This document shows positions 1 to 64,000 of a stretch of 64,000 nt of DNA, in pieces. Under the pieces are notes generated by a model. That model was not told where the DNA came from. It did no database searches and worked only from the letters and a program-made list of their open reading frames with translations. Both the position numbers and the translations under genes were made by a program. How positions within the stretch are numbered: the first letter of the stretch is position 1; each line of letters begins with the position of its first letter. The stretch comes from Fibrobacter sp. UWB16 (lineage in GTDB: Bacteria > Fibrobacterota > Fibrobacteria > Fibrobacterales > Fibrobacteraceae): contig NZ_OCMS01000004.1 of the NCBI RefSeq assembly GCF_900215325.1, positions 62,001 to 126,000 of the forward strand. Reading direction: 5' to 3'.

Positions 1-2
1 TG

Positions 3-269
3 CTCATGGACGAACCGACCGCAGGGCTTGACAACTACAACCGTCGAAACCTCTTGCCGTTGATTGACAACATGCGAACGATGTTCAAGACGTCCATCAT
101 CATCGTCACGCACGACCTCATGATTGCCAAGGAACTGGACTGCAACCTCGTATTCTTGCACCAGAAAAAGCTCACCGAGCCGCACTCCTTTGACTACTGG
201 CTCCATTCGGATAGCGAAATTTCGAAGGACCAGTTCCGCGACCTTCAATCCGTTTCACCCAATACTTAA
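3..269 (+). CDS. ABC transporter ATP-binding protein, C-terminal fragment
   Basis: The reading frame is open at the left edge, so only the last 88 residues of the protein are present. The visible part begins in the Walker B and D-loop region (LMDEPTAGLD) and continues to the H-loop histidine (IIIVTHDL), which is the normal end of an ABC ATPase nucleotide-binding domain. It would hydrolyse ATP for a membrane transporter at the inner face of the cytoplasmic membrane. The substrate cannot be told from this fragment. The stop lies 8 nt before pyrC, so the two are probably co-transcribed. Confidence 0.85.
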   Translation, partial: LMDEPTAGLDNYNRRNLLPLIDNMRTMFKTSIIIVTHDLMIAKELDCNLVFLHQKKLTEPHSFDYWLHSDSEISKDQFRDLQSVSPNT

Positions 270-277
270 TTACAGTT

Positions 278-1279
278 ATGTTCCTTCCATTACCAGACGA
301 TTTTCATGCGCACTTGCGCCAGGGCGAACTCATGCCCGGTTATGTCCGCGATCTCGTAGCCCAGTTTGGCCGCGCCATCATCATGCCGAATACCGTACCC
401 GCGATGACAAGCGCAAAAGCGATTGCAGACTACAAAAAACAGATTCTCGAAGCCGCCGCCCCGGTGCGCCCGGACTTTGAACCACTCATGACATTCAAGC
501 TGAACCCGAACTACACGGAACAGGACTTGAACGACATGATGGCCGTAGGCGTTGTCGCAGGCAAGTACTACCCCGCAGGCGTGACGACCAACAGTGCAGA
601 CGGCATCAGCGATTTCGAAGCCGTTTTCCCGGTTGTCGCGATGATGGAAAAGCTCGGCCTTGTACTTTGTGTACACGGCGAAGAGCCAGGTGAATTCTGC
701 CTGGACCGCGAACCCGCCTTTATCAAGCGCGTCGAAACGCTCGCCGAAAAGTTCCCGAAGCTCCGCATCGTGTTCGAGCACCTGAGCAGCGCAAAGTCTG
801 TGGAAGCCGTGAAGCGACTCCCCGCAAACGTCGCCGCCACATTTACGGTACACCACCTGATGATGACTCTCGACGATATCGTCGGCGATGCACTGCGCCC
901 GCACCACTTCTGCAAGCCTTTACCAAAGCGCCCCGAAGACCGCAAGGCCATCCGCGAAGCCGCCTTCAGCGGAAACCCGAAGTTCTTCCTCGGTACCGAT
1001 TCCGCCCCGCACCAGCAGGGCAAAAAGGAATGCCCGTGCGGCGCCGCTGGCGTTTACAGCGCACCGGTCGCCATCCCGCTTTTGGTACAGGAATTTGACC
1101 GCGCAGGCGCCCTCGACAAGCTCCCAAACTTTATCGCAGGATTCGGTGCAGACTTTTACCACCTCCCGCGCACGACAAAGCAAATCGAAGTTGTCAAGGA
1201 ATCGTGGACTGTCCCAGCCGTTGTAAATGGCGTTGTACCGCTCGCCGCCGGGCAGACGCTCGAATGGAAACTTAAATAA
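278..1279 (+). CDS. pyrC: Dihydroorotase, PyrC (class II) type
   Basis: Cytosolic zinc amidohydrolase of de novo pyrimidine synthesis, closing N-carbamoyl-aspartate to dihydroorotate. The 333-residue length fits the short E. coli-type PyrC family rather than the longer class I enzymes. The expected metal ligands are visible: HAH at residues 10-12, the lysine in GKYYPAG (K96, carboxylated in the family), H133 in VHGE, H168 in FEHLS and D241 in LGTDSAPH. The GKKECPCGAAG segment also matches the family. It starts 8 nt after the ABC ATPase stop and is followed by a terminator. There is no sign of damage. Confidence 0.97.
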   Translation: MFLPLPDDFHAHLRQGELMPGYVRDLVAQFGRAIIMPNTVPAMTSAKAIADYKKQILEAAAPVRPDFEPLMTFKLNPNYTEQDLNDMMAVGVVAGKYYPAGVTTNSADGISDFEAVFPVVAMMEKLGLVLCVHGEEPGEFCLDREPAFIKRVETLAEKFPKLRIVFEHLSSAKSVEAVKRLPANVAATFTVHHLMMTLDDIVGDALRPHHFCKPLPKRPEDRKAIREAAFSGNPKFFLGTDSAPHQQGKKECPCGAAGVYSAPVAIPLLVQEFDRAGALDKLPNFIAGFGADFYHLPRTTKQIEVVKESWTVPAVVNGVVPLAAGQTLEWKLK

Positions 1280-1323
1280 CGTTTTGGGCCTTCATTTTAC
1301 AATAAAACGCCCAAATTTCATAC

Positions 1324-1354
1324 AAAAATTCGCTGTAAAAGGCGAATTTTTTTT
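1324..1354 (+). terminator. Intrinsic terminator after pyrC
   Basis: A 10-bp stem (AAAAATTCGC paired with GCGAATTTTT) with an 8-nt loop runs into a T tract. It lies 45 nt after the pyrC stop and before the next gene's promoter. Confidence 0.8.
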
Positions 1355-1371
1355 GTACAAATAAAAAAAAA

Positions 1372-1400
1372 TTACCTCTTTAGCTTTTTTTACTTATATT
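1372..1400 (+). promoter_or_regulatory. Sigma-70-type promoter for the OmpA-like lipoprotein gene
   Basis: TTACCT and TATATT are separated by exactly 17 nt, 48 nt before the ATG. The start codon is preceded by a strong ribosome-binding site (CGGAGG). Both elements were seen by eye; the transcription start was not tested. Confidence 0.55.
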
Positions 1401-1447
1401 AAAAAGCGATCCAAGGATTATACCACTTTTCAATCGGAGGTTTTATA

Positions 1448-2056
1448 ATGAATCTGGTAAAAACAATTGGTCGTATTCTTCCGGTAGCCCTCTCGCTCTC
1501 TGTCCTCGTTGCTTGCGGCGATAAGAAAACAGAAAAGCCTGCTCCAGTAAAGCAGCCCGAACCGGTCAAGGTTGAAGCTCCGGCTCCTGAAGAACCGGCA
1601 CCATTCGACTTCTCCAAGATTTCTGCCGTCAAGGGCTCCTCTCAGGAATTCCTGACCGAAAATGCCGCCGTTGCCGCATTCTTGAACGATGCTTTCGCCA
1701 AGGTTGAAAATGGCCAGGCCACTTCAATCGAATTCCCGAATGTCAGCGGTCTCTTTGAACTCGCTAGCGCAGAACTCAGCAGCGAAGGCCGTGCCGTTAT
1801 CGCAACGTTCGGCTCTAAGCTCGCTCAGACCAACATGGACGCATCTGTGCTCGTCGAAGGCTACACCTGCGACCTCGGCTCTGTCGCTTACAACGACGAA
1901 CTTTCTCAGCGCCGTGCAGAAACGGCCAAGGCTGAGCTCTCCAAGTACATCCCGTCTTCCAAGATCACTGCTAAGTGGTATGGCAAGCGCTTGTTCAAGA
2001 AGATCAAGTACAGCACCAGAGAAGAACATCGCCGCGTGAACATCCGCATCCAGTAA
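1448..2056 (+). CDS. OmpA/Pal-like outer-membrane lipoprotein
   Basis: A 202-residue lipoprotein. The N-terminus is a signal peptide ending in a lipobox (LSVLVAC, acylated Cys about residue 25), followed by a Lys/Pro/Glu-rich linker to about residue 50. The C-terminal half looks like an OmpA peptidoglycan-binding domain: a VEGYTCDLGS segment, then NDELSQRRAETAKAEL, ending in RRVNIRIQ, as in Pal (consensus GHTD, N-x-LS-x-RRA, NRRV). By family it would tether the outer membrane to peptidoglycan. The usual GHTD is replaced by GYTCD, so binding may differ. It is monocistronic, between its own promoter and terminator. Confidence 0.85.
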   Translation: MNLVKTIGRILPVALSLSVLVACGDKKTEKPAPVKQPEPVKVEAPAPEEPAPFDFSKISAVKGSSQEFLTENAAVAAFLNDAFAKVENGQATSIEFPNVSGLFELASAELSSEGRAVIATFGSKLAQTNMDASVLVEGYTCDLGSVAYNDELSQRRAETAKAELSKYIPSSKITAKWYGKRLFKKIKYSTREEHRRVNIRIQ

Positions 2057-2091
2057 TCTGGAACACGCGAACTTAAACGCACAAGTGTTTG

Positions 2092-2123
2092 AAAAATCCT
2101 CCGCCCAAGCGGGGGATTTTTTT
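2092..2123 (+). terminator. Intrinsic terminator after OmpA-like gene
   Basis: AATCCTCCGC and GCGGGGGATT form a stem with a CCAA loop, followed by TTTTT. Confidence 0.85.
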
Positions 2124-2422
2124 GTGGTCAATCTCTGTTTGATATCAAAATTTTTGATATCAACCCCTTTTTACCGGAATGGGAAGTCACAATTGTTTAA
2201 TATTGCGATTTGCGATTTTATACATGGAATCTTTTTCTAATGGCGAACATCGTGAAGCAATCTCCAACCGGCATATTTATATATATTTCCCAACGACATA
2301 GCCCCGTACCGAATGGTTCGGAGAAACCAAAATTTTTGAGATTCGTCTCTTAATTTCGTACCTAGAAAATCGCAACTTCATGAATGAAGGCGAAATCTCT
2401 TCACTTAAGGCAAGGAGCAGCC
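2124..2422. other. Intergenic leader of the restriction-modification gene
   Basis: About 300 bases without a credible gene. It holds two copies of a 10-bp palindrome at 2139-2163, a short GCGATTT direct repeat near 2203-2216, and a small CCGAA/TTCGG hairpin near 2310. It is AT-rich, and I could not settle on a single promoter. Confidence 0.5.
2139..2163. repeat. Duplicated palindrome TTGATATCAA
   Basis: The perfect palindrome TTGATATCAA occurs twice, at 2139-2148 and 2154-2163, separated by 5 nt, so the centres are 15 bp apart. The pair is also a larger dyad. The spacing and symmetry suggest paired dimer binding sites upstream of the restriction-modification gene, but no bound protein is known. 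Confidence 0.5.
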
Positions 2423-5335
2423 ATGACCGAAGCAAAAGATTTTATCGCGTTTGCGCAGAAACTAAAGGGTGATGAAAAACAAGAAGCCCAAACTTTTTTG
2501 AACCATTTCTTTCAGGTCTTCGGTTATGAAGATGTGGCTGCTGCCGGAGGTGTTTTCGAAGCGAGAATAAAGTCTTCAAATTCATCCAAAAAATCGACGA
2601 ATTATGCAGACTGCCTTTTTGCACCGCAGGGGCATTCAGGCGTACTCATCGAAATGAAAGGCCGTAAAGAAAAGAACCTCGACAAGCATTTTGAGCAGGT
2701 GAAAAACTATTGGCTTGATATGAAACCGCAAGAGGTTATTGGGCCTGGAGCACAAAAACCGAGATACGCCATTCTTTGCAATTTTGACGAATTCATCATT
2801 TACGATGAACTGTCTTTGGTTGATAGAGTCAAGATGAAGGATTTTGCACAGAGAAAATCTGCGTTCAATTTCATGTATCCTGATGAAAAAGCACCCGTTT
2901 TCAACTGTAATGTAAAGGAAATTTCAAAGGGCGTTGCGAATAAGATTGGTGAAGTTTTCAAGTACGAAGTCGTTGAAAAAAAGGAGTCGCCCGAAAAAGT
3001 TCAACGTTTTTTGATGCAGTGCATCTTGGCAATGTTCAGTGAAGATTTTGGGCTGTTACCGGATAACTTATTCACGAATTTAATCCGTAATTGTTGTATT
3101 CAAAAAGGTGATTCCTACGATGAACTCGGTGGTTTGTTCAATCAAATGGCAAACCCAAAAATGGCTGATGGCGGAAAATACAAAGGCGTTCCTTATTTTA
3201 ACGGAGGCCTGTACAGTAAGGTAGAACCGCTGTCTCTCGACAAATACTGTTGCGAGTTATTGCAAGAAGCTAGCCAGGTCGATTGGAATCATGTCAATCC
3301 GTCTATTTTCGGAGCAATGTTCGAAGGAACGATGGATTCAAAAGAAAGACATGGATTTGGCGCTCATTTTACTAATGAAATCGACATTCTGAAAATTGTG
3401 AATCCTTGCATTATCAGACCATGGAATGAAAAAATAGAAAAGGCGGATACAGCACCTAAATTGGAAAAGCTCCTAAAAGAATTATCTAATTACAAAGTAC
3501 TTGACCCGGCTTGTGGATGTGGAAATTTCTTGTTTGTTTCTTATTTGGCCTTGGTCGATATCGAACTTAAAATATTGGACAAATTACAGGATCTTTCATT
3601 ACAATCAAATACAAATAAAAATATAATGGAACGTCATCGGTTCAGCGTTTTAAGTACGCAACAGTTCTTTGGAATAGACATTTTGCCGATGGCTGTGGAA
3701 CTTACCAAAGTAACGATGATGTTGGCAAAAGAAATCGGTGCTAAAAAATGGAACGACCATTGGGAAGCAGACCCCTTATTTAGAATTGAGAGTTTGCCAC
3801 TCGATAATATGGACAATAACATTCTTTGTCAAGACGCTTTGTTGAATCCGTGGCCCGAATTTAGTGTTGTTATCGGCAATCCTCCATATCAAGGGAAGAA
3901 CAACACAAAGGTTGAAATGGATGGGGCCTATATTGCAGACGTTCGTGAACAGTTCCCCGATGTTCCCGGTAGAGCCGATTATTGCGTCTATTGGTTTAGA
4001 AAAGCACATGGACTGATGAAGGACGGACAAAGAGCGGGCCTTGTGGGGACAAATACCATTAGGCAGAATTACTCTAGAGAGGGTGGGCTGGATTATATTG
4101 TTGCAAATGGTGGTGTAATTATAGATGCCGTCAGTACGCAGGTTTGGTCGGGTGAAGCTGCTGTATATGTTTCGATTGTAAATTGGGTTAAAGGAAAGTA
4201 TTCTGGTGAAAAAACTTTGTGTTTTCAAGAAGGAAATACTGTAAAATCACCATTTGTTTATGAACACCCAAGTAACATTACTTCGGCATTAAAGTCTGCT
4301 TGCGATGTAAAAGGAGCTTTTGCCTTAAAAGCAAATATGGCAAAAGGATTTTGCCATCAGGGGCAGACTCATGGCCATAAGGGGTTCTTGATAAAAGATT
4401 TGAATGCCGCAAAAAAGTTGTTGAATGACGAACAGAATAAACAAGTTCTTTTCCCGTTTCTTATTGGAGATAGATTGGTTGGAACATACAAATCACAACC
4501 TGATCGATATGTTATAGATTTTCGAAAGTTTGATGTTTTTGGTGCACAGAAATATAAAGAGTTGTATAAAATCATCGAAAAAAGTGTTTATGCTGATAAA
4601 AAAGAAAAAGCAGATGAAGAAAAAATAAAGAATGAAAATACTCTCAAGAAAAATCCAAAGGCTAAAGTAAATCATGATCATGAAATGGCCTTGAAGACTT
4701 GGTGGCAAATGTTTAGATCCAGAGATGTTCTTTTAAATATACTAGAGGTTAAGTCACGTTATATTGCGTGTTCCCGAGTGACAACACGCCCCATATTTGA
4801 ATTTATTTCAACTGAAATACATCCTAACGATGCTTTGCAAGTGTTTCCGTTAGAAGATGATTACTCGTTTGGAATTTTGTCCTCAAAAGTTCATTGGGAA
4901 TGGTTTAATGCAAGATGTTCTACATTGAAAGGGGATCCGCGTTATACTTCGGATACTGTATTCGATTCGTTCCCTTGGCCTCAAAAACCTACTGAAAAAC
5001 AGATTGCTGAAATTGCAAAGTATGCGGTTGAACTTCGCTATAAACGCAGAGAGGAAATGGAACAGAATATACTTAGCTTGCGTGATGTTTACAGAACTAT
5101 GGAAACAACTCCAGATAATCCAGTAAGCAAAATTCAAGCGAAACTTGACAACGCGGTACGTGAAGCCTACGGAATGTCTGCGGATGATGATGTTTTGGAA
5201 TTTATTCTTAAATTGAATAAAAAATGTCATGACCGCGAGGAATCAGGCAAAGAAATAACACCACCGGGTCTACCTAAATTTGTGAAAGATCCGCAAAAAT
5301 ACATTACAGAAGATTGTGTTAAAATGGAAGAATAA
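2423..5335 (+). CDS. MmeI-like (type IIL) restriction-modification enzyme
   Basis: A single chain of 970 residues carrying both restriction and methylation. The N-terminal part has a PD-ExK-like arrangement (YADCLF, then IEMKG). A helical spacer follows. The methyltransferase core has the family segment before motif I (GAHFTNEIDILKIV), motif I DPACGCGNF and motif IV NPPY, the signature of N6-adenine (or N4-cytosine) methylation. The C-terminal 350 residues should hold the target-recognition domain. The start at 2423 is preferred over the in-frame ATG at 2384 because AAGGAG lies just before it. No separate specificity or nuclease subunit is adjacent, as expected for MmeI-type enzymes. The recognition site cannot be read from sequence alone. 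Confidence 0.88.
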   Translation: MTEAKDFIAFAQKLKGDEKQEAQTFLNHFFQVFGYEDVAAAGGVFEARIKSSNSSKKSTNYADCLFAPQGHSGVLIEMKGRKEKNLDKHFEQVKNYWLDMKPQEVIGPGAQKPRYAILCNFDEFIIYDELSLVDRVKMKDFAQRKSAFNFMYPDEKAPVFNCNVKEISKGVANKIGEVFKYEVVEKKESPEKVQRFLMQCILAMFSEDFGLLPDNLFTNLIRNCCIQKGDSYDELGGLFNQMANPKMADGGKYKGVPYFNGGLYSKVEPLSLDKYCCELLQEASQVDWNHVNPSIFGAMFEGTMDSKERHGFGAHFTNEIDILKIVNPCIIRPWNEKIEKADTAPKLEKLLKELSNYKVLDPACGCGNFLFVSYLALVDIELKILDKLQDLSLQSNTNKNIMERHRFSVLSTQQFFGIDILPMAVELTKVTMMLAKEIGAKKWNDHWEADPLFRIESLPLDNMDNNILCQDALLNPWPEFSVVIGNPPYQGKNNTKVEMDGAYIADVREQFPDVPGRADYCVYWFRKAHGLMKDGQRAGLVGTNTIRQNYSREGGLDYIVANGGVIIDAVSTQVWSGEAAVYVSIVNWVKGKYSGEKTLCFQEGNTVKSPFVYEHPSNITSALKSACDVKGAFALKANMAKGFCHQGQTHGHKGFLIKDLNAAKKLLNDEQNKQVLFPFLIGDRLVGTYKSQPDRYVIDFRKFDVFGAQKYKELYKIIEKSVYADKKEKADEEKIKNENTLKKNPKAKVNHDHEMALKTWWQMFRSRDVLLNILEVKSRYIACSRVTTRPIFEFISTEIHPNDALQVFPLEDDYSFGILSSKVHWEWFNARCSTLKGDPRYTSDTVFDSFPWPQKPTEKQIAEIAKYAVELRYKRREEMEQNILSLRDVYRTMETTPDNPVSKIQAKLDNAVREAYGMSADDDVLEFILKLNKKCHDREESGKEITPPGLPKFVKDPQKYITEDCVKMEE

Positions 5336-5345
5336 GAGCAAGTCA

Positions 5346-5400
5346 AGAGTTTAGCGAGGTTTGATTCAGAGGCTTCGCTAAATCCGCTCTTTCTTTTTTT
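5346..5400 (+). terminator. Terminator after restriction-modification gene
   Basis: TTTAGCGA (5350-5357) pairs with TCGCTAAA (5375-5382), flanked by AGAG/CTCT and followed by a long T tract. Confidence 0.7.
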
Positions 5401-5464
5401 AGCGTTTTCAAGTGTCACACGAATAAGGTATATTAGACAAATAAGATTAACGAAGGAGACTCCC

Positions 5465-5938
5465 ATGAGCGAAAACAGCGCCAAGAACGAAGATTTCGAA
5501 CAGTACTACAAGAAACTTATTGACACAATTGCTGCAGACAGCAACTTAGAAGAAAAGGAAAATGAGCAGAAGTTAAAGAACCGCGAGCTCATCACTCTTT
5601 CCAAGCAGCACCTTTATAAGATTGTTTTGTGTGATTCACAAATACGCATGAGTGCCGGGCTCGATACGACGAGCTCAAAGCATTCTTCGAACATGTTCCT
5701 CAAGAGCGCCATGGCTGATTTCACGGAAATGCTGTCGAACTATCTCGAAAGCATGGATGTTCTGGATGACGCCGCCGATGTTCTTCAGAAACACAAAGAC
5801 AACTGGGACAAAGAAGCACAAGCACAAATGCAATCGATGATTGACAACTTCAAGAAAAAGACAGCCCATCAATTCAACACCATCGCTCAAGCAGCCATAA
5901 ACACTTTGAGCAACTGGTCCAAAAACTTAGAAGCATAA
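5465..5938 (+). CDS. Small helical hypothetical protein
   Basis: 157 residues, not recognised. It has no signal peptide or membrane segment. It is rich in Lys, Glu, Gln and Asp and looks almost wholly helical, with likely coiled-coil stretches around residues 25-55 and 95-150. A good ribosome-binding site (GAAGGAG) precedes the ATG, and a perfect palindromic terminator follows, so it appears to be a separate transcription unit. Its position between a restriction-modification gene and a toxin-antitoxin pair hints at an accessory or defence role, but nothing in the protein itself shows this. Confidence 0.7.
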   Translation: MSENSAKNEDFEQYYKKLIDTIAADSNLEEKENEQKLKNRELITLSKQHLYKIVLCDSQIRMSAGLDTTSSKHSSNMFLKSAMADFTEMLSNYLESMDVLDDAADVLQKHKDNWDKEAQAQMQSMIDNFKKKTAHQFNTIAQAAINTLSNWSKNLEA

Positions 5939-5941
5939 GAG

Positions 5942-5973
5942 TTAGGTTCCCTTAAGGGAACCTAATTTTTTGA
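5942..5973 (+). terminator. Intrinsic terminator, perfect palindrome
   Basis: A 26-nt perfect palindrome centred on CTTAAG (TTAGGTTCCC on the left arm) followed by a T run, directly after the stop of the preceding gene. Confidence 0.85.
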
Positions 5974-6134
5974 AAAAAAAATGCGGAAGGACTTGACCGG
6001 ATCTCAAATATAGTATACATTTAAGCAGCAGTTTAATTATATTGCGCTTTTCAGCATGTAGCGCAAAGGGGTAAATATGACATCGGCTTGTAGGCCCATT
6101 TCGGGGCTAAATCCAAATTTTCAGAACATTTTTC

Positions 6135-6163
6135 TTGACATCGGCGCCAGTTTCTGCTATTTT
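6135..6163 (+). promoter_or_regulatory. Sigma-70-type promoter of the AbiE-like pair
   Basis: A consensus TTGACA and TATTTT are separated by 17 nt. The predicted start of transcription falls inside the left arm of the dyad at 6166-6209. This supports translation from the ATG at 6224. Confidence 0.65.
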
Positions 6164-6165
6164 AA

Positions 6166-6209
6166 TACTATAATTCGGCAATTTTCACACTTTTTGCCAA
6201 ATTATAGTA
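6166..6209. promoter_or_regulatory. Inverted-repeat operator over the toxin-antitoxin start
   Basis: The arms TACTATAATTCGGCAA (6166-6181) and TTGCCAAATTATAGTA (6194-6209) match in 15 of 16 positions as an inverted repeat with a 12-nt centre. It begins just after the -10 element and ends 14 nt before the start codon. AbiEi antitoxins of known AbiE systems repress their own operon through inverted repeats at the promoter, so this is a probable autoregulatory site (inference). Confidence 0.65.
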
Positions 6210-6223
6210 GTTTAGGAGAACCG

Positions 6224-6967
6224 ATGGACAAGGACGCAATACTGGAAAAATTCCAAGGTGGCGAGGTCTTCGACAAGCCATCCTTTCGGCAGTCCGTTCA
6301 TTCTCTCTATCCCGATTGTTCAGAAGCCATGATAAATTGGCTACTGCATTCGTTCCGAGAAAAGGGAATACTGTCATCCGTCGGTGCCGGGAAATACTAT
6401 GTCACATCCGCTCACGAAGCGACGAAAAAGATGTACATCTACCCGCATTCCCCGGAATTTTTTGACCTAGAGACTCAAATCACAGATCGATTCCCTCTTT
6501 TAAAGTTCCAGATGTGGGAATTAATCCAGATGAACGATTTCGTAAACCACCAAATTGCAAAAAATGTCATCTTTATAGAAACAGAAAACATGATGGTCAA
6601 CTCGGTTTACGAGGACTTGCATACAAGACACCCATACGCAATGATCGAGCCCGATACCGCCCTCTTTTACAAGTTGCGAGGTCCCGACACCGATATCGTT
6701 GTGCAAAAATTACCATCCGAAGCTCCGGCTCCACTCATAAATCATTCCTGCACTTTGGAGAAAATCGTTGTAGACATTCTATCCAAAAAACTGACAGGCC
6801 AATTAATTGAACGCAGTGAATATCCAGCAATTTACGAAGGCATATTCAATAAATTCCATATCGACGAAACTCGCATGTTCCGTTATGCCAGACGGCGGAA
6901 CCTTTACAACGCTCTCCGCTCCTTTATTTTTGAGCAAACCAATATCCAGCTAAAAACGATTCAGTAA
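6224..6967 (+). CDS. Probable AbiEi-like antitoxin/repressor
   Basis: 247 residues, directly upstream of an AbiEii-type nucleotidyltransferase gene (8 nt gap). The N-terminal 65 residues look like a winged helix-turn-helix: KPSFRQSVHSLYPD, then INWLLHSFREKGILSSVGAGKYYV, which resembles a wing. The remainder is an uncharacterised globular domain. The role as the DNA-binding antitoxin is inferred from gene order, the winged helix and the dyad in the promoter. An in-frame ATG at 6077 exists, but it lies upstream of the promoter, while the ATG at 6224 has AGGAG 5 nt before it. It is not a close match to classical AbiEi and may belong to a separate partner family. Confidence 0.7.
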   Translation: MDKDAILEKFQGGEVFDKPSFRQSVHSLYPDCSEAMINWLLHSFREKGILSSVGAGKYYVTSAHEATKKMYIYPHSPEFFDLETQITDRFPLLKFQMWELIQMNDFVNHQIAKNVIFIETENMMVNSVYEDLHTRHPYAMIEPDTALFYKLRGPDTDIVVQKLPSEAPAPLINHSCTLEKIVVDILSKKLTGQLIERSEYPAIYEGIFNKFHIDETRMFRYARRRNLYNALRSFIFEQTNIQLKTIQ

Positions 6968-6975
6968 CGAGGTGC

Positions 6976-8022
6976 ATGATGATTTCAAAAAGCACCTACA
7001 CTACAGAACACGTGAACGCCTTGCGTGCGAAATATCAAAAAGATCCATCCTTATTGGAGCGCGTTCTATTCGCGTTCGGATTACTAGAAGCTCTTGCCCG
7101 CGTAGGCTTGCCATTCTTATTCAAGGGCGGAACATCATTGATGCTGATTTTCGAACGACCATTAAGACTTTCAACTGACATTGACATCTTGGTAAATCCA
7201 GGAGAAAATGTTGACCACTACATCCACGAAGCAGCAAAAATTTTTCCTTTCAAGTCTTTTGAAGAAAAACATAGAATCGGGCCTAACAACATCGAAAAAA
7301 GGCACTTCAGATTTTATTACAACTCCCCCTTGAGGAATGAAGAATTTTACATCATTCTAGACATTGTCTATACAGAAAATCCATACCACTTGATTGAAAC
7401 CCGAGAAATCAACGGAGAACTGTTACTTTCCGATGGTTCGGCCGTAACGGTATCAATGCCATCGGCAGAATGCATCTTGGGCGATAAATTGACAGCATTC
7501 GCCCCACACACAACAGGCGTCCCTTTCGGCATAGACAAGGAACTAGAAATAATCAAGCAACTGTTCGATGTAGCCGCACTTACCGAAAAAATTTCTAATT
7601 GGGAATCCGTGGTAAAGACTTATGACAGAATAGTTCTAAATGAAATCGGATATCGCAATATAGCCATCAGCCGAGAAGAAGCCCTTTTAGACACAATTCA
7701 GTCCTGCGCCTGTATCGCAGGCAAAGGCGTATACGACAAAGAGGAATTTTCACTATTTCTTAAAGGCATCCGATCCATTGGCGGGCACATTCTGTCGATA
7801 AATTACAACTTGTCAATTGCTACAGAACAGGCTTGTCGCGTAATACATCTCGCTTCATGTCTTCTGACAAAGCGAACCTACAGCCCCATTCAATCTCCAG
7901 AACGTTATCTTGCTGAAAATATCAGCAAGAGCAGGTACAAGAAGCTTTCATATATGCGAAGCCAAAACATCAATGCATTCGCGCATCTTGTTGAAGCTCT
8001 GCGAAACCTCGGAGAAATTTAG
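6976..8022 (+). CDS. AbiEii/AbiGii-family nucleotidyltransferase toxin
   Basis: 348 residues. The nucleotidyltransferase signature is clear: KGGTSL at residues 50-55 (GG-T/S motif), then STDIDIL with D68 and D70 as the metal-binding pair. A helical C-terminal half follows. In the AbiE family this protein is a bacteriostatic toxin; relatives such as MenT transfer nucleotides to tRNA. The operon arrangement, antitoxin first and toxin second with an 8-nt gap, is that of a type IV or AbiE-like toxin-antitoxin phage-defence pair. All catalytic residues that can be recognised are present. The start may be either of two adjacent ATG codons (6976 or 6979). Confidence 0.88.
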   Translation: MMISKSTYTTEHVNALRAKYQKDPSLLERVLFAFGLLEALARVGLPFLFKGGTSLMLIFERPLRLSTDIDILVNPGENVDHYIHEAAKIFPFKSFEEKHRIGPNNIEKRHFRFYYNSPLRNEEFYIILDIVYTENPYHLIETREINGELLLSDGSAVTVSMPSAECILGDKLTAFAPHTTGVPFGIDKELEIIKQLFDVAALTEKISNWESVVKTYDRIVLNEIGYRNIAISREEALLDTIQSCACIAGKGVYDKEEFSLFLKGIRSIGGHILSINYNLSIATEQACRVIHLASCLLTKRTYSPIQSPERYLAENISKSRYKKLSYMRSQNINAFAHLVEALRNLGEI

Positions 8023-8067
8023 ATAAGACTACAATAATTTCTTTTCGGAATGCCGAACTATTTCGTT

Positions 8068-9714
8068 CTACCCGTTCATTATATATTCTGCATTCTCGAG
8101 AATGTACGAATCTTTGGACTTTTGGTCTTCTGGAAGGCGCTCGAACGGGATGATGTCGTGACGCGTAAACGTGCGTTCGTCGGTAGGTCCTGAGCGGTAG
8201 CCCATCAAGAGCATGGACATCATCCAGCGGCGATGTTCCGCCTCGCGGAGGAGATAGTCATCGTCCGAAATTTCAAAACAGCGCTTGCGAAGCGGGAGCG
8301 CATTGGCGCAGTAAATAGCGGATGTCTTGTCGGCCTCGCTCAAACGGTACCACATCTTTTCTTCGGTATCGCGGGTATCAGGATTCAAGTGACGTTCGCG
8401 AACGTAATTTGCACGCTGGCCGCGTTCTACGCGCTTGGACTGTACAAATTCCTTCATTTCATCGATGTCACCCATGATGCGCACATAGCCATACATGCCG
8501 CTTTCGTTGATATTCTTGATGATATCGTCATTTGCTTCACGCCAGTAAACGGCTATATCAGCGTTATCATAAACAGCTCGCGGCAAATGCACAAGTGTCG
8601 AAATCGCCTTGGAGGCATCTTCCTTACAAATGCACACGACCAAGCGTTCCTTGGGGCTTGCAGCCACGGCGGCAATAAAGTTACGTGCCAAATCCGCTTC
8701 GCAGTAAGCATCGACAAAATTCCATTCCACGTCGAGGTAATCGCCACGTGCGGTTTCAGGATCGTGCGTCACCTTGTTACCATTGGCATCAACGTAAGTG
8801 TACTTCGAAAGTCTAAAAAGCCCCATGCGTGAGACCACCAAACGATCCACCCACTTTTCACAATCTTCATCGACAAATGTAATGCAAGTCTTTAAACCCG
8901 TGCGACTGTAATTCGGATAATGGCAAATGTTCGCAACCGCAAACGCCACCGCCTGGGCAATCGGGCCCGTGCCAATCAAGACGACATGCAAGCGTTCATT
9001 TTCGGCTTCGCGAATTGTCGGCAAGAAATCCGTTCCCACAAGCAGCTGCTCCGACATGAACTCGTATTCATTAAACACATTGACAAGCAAATGTCCCTTA
9101 TTCTGTTCGGGGGCTTTCAAATACCACAAAATTTCAGAAGACGAAGGTTCACTCAGCAGCAAATGGCAGTGGATATCGCGCGGGGCCTTTTCGCAGACGT
9201 TACGCAAGACTTCAATGCAATGCAAGTTGCGAGAATCGCGTTCAGGGCCGTCTTCGCCAATCACGAGAATTTGGTCTGCCAAAAGCGCACCAGCAAAAAG
9301 CAAATCTTCTTCGTTCTCGTAATCTTTTTTGTAATGGATAAAGTGCCCATCAATATCGCGACGGCTCACAACAACAATCGGGCGTTTGTCGCCCTTGAGC
9401 GCGCGCAAGATACTTTTGAGCTGATGGCCAGCACCTAGCACAAGCACATGACCACGGACATCGACGTGCTTTTTACCTTCGCGCATCGATTCAGACGTAT
9501 TCTTGAAAACGTTGATCATGACGCTGATGAACAGCACCGCAAAGACGACATAGCCCGACAAAAAACCTTTCCAGCCAAGAGTCTTTTCGCCAAGCACCCA
9601 AGAGCCAAGCATTACGCCTGCAACAAAAATAATCAGGGATAGGCCAAGCAAAATCAAGAGTTTCTTGGCAATTCCATTCGACCAGGCGCCTTTAATAAGT
9701 CCGTTATAATTCAT
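8068..9714 (-). CDS. Membrane protein with two Rossmann (TrkA-N-like) folds and a RyR domain
   Basis: 548 residues. Two membrane helices (about 18-40 and 51-70) with a short loop are followed by a first nucleotide-binding fold (GHVLVLGAGHQ, about 88-97) and a second (HVVLIGTGPIAQA, about 244-257). The C-terminus (about 480-540) has the bacterial ryanodine-receptor repeat pattern: LREAEHRRWMMSMLLMGYRSG, then RHDIIPFERLPEDQKSKDSYI. The layout resembles RCK-type channel regulators or CASTOR/POLLUX-like proteins, but I see no clear ion-selectivity filter. The ligand and function are unknown. It converges on the AbiE toxin gene and diverges from the next small gene. Bacterial RyR domains often occur in signalling or defence settings, which fits the neighbourhood but does not prove a role. 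Confidence 0.75.
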   Translation of the reverse strand: MNYNGLIKGAWSNGIAKKLLILLGLSLIIFVAGVMLGSWVLGEKTLGWKGFLSGYVVFAVLFISVMINVFKNTSESMREGKKHVDVRGHVLVLGAGHQLKSILRALKGDKRPIVVVSRRDIDGHFIHYKKDYENEEDLLFAGALLADQILVIGEDGPERDSRNLHCIEVLRNVCEKAPRDIHCHLLLSEPSSSEILWYLKAPEQNKGHLLVNVFNEYEFMSEQLLVGTDFLPTIREAENERLHVVLIGTGPIAQAVAFAVANICHYPNYSRTGLKTCITFVDEDCEKWVDRLVVSRMGLFRLSKYTYVDANGNKVTHDPETARGDYLDVEWNFVDAYCEADLARNFIAAVAASPKERLVVCICKEDASKAISTLVHLPRAVYDNADIAVYWREANDDIIKNINESGMYGYVRIMGDIDEMKEFVQSKRVERGQRANYVRERHLNPDTRDTEEKMWYRLSEADKTSAIYCANALPLRKRCFEISDDDYLLREAEHRRWMMSMLLMGYRSGPTDERTFTRHDIIPFERLPEDQKSKDSYILENAEYIMNG

Positions 9715-9785
9715 GAAACGCTCCCGATAAATCTGACAATATTATTATAGCTAATTTTTTAGCCGTTTTTATTATCTTTATTTCG

Positions 9786-10181
9786 ATGGATTACGAATAT
9801 AGTGTTATTGGTTCTATTTATTGTAACGCAGAGGCGATTGCATCGTTTTCTGATGCTCCCGTCGAATACACGTATCAGAGCTACAAGTTTTTGCTCCGCA
9901 AATTCAGCGAACAGATAAGCGTCAGCCTGCGCGGCTTCACCGACAGTGATTCAAAAAGCGAATCCATCAGCATTCAGGAAATCTGCAAGAACATCCCGGA
10001 ATCCATCGTCACCGAAGTCTGCAAACAGCTTTCCGAAAAGTTCGCCTGTACCGTTTCTATGCGCAAGGGCTACGAAGTCTACGGCAACGCAAACGTCTTT
10101 AACGGCGGTTCCGATTACGAAATTATCGAAGAGAAATGGTTTAAAGTCCAGTTCGACAAGGGCGTGCAAAAAACTATTTAA
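9786..10181 (+). CDS. Small hypothetical protein
   Basis: 131 residues, not recognised. It is soluble, without signal or membrane segments. Its last 8 bases overlap the end of the convergent histidine-kinase gene, so the two stop codons interlock. The start has no strong ribosome-binding site. Codon use resembles the neighbours, which supports a real gene. No function can be proposed. Confidence 0.6.
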   Translation: MDYEYSVIGSIYCNAEAIASFSDAPVEYTYQSYKFLLRKFSEQISVSLRGFTDSDSKSESISIQEICKNIPESIVTEVCKQLSEKFACTVSMRKGYEVYGNANVFNGGSDYEIIEEKWFKVQFDKGVQKTI

Positions 10182-13100
10182 AGAACCTGGCGAGGGTAGC
10201 GCAGAGGACGTTTACATCCACGGGTTTTGCCACATGGTCGTTCATACCCGATTCTAAGGCAGCGCGCTTGTCTTCTTCAAATGCGTTTGCAGTCATCGCA
10301 ATAATCGGCACATTCGCGACTCCCCTGTTTTCTAGGTTACGAATCCGGCGAGCCGCCTCATAACCATCGATACCCGGCATCTGGATATCCATCAAAATCG
10401 CATCGTACTTGACAGACGAATACTTGAGTTTTTCTACAGCCAAGTCGCCGCGTTCCATTGCCGTCACTTCTATGCCGCGGTCTTCCAGAATTTCCGTTGC
10501 AATTTCACAGTTGAGTTCGTTATCTTCAACAAGCATGACCTTGCGACCCGTAAAGTCATACGTTTGGGGCTGATTCGAAAGCGTCTTCAACGCAGAATCA
10601 GATTCCAGCGAAATTTCCGAAGAATTCCCACAGAACTTTTCGAGCATTCGCCTTAAATCCGAGGGGAACAAGGGCTTTGCAAAGAACGAGGTCACGCCCG
10701 CTTCAAGCGCTTCTTTTTCAATGTCGAGCCAGTCATAAGAGGTGAGCACCACAATCGGCGTTTTCGGCCCAATCACCTTGCGGAGCTTACGCGTAATCTG
10801 AATGCCCCTCATCTCCTGCACGTTCCAGTCAATCAAAATCAGCTGGTAATCATCCTTTGCAGTGCGGGATTTTTCGACACATTCGAGAGCGCCTGCATCC
10901 GATGTGCAGAAATCATAGCGCAAGCCTTCGCCTTTCAAAGACGCGTCAACGGTTCTGCAAATATTCGGTCGGTCATTAACGACGAGGCAATGCAAGCCCT
11001 TGAACTTTCTGGTTTCAAGAGTCGATTCAGAATCTTCGCAAAGTTTAAACTTGAACGTCATCAAGACTTCGGTGCCAAAATTTTCTTCACTCGAAACCTT
11101 AATCGTACCGCCCATCATGTCAATGATATTCTTCGTGATGGACATGCCAAGACCTGTGCCCTGAATGCCGCTCACCGTCGAAGAATTCACGCGGGTAAAC
11201 GGATCGAAAATCTGCTTCAGGAATGCTTCGCTCATGCCGATGCCGTTATCTTTCACCAGGAACTCATAAACGCCATAGCCCGATTCAGCCGACAATTCCT
11301 TGACATTCATCGTAATGAGTCCATTTTTCGGCGTGTACTTGATGGCATTGGAAACAACGTTTAACAGAACCTGATTCAAGCGCAACTTGTCACAGAAAAT
11401 CATTTCATTGTGAACGTTTTCAAGTTCCACAAAGAACTGCTGTTTGCGATTGCGGACATCCGAAAGCACAATTCCCTTAAGCGTGTGGATAATATCCGAA
11501 AGGCGTTCCGGACGGGCGGTAATGTTCATCTTGCCCGATTCGATGCGGCTCATATCGAGCACATCGTTAATAAGAGCAAGCAAGTGTTCCGAAGACTGCC
11601 CGATTTTCGAGAGGTAATCAGCGACCTGTTCCTTGTTGTCGATATGCTCTGCCGCAAGGCCCGTAAACCCGATAATAGCGTTCATCGGCGTACGGATATC
11701 GTGGCTCATGTTGTTGAGGAATGTCGTCTTTGCACGGCTTGCAGAATTTGCCATCTGTAGCGCCCGTTCCAAAGCTTCCTGGTCTTTCTTCTGCTTGCGA
11801 GTTTCTTCGTCAACGCTATGGAAACCCGCCACAATCTGCACCGGGTTCGTTGCAGTCAGCACAAACTTGATTTGCCAATATTCAACGTGTCCAAAGACAT
11901 TCGCCTTGAAGTTCACGTAATAGGCGTTCTTGTTTTTGAGGTTTTCAAGAATAACCTCTCGACGAGTCATGGCAAAGAACGTTTCACGTTCTTCTTCACA
12001 AACAAACTTGTCCTTAATGACATTGAGACGTTCACCAAAACCATGAATATCCGACCAATTCGGGACAATTCGCGTAAAGACATCCGTACAGCGGTACACG
12101 TTTTCATGCATGGAAACAGTATCAATATAGCACACCAAGTCAAAGTCTTCGGCAAGGCCTTGAATCACCGCCTGTTGCTGGATTTCCTTGCGGAGCACGT
12201 CATCCTTGTCGGCAAAACCAAGCGCCGCAAATTTCGGATGGTCCGAATCGCCCACCTTCACGAACTTCATCTCGCAATAGCGATTGAGGAAGTTCACGTA
12301 CATCGTATTAAAGCTTTTCTGGGTGGCAAGCTGCTCGCGGATATTCTTGAGAGAACCCGCCTGGAGCATGCGATTCTTATAGATGCCGCTCACAAACTTG
12401 TCGACATAGACAGAGTACGCTGCCGAATACTTGACATTTCGTTTGAACGTTTCGCCAAACGAGTTCGCCGTTGCCTTATTCATGGAATAAGGCGTAATTT
12501 CTTCGGTTTCGAGATTGATGTAGTACACCGACGTGTATTCAGACGATAGCGCTTCGATAATGGAAATATTGCGTTCCAGTTCCTTTTTCTGTTCCGCAAT
12601 TTTTTTGTTCAGCTGAATCCTTTCGGCACGTTTCTTGTCCACTGCGGCAAACGTCATAATCACAAGAGTCGCAACGCCATTGCGGCGTTCCACGACCTGC
12701 ATCACAAAGCTTATCCACGGGTTCTTGAAAATCGAAGCCTTAAAGAGCAATTCGCGACGGTCATCGTAAGCAAGGAGACGCTGGATATACTGCGGGCTTG
12801 CAAGGCGCATCCATTCTTCCTTGTATTCGCTATCGACAATCTGCACCATTCGGCTAGCGCGATAAGAACATGTATTGCGCTCTTGCTCGTTGCCAAAATC
12901 AACATTTTTCGAGGGCAAAATTTCACGGGCCGTATCGTTCGACAAGTCGCAAAGGAGAATCGCCTCGTACTCCGCCATAATCTTTTCGTGAACAAAGCGT
13001 GCGCTAACCTCGTCATCACGGTTTGCAAAGGCGACCACCATTGCCGTCGGCTCTTCATTTTCATCATCGACCTTCACGAACTTCATTTCGCTGTAGCGGA

Positions 13101-14685
13101 TTTGCCCCGCAACATTCGAACGGAACAACGTCACATAGGTCTTATTGTTCTTAAGGTAGGCCTTGATGTTGTTGAGTTCACCAGCCTCAAACATTTTTGG
13201 CTTATCGGCGTCATAAACAAATTCTTTTACAAAGCTCAGGTACACTTCATTGTAGAGCGCACCCTTTTTTATCATCGTCTCATAATAACGCTGCGACAAC
13301 TCGTTCATGGAATATGGAATCACCTCTTTGGTCATGAGGTTCACATACATCACCGAAGAATATTCCGACGCAAGCACGTCGATAATCGAAAGGTTGATTT
13401 CCAGTTCCTTTTTCTGCTGCACGAGCTTTTCGTTTAGGCTGAGCCTTTCGGACTGGTCCCTATCCACAACCGTGGCCGTCATGACAAGCGTTACCGGGAC
13501 ACCGTCAATCCTATCCAGGACACGGAATACGTTGCGACACCAAAAATACGAGCCGTCACCCGTCAAATGCTTGAAAACAATTTCCCGGCTATCTGTAGTC
13601 GCAAAAATACGTTTCAAGTTTTCAATACTTCCAAACTCATTCCACTGTTCCCTGAATTCCTCATGAACAAATGCAGACGCGTTCTTGAAGCCGACTTCAA
13701 AAGGAATAATATCCTTTTCTTTTACGCCATTGTAATACTTTGACCTGCGAACAACCTGTATGATATTCTCTTCCAAGTTGATAAGGTCAATGTTTGCAAA
13801 TTCTTCACTGACTTTTTCGTTGATTTTTTTATTGATGACTTCATCGTTCTTGTTGACAAAGCCCACCAAAAATTCATTATCGTCACCGATATCAAAGCGC
13901 ATCACGCGCGCTTCGTACCAGCGGGCATAACCATGAGCAATATCACGGAACAGGTAGCGGAAACTACGCTCACGAGAAAGGCGGTCAAGGACATTGTTTA
14001 TGTCAAGGCCTTTCATCATCATCTCACGATCAGCGGGATGAATGACGTCCATAACAACAAGCCCACCTATTCCATTGAGCTTGCCCTCGGCCGGAAAAAG
14101 ACCTTTGAGTTCGTCCTTGCAATACAAAGTCCTGAATGTCTTTTTTGTCGGATTGAAGACAAAAACGGACTCCACCTTTTCGCCAAACTTCATGACGATA
14201 TTTTCGTTGAGGTGGCGTTCAAGTTCGTAGCGCTGCTTGGAACGGATGTCGCGGTCCACATTGCGCAAGCGGAGCACAAAGCCCTTAAGCATGCCGGACT
14301 TGTCGCGGTCGGCAAAGAAGTTCATCTGGAAATAGACTTCGGCACCATCCAGTTCACATCTAAACGGGACTATATATTGAGTGGCTTTTTCAAGATTTTG
14401 CGCAATCACTTCGCGACGGGTTCGTTCACGAAAATCATCACGATCTTCGGAGCAAACGAAATTATCGCAAATGAGCTTAAACCGCTTACGGAGATTGCGC
14501 TCTCCACGGAGAGCGGGTACATGGGCAACCAAGAACTGGCTCGCATGGAAAATATCGACATCATCTTCATCTAGATTTTTTGCCAAATCGACATAGCAAA
14601 CACAGTCAAATTCATCAGCGATGGAATCGATGATTGCATTACTTTTTTCAATCCAGGATTGTTGATTTACGTCTTTATTTATCAT
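10174..14685 (-). CDS. Large soluble hybrid histidine kinase with repeated sensor modules and two receiver domains
   Basis: 1503 residues with no membrane segment, so cytosolic sensing is likely. The first ~970 residues hold several PAS-like modules in series; two adjacent ones are visibly homologous (IIDVLASEYSSVMYVNL and IIEALSSEYTSVYYINL), each followed by PYSMN. The kinase core has the H-box MSHDIRTPMN (His about 995), N-box NVVSNAIKYTP, G1 DNGIGM and G2 GTGLGMSI. Receiver 1 (about 1240-1365) keeps the phospho-acceptor Asp in LILIDWN, but its acidic pocket reads VNDRPN. Receiver 2 (about 1380-1500) is canonical: VEDNELN, MDIQMPG, TAN, and K in AKPVDV. It would relay phosphate internally to an unlinked output. 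The start has GGACGGAGC upstream. Confidence 0.93.
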   Translation of the reverse strand: MINKDVNQQSWIEKSNAIIDSIADEFDCVCYVDLAKNLDEDDVDIFHASQFLVAHVPALRGERNLRKRFKLICDNFVCSEDRDDFRERTRREVIAQNLEKATQYIVPFRCELDGAEVYFQMNFFADRDKSGMLKGFVLRLRNVDRDIRSKQRYELERHLNENIVMKFGEKVESVFVFNPTKKTFRTLYCKDELKGLFPAEGKLNGIGGLVVMDVIHPADREMMMKGLDINNVLDRLSRERSFRYLFRDIAHGYARWYEARVMRFDIGDDNEFLVGFVNKNDEVINKKINEKVSEEFANIDLINLEENIIQVVRRSKYYNGVKEKDIIPFEVGFKNASAFVHEEFREQWNEFGSIENLKRIFATTDSREIVFKHLTGDGSYFWCRNVFRVLDRIDGVPVTLVMTATVVDRDQSERLSLNEKLVQQKKELEINLSIIDVLASEYSSVMYVNLMTKEVIPYSMNELSQRYYETMIKKGALYNEVYLSFVKEFVYDADKPKMFEAGELNNIKAYLKNNKTYVTLFRSNVAGQIRYSEMKFVKVDDENEEPTAMVVAFANRDDEVSARFVHEKIMAEYEAILLCDLSNDTAREILPSKNVDFGNEQERNTCSYRASRMVQIVDSEYKEEWMRLASPQYIQRLLAYDDRRELLFKASIFKNPWISFVMQVVERRNGVATLVIMTFAAVDKKRAERIQLNKKIAEQKKELERNISIIEALSSEYTSVYYINLETEEITPYSMNKATANSFGETFKRNVKYSAAYSVYVDKFVSGIYKNRMLQAGSLKNIREQLATQKSFNTMYVNFLNRYCEMKFVKVGDSDHPKFAALGFADKDDVLRKEIQQQAVIQGLAEDFDLVCYIDTVSMHENVYRCTDVFTRIVPNWSDIHGFGERLNVIKDKFVCEEERETFFAMTRREVILENLKNKNAYYVNFKANVFGHVEYWQIKFVLTATNPVQIVAGFHSVDEETRKQKKDQEALERALQMANSASRAKTTFLNNMSHDIRTPMNAIIGFTGLAAEHIDNKEQVADYLSKIGQSSEHLLALINDVLDMSRIESGKMNITARPERLSDIIHTLKGIVLSDVRNRKQQFFVELENVHNEMIFCDKLRLNQVLLNVVSNAIKYTPKNGLITMNVKELSAESGYGVYEFLVKDNGIGMSEAFLKQIFDPFTRVNSSTVSGIQGTGLGMSITKNIIDMMGGTIKVSSEENFGTEVLMTFKFKLCEDSESTLETRKFKGLHCLVVNDRPNICRTVDASLKGEGLRYDFCTSDAGALECVEKSRTAKDDYQLILIDWNVQEMRGIQITRKLRKVIGPKTPIVVLTSYDWLDIEKEALEAGVTSFFAKPLFPSDLRRMLEKFCGNSSEISLESDSALKTLSNQPQTYDFTGRKVMLVEDNELNCEIATEILEDRGIEVTAMERGDLAVEKLKYSSVKYDAILMDIQMPGIDGYEAARRIRNLENRGVANVPIIAMTANAFEEDKRAALESGMNDHVAKPVDVNVLCATLARFFK

Positions 14686-14783
14686 TCATGCTCCGTCCCT
14701 ATTAAATATATGAAAAATCCCCAAAATGCAAATGCATTCATTAAAAACATGCGATTCGTGTCACAGATTAATATATTGTAGCC

Positions 14784-17700
14784 ATGCTATACCTGAAATT
14801 CGCGCTGAACCTTGAAAACCTCGCCGATGAACTGATCGAGGCGGTATACAATGCATGGACAAACCCATTTGAGGCCCCTGCCGTCCTATTTCCGGACCCA
14901 AAACTGGAACAATGGTTCAGGCTAAAATGGGTACAGAAAAAAAAGTCCCTCGTCGGATTCAACTCGATGATGATCGACCGATTCCTCATGGAAATCCTCA
15001 TCGGCGATAATCCGCACAAGCAAAAGCTGAATTCCGATATGCTCCGAAATGTGATTCTCGCGTACCTCGTCAAAGAGACGAACGGCACGCCGAACTACAT
15101 GCAGATGGACGACGAAGTCAAGCGCTATCTGGTCATCGACGGAACGCTCGACGAGACGCACCTTTTTGATTTTGCAAGCAAGATAGCATCGCTGTTCTTG
15201 GAATACGAAACAAGCAGGCCGAGCGATTTCATTCGCGGTGTTGACGGGAAGTCTGCGCCGGGCATTCTCGATAAGTGGAAGCAAGGGCAATTGGATGATT
15301 TTTTTGGAATAGCAAACCACGATATTGCAAAGCGTGAAGCCTGGCAACGCAAGCTGTACTCCGCCATTTTCCACGCCCACGACGGAAAACAATCTCTGCT
15401 TTCTGAAGTATTCGAAAACGAAGCGAAGCGCAAGGGTATTGAACGCACGGAATACATGACGATTCCGTACCTCTACATTGCATGCCACGACAAAAATGGC
15501 AATGTCCAATTCCACACGGAACACATGGGCAACACGCCGCTATTCATTTTTGGCCTTGGCGGCATGGGCCAGTTCTACCGCGTGATTTTGCAGAAGTACG
15601 CCGAAACGCACGACGTTTACGCCTACATCCAGAACCCCTGTATGGAATTCTGGGAAGACACTTCAACCGTTCACAAGCATGACGCAACGATTCACCGAAA
15701 CTGGATTTCTCGCAGTGGACAGTGGAGCGACAAGAGCGGGAACATCGACAGCGTCCGCGCAAAGATGTCTGTCGGCATCTCGGATGCGGGCGAAAGCAAC
15801 GACGTCGACGACATCCCCGAATACACAAGCGCAGAAGCGGAAGCCGAAAATACACTGCTCTGCAACTGGGGACGTTCCGGCCGCGACAACATCAAGCTCT
15901 GGTGCCAAGCCGCCAATTACGATTTCGACTTCAGCACGAGCGATGCAAGCGAGCTCCCACACGATACGCTTTTGCACAAGGTGCAGTACGCAATTGCAAA
16001 CCGCATCAACACATTGCCCGACTTTACCGCAAGCGACTGCAAATCAAAAGATTTTAGCCTTGATGTGACCGCAGCGCCAACCAAAATTCGCGAAGTCGAA
16101 GCGCTCCACACGAGCATCTGCAAGCTCATGCAAGAAGGCGCTCGCGTGAGCGACATTCTCGTCGTATCGCCCGCACTGGACGATTACCGCACCGCCATCA
16201 AGACGATTTTCGACCAGACGCCCGAAAAGAAAAAATACGCCAGCGAAAACGACAAGGACGGATTTTTGCACATCCCGTTTGCGATTGTCGATTCACCTGC
16301 CAGAAGTTCGCAGACCGAAAACGTATTGGACAACTTGTTCTCGATTTTGGAACAGGGCACCATTACACGCCCGACATTCTTTGCGCTGTTGCGCAATCCG
16401 GTTGTTCAGCAGACGCGCCACATCAGCGAAGACGATGTAAACAATTGGGAAAGCTGGATTGAAGAGACGAACGTCTACCGCGACCGCGAGCACAAAAAAG
16501 AGGACTGGCTCGGCGGCGTTCGCCGTTTGCTCCTTGCGAAAATGACGAAGAATCCCGTCGAATATTCACACGGGGATTCTAGCGAAACGCTCATGCCGTA
16601 TGCCGACATGGCGACAAGCGACAGTCGCTCGCTTTGCAAGTTTGTGGAATGCATCGAATCACTCAAGAAGTGGATGAAATTCGCAGGTTGCGACGGAAAC
16701 AAAGTCGAGAATCGCGAAGTTTCGAGCGAAAAGAAGGTCGCGGACCTCAACAAGCTCAGTGATTTCATCAGCGAATGGATCACGATGTCAGGCGCTCCCG
16801 ACGGTTTCGCCAGCGAAACGATTATCGTCAACAACGTGATGCAAGCCATCGAAGGTCTCCGCAACCAGATGGATGCCGAACTCGAAAGCATCTCGTGGAA
16901 GGTCGTCAAGCAGACGCTTCTCACCGCCGCACAGTCATCCGCTTACAGTTGCGGAACGCTTTTCGTCAACGGCATCACGTTCATGAACTTCATCCCGAAC
17001 CGCATTATTCCCGTAAAGCACTTGTTCTTTATCGGCGGCGATTCCATGAACTTTCCGGGCGCAAAACAGCACAACACGCTAGACCTCCGCAAGTCTTGCC
17101 GCCCGTGGCCGGGCGACGATTCGCCTATTGCCAAGCGCCGTTACGCGTTCCTTTGCCAGCTCATGAGCACAAGCGAAAGTTTCCACGTGAGCTACGTGAA
17201 TCAGGACATCCGCAAGGACGCCGAACTTTACCCGACCTCCGTCGTGAACGACATCCGAAAGTTTTTGGTCAATGCCATTAATTGCGATCAGAACATCGCG
17301 CCCGCAAAGAAAATCGGGCTTTCTGAAGCGTGGCCCGAGAACAAGATTTCGCTGGACGAGACCCGAGACTTTACGGAACTATTCACGCAAAAGAGCCTCC
17401 GCAACAAACGCGCATTCTTGAACATGATGCAGGACGGATTTGCGCACGTGAACCCTGCAACTGGCGCCATGCAATCTGCAGACGAAGACGTCGCCGTCAA
17501 ATTGCCCGAACGCGTTCCGCTGTATATGCTCAGCGACTTTTTGAAAGACCCGTTCGAATTCCGCATCAGCCAAATGCTTGTCGCCTCCGAATCTGATGAC
17601 CCAGAAAAGGAACTGTTCGAGCCGATACATTTTGAACCGCTACAAAAGAGCGCCCTCCTCAAAATGATGGTTGCCGCAGAACTTTCCCACAAGTCCGAAG

Positions 17701-18464
17701 AGCTTGAAAAATTCAAGAAGGAATCCGCGCTTAAAGGCAACATGCCCGACGGAATCTTTGGCGAAAAACTTCTTGCCGAAATGGAATCGCAAAAGAACTT
17801 GATTCTTGCAAAAATGGGAAAAAATCTCGTTTCACAAATCAAAGAATCCTGGAGCTATCAGGCAAAAATTCAGGACATTCAAATTGACCGCGGTACCGAT
17901 AGCAAGTGGACACTTTCGGGAACGCTCGACTGGTGCGATAGCGAAAATCTCGACAACATTTCCGAGATGATTACCGTTTCATCGTCTTACAGCAAGACGA
18001 CTTTGGACAAGTTCTTATCGCCTTACGTCAAGGCGCTAGCCGTCATTGCACAAAGGGCAAGCACTCTCGACGCAAACGCAGAACAGACTGTAAAGATTTC
18101 CATCTACAATACCGAAGCTACCGCAGAACCCTCGACCGCGACGGTCTCCATGACACCGCAAAAGGCGACCGAAACATTGCAAGAAATCTACACCGCTGCA
18201 TTCGGTAACGAAACAGAGCGCCCTTATTCCAAGGCCGTTCCCGCCAGCTTGCTCGACACACAGGGCATTACAAATATCCGCGCGTTCAAGGACAAGCTTT
18301 TAGACTGCTGGAAATATTTCGACAAGAAATCGCTTTTCGACCCCATCACCGATGTCGGTTTTGAAGCCAATAACTTTACAAACCAGTGGAGTGAGGCGAT
18401 AAGGAAAATGCGCAGCCTCATGCAAATTACAGTCACCGAAAACGCAAAGAAAAGGAAGGCATAA
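14784..18464 (+). CDS. recC: Exodeoxyribonuclease V subunit RecC
   Basis: 1226 residues, close to the usual length of RecC (about 1120). RecC holds the inactive helicase-like and nuclease-like folds that split the strands and read Chi in RecBCD. Family segments seen include FPDPKLEQWFRLKWVQ near residue 35, and GITFMNFIPNRIIPVKHLFFIGG followed by FPG near residue 735, corresponding to the conserved MRSIPFKVVCLLG stretch of E. coli RecC. Identity follows from these and from the recB and recD genes directly downstream (2 nt and 1 nt gaps). The start lacks an obvious ribosome-binding site. Confidence 0.93.
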   Translation: MLYLKFALNLENLADELIEAVYNAWTNPFEAPAVLFPDPKLEQWFRLKWVQKKKSLVGFNSMMIDRFLMEILIGDNPHKQKLNSDMLRNVILAYLVKETNGTPNYMQMDDEVKRYLVIDGTLDETHLFDFASKIASLFLEYETSRPSDFIRGVDGKSAPGILDKWKQGQLDDFFGIANHDIAKREAWQRKLYSAIFHAHDGKQSLLSEVFENEAKRKGIERTEYMTIPYLYIACHDKNGNVQFHTEHMGNTPLFIFGLGGMGQFYRVILQKYAETHDVYAYIQNPCMEFWEDTSTVHKHDATIHRNWISRSGQWSDKSGNIDSVRAKMSVGISDAGESNDVDDIPEYTSAEAEAENTLLCNWGRSGRDNIKLWCQAANYDFDFSTSDASELPHDTLLHKVQYAIANRINTLPDFTASDCKSKDFSLDVTAAPTKIREVEALHTSICKLMQEGARVSDILVVSPALDDYRTAIKTIFDQTPEKKKYASENDKDGFLHIPFAIVDSPARSSQTENVLDNLFSILEQGTITRPTFFALLRNPVVQQTRHISEDDVNNWESWIEETNVYRDREHKKEDWLGGVRRLLLAKMTKNPVEYSHGDSSETLMPYADMATSDSRSLCKFVECIESLKKWMKFAGCDGNKVENREVSSEKKVADLNKLSDFISEWITMSGAPDGFASETIIVNNVMQAIEGLRNQMDAELESISWKVVKQTLLTAAQSSAYSCGTLFVNGITFMNFIPNRIIPVKHLFFIGGDSMNFPGAKQHNTLDLRKSCRPWPGDDSPIAKRRYAFLCQLMSTSESFHVSYVNQDIRKDAELYPTSVVNDIRKFLVNAINCDQNIAPAKKIGLSEAWPENKISLDETRDFTELFTQKSLRNKRAFLNMMQDGFAHVNPATGAMQSADEDVAVKLPERVPLYMLSDFLKDPFEFRISQMLVASESDDPEKELFEPIHFEPLQKSALLKMMVAAELSHKSEELEKFKKESALKGNMPDGIFGEKLLAEMESQKNLILAKMGKNLVSQIKESWSYQAKIQDIQIDRGTDSKWTLSGTLDWCDSENLDNISEMITVSSSYSKTTLDKFLSPYVKALAVIAQRASTLDANAEQTVKISIYNTEATAEPSTATVSMTPQKATETLQEIYTAAFGNETERPYSKAVPASLLDTQGITNIRAFKDKLLDCWKYFDKKSLFDPITDVGFEANNFTNQWSEAIRKMRSLMQITVTENAKKRKA

Positions 18465-18466
18465 TC

Positions 18467-21400
18467 ATGGAAAATTTCAGTCTCCAAAAATTCGACCCTT
18501 CCAAAAGCCTTTTCATTGAAGCCTCGGCAGGTACGGGCAAAACGTACACTATCCAGTTGATGGTCGCAAAGCTTATCAGCCTTGGCACACCGCTCAAGAA
18601 AATCCTCATCGTCACGTACACCGAGAAGGCCGCCGGCGAGCTCAAGGACCGCATCCGCAAAAAAATTGACGAAGTCCTCGTGAGCCGCAAACTCGATAAG
18701 ACTAACGGAGCCGAAAAAGAACTCGACGACGCTGCACTTGCGCTGTTTTCCAAGGCTTACCAAGATGTAGACAACGCCGCCATCTTCACAATTCATTCGT
18801 TCTGCCAAAAGGCGCTCAAGGAATACGCCTACGATGCGGGCAGACCGTTTGACATGTCGATGATTGACGATAGCGAAGTTCACGATCTCGTTGAACAGTT
18901 CATTCGCGACAAGTGGAGCGACAATAGCGATTTCCAGTTTTTGCTCAAGACCGATTCGGCACAGTCCATCGCGAACAAAGTTGCAACGGGTCTCGAAAAT
19001 ATCGTCAACGTCTATCGCGGTAGTGAAGGCGACCGCGAAATCATTCCTCTCGACAAGCCTGAACAAATCACGTTCGGCGATACAGCTTTAAGCGATGATG
19101 ACATTCGCACCATCGCCATTGCAAAAACGTTTGACAACATTCTCGGCATCCCTGTTTTGGGCGACGCATTTTCAACACTCGAAAAGCATCCGGCCGAAAA
19201 ATTTGGCAAGACATCTAAGAATTGCATTAGCGATTTTTTAAGTGCGCTCAAGCTCTGGGAAAAAGACAAGACACTCTTTTCAGGAGTCTCGTTCAAGGAT
19301 AGCGATTTCGTTCGCACAACATGGCCGACCGACGCATACGAAGCATTCTTATCTTTCAAAGCATTGAAAGAATTGCTCCCCTCCATCAATAGCGTTTTGC
19401 TCAATAACTTCTTGATTTCGCAAGCCGCAACCGTTTTCGACGAATGGCAAAAGTACAAGACCGAAAAGAAATGCCAGTCGTTCAACGACATGATACTCTC
19501 GGTGCACCGCGCAGCACTTGACACAAGCAAGGGCGATTCCTTGCTTAAGAGCAGGCTCCGCGCACAATACACATACGCCATCATTGACGAATTTCAGGAC
19601 ACAAACCAATTGCAATGGGATATTTTCAGTGCTGTTTTCGACAAGATTTTTGTCGTGGGCGATCCCAAGCAATCTATATACAGTTTCCAAAGCGCCGACG
19701 TGAACGTCTATCAAAAAGCCATTCACGAAATCAACAACGGCATGTCGCTACAGACAAATTTCAGATCCACCACAGGAATTATCAACGGCTGTAACGAACT
19801 ATTCAAAGGCGACTTTTTCACACCGAACGAAGGAGCAACAAAGCTCATCGATTTTGAGCCTTCGCTCCCGCCGCAAAATGAAAAGCAAGTCAAGGCTCCG
19901 CCTAAGATTAACAACAATGAAGCAGCCCCCATTTGGATTAGCGAGCAAGACATCAACGAAGTGGATTTTGCGCGCGCCGCCGTTCAAAAAATCATTGACT
20001 GGTGTACTTTTGTCGATGGCAAAACCGTATTGCAAGTTTTCAAAAAAGAAGACTGCACACAATACCGGAACGTGACATTCAAGGATTTTGCCGTACTCGC
20101 CCGCAGCCGTGGTGAAATGGACGCCATCGAAGATGCGATGCGCTCCGCTGGAGTTCCGTTCAGCCGTTACAAAGACAGCAATCTTTTCAGTTGTCGTGAA
20201 TGCGCTGAATGGATTGCCATTTTCAAGGCGATTAACGCGCCCGATTTCTCGGCATGGAACAGACGCCTTTTAAGCGAAGCACTCATCACGGACTTTTTCA
20301 GAATCGCCCGCCAAGACATCCACTACGCCGAAAGCAAAGCGTTCGATGATCCAAACAATCCCGTGCGACAAAAATTAAACGCATGGACAGAACTGGCACA
20401 AAAGCGCCGTTATGCCGAAATGCTCGAACGCATCTACAGCGATACGCAAGTTGAAGAACGTTTGACAGAAATTTCGAGATTGCAAAATTTGGCAAGGCTC
20501 CGTCAAATCGGCAATTACGCCATCGAATACCTTTACAATCACAACTGCTCCATTGAAGATCTTGTGCGCCACTTGGAAGCGCTCGCAAGCTACAGCGAAA
20601 ACGCCGATGATGAAGATGGCAACCTCGTTGAAAAAAGTAGCGATTACGACGCCGTGCAAGTCATGACGATTCACGCCTCGAAAGGCCTTGAATTCCCTGT
20701 CGTGATTTCTGTCGCAGGTTTCAAGGGCAAGCGTCCCGCAACAGGCCCGTTCCTTTACCATGACAACGATGAAATTCGCCTCGGATTCAGTGAACACGCC
20801 AAGACCACGCGCGAACTCGAAGAACTTGAAGAATGGAAGAGACTCTTCTATGTTGATTTCACACGTGCATCTTCGATTCTCATGTTGCCACGTTACGAGA
20901 AATGGAAAAATACCAAAGGCGTCAAGCCGGAATACGCATTCCTTGAAAGTTCCATCAATGGTCTCATAGAGAACGCATCGGAACTGACAACGATTTTACC
21001 GAAAACGGAAAACTGGAATCCGCAAAAGCTAAGCGAAACCGTCAAGGAGCGCATTTTAAAACCGCTCAATGAAAATTCCGAAATCGGGAAAGCATTAAGC
21101 GCTGACGAAATTCGAGATAACATCATCCAACAAAAATGCGCCATGGCAAATTTGCAAACCAAGCTCGCCGACGCAAGCATCATGCAGTATTCGTACAGTT
21201 CGCTTTCGGGCAAAGCGGATTCGCCTGTAGACGCAGATGATGGGAACCGCACGAACCGCGAAGGCGAAGAAATCGCAACATCGCGCACGTCAACGGTCCA
21301 GATTCGCGATATCGATACCGCAGCAGTCAACTGCACCATCGCAGCCGACGCTTTGCTCGATTATCAGACGCATTTGAACGAGAGCGCACACAGGTTCCCG

Positions 21401-22261
21401 CGCGGTTCACACGCCGGTAACGCACTCCACCGCATTTTCGAATGCACCCAATTCCAAAAGTTCGGTCTGGAAAACAAGACGCTCGAAGACGCGTTCGCGA
21501 ATCCGCAAACGAGAAACATCATCGAAGAAGAATTCAAGCGCGAATCGCTCCCCATCTGGAATCATCGAGACACCTGGATTGACATAGCCACACGCTACAC
21601 GTGGAATACGCTGAACGCAAGGCTGCCAGAAATCGCGGGCAATTCCGTGCAATACACAGAGCAAGATCCCGCGGAAATCGCAAAACAAGATGCGCCGCAG
21701 ACATTTGCGCTGGTTGACATTCCGCTAAGCGACCACAAGCCCGAGGTACAGTTCAACCAGAACGCCACCGATGAACGCGGCGAGAATTGCGCAAACAACG
21801 AAAGCGCAAATGACGAAAAATGCGCCGAAAGTGGCAACATTCTCAAGCGTTTCTGCAAGGGTTTCATCGACCTCCTTTTCGTCCGCACTATAAACGGCCA
21901 AAAGTACTATTCCATTCTCGACTGGAAATCGGACATGCTCGAGAACAACAACTACACGCCCGAAGCGCTCAAGGAAAAAGTCGATAACGATTACTCCATC
22001 CAGCGCGTACTCTACAGCTATTGTCTGATCCAATGGCTCAAGCAGTTCTACGGCAAAGGCACAGCCGAGAACTTGAGCGAATCTGAAATTTTCGAAAAGC
22101 ACTTTGGCGGCATTTATTACGCATTCATTCGCGGCACCGAAGGCGGCACACCCAAGGGCATTTACGCACAAACTTGGAACAGTTTTAACGACCTCGCAAG
22201 CGCCTATCAAAAAGTAAAAGATCTCATGAGCAAGCCCTCCATCATTAAGGAGGAAAACTAA
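18467..22261 (+). CDS. recB: Exodeoxyribonuclease V subunit RecB (helicase-nuclease)
   Basis: 1264 residues. SF1A helicase motifs are complete: Walker A AGTGKT (21-26), YTEKAAGELK, motif II DEFQDTNQ (about 374), GDPKQSIYSFQ, motif IV LQTNFRST, motif V TIHASKGLEFPVV (about 732) and motif VI RLFYVDFTRA. The C-terminal nuclease has GNALHRIFE (about 985), a metal-binding D in FCKGFIDLLF, and LDWKSD (about 1150). It is therefore a 3'-5' helicase plus the only nuclease of the complex, acting on double-strand breaks and linear phage DNA. The ATG sits 2 nt after recC. The linker between helicase and nuclease appears acidic and variable. Confidence 0.97.
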   Translation: MENFSLQKFDPSKSLFIEASAGTGKTYTIQLMVAKLISLGTPLKKILIVTYTEKAAGELKDRIRKKIDEVLVSRKLDKTNGAEKELDDAALALFSKAYQDVDNAAIFTIHSFCQKALKEYAYDAGRPFDMSMIDDSEVHDLVEQFIRDKWSDNSDFQFLLKTDSAQSIANKVATGLENIVNVYRGSEGDREIIPLDKPEQITFGDTALSDDDIRTIAIAKTFDNILGIPVLGDAFSTLEKHPAEKFGKTSKNCISDFLSALKLWEKDKTLFSGVSFKDSDFVRTTWPTDAYEAFLSFKALKELLPSINSVLLNNFLISQAATVFDEWQKYKTEKKCQSFNDMILSVHRAALDTSKGDSLLKSRLRAQYTYAIIDEFQDTNQLQWDIFSAVFDKIFVVGDPKQSIYSFQSADVNVYQKAIHEINNGMSLQTNFRSTTGIINGCNELFKGDFFTPNEGATKLIDFEPSLPPQNEKQVKAPPKINNNEAAPIWISEQDINEVDFARAAVQKIIDWCTFVDGKTVLQVFKKEDCTQYRNVTFKDFAVLARSRGEMDAIEDAMRSAGVPFSRYKDSNLFSCRECAEWIAIFKAINAPDFSAWNRRLLSEALITDFFRIARQDIHYAESKAFDDPNNPVRQKLNAWTELAQKRRYAEMLERIYSDTQVEERLTEISRLQNLARLRQIGNYAIEYLYNHNCSIEDLVRHLEALASYSENADDEDGNLVEKSSDYDAVQVMTIHASKGLEFPVVISVAGFKGKRPATGPFLYHDNDEIRLGFSEHAKTTRELEELEEWKRLFYVDFTRASSILMLPRYEKWKNTKGVKPEYAFLESSINGLIENASELTTILPKTENWNPQKLSETVKERILKPLNENSEIGKALSADEIRDNIIQQKCAMANLQTKLADASIMQYSYSSLSGKADSPVDADDGNRTNREGEEIATSRTSTVQIRDIDTAAVNCTIAADALLDYQTHLNESAHRFPRGSHAGNALHRIFECTQFQKFGLENKTLEDAFANPQTRNIIEEEFKRESLPIWNHRDTWIDIATRYTWNTLNARLPEIAGNSVQYTEQDPAEIAKQDAPQTFALVDIPLSDHKPEVQFNQNATDERGENCANNESANDEKCAESGNILKRFCKGFIDLLFVRTINGQKYYSILDWKSDMLENNNYTPEALKEKVDNDYSIQRVLYSYCLIQWLKQFYGKGTAENLSESEIFEKHFGGIYYAFIRGTEGGTPKGIYAQTWNSFNDLASAYQKVKDLMSKPSIIKEEN

Positions 22262-22262
22262 A

Positions 22263-24383
22263 ATGGACAAGAAAATACTCGCTACAGAATCGATTGACGA
22301 ATTCATCGACGCGCTTATTGAAATGCGCGGACTCGTTCCGCTTAACAAGCACTTGCTCCATCTGCTTTTTGAAATCAAGAACGACATTTCGCTCCATACG
22401 CAAAAATTCCTGACGCTATGCATGTCGCTCCTCGACGACGGCAACACGCGTGTTCCGCTGGACTCCCAGCATTTCTCCGCAATGTGGACCCGCAAATGGA
22501 ACGGCCTCGTGATGCTCCGCATCAGCACCGCCGAAGAAGACATCGACGAAAAAGCATTTGCAACCGCTGACGATTTCGCAAGCATTATCGCAAACGGCAT
22601 TCAAGATATCCTCACAAGCGACTTTTCCACCATCATGGAAAGCCGCGAAACCGACACAGCATCCATCGAAGACTCTTTGAGCAAGCCGTTCATTCTCGCC
22701 AAGCGCGAAAGCGGTACGCACCTCTATTTCACCAAGCATTTCGATGCCAAATGCGTGATTGAAAAAGCGGCAAAAATTCTGTTCAAGGACGGCAGCAAAC
22801 CGACCGATGAAGAAATCGCGCAGTGCACCGAAAAAGTCGCAAGCATCTGTAAGCCATTCGGCGACAAGCCCTTCACCATCAAGAAGCGCCAAGCCGAAGC
22901 CATTATCCGCGGGCAAACCGAAAACCTCGTTGTCACAGGCGGCCCAGGCACCGGCAAGACCACCGTCGTTCTCTACATTCTGTGGAACCTGCTCGCAAAC
23001 CATAGCGAAATGCTCGACTGGAACATCTATCTCGCCGCTCCGAGCGGCAAGGCGGCCGACCGCATGCGCGAAAGCCTTATTGACGGCCTCGCCAGAATCC
23101 GCGACGAACAAAAGACCGACAACGAGCGCATTTTCCGCAAGCTGAACGAACTCGAAAGCAGCACCATCCACCGTCTGCTCCGATTCTCCAAAAGCAACGG
23201 CGGCTTCATGTACAATAGCGAAGAGCAATTCCCCAAGAATTCCATCTTCGTCATTGACGAAGCGAGCATGATCGACATCGAAATGTTCGCCGCACTTCTC
23301 GAAGCCATCCCCGAAGGCGCACGCATATTCATTCTCGGCGACCCGTTCCAGCTTCCGTCTGTTGATTCCGGCGCCGTCCTCGGCGAAATCCTGAAAGTGC
23401 AATCCGGCAAGGATTTTTCCGTCAAGCTCAACGAATCCAACCGATTTGACGATCGTTCAAACATCGGCAAACTCGCCGCAGAAATCAAGGAAGTCGCCGA
23501 GAGCAAGGACAACAATAAGTTCGTTCCGCACAAATTCGCACACGATTCCGACGAAATTGGGAATGCGCGCAATCTCGATGAAACGGGAAATGCCGCGACC
23601 TTCAAGGATAAAGTTTTCTACAGAAAACTAGAAACCGACAACACCCCGCTCACCAAAAAAGAAGAAGACAAACGCATCGAATCGTTCATTGCCGAATGGT
23701 CCCGCGATTTTGCCAAGCTCCCCGAGCTCGCCGAACAGATTAATCCGCAACGCACCGGCACCGAAGCAGACGATCCCGACCACAGCGAAACCGCCCGACG
23801 CAATCAAATCTGGCAACTTTCGCTGACAAAGCGAATCCTCTGTGCCGAACGCCGAGGCCTCCGTGGCATCGAAAACATAAACAAAAAAGTTTGTTCCAAA
23901 ATCAAGAGCCTCTGGCGCGCCAAAAAGAAATCGCAAGGCGAAACCGTCCAATGGGATGATTCCGGCTACTTCCCGGGCCAACTCCTCATCATCACGCGCA
24001 ACCAGGAAATGTTTAAGCTTTACAACGGCGACACGGGAATCGTCGTCTTCGACGGCAACACTCCCTGCCTCATGCTCAAAAAAGCGCCACCCCAAGGCAG
24101 CGAAAGAACCCGCGACGACTTCGTCTTCTACCCGCTCTCGGTCCTTCCTGAAGATTCCATCACCACCGCATTTGCCATCACCATCCACAAGTCGCAAGGC
24201 TCCGAGTACAAACACGTCACCATGTTCCTGCCGACAAAAATCGGTCACCCCCTCCTCACCAACCAAATCATATACACAGGCATCACCCGCGCCAAGGAAA
24301 GCGTCACCATCATCGCAAGCGACGACACATTCAAAGCCGCAGTCACCACCGTCAGCGAGCGCGACACGGGAATTTCGCTATAG
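22263..24383 (+). CDS. recD: Exodeoxyribonuclease V subunit RecD (5'-3' helicase)
   Basis: 706 residues, within the family range. SF1B motifs: Walker A GGPGTGKTT (about 226-234), Walker B VIDEASMID, motif III LGDPFQLPSVDSGAVL, motif V/VI AITIHKSQGSEY and YTGITRAKE. It is the fast 5'-3' motor of RecBCD. The ATG follows the recB stop by 1 nt, preceded by AAGGAGG within recB. An acidic insertion rich in Asn, Asp and Glu (about 415-455) separates helicase motifs. The operon order is recC-recB-recD. Confidence 0.96.
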   Translation: MDKKILATESIDEFIDALIEMRGLVPLNKHLLHLLFEIKNDISLHTQKFLTLCMSLLDDGNTRVPLDSQHFSAMWTRKWNGLVMLRISTAEEDIDEKAFATADDFASIIANGIQDILTSDFSTIMESRETDTASIEDSLSKPFILAKRESGTHLYFTKHFDAKCVIEKAAKILFKDGSKPTDEEIAQCTEKVASICKPFGDKPFTIKKRQAEAIIRGQTENLVVTGGPGTGKTTVVLYILWNLLANHSEMLDWNIYLAAPSGKAADRMRESLIDGLARIRDEQKTDNERIFRKLNELESSTIHRLLRFSKSNGGFMYNSEEQFPKNSIFVIDEASMIDIEMFAALLEAIPEGARIFILGDPFQLPSVDSGAVLGEILKVQSGKDFSVKLNESNRFDDRSNIGKLAAEIKEVAESKDNNKFVPHKFAHDSDEIGNARNLDETGNAATFKDKVFYRKLETDNTPLTKKEEDKRIESFIAEWSRDFAKLPELAEQINPQRTGTEADDPDHSETARRNQIWQLSLTKRILCAERRGLRGIENINKKVCSKIKSLWRAKKKSQGETVQWDDSGYFPGQLLIITRNQEMFKLYNGDTGIVVFDGNTPCLMLKKAPPQGSERTRDDFVFYPLSVLPEDSITTAFAITIHKSQGSEYKHVTMFLPTKIGHPLLTNQIIYTGITRAKESVTIIASDDTFKAAVTTVSERDTGISL

Positions 24384-24454
24384 TTTTACAATTCTTTGTA
24401 CCCGCGCCCCCATTTCTGTGTATATTTAAGTAAGAAAAAAATAAAGGAAGAAAA

Positions 24455-25156
24455 ATGGCAACAATAAAAGAACTCAAAGCAAATGGCGCCCCGCGTTTCA
24501 AAGTCCCGGGCAAAGAAGAAATCTACGACGCATTCGACCAGTTCCTCGCTGAGAACTTCCTCGGCGAAACCGTCGAAGCCATCCCCGCGGCACCGGCCAA
24601 CGGCGAATTCGCCCCGCAGGCAGTCGCCCTCTATGCCATCGCGAACACGGGCAAAGGCAACGCCGGCCTCTGGAAAGCTGGCACCGGCACGTCCTCCAAA
24701 AACTGGGACTTGAGCTTTTTGCAGGGCATCCTGAATCAGTTCTCCACCCTCCCGGCAGCCACGCGCGGCAAGACCGTCTCCGAAATCAAGGAACAGCTCG
24801 AAGACTTTGCCTCCAAGAAGTTCGCCAAGAACCCCGCAAACGCCCGTAACGGACTTTTGCACCTCTGCAACCCGAACATCTACGCCCCGATTTATTCTTT
24901 TGCAGACAAACTTGCAATCTGCAAGGAACAGTCTCGCCTGCTCGAAGATTTCAAACTTTCAAACCGTTGGGACAGCGGCCTCTTGAAACTCAAAGTCTTC
25001 CGCAAAGACGGCTACGTCGCCATCCAAACAGACGAACAACTCTGCTGGATTTTCGACAAACTCTCAGTGATGCACAAAATCGAAGACGAAGAATTCGAAC
25101 AGTTCATGAAAAACTACTTCACCGCCCCGAAAAAGAGTACCGCAAAGAAGAAGTAA
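24455..25156 (+). CDS. Hypothetical protein downstream of recD
   Basis: 233 residues, not recognised. It is soluble and ends in a Lys-rich tail (KKSTAKKK) of the kind that often contacts nucleic acid. The central part (about 45-130) resembles no motif I can name; a segment LLHLCNPNIYAPIYSFADK could be a conserved core. It starts 71 nt after recD with a clear ribosome-binding site (AAAGGAAG) and is followed by a strong terminator. It may be read through from recCBD or carry its own promoter in the AT-rich gap. Function is unknown. Confidence 0.75.
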   Translation: MATIKELKANGAPRFKVPGKEEIYDAFDQFLAENFLGETVEAIPAAPANGEFAPQAVALYAIANTGKGNAGLWKAGTGTSSKNWDLSFLQGILNQFSTLPAATRGKTVSEIKEQLEDFASKKFAKNPANARNGLLHLCNPNIYAPIYSFADKLAICKEQSRLLEDFKLSNRWDSGLLKLKVFRKDGYVAIQTDEQLCWIFDKLSVMHKIEDEEFEQFMKNYFTAPKKSTAKKK

Positions 25157-25162
25157 TTAAAG

Positions 25163-25190
25163 CGTCATCCTGACGCGAAGCGGAAGGACC
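25163..25190. repeat. Dispersed intergenic repeat fragment
   Basis: CGTCATCCTGACGCGAAGCG and the bases that follow resemble the short GTCAT-type palindromic fragments found in several other gaps of this window (26510, 28321, 29237, 39893, 49166, 50898, 52943). Confidence 0.5.
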
Positions 25191-25209
25191 CAGTTATTTC
25201 TAGAAGCAC

Positions 25210-25239
25210 ATCGCCCGCACACATGCGGGCGATCTTTTT
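25210..25239 (+). terminator. Intrinsic terminator
   Basis: ATCGCCCGCA pairs with TGCGGGCGAT across a 4-nt loop, followed by CTTTTT. Confidence 0.9.
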
Positions 25240-25292
25240 GTTATCGTCGCAAGTAAAAAGATGGTATAGCGCACAACAGATATTTGAGAACA

Positions 25293-25312
25293 TTTTGTTG
25301 GCGTCAACAAAA
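25293..25312. promoter_or_regulatory. Inverted repeat, candidate activator site
   Basis: TTTTGTTG-GCGT-CAACAAAA is a perfect dyad about 270 nt upstream of the sigma-54-type promoter. An enhancer-binding protein could use it, but there is no direct evidence. Confidence 0.35.
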
Positions 25313-25579
25313 TGGTTACTTTCGCCCCAAAATTCCCCATTTCATTTTGACGCACCGATTGTTTCACTGGCGAAACACCGGCCGTTACTTTCTGAAATAC
25401 CCGCCTCGTCTGCGACCTTCCAACCGCATTTTTTAGCCTTTTCCGCACACATTTTTGTACTTTTTTCGCCGTTTCACCCATCAAAAATCGCGATTTTTCA
25501 TCAAATTTCGCCATTTTCGCAATTTTCGCCATCACCTCACAAAAAAATTTTTCTGCACAAGCCTCAAAAACGAAAAAGT

Positions 25580-25595
25580 TGGCACGGCTTTAGCT
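25580..25595 (+). promoter_or_regulatory. Sigma-54 (-24/-12) promoter of hsp20
   Basis: TGGCACGGCTTTAGCT differs from the consensus TGGCACG-N4-TTGCW at one position and keeps the invariant GG and GC at the correct spacing. It lies 68 nt before the hsp20 start codon, in the right orientation. Confidence 0.7.
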
Positions 25596-25663
25596 TAAGG
25601 TAGGGTGTAAAACAAAAGGGCCAACGGTAAACGCCGAGCCCGCAACAAAAAGAGGTTAAAATT

Positions 25664-26041
25664 ATGATGAACACACAGATCCTTCCGAACGCTTTCTATG
25701 GTATCCAGAACTTCATTGACAGCTTGAACGCCGCAAAGGCACAGGGCGAATGCACTTACACGCCGAAGGCAGACTACTACGAAACCGAAGGCGGCTTTGC
25801 TCTCGAAGTCGAGCTTCCGGGTGTCAAGAAAGAAGACATGGACATCCAGGTCGAAAAGAATATCTTGACCGTCAAGGCGACCCGCGCACGCAAGGACGAA
25901 AAGTTCACTTACGAACGTAGCTTCCGCTTGGCAGACGATATCGATACCGAAAACATTAAAGTCTCCTTGGAAAACGGTATCCTGAAATTCGACCTTACCA
26001 AGAAAGCTCAGGCTGCAGCCCGCAAAATTACCATCGCCTAA
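25664..26041 (+). CDS. Small heat-shock protein, Hsp20/alpha-crystallin family
   Basis: 125 residues. An ATP-independent holdase chaperone of the cytosol. The alpha-crystallin domain is plain: YYETEGGFALEVELPGVKKEDMDI, then NILTVKA, RSFRLADDID and the ENGILKFDL strand (the usual G-x-L pair of the C-terminal part). The N-terminal arm is short (about 35 residues) and the C-terminal tail ends KITIA, a possible I-x-I-type anchor. It stands alone behind a sigma-54-type promoter and is closed by a terminator. Two successive ATG codons could start it (25664 or 25667). Confidence 0.93.
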   Translation: MMNTQILPNAFYGIQNFIDSLNAAKAQGECTYTPKADYYETEGGFALEVELPGVKKEDMDIQVEKNILTVKATRARKDEKFTYERSFRLADDIDTENIKVSLENGILKFDLTKKAQAAARKITIA

Positions 26042-26106
26042 AAAGCGATCGGGCTAACGCCTAAAATTTCATAAGCTCCTTTTTCATACAACTCCTCCTT
26101 AGAACA

Positions 26107-26140
26107 AAAAATTCCCGGCAGCGATGTCGGGAATTTTTTA
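26107..26140 (+). terminator. Intrinsic terminator after hsp20
   Basis: AAAAATTCCCG pairs with CGGGAATTTTT, followed by more T. Confidence 0.85.
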
Positions 26141-26169
26141 TTGCCAAAATTTCTTTTTTGTACTATATT
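26141..26169 (+). promoter_or_regulatory. Sigma-70-type promoter of the zinc locus
   Basis: TTGCCA and TATATT are separated by exactly 17 nt. Predicted transcription starts near 26176, inside the Fur-family box. Confidence 0.65.
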
Positions 26170-26174
26170 TGAAT

Positions 26175-26191
26175 TTGCGAATGATTCTCAA
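26175..26191. promoter_or_regulatory. Fur-family (probable Zur) operator
   Basis: TTGCGAATGATTCTCAA is a 17-bp dyad with one mismatched pair and contains the 7-1-7 layout (TGCGAAT-G-ATTCTCA) of Fur/Zur boxes. It covers the predicted transcription start of a zinc uptake cluster, so zinc-dependent repression by Zur is the likely meaning. Confidence 0.65.
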
Positions 26192-26462
26192 ATTGAATTT
26201 ACACGTACTTGACAGGTTGATGGTCGCATTGGCGCTCTTTTACACGGAGCACCACGTTGAACATCATTGTCACGGCGAGCATTGCCACGTCTGCCATCAC
26301 CTCCATCACTGTCTGGACTTGATTTCGGAATTTTGCTTTGAGCTCGTTGAAGCGCCGATTGAAATCATTTGCCGCTGTTTTCTTTTTAAGTTAGTGAAAT
26401 TTGCAGTCCTTGTACTGCGCCCGACAACGCTAGTTTCACAAAAGATTTTACTGCTAAATTAA
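26181..26462 (+). CDS. Small His/Cys-rich membrane-associated protein of the zinc locus
   Basis: 93 residues from the ATG at 26181; an in-frame ATG at 26220 is an alternative, because the first one lies inside the operator and leaves almost no leader. A hydrophobic start (about 8-20) is followed by a metal-ligand cluster, HHVEHHCHGEHCHVCHHLHHC, broken here as HHxxHHCxGExCxxC then HHxHHC. A second hydrophobic segment follows, and the end reads TTLVSQKILLLN. I recall small proteins with an H-C-x-G-x-x-C-x-x-C cluster between two hydrophobic segments near zinc transporter genes in Firmicutes; this is from memory. A role in zinc or metal handling is inferred. Confidence 0.6.
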   Translation: MILKLNLHVLDRLMVALALFYTEHHVEHHCHGEHCHVCHHLHHCLDLISEFCFELVEAPIEIICRCFLFKLVKFAVLVLRPTTLVSQKILLLN

Positions 26463-26509
26463 TTTCAAACATTTAGCAACATAAAAACATTGCATTTTCG
26501 TAGAGGCTT

Positions 26510-26557
26510 GTCATGCCCGATCTGTTATCCCAGACCCTGTTCCGGGACGGGCATCTC
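26510..26557. repeat. Dispersed intergenic palindromic fragment
   Basis: GTCATGCCCGATCTGTTATC with CCGGGACGGGCATC further right form an imperfect dyad. It is one of the scattered GTCAT-type elements and lies between the small His/Cys-rich gene and znuA. Confidence 0.5.
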
Positions 26558-26614
26558 CCTTTCTATTGAAAAAATTTTCCAAATAAAATTTCATCTTTCA
26601 TAAAAGGATAAAAA

Positions 26615-27676
26615 ATGAAAAAGTTTTCATTTTGTTCTTTGGCGTACGCCATTTTTGTCGCAGCGCTCTTTTCTCTCGTAGCCTGCAACAGTGTTTCCGA
26701 AAACAAAAAGCAGGAATCACACGAACTATCCATCATCACCACCATTTATCCTGAATACGCGTGGACAAAAGAAATCCTCGGAGCACGCACCGATTCCGTC
26801 AATCTCACGTTGCTCATCAAGAACGGCATCGATTTGCACAGTTACAAGCCCACAGCTCACGATGTCGCAAAAATCGCTAGCGCCGATATGGTGATTTACG
26901 TCGGTGGCGAATCTGACGAATGGATCAAAGACGCGCTCACAGCCTCTCCGAAAAAGGACCGCGTTGAAATCAATTTGATGGAAGCTCTTGGCGACCGCGT
27001 AAAAGCGGAGGAAATCGTCGAAGGCATGCAGGCCGAAGAAGAACACCATCACGAACACGCAGAAGCTCACGAAAAACACGAGCATCATGACGAGCATGCC
27101 GAAGCTCATGAACACCACCATCACGATGAAGAAGTTGAAAACGATGAACACGTTTGGCTCTCGCTGAAAAATGCCGAAATTCTCGTCAAAAAAATCGCCG
27201 AAGAACTTTCCAAAATCGATGTCACCCACGCATCCGCCTACAAACAAAATGCCGAAGTCTACATTGCCCAAATCCAGTCCCTTGACGCAGAATACCGCAC
27301 CGCAGTAGAAAGCGCCGCCCGCAAGACAGTTCTTTTCGGCGATCGATTTCCTTTTCGCTATCTGGTGGACGATTATGGCATTAAGTATTATGCCGCGTTT
27401 GTTGGCTGTTCCGCCGAAAGCGAGGCTAGCTTTGAAACTATCGCATTCCTCGCAGGAAAAATGGACAGCGAATCCCTCCCGTCAATTTTCATTATCGAAA
27501 ACGGCAATGAAAAAATCGCAAAGGCAGTACTTGCCGCAAGTAAAAAATCCCAAAACGCACAAATTCTCACCATCAATTCAATGCAGTCTATCACAGAAGA
27601 GCAAATTAACAACGGCATCAATTACTTATCGCTAATGAAAGCCAACTTGGAAAACTTAAAAAAGGCTTTAAACTGA
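26615..27676 (+). CDS. znuA: Zinc ABC transporter substrate-binding lipoprotein ZnuA
   Basis: 353 residues. The signal peptide ends in a lipobox (SLVAC, Cys about 27), so the protein is a lipid-anchored periplasmic binding protein of cluster A-I. The first metal-site histidine is in NGIDLHSYKP. A long His/Glu-rich loop (about 140-175, EEHHHEHAEAHEKHEHH) is the hallmark of zinc-specific members. The segment ENDEHVWLSLKN gives the next His, and a DRFPFRYLVDDYGI segment carries the C-lobe site. It captures Zn(II) for ZnuBC. It is first of the znuA-znuC-znuB run, with znuC starting 1 nt later. Confidence 0.94.
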   Translation: MKKFSFCSLAYAIFVAALFSLVACNSVSENKKQESHELSIITTIYPEYAWTKEILGARTDSVNLTLLIKNGIDLHSYKPTAHDVAKIASADMVIYVGGESDEWIKDALTASPKKDRVEINLMEALGDRVKAEEIVEGMQAEEEHHHEHAEAHEKHEHHDEHAEAHEHHHHDEEVENDEHVWLSLKNAEILVKKIAEELSKIDVTHASAYKQNAEVYIAQIQSLDAEYRTAVESAARKTVLFGDRFPFRYLVDDYGIKYYAAFVGCSAESEASFETIAFLAGKMDSESLPSIFIIENGNEKIAKAVLAASKKSQNAQILTINSMQSITEEQINNGINYLSLMKANLENLKKALN

Positions 27677-27677
27677 C

Positions 27678-28316
27678 ATGTTTCTGCTCAAGTGCAACAA
27701 ATTAACACTGGGATACAACAACAAAGACATTCTCCACAGTTTTGATTACGGGATTCATTCCGGCGAATACCTCTGCATCATAGGCAGAAACGGCTGCGGA
27801 AAGACGACGTTCTTGCGCGGCCTCGCCGGAGTTTTACGCCCAAAATCTGGGAAGATCGAACTTTGCGACAATCTCAAGCGAAACCAAATCGGCTACTTGT
27901 CGCAAATCACGATAGCGCAAAAAGATTTCCCGGCATCTGTCGAAGAAATCGTCCTTTCGGCATTTCAAGGAAAAAGCTTGTTGTTGCCATTTTACGGGAA
28001 AGCCCTCCGCAAACGCGCAAGCGAGTGTTTAGAACTCACGCGGACAGAGAATCTGCGGAAAGAAAGTTTCCGAGAACTCTCTGGCGGTCAAAAGCAGCGC
28101 GTTCTTTTGGCGAGGGCATTGTGCGCTGCCGAAAGGCTTCTGCTTTTGGACGAGCCCGTCACAGGACTAGATCCCGAATCATCGCAGAACATGTACAACA
28201 TCATCAAGGACCTTCACGAATATAAAAACATGACTATCGTGATGGTAACGCACGACATTGAGGCCGCACGCAACAACTCTACTAGAATACTCAATTTCAA
28301 CGAATTAATGCAATAA
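27678..28316 (+). CDS. znuC: Zinc ABC transporter ATPase ZnuC
   Basis: 212 residues. Walker A GRNGCGKTT (about 37-45), signature LSGGQKQRVLLARAL, Walker B LLLLDEPVTGLDP and H-loop MVTHD are all present. It powers zinc import together with ZnuB. Its start is 1 nt after the znuA stop, which points to coupled expression. Assignment to zinc rather than manganese rests on the His-rich loop of ZnuA and the Zur-type box upstream. Confidence 0.93.
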   Translation: MFLLKCNKLTLGYNNKDILHSFDYGIHSGEYLCIIGRNGCGKTTFLRGLAGVLRPKSGKIELCDNLKRNQIGYLSQITIAQKDFPASVEEIVLSAFQGKSLLLPFYGKALRKRASECLELTRTENLRKESFRELSGGQKQRVLLARALCAAERLLLLDEPVTGLDPESSQNMYNIIKDLHEYKNMTIVMVTHDIEAARNNSTRILNFNELMQ

Positions 28317-28320
28317 CGGA

Positions 28321-28374
28321 GACGCCCGCTTACTTCGACTGCGCTCAGCACAGGCTCCGGCGGGCATGACATTT
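28321..28374. repeat. Dispersed repeat between znuC and znuB
   Basis: The core CTTCGACTGCGCTCAGCACA and flanking GCCCGC/GCGGGC arms form an imperfect hairpin. The same core recurs near 50917 and 52962. It splits znuC from znuB without a gene in between. Confidence 0.6.
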
Positions 28375-28380
28375 TAGCAA

Positions 28381-29235
28381 ATGCTTGACAAACTATTTTT
28401 CTACCTAGACTTTCCTTTTGTACGCTACGCGATTATTGTCGGAACGCTCATCTCGCTATGTTCCTCGCTTTTGGGCGTCACGCTCGTTCTCAAGCGGTAC
28501 TCCTACATAGGCGATGGACTTTCGCACGTCGCATTCGGAGCGCTCGCGATTGCAGCAGTTCTCAAAGTCACGAACAACATGCTCATCATTTTGCCCGTGA
28601 CCATAGCCGTTGCAATTTTACTCCTTTGCGGCAGCAGAGACTCGCGTTCGGGCATACAAATCAAGGGCGATGCTGCCATAGCCATGGTTTCGGCAGGGGC
28701 CCTTGCCATCGGCTATTTGCTGATGAACATTTTTTCGTCATCGGCAAATGTCGCAGGAGATGTCTGCACAACGCTATTTGGCTCCATGTCCATTCTTACG
28801 CTCAAGCCGACAGACGTTTACCTTTGCGTAATCCTTTCTGCAATCGTCCTCGTAACATTCGTCCTCTTTTACCACAAGATTTTCGCCATCACATTTGATG
28901 AAAATTTTGCACGTGCAACAGGCGTAAATGTCAACGCATTCAACCTCCTTATCGCCATCATCATCGCAGCGATTATAGTCCTAGCCATGAATCTCGTTGG
29001 TGCGTTACTCGTTTCGGCGCTCGTTGTTTTCCCCGCGCTTTCAGCCATGCGAGTTTTCAAAAGCTTTTTCACAGTGACCGTTGCCGCAGCCGTAATTTCC
29101 GTCGTTTGTTCCCTCACCGGTATCATCGTTGCCATCCTCGCTGGAACCCCTGTCGGTTCAACGATTGTCGCTGCCGATATTGTCGCATTCCTCATCTGTT
29201 ACATAACAAGTTCCATCCGCTGTAGGAGAGCTTAA
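28381..29235 (+). CDS. znuB: Zinc ABC transporter permease ZnuB
   Basis: 284 residues with about eight membrane helices. Family features include the early YSYIGDGLSHVAFGALAIA segment and the later FDENFARATGVN and NLVGALLVSALVVFPA segments of the ABC-3 permease family. It forms the inner-membrane zinc channel with ZnuC. It is separated from znuC by 64 nt holding a dispersed repeat, so expression probably still depends on the upstream promoter. There is no clear ribosome-binding site before the ATG at 28381. Confidence 0.92.
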   Translation: MLDKLFFYLDFPFVRYAIIVGTLISLCSSLLGVTLVLKRYSYIGDGLSHVAFGALAIAAVLKVTNNMLIILPVTIAVAILLLCGSRDSRSGIQIKGDAAIAMVSAGALAIGYLLMNIFSSSANVAGDVCTTLFGSMSILTLKPTDVYLCVILSAIVLVTFVLFYHKIFAITFDENFARATGVNVNAFNLLIAIIIAAIIVLAMNLVGALLVSALVVFPALSAMRVFKSFFTVTVAAAVISVVCSLTGIIVAILAGTPVGSTIVAADIVAFLICYITSSIRCRRA

Positions 29236-29236
29236 C

Positions 29237-29286
29237 GTCATCCAGAGTCCCGGAACGGAGTCCGGGATAAACTCCGCGAAGGATCC
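29237..29286. repeat. Dispersed repeat after znuB
   Basis: GTCATCCAGAGTCCCGGAAC and its complement to the right (GGAGTCCGGGAT) make an imperfect hairpin of the same family as the element at 39893. Confidence 0.55.
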
Positions 29287-29307
29287 ATATTTTTTGGAGA
29301 TCAAATT

Positions 29308-29727
29308 TTGCATAAGTTATTTACAATTTTTCTTCTACTCCTCTTCACAACCTCAACATTTGCCAAAGAAAATTCCAGCAATGTCGACATCGACCTCACG
29401 CGAATGAGTAGCACCATGGTCTACTCGATGGTCTACCAAATGGTCACCGCCCCTCAAAAATACGTCGGCAAGCGCATCAAAATGAAGGGAGCCTTTTCGA
29501 GCTATTTCGATGAAGAAGCAAACCAACGTTTTTTCGGTTGTGTTATCAAGGACGCCCTCGCCTGTTGTTCTCAAGGTCTTGCATTTGAGCTAGCCAAGCC
29601 ACGCAAGTTTCCAAGCGAATACCCATCCGAAGGTACATCCATCACCATCATCGGCACATTTGAATTTGAAAAAGAAGAAGACGGCATCGGTTTCCCAATA
29701 ATCAAAGATGCCAAAATGTTCAGATAA
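29308..29727 (+). CDS. Secreted OB-fold-like protein linked to zinc uptake
   Basis: 139 residues, starting at a TTG codon (29308) with GGAG 8 nt upstream. A signal peptide (about 1-19, ending TFA) is followed by a compact domain: MVYQMVTAPQKYVGKRIKMKG, then FFGCVIKDALACCSQGLAFEL and TSITIIGTFEFE. The paired CC and the layout of strands suggest a small OB-like fold. From memory, proteins with a DA-x-CC-x-QG-x-F motif occur beside zinc transporters in other bacteria. It sits between znuB and the TonB receptor in the same direction, so a periplasmic role in zinc handling is plausible. Confidence 0.65.
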   Translation: MHKLFTIFLLLLFTTSTFAKENSSNVDIDLTRMSSTMVYSMVYQMVTAPQKYVGKRIKMKGAFSSYFDEEANQRFFGCVIKDALACCSQGLAFELAKPRKFPSEYPSEGTSITIIGTFEFEKEEDGIGFPIIKDAKMFR

Positions 29728-29752
29728 GATTTCACCCATACAAAGGATAAAA

Positions 29753-30253
29753 ATGAAAATCAAACATCTCTCTCTTGTCGCGCTCTGCGCGCTCTTTGCC
29801 GCATGCAGCGACAGCAATTCCACATCCACCGATCAGCACGAGCACTTCGAAGCCGAAGGTTGGAACCTCTACTGGCCCGACTGGAAACTCGCCTACAGCG
29901 TCTACCAGGGCAAAGAAGACAAGAGCCTCGAAACGCTCCGTGTCAATGCAAATTGCCTTAGCGAACATTTGACCGTCAAGTTCCTCGATGACGAAAAGAA
30001 AGAAGTTTCCGCACCCAAGGACGACGAGCACACTCTCGGCTGGAGTATTGGCGACGAATCTATCCTCGACATCGAAGCTTGTGGCAGCTGGGGTTTCCAC
30101 TTAAAGGGCGTCAAGGAAGGCGAAACAACGTTGACGCTCAAGGTCAAGCACCACGATCATGCCGACGCACGTACGCCGGAAATTCGCATCATTGTCGACA
30201 AAGCCTTGAAGGCAGAAGATTGCCCATTCCAGGACGATGACGATGATGAATAA
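29753..30253 (+). CDS. Small lipoprotein of the zinc locus
   Basis: 166 residues. The start at 29753 has AAAGGATA upstream. Signal peptide and lipobox LFAAC (Cys about 18). The mature part opens with STDQHEHFEAEG and has a second His cluster (KHHDHADAR) near residue 140. The protein ends in an acidic run (DDDDDE). These may be metal-binding, which fits the position between zinc genes, but the domain (about 35-150) is not one I recognise. The last 17 nt overlap the TonB-receptor gene, so the two are probably translationally coupled. Confidence 0.7.
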   Translation: MKIKHLSLVALCALFAACSDSNSTSTDQHEHFEAEGWNLYWPDWKLAYSVYQGKEDKSLETLRVNANCLSEHLTVKFLDDEKKEVSAPKDDEHTLGWSIGDESILDIEACGSWGFHLKGVKEGETTLTLKVKHHDHADARTPEIRIIVDKALKAEDCPFQDDDDDE

Positions 30254-32219
30254 CACCCTTATTAGGGCTGTCATGGGGAGCCTCCTTTGCGGAGGCTTCC
30301 TTCATTTTTCTTTTGCCCAAGAATTTATCCAAGATTTAGGCAATTCAACAGTTGTCGCTGAACAATCTAGCGAAACAATTTTAAACGGACTCCGCGAAGA
30401 CGAAGTTTTAAAAGACGAAAAGCTCGATCGCAAAATTTCTACAACTATTGCAGAGACTATAAAAAACGAGCCTGATATCGCCATCCGCTCCATGGGCCCC
30501 GCCGCCGCACGCCCCGTCATCAAGGGACTTTCCGGCAGCCACGTCACGCTTACCGAAGACGGTTCCTTTTGTGGAGACATGAGTGCAACATCGCCCGATC
30601 ACGCCGTCGCATCCGAAGTCCTGACAGCACACAAATTGCGCATCACGCGCGGACCGCAAATTCTCGCACAATCTTTCGCCACCGCAGGCGGCGTCATTCA
30701 AGTAAATCACCAAGACATTCCCTACGATGATTCGCTTTTCCACGGCTACATCGCAGACTACGCCGAAACAGGGCAACCGGGATTCGCCACCGTCGTAGGC
30801 GTGAACAGCAACATCCACAGACTATCGCTCAAAGGCGAAGTTTCTGCACGTAACATGGGCGACATGCAAACGCCCAAAGGCACGCTCAAAAATACGGATA
30901 TCGAAAACAGGAGCATCGCCATCGGTGCCGCCTACAGCCTTGACCGTTTCAAGTTTGGAGCCTCATTCCGCTCGTTCAATTCCGATTACGGCATCCCCGG
31001 CGGATTCATCGGCGGACACCCCAACGGCGTAGACATTGAACTATCCAAACGCGATTTTACTTTGCAAGGACTGTACATTCCCACAGCACGCCCCGACACA
31101 CTCAACGTTATCTTCCGCTACAATCAATACCACCACAGGGAATTTGAGACAAAGAAATACGTTGGCGCAGAATTCGCGGTCAATCAAGCAAACTTGCGCA
31201 TTGAAAAATTCATCGCCAATAGCGGTCCATTTTTCGGCATTCGCCTCGGCACAGAACTCAACAGCCGCTCTGTCGAAATGGGCGGTTACGTCTTTACGCC
31301 TCCCACCAATTCTTACGCTGCATCGCTATTTTCCATCGTAAGTTTAAACGGATGGTGGAATGGTTTAGAAATTACCTTGTCAGCACGACTAGGCGGAGCA
31401 TTTTTTAGGCCACGCGAAAGCATCGTTGCAGACAAAGACGCTATTGAAGACCGCAATTTTGCACTATGGGCTTTCGCTGCCGAATTTTCACAAATCGTCG
31501 CCCCCGGGAAATTCCTGACACTTGATGTTTTCCGCACCACACGCGCCCCGACCATCGAAGAACTCTACAACCAAGGTCCACATCTCGCCGCCTACACTTA
31601 CGAACGCGGCTATCACAAGCTCGATGCCGAAAGCGGTTACGGAGCAGAACTCGAATTTCGAGATTACGGCGAGCACTTCAACTGGCGAGCCTCAACACAC
31701 ATCACCTGGTTCCTGAATCACTTGGCACCACGCGCCACTGGAGACACCAACTGGTCCCAACTTTTGCCAATCTACCAGGTCAGTGGAGATGACGCCCTCC
31801 TCATGGGCGCAAGCGCATCCATCGAGACTTCTGCAAAGCAGGGATTTTACGCCCAAGCGGGTGCGAGTTACGTTTGCGGATTTTACCAGAACGAAAACTG
31901 GAGCGATATGCCACAAATTCCGCCGTTCCATTTTCACGCCGAAATGGCTTACATTTGGCAACACGTCCGCGCAGGCATCAACACGGAATTTGCACTCGCG
32001 CAAAACCGCCTAGACCGCTACGAACAACGCACACCCGGCTACGTCACGTTCGGTGCGCTACTGGAATTCCATTGGGCGCTTACGCATACCAATTACAGCA
32101 TCATCCTCCGTGGCGATAACTTGTTCAATGCCGATGTCCGCAACCATCTTTCGCGCCTCAAATCCGTCATGCCCGAAAAAGGACGTAATATAAACATCCT
32201 CGCCAAAGTCGAGATTTAG
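30237..32219 (+). CDS. ZnuD-like TonB-dependent outer-membrane receptor
   Basis: 660 residues. Signal peptide ending about FSFAQ, plug domain with RPVIKGLSGSHVTLTEDG, then GDMSATSPDHAVASEVLTAH and ITRGPQILAQSFATAGGVIQV, then a 22-strand-type barrel with alternating aromatic strands. The GDM-x-SPDHA plug segment closely resembles that of the neisserial zinc receptor ZnuD, and the gene closes a zinc uptake locus, so zinc (free or bound) is the likely substrate. A TonB box is not obvious; the region after the signal (SSETILNG) is a candidate. Starts at 30237, 30243 or 30246 are all possible; the gene overlaps the lipoprotein gene. Confidence 0.85.
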   Translation: MTMMNNTLIRAVMGSLLCGGFLHFSFAQEFIQDLGNSTVVAEQSSETILNGLREDEVLKDEKLDRKISTTIAETIKNEPDIAIRSMGPAAARPVIKGLSGSHVTLTEDGSFCGDMSATSPDHAVASEVLTAHKLRITRGPQILAQSFATAGGVIQVNHQDIPYDDSLFHGYIADYAETGQPGFATVVGVNSNIHRLSLKGEVSARNMGDMQTPKGTLKNTDIENRSIAIGAAYSLDRFKFGASFRSFNSDYGIPGGFIGGHPNGVDIELSKRDFTLQGLYIPTARPDTLNVIFRYNQYHHREFETKKYVGAEFAVNQANLRIEKFIANSGPFFGIRLGTELNSRSVEMGGYVFTPPTNSYAASLFSIVSLNGWWNGLEITLSARLGGAFFRPRESIVADKDAIEDRNFALWAFAAEFSQIVAPGKFLTLDVFRTTRAPTIEELYNQGPHLAAYTYERGYHKLDAESGYGAELEFRDYGEHFNWRASTHITWFLNHLAPRATGDTNWSQLLPIYQVSGDDALLMGASASIETSAKQGFYAQAGASYVCGFYQNENWSDMPQIPPFHFHAEMAYIWQHVRAGINTEFALAQNRLDRYEQRTPGYVTFGALLEFHWALTHTNYSIILRGDNLFNADVRNHLSRLKSVMPEKGRNINILAKVEI

Positions 32220-32294
32220 TGGCAAAGCGGTGGCGATTATGGTCTTTCTCGCGCGATATTTGTATATTCTTTAGCGTAAAAAAGAAGAATTACG

Positions 32295-33200
32295 ATGGCC
32301 GATAAAGAATTGCTTGATAAAGAAGTTTTAAAGACCGTTAGCCGCATTGAACTTTCTGTGCGCGGCACGCTCGACACCGTGATGACCGGAGCTTACCACA
32401 GTTCCTTCAAAGGGAACGGTATGGAATTCAGCGAAGTTCGCGAATACATGCCCGGCGATGACGTGCGCACGATTGACTGGAACGTGACCGCCCGAACCGG
32501 CACGCCTTACGTCAAAAAGTTCATCGAAGAACGCGAAATGACCATGCTCCTCATGGTCGATGCTTCAAGCAGCTCCGAATTCGGTTCTGGCAAGCAAATG
32601 AAAGGTGAAGTCATGGCAACGCTCACGGCTCTCCTCGCATTCGCCGCCATCAAGAACAACGACAAGGTCGGCCTCCTCATTTACACCGACCAAGTCGAAC
32701 TTTTCATCCCGCCCGAGAAAGGCCGCAAGCACGTGTTGCGCCTCATCCGCGAAATTCTCTACTTCAAGCCGCAGCACCACGGCACCAACACGCAGGTCGC
32801 CCTCGAATACGCCGGCAAGATTCTGAACCGCCGCGCCGTGGTCGTCGTGATGAGCGACTTTTTGGATGAAGGTTTCGAAAACGCGTTCAAGATTTTGCGC
32901 AAGCGCCATGACGTTCTCGCCGTGTCCGTCGTGGACCCGCGTGAAATGGAACTCCCGCCCGCAGGCCTCGTAGAACTCGAAGACCCCGAAACCGGCGAGA
33001 CACTTTTGATTGATACCGGCGATGCCGCCTTCCGCGAAGCATTCGCCCGCGAAGCCAAACGTCAAGGCAAGGCAACCAAGGAACTCTTCCAGCGCATGTC
33101 GATTGACTTTGTTCGCATCGAGACTCACGACGACTTCAAGGAAACCGTCGCCCCGCTCATCGAACACTTCCGCCGCCGCGCGAAAGCCGCACGACTCTAA
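32295..33200 (+). CDS. DUF58-domain protein (MoxR-associated)
   Basis: 301 residues. It has the DUF58 signature GMEFSEVREYMPGDDVRTIDWNVTART (about 37-63) followed by a von Willebrand A-like fold with a metal-site motif MVDASSSS. Such proteins work with MoxR AAA ATPases, usually in one operon with BatA/B/D genes. Here it stands alone, ending at a terminator, while moxR and a batD-like gene lie 15 and 24 kb away. The role is probably chaperone-like or in envelope stress, but is not established for this family. Confidence 0.9.
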   Translation: MADKELLDKEVLKTVSRIELSVRGTLDTVMTGAYHSSFKGNGMEFSEVREYMPGDDVRTIDWNVTARTGTPYVKKFIEEREMTMLLMVDASSSSEFGSGKQMKGEVMATLTALLAFAAIKNNDKVGLLIYTDQVELFIPPEKGRKHVLRLIREILYFKPQHHGTNTQVALEYAGKILNRRAVVVVMSDFLDEGFENAFKILRKRHDVLAVSVVDPREMELPPAGLVELEDPETGETLLIDTGDAAFREAFAREAKRQGKATKELFQRMSIDFVRIETHDDFKETVAPLIEHFRRRAKAARL

Positions 33201-33238
33201 ATCCAGCTCTAAACATTTGTCGGTTTATAACCATGCAA

Positions 33239-33266
33239 AGCGCCCTCCATTCGAGGGCGTTTTTAC
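33239..33266. terminator. Bidirectional terminator
   Basis: CGCCCTC pairs with GAGGGCG across a 5-nt loop, with A run on the left and T run on the right. It serves the DUF58 gene and the convergent gene ending at 33268. Confidence 0.75.
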
Positions 33267-33267
33267 A

Positions 33268-33678
33268 TTATTTAGCAGACAAGTTCTCTTTGAAGCTGTA
33301 CAAGAAATACTTCCCTTCGGCTTTTCTCAGCACCAAGGATTTTCCCGCTTTAAGAATCGTGTACGGCGAACCGACAAAGGAACGGTAATCCATTTCGCCA
33401 TCCAAGCGGATATCGTCCAGCGACGAATACTCCTTTTCAAATACGTAATGCCCATAACTCCGGCCGGAACTTAATGTGGGATAGACAAAAAGATCGGTTC
33501 CGCCAAGAAAATACACATCGTCATTTTCTTCGTCCACCAACTCGGCGTATTCACGCACACCAAAAAACTTCTTGATATCATTCTTGACATCTTGATCGTT
33601 CTTGGAATTTCCTGCAAACACCATGGAGCACACTAGAATAAAGACGAGCGCCAGCACTCTCATTTTTTCAATCAACAT
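33268..33678 (-). CDS. Small secreted hypothetical protein
   Basis: 136 residues. A cleavable signal peptide (about 1-22, ending MVFAG) without lipobox Cys; the mature part is a soluble, mostly strand-like domain rich in Tyr and Asp. Not recognised. It is the last gene of the minus-strand run beginning at 38093, 16 nt after the EF-G-like gene. Confidence 0.65.
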   Translation of the reverse strand: MLIEKMRVLALVFILVCSMVFAGNSKNDQDVKNDIKKFFGVREYAELVDEENDDVYFLGGTDLFVYPTLSSGRSYGHYVFEKEYSSLDDIRLDGEMDYRSFVGSPYTILKAGKSLVLRKAEGKYFLYSFKENLSAK

Positions 33679-33694
33679 TTTTTCCTTTGTCGTA

Positions 33695-35695
33695 TCAAAC
33701 TGTTGCCGGCCTATACCCGAGCAACTTCATGCTATAAAGCGCAGTGCCTTTGCTGATGCTACGAACGCCCGTAGCATAACCGAAAATTTTGCGAAGAGGA
33801 ACATCGGCTTTCAAGAAGTGCGTTTTGCCATCGCCTTCGATTTCTTTCACCTTGCCTTCACGCGCCTGAATATCGCCCGTCACAAGCCCCGCAAAATTCA
33901 CCGGGCATTCGAGCGAAAGTTCCATCACAGGTTCGTACAACTGCACATCCGCAGGCTTCACGAGTTTTGCCACCGCATCGGCACAGCACTTCTTGATCAT
34001 CGGCGGGAGCGCCCCTTCTGTCCATTCAAAGCGATGGACTTCAAAACGTACGCCTACAAGCGGGCCCTTGCCGAGCACACCGACTTCAGTCGATTCCAAA
34101 AGCGCCGAGCGCACGCCTGCCAAAATTTCAAGCGGAGCCTTTTCCATGAACTCCGCAGACAAGCGAATGTCATGAGCATCACCCTCTAGCGGAGAAGCCG
34201 AAATGCTGATGGACATTTTATGCGGCCCAATCTGGAACGTATTTTCAGCAGGTCCTACAGCACGGCACAAGCGTTCTTGCCAGCGTACTTCAGGACTCCC
34301 TGCACGCACTTCGCAACCAAATTCACGTTTGAGGCGAGCAAGCAAAACATCAAGCTGCACTTCGCCCACGGTATGCAAATACCAGAATCCGCCATCGTCC
34401 TTTTGCACGCGGAAACTCGGGTCCATTCGCGCAAGCACCGAAAGGCTGCGTTCCACGTGGGCGTAATCTTCCGTGCGTACGCATTCCACACGAGTCTGCA
34501 AAAGTGGCAAATAATTTTCGCTGATCGACGGCGCGGCATTCCCATTCAGCGCGGCATTTTCAACAACATTCCCCGCCGCATCTCGCTCCGCACTCTCGCT
34601 GCACATTCCACAACCATCTAACCAAATCACCTGCCCGAGTTCCGTTTCAAACGGCGAGACCATCGCATAAATATCGCCCGAACGGATTTCATCCACCGGC
34701 AAAAGCATATTCGCCTTGAGCCTCGAAAATTCAAAACCCGTAGGCCAATCACGGCGCAACAAATCCACGTGACTGCGGAACAGCGAAATCTCGCCCACGC
34801 CACGGAAATGCCTCAGGCGCACAACTTGCCCAAGCTCATTTTCATCAAACGTCGGGACTTCCGGCAAAAAGAACGAAAGCGCAGTCACAAGGCTGCGAAT
34901 GCCAAACCCTTCCAGCGCAGAACCCGCATAACAAATCACGTACTCATCGCTAGCCGCAAGAGCCTTGAGCCCGCGCAAAAGCATCTTCGGCGGCACCGGC
35001 TTATTTTCAAGCGCAAGCGACAAAATTTCATCGTCAAAGTTGCTTGCAAATTCCACCGCCTCATCGTAATACTTTTTCAAAAGCGCACGTTCTTCTGCCG
35101 CACCCGCATCTGATTCCCAACCGTCATCGAGAACTTCCGCACCCGATTCCGAATGCACCAAACGGCTCTGGCTCAGCACATCGAGCATCGCGCACATCTT
35201 GCCATTTTTAAATTGCGGCACAGACATGAGCACCGGGCGCACGCCAAGCGTTTCTTCAATGTTGATGAGCGTTTCATCCAGCGAGTAATCGGGATTATCG
35301 AGCTTATTTACGAACAAAATCGTACGCACGCGAGATTCGCGCAACTTGCGAAACGATGCAAGCGTCTGCGTCTCAACGCCACTTGCGGCACTCACCACAA
35401 GCACAGCGCCTTCCACAGCCGTAAGCGCCATATCGACTTCGGCACCAAAGTCGACATGCCCCGGCGTATCGATAAAATTGAACCATGTATTTTTCCATTC
35501 GAAATGCGCCACGCCACTTTCAATCGTGATGCCGCGTTCCTTTTCTTCGGGCATGTAGTCCATCGTGGCTAAGCCATCTTCCACGCGCCCCGGGCGGTGA
35601 ATTTCGCCCGCCGCAAAAAGGATTCTCTCAGAAAGTGTCGTCTTGCCCGCATCAACGTGGGCGAGAATGGCAATATTTCGAATCGGCTGTTTCAT
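33695..35695 (-). CDS. EF-G paralogue (translational GTPase)
   Basis: 666 residues, slightly shorter than housekeeping EF-G (about 690-700). G1 AHVDAGKTT, switch I ERGITI, G3 DTPGHVDF, and G4 reading NKLD instead of the usual NKMD/NKID. Domains II-V follow, with the C-terminal GKVKEIEG and VPLRKIFGYATGVRS. GTP hydrolysis should be retained, since the catalytic His of DTPGH is present. It belongs to divergent EF-G-like/TetM-like GTPases, so it could assist translocation or ribosome rescue. It lies 18 nt after a (p)ppGpp synthetase gene, which suggests a role when alarmones block normal translation factors (inference). Nothing marks it as an antibiotic-resistance gene. Confidence 0.85.
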   Translation of the reverse strand: MKQPIRNIAILAHVDAGKTTLSERILFAAGEIHRPGRVEDGLATMDYMPEEKERGITIESGVAHFEWKNTWFNFIDTPGHVDFGAEVDMALTAVEGAVLVVSAASGVETQTLASFRKLRESRVRTILFVNKLDNPDYSLDETLINIEETLGVRPVLMSVPQFKNGKMCAMLDVLSQSRLVHSESGAEVLDDGWESDAGAAEERALLKKYYDEAVEFASNFDDEILSLALENKPVPPKMLLRGLKALAASDEYVICYAGSALEGFGIRSLVTALSFFLPEVPTFDENELGQVVRLRHFRGVGEISLFRSHVDLLRRDWPTGFEFSRLKANMLLPVDEIRSGDIYAMVSPFETELGQVIWLDGCGMCSESAERDAAGNVVENAALNGNAAPSISENYLPLLQTRVECVRTEDYAHVERSLSVLARMDPSFRVQKDDGGFWYLHTVGEVQLDVLLARLKREFGCEVRAGSPEVRWQERLCRAVGPAENTFQIGPHKMSISISASPLEGDAHDIRLSAEFMEKAPLEILAGVRSALLESTEVGVLGKGPLVGVRFEVHRFEWTEGALPPMIKKCCADAVAKLVKPADVQLYEPVMELSLECPVNFAGLVTGDIQAREGKVKEIEGDGKTHFLKADVPLRKIFGYATGVRSISKGTALYSMKLLGYRPATV

Positions 35696-35713
35696 AAGCC
35701 CAAAGATACATTT

Positions 35714-36823
35714 TTACCGGTTCATGAACGAGAGTTTCAGCGCATTCTTGTAGAGTCGATTTGCCCAAGCTTCGTGACTTGCAGATTCACCATAAAGGTC
35801 ATCCAGAATCGTCCGGATCCCAGCCACGCCGCCACCTTTTTTCAAGATGTACACCACAAGCAGGCTAATCACGCCAAGCGACGAGTTGATAATATCCAAA
35901 TCCGTATTCGCAAGCTGGAATGCGGCCAAGTGGTACGCATCATCGGAATTTTCCTTGATGAGTTTATCCACATCCGCAAGCGTATTGAAGCGCAAGAATT
36001 TTAGCGCCTTCAAGAAAGGCATCATCGAAGACTCGTGAATTTCAGCTTGGTTGATTGCCGCAATGCGCTGGTTCAGCTTATCAAACGGTCGCAATTTCAG
36101 ATAATTCGTAAATGAGTCGCCATTCAACGCCACTTCATCAAAGCGTCCCGAATGCACAAGCGACTGCACATGATATCTGTAATTGTTAATTTCCGTTCGA
36201 ATTTTGCAGAACTGTTCATCGACAAGTTCAAGCATGCCCGCAAGGCGATTCAAATTGCGCAAGTATTCATGCGGAATTTCAAAGCCCGACTTGTAACCCG
36301 TATCGTGATCCAGCGTAGCCCACACATGCTGTAATGCTGTGCGCATCTGGATTTCAAAACGAATTTCATTGAGCTCAGGGCATTCCGGATCTTCAAATAG
36401 CGTTTTCGGGATAGTGCATATAAAATGCAACGAGTTATAGCCAAAGCTATCGAGCTCGTGCATTTTACGCTTGTCAACGCTGTTCTTCCAGTCAATTTCA
36501 AATAAACTCTCTACGAGTGCCGCAATTTTATCCACATCATCATTGTAGAACGCAATCACGCGGGCACCCAAAATATCGGTCAAATCAGTCAGAGATTTGT
36601 ACTTGCCATTTTTACGTTCAAGTTTTTCGGCAAGGCTTGCTTCGGCCTTGATTCGCGCTTCAACAGCAGTCACATAAATGTTATTCTCTGCCACTTTTTT
36701 CTTGAGCAAGTCGCAAACAAAATCTCTCAACCGTTCATAAATCGGCATCTTTTCGCGATAATCCTCAAGGATCATCGTTTCAGCAGGATTCAACCCATAT
36801 TTTTCAACAGAGTCTTCGCTCAT
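35714..36823 (-). CDS. RelA/SpoT-type (p)ppGpp synthetase, single domain
   Basis: 369 residues. The synthetase fold is intact: ARIKAEASLAEKLERK (R-x-K-x-x-x-S motif), LTDILGARVIAF, GYNSLHF (the Tyr that stacks on the acceptor base), and FEIQMRTALQHVWATLDHD (catalytic E and Q). The C-terminal 150 residues are helical and not a TGS or ACT module, so this is a small alarmone synthetase with an unusual extension. Its ATG overlaps the stop of the HD-hydrolase gene (TAATG), indicating coupled translation. Together they could be a two-gene alarmone switch or a toxin-antitoxin pair of the toxSAS kind. Substrate (GDP, GTP or other) is not settled by sequence. Confidence 0.88.
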   Translation of the reverse strand: MSEDSVEKYGLNPAETMILEDYREKMPIYERLRDFVCDLLKKKVAENNIYVTAVEARIKAEASLAEKLERKNGKYKSLTDLTDILGARVIAFYNDDVDKIAALVESLFEIDWKNSVDKRKMHELDSFGYNSLHFICTIPKTLFEDPECPELNEIRFEIQMRTALQHVWATLDHDTGYKSGFEIPHEYLRNLNRLAGMLELVDEQFCKIRTEINNYRYHVQSLVHSGRFDEVALNGDSFTNYLKLRPFDKLNQRIAAINQAEIHESSMMPFLKALKFLRFNTLADVDKLIKENSDDAYHLAAFQLANTDLDIINSSLGVISLLVVYILKKGGGVAGIRTILDDLYGESASHEAWANRLYKNALKLSFMNR

Positions 36824-37392
36824 TATTTTCTACCGCCAAATATCTTTTCAATCAAATCCGTAAATTCTGCATACGCGAAAGTTCCTTCAAGTTCTTTCAA
36901 CGATGCAGCCAAACCGCGATAATGCCATTCGTGTTCCTTAATATCGGTCACGTGGAAAATCTTCCAGAGTTCATCGCCTTTTTGGACAAAATCACGATAA
37001 ATGATTCTTGCATTGCTGAGCTTATCACCCATCGCCACAATCTTTGCATCGCGACTGGCCCCTGCCAAGCGATCAATCGCCGCCTGCTTACGAGAATGCC
37101 AAGAATCCGATTCGCTCACGCCTTCCATGAACACATCCGATTCTTCTTCCACAAGTTTCGCCACGCGCGACCCAAACTCGCGACTGATATCATCCAACGT
37201 AACAGACGTATCTTCAACGGTATCGTGCAATGCGGCAGCCGCCATCAAATCCTGGTCATCAGTCATGGTCGCTACAATTTCCACAGCCTCCATCGGGTGG
37301 ACAATGTACGGGAAACCTTTCCCGCGGCGCCCCGTACCGGCATGCGCCTTGACCGCAAAAACAATCGCCTTGTCGAGAACAGAAGTATCCAT
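36823..37392 (-). CDS. HD-domain small alarmone hydrolase (MESH1-like)
   Basis: 189 residues. Metal-dependent HD motifs are complete: H32 in YIVHPMEAV, H56-D57 in LHDTVED (with E60, D61). The family hydrolyses (p)ppGpp to GDP/GTP and pyrophosphate. It overlaps the synthetase gene by one base and follows the SIMPL-protein gene by 2 nt. The presence of separate hydrolase and synthetase chains side by side differs from the usual fused Rel/SpoT. Confidence 0.88.
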   Translation of the reverse strand: MDTSVLDKAIVFAVKAHAGTGRRGKGFPYIVHPMEAVEIVATMTDDQDLMAAAALHDTVEDTSVTLDDISREFGSRVAKLVEEESDVFMEGVSESDSWHSRKQAAIDRLAGASRDAKIVAMGDKLSNARIIYRDFVQKGDELWKIFHVTDIKEHEWHYRGLAASLKELEGTFAYAEFTDLIEKIFGGRK

Positions 37393-37394
37393 TT

Positions 37395-38093
37395 TTAGTC
37401 CTCCAAGAAATACTGGACATTGGTCACTACGCGCACGTTCTTGATAAACGGCGTATTCTCATCACGGTCGCTAATGGAGAACTGGCCCTGCGTAGCCGTC
37501 TTGATTTTACCGAGCTTGCTTTCGGAATCCGTCGCAAACTTTTCAGCAGCGGCACGGGCATTCTTGTTCGCTTCGTCAATCATCGTGGGCTTGATCTCGT
37601 TCAAGCCATTGAAACTGTAAATTTTACGGTAGCGGTAATCATCACCAGCAAAAGCAATACCTTGTTTTAAAAGGTCGCCTTGCTTGCCCATGATTTCACG
37701 GACGCGGTCCACATTCTTCGATGCAACGGTCGTTACCACGGTTGCAATGTAACGGAACGGACGGCGGTTATCGCCATAGCGTTCACCCTGAGCATCTTCG
37801 ATTTCCGGAGCAGACCAGCTGATTTCTGCAGCGTCCACACCGTTTTCGCGCAAGAACTTCGCAAGCGTCGCATTCTTCGTCTGCACAGCATCGTGAATCA
37901 ACGAAAGGTCATTACCGACTTCTTTGTACACAATCGGCCAAATCACAAAATCCGCCTTGACCTCGCGTTCCGAGAGCCCACGGACTGACACAACACGGTC
38001 GCGATCTTTCGTATGAATCATAGCGCAATAGAGGAACGCGCCAAGTCCGAGAATAGCAATAGCCAACAACAAAGCTTCTTTAACTCTAGACAT
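37395..38093 (-). CDS. SIMPL-domain (DUF541) membrane-anchored protein
   Basis: 232 residues. One N-terminal membrane helix (about 7-25) anchors a periplasmic SIMPL domain: VVSVRGLSEREVKADFVIWPIVYKE opens it and RVVTNVQYFLED closes it. The YggE-like family has been linked to oxidative and envelope stress. A strong ribosome-binding site (AAGGAG) precedes the ATG. It heads the operon that continues with the alarmone genes. Confidence 0.88.
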   Translation of the reverse strand: MSRVKEALLLAIAILGLGAFLYCAMIHTKDRDRVVSVRGLSEREVKADFVIWPIVYKEVGNDLSLIHDAVQTKNATLAKFLRENGVDAAEISWSAPEIEDAQGERYGDNRRPFRYIATVVTTVASKNVDRVREIMGKQGDLLKQGIAFAGDDYRYRKIYSFNGLNEIKPTMIDEANKNARAAAEKFATDSESKLGKIKTATQGQFSISDRDENTPFIKNVRVVTNVQYFLED

Positions 38094-38221
38094 ATATTTC
38101 TCCTTCGCCGCAAAACACCCACGGCTATAAGTTTAATATACAATCTTTAAGCGCCGTGACTTCCCGCTTTTTCTATATTTTCCCCCGTAACAAAAACCCG
38201 CGTGTGCGGAAAGGATAATCT

Positions 38222-39886
38222 ATGTCTAAACTGACTGATTCTAAGGAATGGAAGGCCCTCGAGGCCCATGCCGAAGTCGCCAAGACTTGGCAGATGAAGG
38301 AACTCTTCGCGAAGGACCCGACTCGCGCCGACAAGTTCAGCGCCGAAGCCTGCGGACTCTTCCTCGACTACTCCAAGAACATCATCACCGACGAAACCAT
38401 GGCAAAGCTCCAGGACCTCCTGAAGTCTGCCAATTTCGAAGACATGCGCGCCAAGTACTTTGCTGGCGAAAAGATTAACACCACCGAAAAGCGCGCCGTG
38501 CTCCACACCGCACTCCGCTACAAGGGCAACGATCCGATTTGCGTCGATGGCAAGGATGTCATGCCTGAAGTTCGCGCCGTGCTCAAGCACATGGAAGACT
38601 TCACTCACCTCGTCCGTAGCGGCAAGTGGAAAGGCCAGAGCGGCAAGTCCATCAAGTACGTTGTGAACATCGGTATCGGCGGTTCCGACCTCGGTCCGGT
38701 GATGGTCACCGAAGCTCTCAAGCCGTATGCAGAAAAGCCGATCGCAGGCGAAACTTCTCCGGAAGTCTACTTTGTTTCTAACATCGACGGCACCCACATG
38801 GCCGAAACCCTCAAGAAGGTGAACATCGAAGAAACGCTCTTCATCGTTGCTTCCAAGACGTTCACGACTCTTGAAACCATGACGAACGCCGAAACCGCAA
38901 AGGCTGCCGTCCTCAAGGCATTCAACGGCGACAAGTCCGCTATCGCAAAGCACTTCGTCGCACTCTCCACCAACACCGAAGCTGTTTCTGAATTCGGCAT
39001 CGACACTGCAAACATGTTCGAATTCTGGAACTGGGTTGGCGGCCGCTATTCTCTGTGGTCTGCAATCGGTCTCTCCATCGCTCTCCGCATCGGCTTCGAA
39101 AACTACATGAAGCTCCACCAGGGCGCATACGAAATGGATCAGCATTTCAAGACCGCTCCGGCCGACAAGAACCTCCCGGTCATCCTCGCCCTCATCGGCG
39201 TTTGGTACAACAACTTCTTTGGCGCATCCAGCTACGCCATGCTCCCATACGACCAGTACCTCCACCGCCTCGCTGCCTACTTCCAGCAGGCCGACATGGA
39301 ATCCAACGGCAAGACCGTTGACCGCGATTCCAAGCGCGTGAACTACCAGACGGGTCCGATCCTCTGGGGCGAACCAGGTACGAACGGCCAGCACGCCTTC
39401 TACCAGCTCATCCACCAGGGCACCAAGATGATTCCGTGCGACTTCATCGCCCCGGCAAACAGCCACAACAAGATTGGCGATCACCACCAGAAGTTGCTCT
39501 CCAACTTCTTCGCTCAGCCGGAAGCTTTGATGAACGGCAAGACTCTCGCCCAGGCCCAGGAAGAACTCCGCGCCGCCGGCAAGTCCGAAGAAGAAATCGC
39601 ATTCCTCGCTCCGCACAAGGTATTCGAAGGCAACAAGCCGACGAACTCCATCATGATGGACTACGTGAGCCCGGAACGCCTTGGCGCTCTCATCGCCATG
39701 TACGAACACAAGATCTTCACGCAGGGCGTTATCTGGAACATCAACAGCTACGACCAGTGGGGTGTTGAACTCGGCAAGCAGCTCGCCAAGAAGATCCTCC
39801 CGGAACTTGCAAAGGCCGATGCCGAACTTCACCACGACAGCTCCACTAACGGACTGATCAAGTGGTATAAGGCCCACCAGGCTTAA
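38222..39886 (+). CDS. pgi: Glucose-6-phosphate isomerase
   Basis: 554 residues, the usual length. Cytosolic enzyme interconverting glucose 6-phosphate and fructose 6-phosphate. Signatures: [11 protein letters not shown] (phosphate loop), the SKTFTTLET segment, [14 protein letters not shown] with active-site Arg, [10 protein letters not shown] with Glu, HNKIGDHHQ region and [18 protein letters not shown] near the end. Codon use is strongly biased to C-ending codons, as expected for a highly expressed gene. AAAGGA lies upstream of the ATG. The long opposite-strand frame over it is a shadow. Confidence 0.98.
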
Positions 39887-39892
39887 TCGCTT

Positions 39893-39920
39893 GTCATCCC
39901 GGACTCCGTTCCGGGATCGC
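39893..39920. repeat. Dispersed palindromic repeat
   Basis: GTCATCCCGGACTCCGTTCC continuing to GGGATCG is an inverted-type fragment related to 29237-29286 (opposite arrangement of the same GGACTCCG/CGGAGTCC arms). Confidence 0.55.
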
Positions 39921-39937
39921 CATTGCCAAACGCAATT

Positions 39938-39970
39938 AAAAAAGTCGCAGCACTCCGCTGCGGCTTTTTT
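39938..39970 (+). terminator. Intrinsic terminator after pgi
   Basis: AAAAAGTCGCAGC pairs with GCTGCGGCTTTTT with one G-T wobble and a 5-nt loop. Confidence 0.85.
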
Positions 39971-40024
39971 GTATATCCCCAAAACCTCCATCAATTCTAA
40001 AAAAAATGAATTAACGTAACTTTT

Positions 40025-40053
40025 TTTACACATTTGTCCTTTTCTTATATTAT
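40025..40053 (+). promoter_or_regulatory. Promoter of the three-gene HNH/membrane cassette
   Basis: TTTACA and TATTAT are separated by exactly 17 nt. Predicted transcription starts about 35 nt before the ATG at 40094. Confidence 0.6.
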
Positions 40054-40093
40054 TTTTCAAGAACACATTAAACTTCAAAAAAAGGTTGTAGGG

Positions 40094-41665
40094 ATGTCAA
40101 ACACGTTTGTGGGTCAACTAGACGGTGCAAATTTCATGCTTTCTCCAAACGAGGACATGAAAGAAGGTTTATTTAAACAATACGAAAGAGTCATCGTAAA
40201 AAGCATTATCACTTCTTTTGGTCTAGATTTTTTGATTTCCGACAGGAACGGCGGAGACGTCGATACCATACACAATATCCGCAACAATCCCAACGATTAC
40301 AAAAGCGAACGCAACAAGCAAAACTATGAGAACCGCGGGGCATACAATTCCAACGAATACCACGGAAATTCTCAATACATAGAAACTAACAGATATTATA
40401 GCAATCAAAAGAAAAACAGCAATCTCTACGACTCCTACACAAACAAAAAGATTGCCCCCAATGAAAAAATGGACTTGGACCACGTTGTTTCCGCCAAGGA
40501 AATCCATGACGATCCAGGCCGCGTGTTATCAGGCCTCTCCGGAGTAGAACTAGCCAACAGTCCCGAAAATCTCAAGCCAACAAATCCGCATACAAACCGC
40601 CAAAAGAAAGCGGACACAATGGAAGATTACCTTGAAAAGCATGGTGACGAATACACCGATAAAGAAAAAGCCCGGATGAGAGAAACCGACAAAAAGGCAA
40701 GATCTTCCATAGAAGCAAAGATTAACAAAGCTTATTATACAAGCCCCGCATTTTGGCAAGATTCAGCTATTGCAGCCGGCAAAGTCGGTTTGAAAATGGG
40801 TTTAAGACAAGCTCTCGGATTTGTCTTTGTCGAAATATGGTTTGCCATCAAAGAGGAATTCGAAAAAGTAAACTCTGTCTTAAGTATGGATGCCAGCGAA
40901 TTTTTCAATTCATTGGGCAACGCCGTCAAAAGAGGCATTGAGAACTGCAAGAAAAAATACAAGCAGCTTCTTGAATCATTCAAGGACGGAGCTTTAGCCG
41001 GCATATTATCAAGTTTAACAACCACATTGTGCAACATATTCTTCACGACAGGCAAGAACATCGTTCGCATCATTCGACAGGCTTGGACCTCTATTGTCGA
41101 AGCACTTAAAATACTCTTTATTAATCCAGATCAGCTTCCCTTTGGCGATCGCATGCTCGCCTTTACCAAAGTCATTGCAACAGGAGCAAGCGTTGTCATT
41201 GGCGTTCTGATCAACGAAGCGGTAGCCTCAACAGCATTGGGCCAGATTCCCGTTGTCGGCGAAGTTGTTTCCGTATTCTGTGGCGCATTTGTAACCGGTA
41301 TAATGAGTTGTACTTTACTCTATATTTTGGACACAAACCCACTCGTAAAAAAACTTGTCACCATGTTGAATTCGTTTAAATCGACATACGACATTTACAT
41401 GGAGCGTTTAAGAGAAGAAGTTGCACTTCTTGAAGAATACGCGGCAAAATTGATGGAAATTGACCTGGACTCTTTCAAAAAAGAAGTCAAGGCTTTCTCT
41501 TCCATTTCAGAAGAGATCAGTTCTGCCCCAAACGAACTCGCGCTAAATAACATTTTGGAAAACGCCTATAAAAAGATGGGATTCCAAAAGCCATGGGAAA
41601 AAGCGGGTTTCAACTCTCTTGACGATTTCATGGACGACATGGACGCTAAATTAATTTTCAATTAA
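40094..41665 (+). CDS. HNH-like nuclease domain fused to membrane-spanning region
   Basis: 523 residues; the start at 40094 has AAAGG 8 nt upstream (an in-frame ATG at 40034 overlaps the promoter). An Asn/Tyr-rich N-terminal part leads to an HNH/HNN-type motif: MDLDHVVSAKE with D129-H130, ENLKPTN with N159, and PHTNRQKK with N168. A charged helical linker (about 180-215) and an amphipathic region YYTSPAFWQD...MGLRQALGF follow. The C-terminal half has hydrophobic stretches about 298-318 and 358-410 that could span the membrane, then a helical tail. From memory, uncharacterised relatives with the MGL-x-QALG segment occur in many bacteria. First of a tight operon; lower GC than pgi. A membrane-linked nuclease effector is inferred. 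Confidence 0.75.
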   Translation: MSNTFVGQLDGANFMLSPNEDMKEGLFKQYERVIVKSIITSFGLDFLISDRNGGDVDTIHNIRNNPNDYKSERNKQNYENRGAYNSNEYHGNSQYIETNRYYSNQKKNSNLYDSYTNKKIAPNEKMDLDHVVSAKEIHDDPGRVLSGLSGVELANSPENLKPTNPHTNRQKKADTMEDYLEKHGDEYTDKEKARMRETDKKARSSIEAKINKAYYTSPAFWQDSAIAAGKVGLKMGLRQALGFVFVEIWFAIKEEFEKVNSVLSMDASEFFNSLGNAVKRGIENCKKKYKQLLESFKDGALAGILSSLTTTLCNIFFTTGKNIVRIIRQAWTSIVEALKILFINPDQLPFGDRMLAFTKVIATGASVVIGVLINEAVASTALGQIPVVGEVVSVFCGAFVTGIMSCTLLYILDTNPLVKKLVTMLNSFKSTYDIYMERLREEVALLEEYAAKLMEIDLDSFKKEVKAFSSISEEISSAPNELALNNILENAYKKMGFQKPWEKAGFNSLDDFMDDMDAKLIFN

Positions 41666-41692
41666 ACACCTCTATACAAGAAGGAGATTATC

Positions 41693-42718
41693 ATGCCTAT
41701 ACCTCTTATTTTTGGAATCGGAGCCGCAGTAGCAGCAGCAGCAGGAATTGGAGCCGGAGTCAAAGGCGGAATGAAAATGAAAGAAGCCAGCGATTCAATA
41801 AAGGCTGCCGAAGCTAGAAACCAAAGGAATATCGATCTGCTAAAGCAACGTCAGGAAGCAACACAACAATCGTTGGAAAGTCTAGGACGTTCAGAAAAAG
41901 AAATTGAAAGAAGTTTCGGCGAATTCGTAAACGTTTTTGAAAAAATCAAGAACCCGCCCGAATTCAATGAAATTAAAAAGGAAAATTTCAAATTTCCAGA
42001 ATGTGACCTGTCCAAGTTAAAAGACACTTCAGTTGCTGCGGAAGCATTTATCGGAAGTGCAAGCGGAATTGGTGCCGGCATTGCTAGCGGAGCTGCCACC
42101 TCAACCGGAATATTCGCACTCATCGCAGCTGCAGGAGGCACAACAGCAGGCGGAACTGCAATTGCAGGGCTATCTGGAGCCGCAGCAACAAACGCAACCT
42201 TAGCTTGGATTGGCGGAGGCAGTTTAGCTGCTGGAGGCGGCGGCATGGCCTTAGGAACAGCGCTCTTAACAGGAGCAACTGCGGGCATCGGCCTTCTTGC
42301 AGCGGGGATTGCATTTAGCGTAACCGGTTCTAAGCTTGAAGAAAAAGCAAATAACGTCATCAAGCAAGTTGATGAAGCCGAAAAGCAAATAAATAAAATC
42401 ATCTATTTCTTGCAGGACCTAAAGGGTACCGCCATAGAATACCGACAAACACTACTTCACGTAGACGCAAATTACGAAGAGCACCTGAGACGTCTAAAAT
42501 TGCTTGTCATCGACAATCAAAAATGCGATTACAAACTTTACACAAGCGATGAAAAACTCTTGTTAAAAAACACTATTTTGCTTGTCGGTCTCCTGTATGA
42601 AATGTGCAAAGTCAAACTCGTCATTCCAGGCAATTCCAACGATGATATTGGCACGGTTAATAATTCTGAAGTCTGGGAAAAGAAAACCAAGGCTAACGAA
42701 TTAATAAATTCGCTCTAA
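41693..42718 (+). CDS. Glycine-rich (glycine-zipper) membrane protein
   Basis: 341 residues. A short hydrophobic N-terminus (about 4-26) is followed by a coiled-coil region (28-85). A long Gly/Ala-rich hydrophobic block spans about 117-212, including GLSGAAATNATLAWIGGGSL and AAGGGGMALGTALL. A second helical region (213-255) and a soluble tail complete it. The block looks able to form two or more packed membrane helices, as in pore-forming or glycine-zipper proteins. I recall the TNATLAW-GGG segment as recurrent in uncharacterised bacterial proteins but know no proven function. It lies 27 nt after the HNH gene with AAGGAG before its ATG. Confidence 0.72.
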   Translation: MPIPLIFGIGAAVAAAAGIGAGVKGGMKMKEASDSIKAAEARNQRNIDLLKQRQEATQQSLESLGRSEKEIERSFGEFVNVFEKIKNPPEFNEIKKENFKFPECDLSKLKDTSVAAEAFIGSASGIGAGIASGAATSTGIFALIAAAGGTTAGGTAIAGLSGAAATNATLAWIGGGSLAAGGGGMALGTALLTGATAGIGLLAAGIAFSVTGSKLEEKANNVIKQVDEAEKQINKIIYFLQDLKGTAIEYRQTLLHVDANYEEHLRRLKLLVIDNQKCDYKLYTSDEKLLLKNTILLVGLLYEMCKVKLVIPGNSNDDIGTVNNSEVWEKKTKANELINSL

Positions 42719-42721
42719 AGA

Positions 42722-42976
42722 ATGACTTTCAAATGTGACTGTTGTGGTCTATGCTGCCGTTCCCTGAAAAAGGTTCCCGCCCTGGCGAACTTTGACAGGG
42801 GGGACGGCGTTTGCATTCACTTAAGAGACGACAATCTTTGTTCCATATACGAACATCGTCCCGAAATCTGCAACGTAGACTTAATGTACGAAAAGTACTA
42901 TTCTTCAATTTACACAAAAGAAGAATACTACAAGCTAAACGAAAAGCAATGTGAAAAAATTAAAAGCTGGTTTTAA
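42722..42976 (+). CDS. YkgJ-family cysteine-cluster protein
   Basis: 84 residues. The pattern is C5-x-CC-x-x-CC (CDCCGLCC), then C31, C40 and IYEHRPEIC (C50), as in the YkgJ family predicted to bind zinc or an iron-sulfur cluster. It starts 3 nt after the preceding stop, so it belongs to the operon. The last codons lie inside the terminator stem. The protein is shorter than many YkgJ members, ending soon after the final Cys motif. Its role in the cassette is unknown; redox sensing, protein modification or metal supply are all possible. Confidence 0.8.
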   Translation: MTFKCDCCGLCCRSLKKVPALANFDRGDGVCIHLRDDNLCSIYEHRPEICNVDLMYEKYYSSIYTKEEYYKLNEKQCEKIKSWF

Positions 42977-42988
42977 ACCAGCTTTTTC
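42962..42988. terminator. Bidirectional terminator closing the cassette
   Basis: AAAGCTGGTT pairs with AACCAGCTTT, overlapping the last codons and stop of the Cys-cluster gene, with T run on the right and A run on the left. The convergent EAL gene ends at 42988. Confidence 0.8.
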
Positions 42989-44928
42989 TATATCGAAATG
43001 CCCTTTTCTTTGAGCACAGCCATCACCTCATCATACGGGAGCGGTTTCGAATAATAATAGCCCTGCACGCGGTCGCATCCAATTTCCTTCAAGAAATCCA
43101 GATGTTCCTTTATTTCCACGCCTTCCGAAAGCGTTCCAATATGCAATAGTTTAGCCATTTCCACAATGGCGCGGATAATTACCTTGGACTTTTCCGTGAA
43201 ATTCCGCAAGAACATCATGTCGATTTTCAAAAAGTCAAAGTCATAATCTTTCAACACGTTCAACGACGAGAAGCCCGAGCCAAAGTCATCCATCCAGACT
43301 TCAAAACCGTCTTTCTGGAAACGCGTCACCTGCTCACGGATATAGCCGTCCTCGTCTCCATCCAGCACCGATTCCGTAATCTCGATATGGATCATCTCAT
43401 GCGGCACATTGTATTCTTTGGTCAGCCTCGAAAGTTCCTTATAAATGTCGCTCAGCTTAAAGTCCAGGCGCGAGAGGTTAAACGAAATTGGGACACACTT
43501 GTTCCCCAAATTCGTTTCCACACGGTATTTTTCGCAAATTTTCTTGAGCACGAACAAGTCCAGCTTCTGGATCAAGTGAGCGTCTTCTAAAACGCCGACA
43601 AAATCAAGCGGCGGCAAAAAGCCGTGCTCCGGGTCATCCCAACGGGCAAGCGCTTCAAAGCCACAAAGCTTGTTCGTATTGATATCCACGACGGGCTGAT
43701 AAAAGACCTTGATGTATTCCTTTTCTACAGCCTCGTCAATGTGTGCAATCAAGTACATTTTCAAGCGTTCACGGGCGCCCATTTCATCGGCATAAACGGC
43801 GACATATTCATCGTAGACGCCCTTGGTCGTCGCTTCGGCAAGGCGAGCCCGCATAAAGCAACGTTCTACGTTTTCATTTTCAACACGCTGCACATACACG
43901 CCCGCCTTGAGCTCTAGCACACCTTGAGTCGAGAAGCTACGAATCTTGTCATGCGCTTCCTTGATTTTTGCCTTCATCCCGGCGGCATCACCTACAACGC
44001 GGAACGTATCGCACGACACATGCGTCACATAGCGCTCCCCGAACAGCGTCTTAAACGTATCCGCCATGAACTTCAGCGCACCGTCACCTTCTTCAAAGCC
44101 AAACCTCTCGTTAAAGGCCTTGAAATTCTCCAAATCAAAGGCGACAAACGCATAGCGTTTCCTCGGGTTCCTAAAGAGCAAGTCCTGCACGTAGTTCGAG
44201 AACAGAAGCGCATTCGGGAGCCCCGTCAACTTGTCATGGTTACGCGCAATTTCCGCCTGTTGCGTCAAGCGCACCGTCCTAAAAATAAGCTTCACCGCAA
44301 TCGTAAGCGTAAGCCAGAAGAACCACGATACAAAGACAAGGTAATTCAAAAATTCAGGAGTTACCTCGATCATGCGCACGCACACATACATGGCGAGGTT
44401 CACTAGCATACTAAATAACGTGACAAAACCCAAGAACCCAAAGCGCGCAAAGATTTGCGTGTTACGGACAAATAAAAGTTCATTCCAAAGGAGTTTCCAC
44501 CAAATGAAAATTGCAACCAAGTTTACCAGGGCTGCGCCAACCTGCGTCTTGCCCACCACCATGCCGAGGTAGCCCACGCCGACGGAGGCCGAAAGCATGA
44601 ACAACGACGCAGACCAGTGAATCGAAAGCACCCTCCCAAAAACAAAAATGGCCACAGGAATCAAAATGACGCGGCTCATGTAGTCCACTATCACGTCGAG
44701 CAATAACGGAACCTCGCCCATCATGCACGTAAGCAAATGCATCATCCCGTGATAAATCCAGTCCGAATAAATCATGTAGGGGGTCAGCGAAAAAACGGCA
44801 CCCCAAAAAAGTACATTCTTCAAGTTCTGTTTTTCAACAAGCGCAGCCAGCGTAAAAAGCAAAAAACCGCTCGCCAACAGCGACGGAAAAAAAAACACAT
44901 GATTTGCGTAATCCAGAAAATTTATCAT
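42988..44928 (-). CDS. Membrane GGDEF-EAL protein, probable c-di-GMP phosphodiesterase
   Basis: 646 residues. Six or seven membrane helices (about 1-230) form an integral sensor. The GGDEF domain (about 235-390) has lost its signature: the position reads HVSCDTF, so cyclase activity is not expected, though it may bind GTP. The EAL domain (about 400-640) is intact: EALARW, N in FNLSRLDF, EITES, MDDFGSGFSSL, K in LKIDMMF and SEGVE with GYYYSKPLP. It should hydrolyse c-di-GMP at the inner membrane, controlled by its membrane domain. Single gene. Confidence 0.92.
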   Translation of the reverse strand: MINFLDYANHVFFFPSLLASGFLLFTLAALVEKQNLKNVLFWGAVFSLTPYMIYSDWIYHGMMHLLTCMMGEVPLLLDVIVDYMSRVILIPVAIFVFGRVLSIHWSASLFMLSASVGVGYLGMVVGKTQVGAALVNLVAIFIWWKLLWNELLFVRNTQIFARFGFLGFVTLFSMLVNLAMYVCVRMIEVTPEFLNYLVFVSWFFWLTLTIAVKLIFRTVRLTQQAEIARNHDKLTGLPNALLFSNYVQDLLFRNPRKRYAFVAFDLENFKAFNERFGFEEGDGALKFMADTFKTLFGERYVTHVSCDTFRVVGDAAGMKAKIKEAHDKIRSFSTQGVLELKAGVYVQRVENENVERCFMRARLAEATTKGVYDEYVAVYADEMGARERLKMYLIAHIDEAVEKEYIKVFYQPVVDINTNKLCGFEALARWDDPEHGFLPPLDFVGVLEDAHLIQKLDLFVLKKICEKYRVETNLGNKCVPISFNLSRLDFKLSDIYKELSRLTKEYNVPHEMIHIEITESVLDGDEDGYIREQVTRFQKDGFEVWMDDFGSGFSSLNVLKDYDFDFLKIDMMFLRNFTEKSKVIIRAIVEMAKLLHIGTLSEGVEIKEHLDFLKEIGCDRVQGYYYSKPLPYDEVMAVLKEKGISI

Positions 44929-45036
44929 TGCTATACCCTAGAGTATCATAAATATAATGTATAACCCCATCCCGTGCAAGCAGATGGTGAAAAAACGCAC
45001 ATTTTAGGCGCTATACATTGGAATAAATACTAGGAT

Positions 45037-45306
45037 TTACTTCACTTTACTAAAGTCAAGCCTGTCATCAACCGGAATCGGTTCATTTGTATTTTGGACA
45101 TTGACATCAACCGGCGCGGGCGTTCCAAGGTCCGTCGGCGGAGCAGGCATTGTCGTCATTTGAACAGTCTGATCATCACGGCCATTCTTTCTCAGCTGCA
45201 TTTCATCCGGATTGTTACCAACGCCGATTACAGCAGGGCAACCCCTCGGATTATCGCACGCACAACCTAAAACAAATAAAGAAAAGGCAATTAAAACAAA
45301 TTTCAT
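45037..45306 (-). CDS. Small lipoprotein
   Basis: 89 residues. The start at 45306 gives a classic lipoprotein signal (LIAFSLFVLGC, Cys about 16); an upstream in-frame ATG at 45342 would add 12 residues before it. The mature protein is short, Pro/Asp/Asn-rich and has CACDNPRGC near the anchor. It has no recognisable domain. Confidence 0.6.
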   Translation of the reverse strand: MKFVLIAFSLFVLGCACDNPRGCPAVIGVGNNPDEMQLRKNGRDDQTVQMTTMPAPPTDLGTPAPVDVNVQNTNEPIPVDDRLDFSKVK

Positions 45307-45431
45307 AACCTTTAATATATAAAAGAAGCCGCAAATAGACAATTAGTCAACGAAAATCGAGCATAACAAGCTAGGCAGTAAGGACAAAATTTTTAAATTT
45401 GGCGCGAAAATATTTTATTTGGGAGCAATGT

Positions 45432-47861
45432 ATGAAATCCAAATTACTCTTAGCAACATCAATCTTCACACTTTCCATGCTCTACGGCTGCCTTGACGAG
45501 GTAAGCGAAGCAAGCGCCCCGGACTTGTCCGAACTCGCCTGCAAAACAGAACCGCTAGACGATGACAGCGGTCTCAAGGTTATCTGCGGCGGTGATTCCG
45601 TAGGTGTCGTTTTGAACGGCAAAGACGGTAAGGACGGGAAAGATGGCGAAGACGGAAAATCCGGCGCCGATGGTAAAAACGGTAAAGACGGAACAAACGG
45701 CAAAGACGGATTATCCTGCTACGTCACCGAAAACTCAGAAATCAACGGCTACGACGTGTTCTGCGGCGATGAAAAAATCGGTTCAATCGTGAACGGCAAG
45801 GATGGTGCCGACGGTAAAAATGGTGAAAACGGCGCCAACGGTAAGGATGGCGACAAGGGTGACGATGGTAAGGACGGCAAGGATGGTAAGGATGGAACTT
45901 CCTGCACGGTCGAAGTAAACGATGACATCAACGGCTACGACGTCGTTTGCGCAGGCAAGAAGGTCGGCGAACTCCGCAACGGCAAAGATGGTGAAAAGGG
46001 CGCTGACGGAACGAATGGCACCAACGGCAAGGACGGTAAGGATGGAACTTCCTGCACGGTCGAAGTAAACGATGACATCAACGGCTACGACGTCGTTTGC
46101 GCAGGCAAGAAGGTTGGCGAACTCCGCAACGGTAAGGACGGAGAAAAAGGTGCAGACGGTACGAACGGTATCGACGGTAAGGACGGTAACGATGGTTCTT
46201 CCTGCACCGTCGAAGTAAACGATGACATCAACGGTTTCGACGTCGTTTGCGCAGGCAAGAAGGTCGGCGAACTCCGAAACGGTAAGGACGGAGAAAAGGG
46301 CGCTGACGGTACGAACGGCACCAACGGCAAGGATGGAACTTCTTGCACGGTCGAAGTAAACGATGACATCCATGGTTACGATGTCATCTGCGCGGGCAAG
46401 AAGGTCGGTGAACTCCGCAACGGCAAGGATGGTGAAAAGGGCGCTGACGGTACGAACGGCACCAATGGTAAGGACGGTAAGGACGGAACATCTTGCACGG
46501 TCAAAGAGAACAAGGATATCGACGGTTACGAAGTATTCTGCGGCGACGAAAAGGTCGGCGAACTCCACAACGGTAAAGACGGCAAAGACGGCAAAGATGG
46601 TAAAGACGGTAACGACGGTACATCCTGCTCTGTCGTAAAGAACGAAAAGGTCAATGGATACGAAGTTTACTGCGGTACCGAATTCATAGGATACCTCATG
46701 AACGGAAAGGATGGCGCTGATGGCAAGGACGGTAAGGATGGAACTTCTTGCACGGTCGAAGTAAACGATGACATCGATGGTTACGATGTCATCTGTGCGG
46801 GCAAGAAGGTCGGTGAACTCCGCAACGGTAAGGACGCAGTCCTTCCTTCCTCCAGCAGCATCGCTTCTTCAAGCAGTGCAGCACCTTCTAGCAGCAGCAA
46901 GGTTTCCTCTAGCAGCGCAACACCTTCTAGCAGTAGCGTAGCATCCTCCAGCAGCGAAGCCATTTCTAGCAGCAGTGAAATTTCCTCTAGTAGCGAAACC
47001 CCGTCCAGCTCCAGCGTCGAACAACTCAGTGAAAAGTGTAAAACTCTCCGCGCCACAACAGATGTATTCAACTCACTCTACGACGTTCTCGGCTGCACCC
47101 GCTCCGACGAAAAAGTCGCCATCATCCTGCGCCACGCCCAACGCGACATTCACAAATACGGCGATGACGACGGCCTCATCGAAGTCGGCAGACAGCAAGC
47201 AAAACAAGTCGGCGAGAAACTAAAGGATCTCAACCTCGACGATTTCTATTATATGTACACGAACGTCAAGCGCACCGCAGAAACCGCACAAATCATCGCC
47301 ATTAACAAAGGCGAAAACGTTTCGACAGACATCAACGACTGGCACAAGCATAGCATCGCAAACCTTACCGAAATCAACCAGAACCTGAAGGAATCTTGGT
47401 ATGTCAAGCCGGGCCAGAGCGCAGGCAACTGCAAAGGTGGCGCGAGCTGGGGCTGGAGTTCTTACTCCAAAATCGCCTATCAAGAATACGACGACGACAA
47501 CAACCGTCAAAACTGCGAAAACGCATTCTACCCCATCGACACAAGAATTGAAGCATTCATCGAAAACTACTTTACATACGAACAAATGCACAAGTACACT
47601 TTAGCCATTTCGCACGACCAATACCTCGTGCCATTCGTCGTTACAATCAGCAACAAAAAAATCCACGACGACGTTAAAAATTCCAAATACGATCTCCGCT
47701 TCCACAAGCACGATCGCGACATTAACTGGAATCCAGATTTTAACTACTGGATTAACTACCTCACCGGCGTAGTACTCATCATAGACGCCGACAACAGCGT
47801 TATAAAGCTCCCCGTCAAAGCACTAGACGACGGATTCCTGCGCAAATACGAAAATCCATAA
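45432..47861 (+). CDS. Collagen-like lipoprotein with C-terminal histidine-phosphatase domain
   Basis: 809 residues from the ATG at 45432. Signal peptide with lipobox (LYGC, Cys about 20). Residues ~35-470 alternate nine two-Cys modules (C-x-V-E-V-NDDINGYDV-x-C-x-GKKVGEL) with runs of Gly-x-y triplets such as GKDGKDGKDG; the second Cys of each module lies 13-16 residues after the first. A poly-Ser linker (~470-533, SSSSxxx units) follows. The C-terminal ~245 residues are a histidine-phosphatase-type fold: LRHAQRD (RHG variant with Ala), YTNVKRTAETA and ISHDQYLVP. A surface stalk displaying a phosphatase-like domain is inferred. Collagen-like triplets may trimerise, and the Cys pairs may make disulfides. 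Activity is uncertain because RHG is RHA. Confidence 0.85.
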   Translation: MKSKLLLATSIFTLSMLYGCLDEVSEASAPDLSELACKTEPLDDDSGLKVICGGDSVGVVLNGKDGKDGKDGEDGKSGADGKNGKDGTNGKDGLSCYVTENSEINGYDVFCGDEKIGSIVNGKDGADGKNGENGANGKDGDKGDDGKDGKDGKDGTSCTVEVNDDINGYDVVCAGKKVGELRNGKDGEKGADGTNGTNGKDGKDGTSCTVEVNDDINGYDVVCAGKKVGELRNGKDGEKGADGTNGIDGKDGNDGSSCTVEVNDDINGFDVVCAGKKVGELRNGKDGEKGADGTNGTNGKDGTSCTVEVNDDIHGYDVICAGKKVGELRNGKDGEKGADGTNGTNGKDGKDGTSCTVKENKDIDGYEVFCGDEKVGELHNGKDGKDGKDGKDGNDGTSCSVVKNEKVNGYEVYCGTEFIGYLMNGKDGADGKDGKDGTSCTVEVNDDIDGYDVICAGKKVGELRNGKDAVLPSSSSIASSSSAAPSSSSKVSSSSATPSSSSVASSSSEAISSSSEISSSSETPSSSSVEQLSEKCKTLRATTDVFNSLYDVLGCTRSDEKVAIILRHAQRDIHKYGDDDGLIEVGRQQAKQVGEKLKDLNLDDFYYMYTNVKRTAETAQIIAINKGENVSTDINDWHKHSIANLTEINQNLKESWYVKPGQSAGNCKGGASWGWSSYSKIAYQEYDDDNNRQNCENAFYPIDTRIEAFIENYFTYEQMHKYTLAISHDQYLVPFVVTISNKKIHDDVKNSKYDLRFHKHDRDINWNPDFNYWINYLTGVVLIIDADNSVIKLPVKALDDGFLRKYENP
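45880..46840. repeat. Tandem repeats coding collagen-like/two-Cys modules
   Basis: The CCTGCACGGTCGAAGTAAAC-type start recurs at about 45901, 46051, 46201, 46342, 46492, 46624 and 46747, that is, with periods of 150, 150, 141, 150, 132 and 123 nt. Differences are whole codons, mainly in the number of Gly-Lys-Asp triplets. Copies three to five are nearly identical, which suggests recent duplication or gene conversion. Confidence 0.9.
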
Positions 47862-47872
47862 CACATAAGTTT

Positions 47873-47898
47873 CAAAGCCCCCGCCCGGGGGCTTTTTT
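47873..47898 (+). terminator. Intrinsic terminator
   Basis: AAAGCCCCCG and CGGGGGCTTT form a strong GC stem followed by T. Confidence 0.88.
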
Positions 47899-47914
47899 CG
47901 TAAGTACAAAAACA

Positions 47915-47945
47915 AAAAACAACGCCCCACAAGGCGTTGTTTTTC
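47915..47945. terminator. Terminator near moxR (both directions)
   Basis: AAAAACAACGCC pairs with GGCGTTGTTTTT. It can end moxR transcripts from the minus strand and back up the plus-strand terminator at 47873. Confidence 0.7.
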
Positions 47946-48056
47946 AATGTCAAAAAAGGAGATTTTCGCCTTTACGGCAGTTGCGCTTTTCAAGCGCACT
48001 GCCCGGCGGCTCGGTCATGGGCTTTCGAGCAAGCTCGACGCCCGCGACGCTCGCCT

Positions 48057-49040
48057 TTACGGCACTTCCACAGAATCCAAAATCTTCTGCACGACAGTTT
48101 CGGCAGTGACTTCTTCCGCTTCAGCTTCGTAGCTCAGGATCACGCGGTGACGCAGCACTTCCATCGCGACAGCCTTCACATCTTCCGGCGTCACATAAGC
48201 GCGGCCCTGGATAAACGCATGAGCCTTCGAAGCTTGGGCAAGACCGATAGAAGCACGCGGAGAAGCGCCCACTTCCACAAAGCCCACCAAGTCGCTACGC
48301 TTGATGCTACCCGGATCACGCGTTGCCAAGACCAGGTTCACGATGTATTCGCGCACGCGTTCGTCCACATAAACCTGCTTCACAAGCTCGCGAGCCTTCA
48401 AGATATCTTCCTTCGTCGCGACCGCATTCGGCTGACGCAGCCCTGCACCCGAGACAGCATCGAGAATCTTCATTTCGTCAGCCTTGTTCGGGTAGCTCAC
48501 CTTCACCTTCAAGAGGAAACGGTCTACCTGAGCTTCCGGCAGCGGATACGTACCTTCCTGTTCAATCGGGTTCTGCGTGGCAAGCACCAAGAATGGTTCG
48601 TCAAGCTTGAACGTTTCGTCGCCAATCGTGATGTGGCGTTCCTGCATGGCTTCGAGCAAAGCGCTCTGCACCTTTGACGGAGCACGGTTAATTTCATCAG
48701 CAAGCACAAGGTTCGTGAAGAGCGGACCCTTGCGCGTTTCGAACTTTGCTTCTCGGGCGTTATAAATCGTCGTACCGAGCAAGTCTGCCGGCAGCAAATC
48801 AGGAGTAAACTGGATGCGCTTGAAGTCGAGCGAAACAGCATCGGCAAAAGCCTTCACCGCAGTCGTCTTGGCAAGGCCCGGGAGGCCTTCCAAAAGCACG
48901 TGGCCATCTGCCAAAATACCCGTCAGAATGCTTTCAACCATTGCCTTCTGACCAATCACCGTATCTTCAACTTCACGCAGCAAGTTCATGCAAAAAGAAC
49001 TCTGCTGCTTCACCTTTTCCGAAAGTTCCTGAATATCCAT
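48057..49040 (-). CDS. MoxR-family AAA ATPase
   Basis: 327 residues. Walker A GLPGLAKTT (about 56-64), Walker B LVLADEINRAPSKVQSALLEAM, sensor-1 ATQNP and the family's IEQEGTYPLPEAQ segment are all present. MoxR ATPases act as chaperones that assemble or activate protein complexes, mostly with DUF58/VWA partners. Here the expected partners are not adjacent: DUF58 lies at 32.3 kb and the BatD-like gene at 57.1 kb. A strong promoter was not identified. Confidence 0.94.
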   Translation of the reverse strand: MDIQELSEKVKQQSSFCMNLLREVEDTVIGQKAMVESILTGILADGHVLLEGLPGLAKTTAVKAFADAVSLDFKRIQFTPDLLPADLLGTTIYNAREAKFETRKGPLFTNLVLADEINRAPSKVQSALLEAMQERHITIGDETFKLDEPFLVLATQNPIEQEGTYPLPEAQVDRFLLKVKVSYPNKADEMKILDAVSGAGLRQPNAVATKEDILKARELVKQVYVDERVREYIVNLVLATRDPGSIKRSDLVGFVEVGASPRASIGLAQASKAHAFIQGRAYVTPEDVKAVAMEVLRHRVILSYEAEAEEVTAETVVQKILDSVEVP

Positions 49041-49258
49041 TTATTTTACCTCTAAGTTTTCCACGCATTAAGATACTAAAATCTTTCAAAAAAAACAAAT
49101 GATTCTAGTAAACCGTAGGGAGTAAGAAGGGGGAAGCCTCCCCCTGATTGCAGCCTTGCCCTATTGTCATGCCCGCCACCGAGCGGGCACCTCCTTCTAG
49201 GGCAAGTTTTCCATCACCCCTTCGCCTAAGGGGCACTGCCCCCTAACACCCCCATCAT
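49041..49258. other. Intergenic stretch with several GC hairpins
   Basis: No gene. It contains AGGGGG/CCCCCT around 49127-49144, a GCCCGC/GCGGGC hairpin within a GTCAT-type dispersed repeat (49166-49194), and a C-rich tail. These may terminate the lipoprotein operon that ends at 49259. Confidence 0.5.
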
Positions 49259-50032
49259 CTACCATCCAAAGAAACTTAAGGACAAAGAATATCGATCTAC
49301 ATCGGAAATTTTTTCATGCTTTTGAGGATTGCCTCTATAATCTTTGCGCTTATATGTCAAATCTCTCCCATAGCGGAATTCAAGACTCACCCTTGTGACA
49401 TAATATGGAATAAAAGAGATATACGCACCACATCCAATTTCATCATAAAAAATAGGAGCCGACAGACCTACATTAAGCATCGATGAGGATTCTTCCACAA
49501 CCATCGCTTCACGGCCATTTCTGGATAAATGTTGCGTCAAGCCAAATCGGAAATTGTCTCCCATAGGCAACTGTTCAATAATGGACACACCTCCACCCCA
49601 CTGAAAATACTTGTGTTCCACCTTTTCCAATTGCCACAACCACAAATTACTCCAACCCATTACACCGAAATAATCTGATACAAAACCTGCTTGCACATAG
49701 GGAGTCACATAATCAAGTCCAAATCCATACTTAAAATGCCCTATATTCTTTTGTAGCGAAAATTGAAAATCAACCGGCCATTCTTCACCAGTATAGTAAT
49801 GATATTTATCATACCATTCTTTAGAATGTTCTAACTTTTTAATATTATCTGCAACGTGCTCACCAACAAGAGCCAAATCTCCCCAAATTGCAGAAACCGA
49901 AAAATCTTTCACAAAAGAATCTTCACTCTTTTCCATAAACGTCGCTGCTGATGGCGGATGAATAATAGCAACGCTACACCCCGCAAGCATCACCGCCACA
50001 AGCAAAACAAGTAAATGAGCCAACCTATTCAT
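49259..50032 (-). CDS. Paralogous beta-rich lipoprotein (copy 1)
   Basis: 257 residues. Lipobox VMLAGC (Cys about 19). The mature part is unknown but clearly related to the products at 50043-50816 and 52116-52862: all share HPPSA-x-FME, HFKYGFGLDYVTPYVQAGF, YFGVMGWSNLWLWQLEKVEH, the YFQWGGGVS segment, LTQHLSRN and LEFRYGRDLTY. Alternating aromatic strands suggest a small barrel or sandwich on the outer membrane. It follows its paralogue by 10 nt, so the two form an operon. No function is known to me. Confidence 0.8.
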   Translation of the reverse strand: MNRLAHLLVLLVAVMLAGCSVAIIHPPSAATFMEKSEDSFVKDFSVSAIWGDLALVGEHVADNIKKLEHSKEWYDKYHYYTGEEWPVDFQFSLQKNIGHFKYGFGLDYVTPYVQAGFVSDYFGVMGWSNLWLWQLEKVEHKYFQWGGGVSIIEQLPMGDNFRFGLTQHLSRNGREAMVVEESSSMLNVGLSAPIFYDEIGCGAYISFIPYYVTRVSLEFRYGRDLTYKRKDYRGNPQKHEKISDVDRYSLSLSFFGW

Positions 50033-50042
50033 ACTAAAAAAA

Positions 50043-50816
50043 TCACCTGCTAATAAAACTGACTATTAAAGAATACCTATTAATATCGCGTACAACATCT
50101 CCATCGCCAGACTTCGATTCTACATATTTATACGTCAAATCTCTTCCGTATCGAAATTCTATTCCCACCCTAGTCTTTCCAAAAGGAATAAAAGATACAT
50201 ACGCCCCACCTCCGATTTCGTCATAAAAAACTGGTGCAGCCCTATCAAAATCACGTGGCCATGCACCACTATATTGAGTAATGATACCTTCTCGGGCATT
50301 TCGCGATAAATGTTGAGTCAAGCCGATTCGAAAATTATCCCCAATCGGCAACAGTTCTATCAGCGAAATTCCTCCACCCCACTGAAAATATGCGTGCTCC
50401 ACTTTTTCCAATTGCCATAAACACAAATTACTCCATCCCATCACGCCCAAATAATCCGAAACAAAACCTGCTTGAACATAAGGAGTCGCAAAATCAATTC
50501 CAAAACCATACTTGAAATATCCAATATTTCTTTGAAGGGAACCTTGAAATTGGACCAACCACTCCATATCTACGTAATACCAATCTTCTTTCCACCTTTC
50601 CGAACGCTCGACTTCTTTCACTCCTTCAGCAACATATAGCCCATTCTTCTTATTTAAATTTTCTCCCCAATATGCAGAAAACGAAACATTCGTAAGAAAA
50701 GCATCTTCGCTCTTTTCCATAAACGCCGCAGCAGATGGCGGATGAATAATGGCAACGCTGCACCCCGTAAGCACCGCCACCACAATCAAAACAAGTAAAC
50801 AAGCCAACCGATTCAT
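50043..50816 (-). CDS. Paralogous beta-rich lipoprotein (copy 2)
   Basis: 257 residues from the ATG at 50816; the GTG just before it (50819) is an alternative. Lipobox VLTGC. Same family as its neighbours, most alike in the first 40 residues and in the central KYGFGIDFATPYVQAGF and FGVMGWSNLCLWQLEKVEH segments; the middle (about 40-75) and the end differ, which suggests divergence of exposed loops. Its upstream 146 bp are duplicated before copy 3. A candidate promoter reads TTGAAA-N16-TATTTT on the minus strand, within 20 nt of the start, and there is no ribosome-binding site. Confidence 0.8.
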   Translation of the reverse strand: MNRLACLLVLIVVAVLTGCSVAIIHPPSAAAFMEKSEDAFLTNVSFSAYWGENLNKKNGLYVAEGVKEVERSERWKEDWYYVDMEWLVQFQGSLQRNIGYFKYGFGIDFATPYVQAGFVSDYLGVMGWSNLCLWQLEKVEHAYFQWGGGISLIELLPIGDNFRIGLTQHLSRNAREGIITQYSGAWPRDFDRAAPVFYDEIGGGAYVSFIPFGKTRVGIEFRYGRDLTYKYVESKSGDGDVVRDINRYSLIVSFISR

Positions 50817-50962
50817 CACGTATAAAATAGCTTTAATTCAAAAAGTTTCAACGTAATCCATCGTCAAATTTCAACCTCCCATCAGGCGAATTAAACAAGA
50901 AGGCGATTCCGCATACTTCGACTACGCTCAGCACAGGTTCCAGCCGGAACGACATTTGAGAA
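50817..50962. repeat. Duplicated upstream block, copy A
   Basis: About 146 bp that recur at 52863-53007 with few differences. It includes the minus-strand promoter of the lipoprotein gene and a dispersed repeat with the CTTCGACTACGCTCAGCACA core. Confidence 0.85.
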
Positions 50963-50994
50963 GGGCATGACAAAACGCCCTCTGGAGAAACGAA

Positions 50995-51040
50995 TTTGGC
51001 AAGCGGTGATTGCCAAATTGGGCAAGCAGTGATTGCCCAA
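50995..51040. repeat. Two tandem hairpins, related to those inside the DUF1016 gene
   Basis: TTTGGCAA/TTGCCAAA (50995-51017) is followed at once by TTGGGCAA/TTGCCCAA (51018-51040), then TCTGAAAAAT. The same two-hairpin order and TCTGAAAAA tail are in the DUF1016 gene at 53762-53815. In one plus-strand frame it reads LASGDCQIGQAVIAQSEK, close to LANGVCQIGQTLFAQSEK of that gene. Confidence 0.75.
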
Positions 51041-51048
51041 TCTGAAAA

Positions 51049-51080
51049 ATATCATTTTCCCAGCGCCGGGAAAATGATAT
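51049..51080 (-). terminator. Palindromic terminator of dinD
   Basis: ATATCATTTTCCC pairs with GGGAAAATGATAT over a 6-nt loop, directly after the dinD stop; on the minus strand it is followed by TTTTTC. Nearly the same hairpin lies inside dinD (51701-51730) and after the DUF1016 gene (54582-54608). Confidence 0.75.
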
Positions 51081-51916
51081 TACTTTTTCTTTTTTTGAAA
51101 TTTCAAAAGAGACCCATCAGTCCTTTTCAAACGACGCGCCACCTTCTTAACATCTTCACTTGCAGGCAAATTTTCGGGAACAATACCACAATCAAGAAGC
51201 ATTTTGCGGACAGCGCGATTGTTATCCACATGTTCCTTCTCAATTTTCTTTTGTCCAAAAAGATTTTTTGTTTGTGTTTTGACAGAAGTCATTTCCGCAG
51301 CAAGATCCTTAGCCTTGAAACTTACCGTAGGCAAAAAATCTGCCAGCGGGCGACTCGCAGGAACATTATACTTACGCTTTAAAAGATTCGTATCAATGTT
51401 GAACAACGCCTGATCGCCCTTGGAACGGATAACGGCAAAACCCTTGCTATCTATGCCTCGTTCAAACAATACTCCCGATAGGACCTTTTCGGTATGCGCA
51501 AGTTTCTCCCTCGCCTGCACACGTTCCAATTCATGAATACGGTCTTCAACAATTTCTGCCACACGAGTCTGCACAGCAAAGTAATTCTGCGCAAAAGAAA
51601 TTTCCGGCTTGCGAGAATCACCATTTTGAGCAATCAAATAACAAGCGTAGCGAGTAAGCATATAGTCATCAACTTCACGTACTGCCCCCTTTGCAAGATG
51701 GATCATTTTCCCGGCGCCGGGAAAATGATCATCTACAATTTCGCCTGCATTTTTACAGGCTTCCTTCGCCTTTTCAATAGCATTACTAAAACGCTCCCAT
51801 TTAGTATATCCAAGTAACATACTCAAGTCACGAGCACTCCAACATTCCACCCCTTGGTATTCGCAAGCAATAGCTTGGAACTTTTCGAACAGAGTCTTGA
51901 TTTCTTCGGACTTCAT
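51080..51916 (-). CDS. dinD: DinD-like DNA-damage-inducible protein
   Basis: 278 residues. The start at 51916 is supported by GGAGG upstream; the ATG at 51928 is part of that site. The Bro-N-like N-terminal part has [29 protein letters not shown], then the [24 protein letters not shown]-x-FAQ-x-YFA-x-QTR segment typical of DinD. E. coli DinD is an SOS protein that inhibits RecA filament activity. No clear LexA box is visible upstream, though the start region has a TATACGACGCCG stretch I cannot interpret. A 30-nt perfect palindrome is embedded in frame at 51701-51730 and encodes [11 protein letters not shown]. The protein ends in a Lys tail. It sits alone between two lipoprotein paralogues, which hints at insertion. 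Confidence 0.9.
51701..51730. repeat. 30-nt perfect palindrome within dinD
   Basis: The left half GATCATTTTCCCGGC is the exact reverse complement of the right half. It encodes HFPGAGKM on the minus strand and shares ATCATTTTCCC/GGGAAAATGAT with the terminator at 51049-51080. Confidence 0.9.
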
Positions 51917-52115
51917 TATAGCCTCCATGTAATCGTATTATACGACGCCGTTTTTGCGGCAAGTTTATGATTAGAGGCGTTCCTGCAAAATCAAATTATG
52001 ACTAAAGCAAAAACGCACCTCGCCTTTGTATAGCGAGATGCGCAGTCATTAATGTATCTATATATTAAAAAGTTGGCAAGGGGTTCATAAAAATTTTACA
52101 TAGCCCAACAAAAAA

Positions 52116-52862
52116 CTACCACCCTTGAAAATCAATCATAAACGTATACCGGTTGAAATCGCTTATAATGTTACCGTCAATTTCTTTTTCATCAAAACGA
52201 TAATACGTTAGATCTCTTCCGAGCCGAAATTCAATACCAACATTTGTTCCTGTTCCAACACCAAATGAAACATATGCACCTCCACCAATTTCATCGTAGA
52301 ATATAGGCGTGGGTGTAGGAATGCTGAAGCTCAAGTCATATATACCATGAGCTATATTTTCACGACCATTTCTTGATAAATGTTGCGTCAAACCAATGCG
52401 AACGCCATTCCCTATCGGCAACTGTTCAATAACAGACACACCGCCCGCCCACTGAAAATACTTGTGTTCTACTTTTTCAAATTGCCACAAGCAAAGATTG
52501 CTCCAACCCATCACGCCAAAATAATCCGAAACAAACCCCACCTGTATATAAGGTGATAATAAATCAAATCCAAAACCGTATTTAAAATATCCATAGCGTC
52601 GCTGAAACGAAACAGCAACTTCTACAGGAGATTCCTCTTCTCTATAGCTGTATTCTTCATTTACTTCTTTTTTCACATACTTTTTAGGAATAAAATCATA
52701 AGCCACACCCCCTACTGTAGCAGAAATTGAAGCATCGCGCACAAAGCCATCTCTATCATTTTCCATAAACGCCGAAGCAGAAGGTGGATGAACAAGCATT
52801 GTATTACACCCCGCAAGCATCACCGCCACAAGCAAAACAAGTAAATGAGCCAACCGATTCAT
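52116..52862 (-). CDS. Paralogous beta-rich lipoprotein (copy 3)
   Basis: 248 residues from the ATG at 52862 (GTG at 52865 also possible). Lipobox VMLAGC. Same family as copies 1 and 2, with the shared KYGFGFDLLSPYIQVGF, FGVMGWSNLCLWQFEKVEH, LTQHLSRNGRE and FRLGRDLTY segments. The 20 signal-peptide residues are almost identical to copy 1, while the upstream region is the duplicate of copy 2's. This suggests repeated local duplication and shuffling. Single gene, separated from copies 1-2 by dinD. Function unknown. Confidence 0.8.
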   Translation of the reverse strand: MNRLAHLLVLLVAVMLAGCNTMLVHPPSASAFMENDRDGFVRDASISATVGGVAYDFIPKKYVKKEVNEEYSYREEESPVEVAVSFQRRYGYFKYGFGFDLLSPYIQVGFVSDYFGVMGWSNLCLWQFEKVEHKYFQWAGGVSVIEQLPIGNGVRIGLTQHLSRNGRENIAHGIYDLSFSIPTPTPIFYDEIGGGAYVSFGVGTGTNVGIEFRLGRDLTYYRFDEKEIDGNIISDFNRYTFMIDFQGW

Positions 52863-53007
52863 CACGTATAAAATAGCTTTAATTCAAAAAGTTTCAACGT
52901 AATCTATCAGCAAATTTCAACCACCCATCAGACGATTCATACAAGAAGGCGATTCCGCATACTTCGACTACGCTCAGCACAGGCTCCAGCCGGAACGACA
53001 TTTGAGA
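52863..53007. repeat. Duplicated upstream block, copy B
   Basis: Near-identical to 50817-50962, including the AAAGTTTCAACGTAAT stretch and the CTTCGACTACGCTCAGCACA core; one small length difference. Confidence 0.85.
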
Positions 53008-53381
53008 ATGGTCATATTTTTTTGTATATTCTTACATAGTAGCAGCAATTAATCCCGCTGACACCGAGAAATTGACGCCGTTGGCGTCCGTATCATAGTC
53101 TCGGTCATAGTTTCAAGCATGCTTGAAACTATGACTCTCGACTCAGCACTATTCAGGGCGGGAAGTTCAACTATCTGCTTGAGGTCGTCTTCCTTCGCGA
53201 AATCGACAACATCGCGAATAAAGACAGTTGCCCTGTGGGGAACCGGCCCCATGGCTATCAACGTAGAGCACCCCCATATTTTGTGGGATCATCAATCTGT
53301 CATTAACAGGTTTGTGAACCGGTGTTCTGCGCACTACATGCATATCTCCCGTTTGCGAACCGCAAAAAACAGGAGCATATC
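53008..53381. other. Gap upstream of the DUF1016 gene
   Basis: No convincing gene. It holds GACGCC/GGCGTC (near 53073-53087), a 32-nt perfect palindrome at 53104-53135, and an open minus-strand frame (53049-53261) without supporting features. It may contain remains of an older gene. Confidence 0.45.
53104..53135. repeat. 32-nt perfect palindrome
   Basis: GTCATAGTTTCAAGCA is followed directly by its exact reverse complement; there is no loop. No T tract follows, so it is not a normal terminator. Confidence 0.85.
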
Positions 53382-54575
53382 ATGGCTAAAAATATCGATT
53401 TCAACGGACTCTGTAACGCTATCGCGCAAATCGACGAAGCTTTCGTCGAAAACACCGCCAAGGCAATCAACAAGAACGTGACCGCCCGCAACTGGCTTAC
53501 CGGCTACTACATTGTGCATTACGAGCAGAACGGCAACGACAGGGCAACGTACGGAGCTAAAACGCTCCAAAAACTAGCGGAACGCCTGAACAAGAAATCT
53601 CTTTCTTACAGGAACTTGAAGCTTTATCGTCAATTCTACATAGAATTCAAAAATTTGGCGCGTCCGGTTCTTGAATTCACGGCTTCAGAATTCGGCTCAA
53701 ACAGGCTACTAACAGCCGATTTGGGGGCCAATCTGGAAGCATTGCCCCCTATGGATTCAGATTTGGCAAACGGCGTTTGCCAAATTGGGCAAACACTGTT
53801 TGCCCAATCTGAAAAAATCGAAATTCCGCCCGAAAAGCTTTTCGACCACCTATCATATTCACATTTCCTACTCATTATGGGTGTCGAAAATCCACTGGGA
53901 CGAGTTTTTTATGAACTGGAAACAATGAAGGGAGTCTGGTCTTTTCGTGAACTCAAGCGCCAAATCGACTCCAACTATTTCGAGCGCACAGCCCTGAGCA
54001 AGAACCCTGCAAAAATGAGCGCAATCGTCCAGTCCCGTATTGCCCAGACAGGACATTCCCCGACCTTAAAAGATTTGGTCAAGAGCCCGTATGTTTACGA
54101 ATTTATCGGTATCAACAACAAAGATGTTGTCGAAGAATCCGATTTGGAAAACGCATTGATGAACCATCTTGAAGAGTTCCTGTTGGAACTGGGCAATGGA
54201 TTTTGTTTCGAGACGCGTCAAAAGCGCATTCTCGTTGATGACGACTACTTTTTCTGCGACCTAGTCTTTTACCATAGGATTCTCAAATGCCATGTGTTAA
54301 TTGACTTGAAAGCCACAAAAATCAAGTACGACGACATTGCTCAAATGAACCTGTACCTCGCCTATTACCGAAAGAATGTAATGGAAAAGGGAGACAATCC
54401 CCCTGTAGGAATTTTAATGTGTACAAAGGCTGGCAAGGAACTTGTGGAATACGCAACAGCGGGAATCGAGGAATCACTCTTTGTACAAAAATACAAGCTG
54501 AGTCTCCCTGCCAAAGATGAACTGACCCGATGGCTCAAAAAAGAAGTCAACGATAATCGCGACACTTCAAAATAA
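53382..54575 (+). CDS. DUF1016/YhcG-family PD-(D/E)XK nuclease
   Basis: 397 residues; the start at 53382 has AGGAG upstream, better than the ATG at 53322. The N-terminal DUF1016 domain has RNWLTGYYIVHYEQNG and LSYRNLKLYRQFY. The C-terminal nuclease fold has DDYFFCDLVFYHR and VLIDLKATK (D-x-K in place of the usual E-x-K), then AQMNLYLAYY. The linker (about 115-145) is coded by three hairpins in tandem, a variable zone. YhcG-type proteins are predicted nucleases often found in mobile or restriction-linked settings. Single gene, closed by a hairpin terminator. Confidence 0.88.
   Translation: MAKNIDFNGLCNAIAQIDEAFVENTAKAINKNVTARNWLTGYYIVHYEQNGNDRATYGAKTLQKLAERLNKKSLSYRNLKLYRQFYIEFKNLARPVLEFTASEFGSNRLLTADLGANLEALPPMDSDLANGVCQIGQTLFAQSEKIEIPPEKLFDHLSYSHFLLIMGVENPLGRVFYELETMKGVWSFRELKRQIDSNYFERTALSKNPAKMSAIVQSRIAQTGHSPTLKDLVKSPYVYEFIGINNKDVVEESDLENALMNHLEEFLLELGNGFCFETRQKRILVDDDYFFCDLVFYHRILKCHVLIDLKATKIKYDDIAQMNLYLAYYRKNVMEKGDNPPVGILMCTKAGKELVEYATAGIEESLFVQKYKLSLPAKDELTRWLKKEVNDNRDTSK
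53732..53807. repeat. Three tandem hairpins inside the DUF1016 gene
   Basis: TTGGGGGC with GCCCCC (about 53732-53759, loop 15), TTTGGCAAA/TTTGCCAAA (53762-53784) and TTGGGCAAA/TTTGCCCAA (53785-53807). They code the linker between the two domains and keep the frame. Confidence 0.85.
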
Positions 54576-54581
54576 AAACCG

Positions 54582-54615
54582 ACCATTTTCCCCACTCGGG
54601 AAAATGGTACTACTT
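54582..54615. terminator. Hairpin terminator between DUF1016 and TfoX-N genes
   Basis: ACCATTTTCCC pairs with GGGAAAATGGT over a 5-nt loop. It belongs to the same CATTTTCCC/GGGAAAATG family as the dinD hairpins. Confidence 0.65.
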
Positions 54616-54930
54616 TTTCTTTTTTGCAGCAGGCAATTCTGGGAGCATGGCGTCAAGCAAGCGCACGAGCAAGCTGTTGTCTGCAATTTGCTCTGCGGCA
54701 ACGCGCAACATCGGTTTTGCGCCATCGTAGGGCAACTGCAATTTTGCATCCAGAAGCATCGCCTTTGCAGCGGCCACAGGCTTCACAAGCAAGCGATCAT
54801 CGTAAATCCCGCCGAAAATTTTTCCGTCAGCGTAAAGGATATACTCGCCCATCATCTTGCGGGTCGTCACGCGCAGCTCACCCTTGAACTGCGCCAAGAC
54901 GTAATCACGGAACTTTTTAGAACTCGGCAT
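54610..54930 (-). CDS. TfoX N-terminal-domain protein
   Basis: 106 residues, a stand-alone TfoX_N domain: VTTRKMMGEYILYADGKIFGGIYDDRLLVKP is the core. Full-length TfoX/Sxy regulates competence; single-domain forms are common and have no settled function. It overlaps the end of the lipoprotein gene upstream by 14 nt, so the two are coupled. It ends in a Lys tail. Confidence 0.88.
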   Translation of the reverse strand: MPSSKKFRDYVLAQFKGELRVTTRKMMGEYILYADGKIFGGIYDDRLLVKPVAAAKAMLLDAKLQLPYDGAKPMLRVAAEQIADNSLLVRLLDAMLPELPAAKKKK

Positions 54931-55963
54931 TTTTATTCTTCACCAAATTAACGATACAGTCACTAAATTCACCAGCATTACCAATATGGTAGCTATCCGC
55001 ACCATAATACAAAAGTGAGTCCTTGCTATTATAGGTGGAACTAAGATCCATCAAATTAGCGTTTTCAGCCTTGCAAATTTCCGGTGTCATTTTGGAATCG
55101 GACATATAATCCAAAACGCAAACTCCATTGTCAGATTTCAAAGTTGCACCGACTTCTACATAACTACCACCATTATACTGCAAACGCTTCGCCTTGGTAA
55201 ACTCGACCTCAAAATTCTGCCCACTGATCACAAATGAAATATGCGTTTTATCTCTATTGTTAATAACAACATTCTTTTTTTGCACATATGCATCAAAGCT
55301 TTCACTTTCCCAGAATGCAGACCCTGGGGAAATTATATTTCCTGAAACGCCGACACCCTCATTTGTATAAATAATTAAATAAAAGATTTTTTCCATAAAC
55401 GAAGACCCCGTATAATCATCATATTCATCTTCTGTCGGGGCATTTATGTCTACCGCATTTCCTTTCAAATCAATCACTGACGCAAAAAGAGTATCCTGCG
55501 TAAAATCAAAGTATGTGATTGTATTTTTTAGCCAGCCGTTCAGTTCGCTTGCATCACGGCAATCAAGAGAATTGCTTTCTTGAACATACTTACAGTTTAT
55601 CATTTTCCATTTGTTCTTAATCTGTCCATTTTTACCACCAACAAATATTTGACCATACGTTCTAACATCTTCATCGCTATAGAAAATAACAAGCGTATCG
55701 CCTCTGAAATCATACACCCTATCAATATGTTGTGTATCCACCATCGTCACGAATTCGTATTTGTCATCATCAACTTTGCAAACATCATAACTGTGTACTT
55801 CATAAGTCGAAAACTTCCGATTTACCTCATCCAAAACCAACGGGTACTTAATCCCCACAAAATTTTCCCTTGAATTATCTGCCACCGGATTAGACTCGCC
55901 ACCTTCACTACAGGCAAGCATCAAAGAACAAAAAAGCAGACTAGCAAGACTTAAGAATTTCAT
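54917..55963 (-). CDS. Hypothetical lipoprotein
   Basis: 348 residues. Lipobox LMLAC (Cys about 18), then a Ser/Gly/Glu linker and a soluble domain of strand-rich character (about 35-340), with four Cys that could pair. Not recognised; lipoproteins of this kind are numerous in such genomes. AT-richer than its neighbours. The TfoX-N gene overlaps its 3' end by 14 nt. Confidence 0.75.
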   Translation of the reverse strand: MKFLSLASLLFCSLMLACSEGGESNPVADNSRENFVGIKYPLVLDEVNRKFSTYEVHSYDVCKVDDDKYEFVTMVDTQHIDRVYDFRGDTLVIFYSDEDVRTYGQIFVGGKNGQIKNKWKMINCKYVQESNSLDCRDASELNGWLKNTITYFDFTQDTLFASVIDLKGNAVDINAPTEDEYDDYTGSSFMEKIFYLIIYTNEGVGVSGNIISPGSAFWESESFDAYVQKKNVVINNRDKTHISFVISGQNFEVEFTKAKRLQYNGGSYVEVGATLKSDNGVCVLDYMSDSKMTPEICKAENANLMDLSSTYNSKDSLLYYGADSYHIGNAGEFSDCIVNLVKNKNAEF

Positions 55964-56036
55964 GAAAGGCTCCTTCCAAATCGTTTATTGCAAATAATAC
56001 AAATTTTAGGATAAAGTCAACCGGCAAGCCGCGTTT

Positions 56037-57098
56037 TTACAATTTCTTTTTCAGCATCTCCGCACAGGGCTTTTCTACAAGTTCATGCAACGCTACAGCG
56101 ATGACCGTACAAAGCGAAACCGACAACGTAATTTGCAACACATTATTTTGAATACCGCACACTGCAAACAGCCAATTTTCGATTTCGGTATTGAATGTTT
56201 GCGCCAAGAAAAACGCATAGCTTGCCGCACTCGCATAACGCAACACCGCAGAACCCAGCAATCTCGGCGACTTGAGCCCCGTTAGCGTTATAATCATAAA
56301 GGCAAACAGCGGAATTACAATCCAGTCGTAAAGCATGTAGTTACCCACGAAAACATTCAGCCGAACCGCAACTGAAATTCCAGCCACCAAAAGCACCGCC
56401 TCAGCGACAAAGACTTTCCAAGTCGCAAGAATTTTCGCGATTCCCGCGCGAATCGGCAAAGAGCACAAAAGCACACCGATGAAAAATTCCAGCCCGCGGA
56501 AAAACGGATTGGAATAAATCGAGTCCGTCTTGAACGTATGCACAACAAGCGGAGACCAGAACAAAATCGCCGTGCAAATTGCAAGCACAATCCACTTCGC
56601 ACGAGTCGACATCTGCTTTACGACTTCTTGCATCAGCGGGAAAGCCAAATACGCAAACAGCAAACAAGAGATAAACCAGGTCCCGCCATTATGGCTCACC
56701 GGAAACAGCGTCGAAAACACGCTTTGCAATCCCAAGACTTCAATCGGCAACAGCACCAGATTCTGGAACGCCGATTCTTGCCCCAAGGTCACGACATACA
56801 ACGCAGCCACGATCAAATACAAGGGAAAAATCCCAAAAATGCGTTTCAGGTAAAAATTCTTGAGTGCATCATTCTTAAGGAGGTCGCGCTCTCGATAAGT
56901 GAGAAACAAGACAAATCCCGAAAGCATAAAGAACGCCGTCATGAACACAGCGCCCATCGAGACAAATCCCGTAAGCGCGCCAAAATCATTCCCATGATGA
57001 ATATTGCAATGGAACAGCAGCACCATCACAGCCGCTACAACGCGAAATAAATCAAGCCCAGCCGCGCGGTGCTTCGCTTTTTCCTTATCAATAATCAC
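56037..57098 (-). CDS. Acyltransferase-3-family membrane protein
   Basis: 353 residues from a GTG at 57098, which overlaps the upstream stop codon (TAGTG) and has GAGG 7 nt before it; an ATG at 57143 would overlap the upstream gene by 46 nt. About ten membrane helices. Family segments: AAGLDLFRVVAAVMVLLFHCNIHHG (with the catalytic-type His) and FMLSGFVLFLTYR, then FYLKRIFGIFPLYL. Such proteins O-acylate cell-surface glycans or lipids. Coupled to the BatD-like gene by position only. Confidence 0.88.
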   Translation of the reverse strand: MIIDKEKAKHRAAGLDLFRVVAAVMVLLFHCNIHHGNDFGALTGFVSMGAVFMTAFFMLSGFVLFLTYRERDLLKNDALKNFYLKRIFGIFPLYLIVAALYVVTLGQESAFQNLVLLPIEVLGLQSVFSTLFPVSHNGGTWFISCLLFAYLAFPLMQEVVKQMSTRAKWIVLAICTAILFWSPLVVHTFKTDSIYSNPFFRGLEFFIGVLLCSLPIRAGIAKILATWKVFVAEAVLLVAGISVAVRLNVFVGNYMLYDWIVIPLFAFMIITLTGLKSPRLLGSAVLRYASAASYAFFLAQTFNTEIENWLFAVCGIQNNVLQITLSVSLCTVIAVALHELVEKPCAEMLKKKL

Positions 57099-58114
57099 TA
57101 CTCGTCCTCTTCCAGCCCCATGAGCGTCATGGCAAGTTTCCAAGTTTCCTTGTTTTCAAAGCTGTCGCGATTACCACCACCATAACGGGCATGAGCAAAT
57201 TCTTCAACGAGGTGCTCCCAGCCTTCTAACGCGCCTTCTTTCACAAGGTTATCAAGATTGATGGATGAAGCCTCAGATTCGCTAGCGCCAAAGCGCAATG
57301 CGGCATAACTTTTGCAGGCCCCTTCCAATTCCAAGAGCCATTCGCGGCTATCCGCAACGTTCACACGCTGTTTCAAGACCATCATGCGTTCACGAATTGC
57401 AGACAATGCACCGTTCCATTTGGCAAGCTCAGCTTTTGCCTTTGCACGCTTGCGCATGCGCCACAACGCCGCCAAAAGCACACAAACGCCTACCACACCG
57501 CCTGCAATAAACGGCATCGCATTGAACGGAGCATCGACACGTATAGGCACGCTATCGCTACGCAAATCGAGCGACTGCCCCGTCGGAGTCGGAATTTCAA
57601 AACGCATCGCAGGGATGTTCAAGTTTCCCGTATCCTGCATAACGAGCTTGTAGTTGAACGTAATCTGCGCCATTTCCTTGCCGTTCTTTACCGAGCGGCT
57701 AGATTCCTGCGACACGCCCAACTGCAAAATGCCCTTTGCATTTGCCGAACTCGTCGGCACCACGAGAATCGCGCTCCCGTTCACGCTCCACGAAACCGTC
57801 ACCGGGAAGTTGATGGTATCGCCCACAGTCGCCGAAAGCGGCACACTCGTCGCATTCCCGGCACATTCAACATCACCCACATTTCCGGCGGTTATCGTAA
57901 TCCCGAGCTGTTCAGCTGTCGGGAGTTGCATCATCGCAGCATTGGCATCTGCATCGCCACTAACGCTTGCACTATCCGGTTCCACCGTAAGAACATTCGT
58001 GGAACCCGCTGTCGGTACAGTGAGTAGCGAGTCTACACTTTCATGAGATTCTTTCGCCTTAGCCTCTTTAGCCTTGGCAGGCTTCGCAGTCTTAGAAATA
58101 GCGTTCTTCTTCAT
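57098..58114 (-). CDS. BatD-like membrane protein
   Basis: 338 residues from the ATG at 58114 (58144 is an alternative). A Lys/Ala-rich start is followed by strand-rich domains (about 60-205) with VGDTINFPVTVSWSVNG and TFNYKLVMQDTGNLNIPAMRFEIPT. One membrane helix (about 215-235, FIAGGVVGVCVLLAALW) and a charged cytosolic tail complete it. The layout matches BatD/oxygen-tolerance proteins that accompany MoxR and BatA/B. A normal signal peptide is missing, so the start or the topology deserves care. Confidence 0.65.
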   Translation of the reverse strand: MKKNAISKTAKPAKAKEAKAKESHESVDSLLTVPTAGSTNVLTVEPDSASVSGDADANAAMMQLPTAEQLGITITAGNVGDVECAGNATSVPLSATVGDTINFPVTVSWSVNGSAILVVPTSSANAKGILQLGVSQESSRSVKNGKEMAQITFNYKLVMQDTGNLNIPAMRFEIPTPTGQSLDLRSDSVPIRVDAPFNAMPFIAGGVVGVCVLLAALWRMRKRAKAKAELAKWNGALSAIRERMMVLKQRVNVADSREWLLELEGACKSYAALRFGASESEASSINLDNLVKEGALEGWEHLVEEFAHARYGGGNRDSFENKETWKLAMTLMGLEEDE

Positions 58115-58141
58115 ATCAAGGAATATACAAATATTACATAA

Positions 58142-58169
58142 CAAAAAACTCCCGGAGGATTCCGGGAGT
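58142..58169 (-). terminator. Terminator of the GH8 gene
   Basis: ACTCCCGGA pairs with TCCGGGAGT; on the minus strand it is followed by TTTTTTG. Confidence 0.85.
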
Positions 58170-58192
58170 CATAGCAATTTATCAGATATTTA

Positions 58193-59683
58193 TTACGGCA
58201 TTGCAGCAGGGCGCAAGAACAAGCCGTTCAGCAAGCCAGAATACATTGTAAGCAAGATGTCGGCAAAGTAACTGCCGCCATTGTTCGAAGGCACTCTTGT
58301 ATTCAAGCCGGTCGTGCAAGTATTAAACCATGCAGTATTGCCTGCGATACCCGTAGCGCACCATGCAGCGTACCACTGGCTCGACACAACCGTGTTCTTG
58401 GTATAGTCCTTGCCCAAAGAAAGATCCCATGAGTAGTTGACGGCCAAAGCCATGTCGTTCGGGTCATTTTTGGCCTTATCCTTGATAAAGTCGTTCAACT
58501 GCTTCAAGATTGCAGCTGCACGCGTATCCTGGTACCAGAAGTAATCCCAAGCAATTCGCCACGGGATACGAACAGATTCCTTGTTGAACGTATACCAGGT
58601 GTAGGTATTGGCATTCGTACCAGCAGCTCCGTTAGGCGGATTTGCAGCCGTTGCCGTAGCATCGCTCCAGTCCGGGAACACGCCGGTACCCTTGGACTGC
58701 ACAAGCTGCATATAAGCGTACATGGCATCCAACACGCTCTTCCAGTCGTGCTGTGTGTCTACAGCGGCAAAGAGACGGAGTGCCACCGGAGAGAAGTAGC
58801 TCAAGTTGTAAACCGGTTTATCGCCCTTCCAAAAGTCTTCATCGCCCGAGTAAAGAAGCTTTGTCGTCGGATTGACTTCAGTATCCCAAATAGCGTTTAT
58901 AAACGTCAATGCGTCCTGCAAGTACACCTGGATACCGGTTCTATAGTACATAAGAATCAAAGCCGTTGCAATATCTTCATCGGCATCCGTTGCACTGGAA
59001 TTGTCCACAGGACTCCAGTCGAACGACGGCGTAATCCACGGCATGAGCTTTCTGTTATGATTTTCTCTCATAGCCCTTGTGTAGTTCCACAAGCGGACAA
59101 ACGCATCATCATCGTTATTGAAGTAAGCAAGGAGCATGCCGTAGCCAATACCTTCCGACACCGTGCAAGCGCGGAATTTCATGGTCATAACGGTAGCATC
59201 CTCCACAGTGCAGAAATTCTTGTAATAACCGCTCTGATTCGACCAGATCACACGACCGGCCGGTACATAGGACGGCGTAAACACAATACTGAATTCACCT
59301 GCAAGCGACGGATAAACAGCCATTTCCGCTTCTTCGGTCGTGAAGTGAAAGCTCTTCCACAAGGCATAGTGGTTCACAGCGTAGTTGGCATTTGCCGTAG
59401 AGGCAAGAGCAGCATAATTCGAAGGAGTCGGAGTTGGGGATGCAGAGCTTGCCGGAGCAGAACTTGTCGGCACAGGGACAGCAGAGCTACTTACCGGAAG
59501 AGGAGTCACAGAAGAGCTCATCGGCAGCGGAATCACAGAAGAACTGCTCAGCGGGAACGGCTGTGCTGCAGAGCTTGTTGCCGGATTATTCTCCGGAGAA
59601 ACCGGAGTGTCGTCGCCACCGCAGGCGCCCAGGAAAAAGGCCGAGCCTACAAAAGCAGGCAACAGGATTTTCTTGAAGATCAT
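58193..59683 (-). CDS. Glycoside hydrolase family 8 lipoprotein
   Basis: 496 residues; the start at 59683 has AAAGAGG upstream and gives a lipobox signal (FFLGAC, Cys about 20). A Pro/Ser linker (about 28-80, with SSSS units) leads to the GH8 catalytic domain. The two catalytic acids are visible: Glu in SEGIGYGML (about 177) and Asp in TDADEDIATAL (about 233). The family covers endoglucanases, chitosanases and xylanases or reducing-end xylosidases; the substrate is not fixed by this. It would be anchored to the outer membrane, facing the fibre or periplasm. Confidence 0.93.
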   Translation of the reverse strand: MIFKKILLPAFVGSAFFLGACGGDDTPVSPENNPATSSAAQPFPLSSSSVIPLPMSSSVTPLPVSSSAVPVPTSSAPASSASPTPTPSNYAALASTANANYAVNHYALWKSFHFTTEEAEMAVYPSLAGEFSIVFTPSYVPAGRVIWSNQSGYYKNFCTVEDATVMTMKFRACTVSEGIGYGMLLAYFNNDDDAFVRLWNYTRAMRENHNRKLMPWITPSFDWSPVDNSSATDADEDIATALILMYYRTGIQVYLQDALTFINAIWDTEVNPTTKLLYSGDEDFWKGDKPVYNLSYFSPVALRLFAAVDTQHDWKSVLDAMYAYMQLVQSKGTGVFPDWSDATATAANPPNGAAGTNANTYTWYTFNKESVRIPWRIAWDYFWYQDTRAAAILKQLNDFIKDKAKNDPNDMALAVNYSWDLSLGKDYTKNTVVSSQWYAAWCATGIAGNTAWFNTCTTGLNTRVPSNNGGSYFADILLTMYSGLLNGLFLRPAAMP

Positions 59684-59821
59684 AAAAGCCTCTTTAAAAG
59701 ATTGCCCCAAAATACGGGCTTGGTAAATGCCAAAGTAATATATATAAATATAGCTATTCGGGAAAACTTGAAAGAAAAAATCAAGTTTACCTGTGAGCAC
59801 AAACACGAATGGTATTCATAC

Positions 59822-59850
59822 AAGAAAAGGGCCGCTTGCGCGACCCTTCT
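59822..59850 (-). terminator. Terminator of the sorting-tail protein gene
   Basis: On the minus strand AAGGGTCGC pairs with GCGGCCCTT through one G-T wobble, followed by TTCTTG. Confidence 0.65.
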
Positions 59851-59874
59851 CTAAAGTTTCGTTGAAATCCGAAA

Positions 59875-60828
59875 TTACTTCAACACGATCTTGTTGGAGA
59901 AGTTGACGGACTTGCCAGCAACGCGAACCATGTAGACGCCTGCGTCGAGGTTAGCGAGGCTGAGTGCGCGAGAAGCGTCACCAGTTGCAACAACCTGACC
60001 CTGGAGGTTGAGAACTTCAGCAGTAGCGGCAGACTTGACGCCAGAGAAGCTGAGAGTACGGCCAGAGAGGATTGCCTTAACAGAGGAAGCTGCGCGGACA
60101 GACTTGATACCCGGAACAGCGTCGCAGGTAGCCGGGCAGGTGCCAGCGTTCGGACCGATAGCGCAGATGTTGAAGTCATAGTTACCAGTAGCGTTCTGGA
60201 TCTTGAACTTCACAGCAACGAGCTTCTTAGCAGCTTCAGCGCCAGAAACCTTCGTGGCACCCTTGTACCAAGACGGCTGCTTAAAGTCAGTCCATGCGAG
60301 AACCTTAGAAGTACCAGCAGCGGACTTGTTAAGGTTTGCAGCCGGGTTAGCGTAACCGATTTCAGCGTCGAAGCTACCGAGGCCAAGTTCGAGAGTCGGA
60401 GCAGCAGCAGAAGAATAAGTAATGCAAACGCCGCCCCAAGCAGTAGCGTCACCCGGTTCCGGATCGCCGTTAGCGCCTTCGCCAACAACGTTAAAGCCGA
60501 TACCGACGAACGGCTGATAGGTCAAAGTACCCTTATCGAGGATAGCAGTACCGCAAACACCACCGCAAGCGAGAACGACCGGGTCAAGAGCGTCAGCGGA
60601 GTAGTCGTTTCCAGGAGGAACCTTCCATTCAACGCGAGACTTACCACCATCACCACCGTCGGCGTAGCTGAACCAGTAACCAGCAGTCTGAGAACCGTTA
60701 TCAAGACCAGTCATGACCTGCGGTTCGCCAGCAGAGCCAAGCCATGTATCGAAGACACCGTCATCGAGGCCAGCGAAAGCTGCAGAGCCAGCGAGGAGGG
60801 CTGTAGCCAAAGTGAGTTTCTTATTCAT
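59875..60828 (-). CDS. Secreted protein with C-terminal Por/T9SS-type sorting tail
   Basis: 317 residues. Signal peptide about 1-19 (LLAGSAAFA). The N-terminal domain (about 20-215) is Gly/Ala/Thr-rich and strand-like, opening LDDGVFDTWLGSAGEPQVMTG; two Cys pairs (CGGVCG, and CPATC later) may be disulfides. It could be a carbohydrate-binding module, but the match is not certain. The last 75 residues look like a type IX secretion sorting domain: AEVLNLQGQVVATG, LDAGVYMVRVAGK and a basic end KIVLK. Codon bias is strong, with few AT-ending codons, so it is probably abundant. AGAGAGAGA precedes the ATG. Confidence 0.8.
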   Translation of the reverse strand: MNKKLTLATALLAGSAAFAGLDDGVFDTWLGSAGEPQVMTGLDNGSQTAGYWFSYADGGDGGKSRVEWKVPPGNDYSADALDPVVLACGGVCGTAILDKGTLTYQPFVGIGFNVVGEGANGDPEPGDATAWGGVCITYSSAAAPTLELGLGSFDAEIGYANPAANLNKSAAGTSKVLAWTDFKQPSWYKGATKVSGAEAAKKLVAVKFKIQNATGNYDFNICAIGPNAGTCPATCDAVPGIKSVRAASSVKAILSGRTLSFSGVKSAATAEVLNLQGQVVATGDASRALSLANLDAGVYMVRVAGKSVNFSNKIVLK

Positions 60829-61257
60829 AATTCTCTCTCTTTTTTTAACTGTTGTTGCCCAATAAGGGCGATTTGGACAACAATATATTTTTTTTTCTCC
60901 AAAAATGCCATACCTACGAGCCTTTGAAAAAAAAATTTACATAATAGAGTAAAGTCCGGTTTTTACGAGCAAAATGGCGGGTTGGCGGGCGATAAGGTCA
61001 CAAACAAACTTTAAACAGATTCTTTTCTGTGTCTTTTATCACATGAATTTTTACGCAACTTTTTTATTACGAAGCAACTATTTCATTCCTGCGTTCAGAA
61101 AGCTACATTATATATTGGGTGAAAAATCGGGGTAAAGGTGTACAATGGAGGCAAAGCAAACTGCCTTGTGTTCATTGGTAAACAAAAAATTAGCGTAAAA
61201 TGTTTACTATCTTGAATTTATTAAGATAATTTTTGTCAAAACAAAAGGAAAACACTC
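60829..61257. other. Divergent promoter region between secreted-protein and GH5 genes
   Basis: 429 bases without a gene. It contains a TATATT near the minus-strand start, GTAAACA (61178-61184) with TGTTTAC (61201-61207), and directly after it TATCTT/AAGATA (61208-61228), both before the GH5 gene. The spacing suggests operators or a structured leader. Confidence 0.5.
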
Positions 61258-63501
61258 ATGAAATTGACAAAGCTACTGACAGGCATCTTGGCAGGCGCGG
61301 CTATATCCGCCTATGCTGATGCATCGACAGCAACCCCCAAGAAAGTCGGGCCGGTATCCTATTACGGAGCCCTCCACACCAGCGGCAGTAAAATCATTGG
61401 CGCAAAGAACAACCAACAGGTCATGCTTCGCGGTGTAAGCCTTTTCTGGTCCGATGCAACAGGTTTGTCCTATTACAACCCGGCCGTCATTTCATGGGCT
61501 GTAGACAATCTCAAAATTGACATGTTCCGCTATGCCATGGGTATTGAATATTACGATTCCAATGGCGGCACCAAGAACAAATTGGACGACCAGGTTTCCT
61601 ACGCAAAGTCTCCAGAAGGTCAGCTTTCTACGATTGACCGCATGGTCCAGGCTGCAATCGAAAACGACGTTTACATCATTATCGACTGGCACAGCCACAG
61701 AGCCCACTTGGAAACATCCTTGGCAGCTACATTCTTCCAGTACATCTCCACAAAGTACAAGGATGTGCCGAACATCATTTATGAAATTTACAACGAACCG
61801 GTCAGCGGTAGTGGCGGAAGCTGGGATGCCATCAAGACCTACGCCAACCAGGTTGTCCCGGCAATCCGTGCCAACACCCAGAACTTGATTATCGTCGGTA
61901 CGCCGAACTGGTCTCAGCATCCGGAACAGGGCGCACAGAGCCCGATCTCTTCGACGAACATCGCATACGTTTTGCACTTCTACGCAGCCACCCATTCCAA
62001 GGGCAGCTTCGGTGGACACGTCACGAGCGCACTCAGCGCAGGTTATCCGGTATTCATCTCTGAATGGGGAACCACCAATGCCGACGGTGACGGCGAACCG
62101 AACTCCAGCGCAACAAACGAATGGACCCAGTTTATGGACCAGAACATGATCCCGAACTGCAACTGGAGCTTGCGTCAGCAGACCAGTGACGTCGACCAGA
62201 AGAGCGAAAAGTCCGCTATCTTCGCAGGCAACAAGTCCCTCATCACTGCAGCAGCTCTCGACGCCGCAACTTACACTTCCTCGGGTAACATCATCAAGAG
62301 CTACCTCACCAAGAACGCACGTTCCTGGGCTGACTCCCTCGTCAAGGGCAAGAGCGGCAGCTGCGCATTCAAGGCCGTCACAGCAAAGCAGACCGAAGGT
62401 AAGATTTCCGGCGCACTCAAGTCCGGCTGTACTTACACCTCTAGCAACGAAAAGGTCGTCACCGTTTCTGGCAGCGACATCGTCATCAACGATTACGGTT
62501 ACGCCATCTTGACTGGCAACGACGGTTCTCAGTCTGTCGTGACCATCTCCCAGGTTGCAGGTCAGAGCATCACGAACCTCGAAAACCTCTACTGCACATA
62601 TTCCGGTACTTGCATGATCGGAACAACGTCCGGCAGAACGCTTGACTTCGATGATGACGGCAACAAAGACTACCTCCTCACGATGGAAGACAAGACGAAC
62701 GAAGGTTCCAAGTTCACACTTACCTCTCTCGACCCGTCCATCGTTACCGTTAGCAAGAGCACCTGCAAGAACACCAACTGCTCTAACGCCCAGAAGAACC
62801 AGCAAGTTTGGATGTTGCACTTCCAGGGTTTCGGAAAAGCAAAGGTCGTGGCTACCGCAGCTGCAGTTACCGGCTTCCGCGCCATGCAGGATACATTTGA
62901 AATCGAATACAGAAAGGGTGAACAGCGCTTCGACAGCAGATTCAAGAACCAGAAGCTTGCATTTGGCGCAACCTCTACAACAGGCCTTGCCTCAACAACG
63001 CTTTCTATAAAGACCCCGATTACCTACACCTACAATGGACAGCCGACCTCCCCGTACTTGACCCGCCAGGGTGAAGGCTATGTCGCCGGCACTCAAAATG
63101 CAGTCATTGCTGTTACCGCCAACGTTCCGGAAACAGACTTCTACGCAGCCGCTACTAGAACGGTCACGTTCATCATCGGCGACAGCGCTTCTGCAGTGAA
63201 CCTGAAGGAATACAACGACTACGTCAATCCGTCTGAACCGATTTCCATCAAGCCGGTCAAGAAGATTACGAACAGTCTCCAGGCTAGCATGAAGGGTTCG
63301 ACACTCCAGTTCACGACCAAGAACACGGGCCTCGTCAAGATTGACATCTACGATGCACTTGGCGCAAGCGTGAAGCAGATGTCCGATGTCTACAGCGCAG
63401 GCAGCCACGCCATCGACCTCAAGGGTCTCGCAAACGGCTCCTACACGCTCGTCGTTCGCCAGGGCAGCCAGAAGGCTTCCATCCGCTGGATGAACAAGTA
63501 A
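61258..63501 (+). CDS. Glycoside hydrolase family 5 endoglucanase with C-terminal sorting domain
   Basis: 747 residues. Signal peptide about 1-20. The GH5 (cellulase) barrel (about 30-345): RGVSLFW, then IDWHSH, acid/base Glu in YEIYNEP (E180), the HFYAATH segment, and nucleophile Glu in FISEWGT (E269). It hydrolyses beta-1,4-glucan. The remaining 400 residues contain Cys-bearing beta domains (about 370-640) and finish with a Por-type tail (about 665-747): VKIDIYDALGASVKQ, LANGSYTLVVRQG and a basic end SIRWMNK. Export through a type IX-like system is inferred. AAAGGAAAA precedes the ATG. Divergent from the gene at 59875. Confidence 0.93.
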   Translation: MKLTKLLTGILAGAAISAYADASTATPKKVGPVSYYGALHTSGSKIIGAKNNQQVMLRGVSLFWSDATGLSYYNPAVISWAVDNLKIDMFRYAMGIEYYDSNGGTKNKLDDQVSYAKSPEGQLSTIDRMVQAAIENDVYIIIDWHSHRAHLETSLAATFFQYISTKYKDVPNIIYEIYNEPVSGSGGSWDAIKTYANQVVPAIRANTQNLIIVGTPNWSQHPEQGAQSPISSTNIAYVLHFYAATHSKGSFGGHVTSALSAGYPVFISEWGTTNADGDGEPNSSATNEWTQFMDQNMIPNCNWSLRQQTSDVDQKSEKSAIFAGNKSLITAAALDAATYTSSGNIIKSYLTKNARSWADSLVKGKSGSCAFKAVTAKQTEGKISGALKSGCTYTSSNEKVVTVSGSDIVINDYGYAILTGNDGSQSVVTISQVAGQSITNLENLYCTYSGTCMIGTTSGRTLDFDDDGNKDYLLTMEDKTNEGSKFTLTSLDPSIVTVSKSTCKNTNCSNAQKNQQVWMLHFQGFGKAKVVATAAAVTGFRAMQDTFEIEYRKGEQRFDSRFKNQKLAFGATSTTGLASTTLSIKTPITYTYNGQPTSPYLTRQGEGYVAGTQNAVIAVTANVPETDFYAAATRTVTFIIGDSASAVNLKEYNDYVNPSEPISIKPVKKITNSLQASMKGSTLQFTTKNTGLVKIDIYDALGASVKQMSDVYSAGSHAIDLKGLANGSYTLVVRQGSQKASIRWMNK

Positions 63502-63524
63502 TCGCTTAGATTCTTGAAAGTTTA

Positions 63525-63558
63525 AAAGACCGCAGCAATCCGCTGCGGTCTTTCTTTT
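63525..63558 (+). terminator. Terminator of the GH5 gene
   Basis: AAAGACCGCAGC pairs with GCTGCGGTCTTT over a 5-nt loop and is followed by CTTTTT. Confidence 0.9.
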
Positions 63559-63636
63559 TACAATGCTTCGGATTCTTCGTACGCTCCGCATACCCAGAAC
63601 GACGCAAGAAACAAGTCCGGAAAGTTACGGTCTACA

Positions 63637-64000
63637 TTACTGGATTCCCGCACCGTTCAAGCGGTATCGTTTATCACCATTGTGAATAACGATGTTATTG
63701 CGGATACGTTGCACAAAGGGCGTATTTTGTTTTTCAGCATCACCTGTTCGCGAAAAGCGCGGGTCAATAGCCTGTTCCCTATCATCTACAACAAAACTTC
63801 CGATTCGTATTCCTCCATATATAGCTCCTGCACGTAGCGAATCATTTGCAAAATGGATACAATCGCTAGAATTAGTTTCACTACAAACACGCAAGAAAAT
63901 ATCTAAGGGCCATCCTCTCCATTCCTTAAAAATTGGCACGTTCACTTCAAATTCAATTTCATTATTCCCATCAAAAGTCATCACTGTATCGGCCCCCTTT
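63637..64000 (-). CDS. Hypothetical protein, 5' end outside window
   Basis: At least 121 C-terminal residues; the frame is open to the right edge, so the true start lies beyond it. The visible part opens with MTFDGNNEIEFEVNVP and has two possible disulfide Cys in VCSETNSSDCIHF. It is soluble and strand-rich, which resembles the tail of an exported protein, but I do not recognise it. Confidence 0.6.
   Translation of the reverse strand, partial: KGADTVMTFDGNNEIEFEVNVPIFKEWRGWPLDIFLRVCSETNSSDCIHFANDSLRAGAIYGGIRIGSFVVDDREQAIDPRFSRTGDAEKQNTPFVQRIRNNIVIHNGDKRYRLNGAGIQ

Follow-up and report, generated by a model that had tools for sequence, protein, structure and literature searches.

A predicted Fibrobacter lipoprotein with a histidine-phosphatase head on a collagen-like stalk

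A gene of Fibrobacter sp. UWB16 joins collagen-like repeats to a histidine-phosphatase domain and raises the question of what such a stalk presents at its tip, an enzyme or a binding domain, and how the combination has evolved. The gene lies in a 64,000-nucleotide stretch of contig NZ_OCMS01000004.1 (the window), in a genome of 3.56 Mb in 9 contigs. Its open reading frame (45432-47861, + strand) extends from an ATG at 45432 to a stop codon at 47859-47861 and encodes 809 amino acids. Pfam matches of the translation to Collagen (8e-25, in 7 stretches) and to His_Phos_1 (5e-7) are both above the cut-off, which puts the combination of collagen and phosphatase far beyond chance. Nor is the architecture an assembly artefact, because the search of related genomes suggested with the original prediction recovered the same design from other Fibrobacter genomes, where it occupies the corresponding locus; head orthologues occur in Fibrobacter succinogenes and in uncultured Fibrobacter. 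The combination was also rightly said to belong to no named family, since neither the two-Cys module nor the domain combination is covered by a model in Pfam or NCBIfam. The original prediction did not mention the lipoprotein anchor, the constant genomic position, the sharing of the stalk with FISUMP proteins or the apparent exchange of heads. Most likely, the protein is an outer-surface phosphatase held off the cell, where we infer both the surface exposure and the catalysis.

Gene boundaries and stalk

A Shine-Dalgarno-like GGGAG is located upstream of the ATG at 45432. Downstream of the stop codon, a stem-loop with a U-tract (47874-47898, + strand) likely represents an intrinsic terminator; its folding energy is -16.5 kcal/mol, and an equally good fold was obtained in 4 of 200 shuffles. 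This + strand stem was seen by folding and is absent from the list produced by the terminator scan. A 15-pair stem-loop with a U-tract on the - strand (47913-47946) faces it, and the two terminators are thus convergent. The first 20 residues (MKSKLLLATSIFTLSMLYGC; 45432-45491, + strand) form a predicted signal peptide with a lipobox, read by eye as LYGC (residues 17-20) and found as LSGC, LTGC or LNGC in the orthologues. The protein is thus a putative bacterial lipoprotein, lipidation being expected at Cys20.

The mature chain follows the layout that had been proposed: nine two-Cys modules, collagen-like triplets and a poly-Ser linker can all be counted in the 809-residue translation. The C-x14-C modules number exactly nine, at residues 37, 96, 158, 208, 258, 305, 355, 399 and 440, and the array ends at residue 466. 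Modules 1 (45540-45620) and 2 (45717-45797) have positional orthologues in other species. Modules 3-6 with their intervening Gly-X-Y runs (45903-46424) are built from near-identical units, all about 150 nt long except for one of 141 nt, and are followed by modules 7 (46494-46574), 8 (46626-46706) and 9 (46749-46829), the last with 96% nucleotide identity to module 6. Tandem Repeats Finder reports a period of 150 with 4.8 copies at 45874-46582. The earlier description of near-identical 150-nt copies is accurate for modules 3-6 and 9 (86-97% nucleotide identity) and does not extend to modules 1, 2, 7 and 8, which have diverged. Eight Gly-X-Y runs alternate with modules 2-8 (45618-46748) and comprise 11, 12, 8, 8, 7, 8, 6 and 5 triplets (65 in total), each run being uninterrupted. 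Position X is occupied by Lys (30), Thr (14) or Ala (8) in most of them, and position Y by Asp (39), Asn (12), Ser (9) or Lys (5). A poly-Ser linker made of SSSS-xxx repeats (about residues 471-530; 46842-47021) connects the array to the head (residues 531-809, 279 amino acids; 47022-47858), all on the + strand.

In a monomer structure prediction for a two-module fragment, we find two three-stranded beta units with block pLDDT values mostly between 77 and 88. Strands comprise module residues 2-6, 11-16 and 19-25, with Cys 1 and Cys 16 located at or adjoining strands 1 and 2, and the modules are probably closed by a disulfide. For the runs between them, a trimeric collagen triple helix is plausible. 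Alternatively, the stalk could be monomeric, with the modules as beads and the runs either as flexible spacers or as polyglycine-II-like helices packed inside a single chain, a possibility to which we give real but lesser credence. None of the 65 triplets contains Pro, Y is mainly Asp or Asn, the runs span only 5-12 triplets and no recognized trimerization domain lies beside the head, as one might expect for a monomer. Such a composition departs from that of most bacterial collagens, for which frequent Pro at X is typical but not strictly required: about 19% of bacterial triplets have Pro at X, and the low-Pro, Lys/Asp-rich Scl2.28 nonetheless forms a triple helix with a Tm of 35.6 C (PMC8968730). 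The linker between the modules has a pLDDT below 50, yet in a monomer prediction, which is incapable of showing a trimer. The Pfam Collagen score and a Gly register that is intact in every orthologue again speak for collagen-like runs.

Fold and predicted active site of the head

We compared the predicted head structure to known folds. The AlphaFold2 model (pLDDT 95.8, pTM 0.93) has phosphoglycerate mutase-family proteins and PGAM5 as leading Foldseek matches, with E values of about 1e-7. A second aligner, VIA, gives Z scores of 12.3 for RosC, 12.2 for SixA, 11.4 for prostatic acid phosphatase and 10.4 for a Bacteroides MINPP, and 404 of the 998 chains aligned reach a Z of at least 8. The top PDB matches are superfamily members, in agreement with the fold first proposed, and the modeled head certainly belongs to the histidine phosphatase superfamily. 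Branch-1 and branch-2 matches differ by less than 1-2 Z, and the VIA list therefore cannot rank the two branches. By sequence, the head resembles branch 1: it scores 29.9-32.7 bits against PF00300 (gathering threshold 21.7), which matches 34 of 36 family heads at E 0.1 or better. Yet it carries RHxxR and HD, and branch 2 is recognized by RHGxRxP and HD (PMC9432691); the assignment to branch 1 is not certain. Membership in the branch-2 acid phosphatases and phytases was considered and rejected, as the heptapeptide RHAQRDI contains no Pro and branch-2 Pfam models match neither the head up to E 1 nor any family member at 0.1.

In an alignment of 36 family heads, 26-94% identical to the one in the window, 13 columns do not vary at all, including those of R37, H38, R41, R84, H198 and D199. 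Adding 530 converts head numbering into full-protein numbering, and the predicted catalytic residues are thus R567, H568, R571, R614, H728 and D729. Strands of the model end at R37 and before H198. The aligned ranges start with model residue 31 at SixA residue 1 and with model residue 27 at residue 1 of prostatic acid phosphatase; presuming that no gap occurs early in the alignments, H38 would correspond to His8 of SixA and His12 of prostatic acid phosphatase, and R41 to Arg15 of the latter. Asp-199 of the HD motif is invariant in 36/36 heads, and by analogy it would be the likely proton donor. In branch-1 enzymes the proton donor is located elsewhere, and SixA is not known to have one. The four head cysteines (536, 555, 667 and 695) are all present in 30 of the 36 heads and all missing from the remaining 6, a pattern consistent with disulfides in an exported, extracytoplasmic protein. 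As substrate leads only, we note the fold match to MINPP and a weak similarity, in NCBIfam, to the LPS heptose-phosphate phosphatase PmrG (1.1e-6, far below the cut-off).

The RHG motif of the superfamily reads RHA in the window protein, and the original prediction had concluded that the head may bind rather than cleave. The family alignment does not bear this out: the third position (residue 39) is Ala in 29 heads, Ser in 4 and Gly in 3, while R-H, the second Arg and the second His are fixed in all 36. Human PGAM5 carries RHS and is enzymatically active with an undisturbed fold (PMC5501728). The invariant catalytic positions together with RHS in an active enzyme rule out a dead or binding head as the default reading. 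Within head types, dN/dS is about 0.07-0.24, and the heads appear to be under purifying selection. That the head is a pseudo-enzyme binding some phosphorylated ligand, with the whole protein acting as an adhesin, seems to us quite improbable. This reading would account for the replaced RHG residue, for the pseudoenzyme flea acid phosphatase 8gdl among the fold matches, for the loss in some clades of an acidic residue near the WY/WF motif and for the frequent adhesin role of collagen-like proteins such as Lcl (PMC11162425), but leaves unexplained why the variable position is the third one and not a catalytic one, and why dN/dS stays at about 0.1 within head types. From these sequence features the head is, in our view, a phosphatase exposed at the cell surface, and on balance we favor a surface lipoprotein whose long repetitive stalk has an active phosphatase at its tip.

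Distribution, stalk length and head exchange

Of 80 Fibrobacter genomes, 79 contain head relatives at E 0.001 or better. When 168 genomes from the whole phylum were searched at a stricter limit, heads turned up in 8 of 41 genera, all Fibrobacteraceae, often with about eight copies per complete genome; the two-Cys stalk is present in 64 of the 168. Family heads come with a collagen and two-Cys stalk, with poly-Ser alone or with hardly any stalk. A phage or plasmid origin can be dismissed, with tblastn returning no head relative from 50,697 phage or 72,556 plasmid records. Two further kinds of relative are encoded in the window genome. A tandem pair of lipoprotein-like proteins of 675-730 amino acids (G000:C3:125532-128347; L049, L052) has heads of the same phosphatase family and N-terminal parts of about 450 residues that differ from the collagen stalk; similar pairs occur in many Fibrobacter genomes. 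A 227-residue histidine phosphatase with no visible signal peptide (L061:1429-2109; G000:C3:41759) shares a C-terminal W-NFLTG motif and may resemble a cytoplasmic protein from which the secreted heads arose.

The same stalk design also bears other heads. Five FISUMP-domain proteins with collagen-like runs are encoded on contigs C1 and C2 of the window genome (L043, L044, L045, L046 and L056), most of them with two-Cys modules, forming an Lcl-like set on the same kind of stalk. A further protein (L042:742-2406, - strand; G000:C1:1024085-1024849) combines a collagen and two-Cys stalk with a C-terminal head of about 250 residues that has no Pfam match and thus represents another head type. Because the design carries FISUMP heads in the same genome, it may serve as a general display stalk.

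In F. succinogenes-like genomes, the gene is flanked by two locus markers, in the window an upstream GGDEF-EAL gene (42988-44928, - strand) and a downstream gene for a MoxR-type AAA ATPase, named from its sequence (48057-49040, - strand). One genome (G018; L096, 3388-7773) retains both neighbors with other open reading frames between them and no collagen-phosphatase gene, which is therefore dispensable. Beside the MoxR gene lie at least three tandem paralogues encoding lipoprotein-like proteins of about 257 residues (49259-50032, 50127-50844 and 52359-52890), whose copy number differs in relatives. Related 23-bp tandem repeats of the AATTGGGCAAGCAGTGATTGCCA type, with two copies each, are found at 50993-51041 and 53761-53808.

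Comparing repeat numbers between species, as had been suggested, we count 4 to 14 modules in complete copies at this locus; the counts for G057 and G072, whose arrays are cut by contig ends, are minima, and assembly may have collapsed some arrays in metagenome-assembled genomes. For modules 1 and 2, the best match is generally the positional counterpart in another species (up to 0.99). Many interior modules are instead closest to copies within the same gene, which indicates array turnover. In the window genome this turnover is not very recent, because even the closest module pairs (3/4 and 6/9) have diverged at 11% of their synonymous sites. The active expansion that had been read from the repeats therefore calls for caution and leans mainly on the variation in length between species.

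Head and flanks at the locus have conflicting histories. Between the window genome (G000) and G046, nucleotide identity is 90.6% in the GGDEF-EAL gene, 86.0% in the leader, 66.0% in the head and 94.9% in the MoxR gene. Between G000 and G075 the corresponding values are 71.6, 62.8, 86.9 and 94.4%; the GGDEF-EAL gene is itself fast-evolving, and farther out the G075 flanks show about 85-90% identity. In AU tests, with groups picked after the distance tables had been seen, forcing the flank clade on the head data costs 113 log units (p 8.8e-58), and forcing the head clade on the flank data costs 247 (p 1.4e-40). The grouping of the 62-residue leader agrees with that of the flank (support 91/94), and the leader data reject the head clade (p 0.023). 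The locus has at least three types of head: type A, with poly-Ser (G000, G001, G008, G071, G072, G075 and G043), type B (G046 and G005) and type C (G066, G052, G069 and G023). The simplest reading of these sequences is that the 3' part of the gene has been replaced, with the switch point located within the repetitive stalk. Differential loss among old paralogous loci, or replacement of the whole gene, is an unlikely alternative to recombination within the gene: the many head paralogues could have served as donors, and gene content between head and MoxR varies in several species, but the gene keeps its neighbors, and its leader sides with the flank while the head conflicts, as in the comparison with G046. 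Given this conflict and the turnover of interior modules, the repetitive stalk may be a platform for recombination. We tentatively extend replacement within the stalk to a Fibrobacter-specific surface display platform, possible though short of probable, in which heads that include working phosphatases are swapped between lineages inside the repeats.

A working model would be as follows. The chain would be exported and, as its lipobox suggests, lipidated at Cys20. Each two-Cys module would fold into its small beta unit, and the Gly-X-Y runs would lengthen the stalk, possibly by forming short triple helices that neighboring modules clamp. The poly-Ser linker and the head would then project from the membrane. 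If the chemistry of the superfamily applies, the head would hydrolyze a phosphomonoester by a two-histidine mechanism, with H568 as nucleophile, R567, R571, R614 and H728 binding the phosphate and D729 as likely proton donor. The repeats would allow changes in stalk length and the exchange of heads with related alleles, presumably by recombination within the stalk.

Comparison with known stalk proteins and histidine phosphatases

Bacterial collagen-like proteins have been discussed mostly as adhesins, structural proteins or biomaterials, and an enzyme on a collagen-like stalk would, if true, be a new use. A review of bacterial collagens does not mention a phosphatase (PMC8968730), and the titles and abstracts of phytase papers yielded nothing on the window protein. 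Our literature searches found nothing on Fibrobacter with histidine phosphatase or with FISUMP; for Fibrobacter and collagen-like proteins they returned only the Lcl work and a conference abstract book. Fibrobacter is a major fiber digester of herbivore guts, and little is understood of the surface by which it attaches. The restriction of the family to one lineage, with about eight phosphatase heads per complete genome, suggests an unrecognized surface function, for example in phosphate scavenging, in trimming phosphate from surface polysaccharide or LPS, or on plant phytate.

Among histidine phosphatases, the head shares its fold, the R-H pair, the second Arg and the second His with the branch-1 proteins SixA, PGAM5 and RosC (PF00300), but has an additional C-terminal region (head residues 199-279), RHxxR, HD and four cysteines, and is predicted to be secreted and stalked. 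With the acid phosphatases, phytases and MINPP of branch 2 it has RHxxR, HD and a predicted extracytoplasmic location in common, along with fold similarity to 2hpa and 4fdu (Z 10.4-11.4); it differs from them by its smaller domain, by the missing Pro of the heptapeptide and by the lack of a branch-2 Pfam match.

The overall design is that of a lollipop, as in Lcl of Legionella and Lcl-like DUF1566 proteins, surface proteins in which a collagen-like stalk likewise leads to a globular head at the C terminus (PMC11162425). The Lcl head is a carbohydrate-binding DUF1566 trimer, whereas the window protein carries a histidine phosphatase and has no Pfam match to DUF1566 (NCBIfam Lcl, 8 bits vs 500). 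Lcl repeats are rich in Pro (GPQGLPGPKGD); the stalk described here has no Pro, is interrupted by two-Cys modules and has a lipidated Cys as its predicted anchor. Several of the Fibrobacter FISUMP proteins (TIGR02145 / PF09603; L043-L046) likewise combine a lipoprotein start with Gly-X-Y runs and two-Cys modules and differ in their head family: the window protein matches neither model in Pfam or NCBIfam, whereas its sister stalk proteins do. The streptococcal adhesins Scl1 and Scl2 also have a charged, Lys/Asp-rich Gly-X-Y stalk of variable repeat number, as in the stalk family described here. They differ in their LPXTG anchor, N-terminal head and lack of Cys modules, and the window protein scores 69.5 with the NCBIfam Scl model (cut-off 325). 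A variable stalk with exchanged heads offers a natural experiment in the evolution of modular surface proteins. If our reading is correct, it would be an evolvable enzyme-on-stalk system whose logic resembles that of the polymorphic tips of phage tail fibers or contact-dependent toxins.
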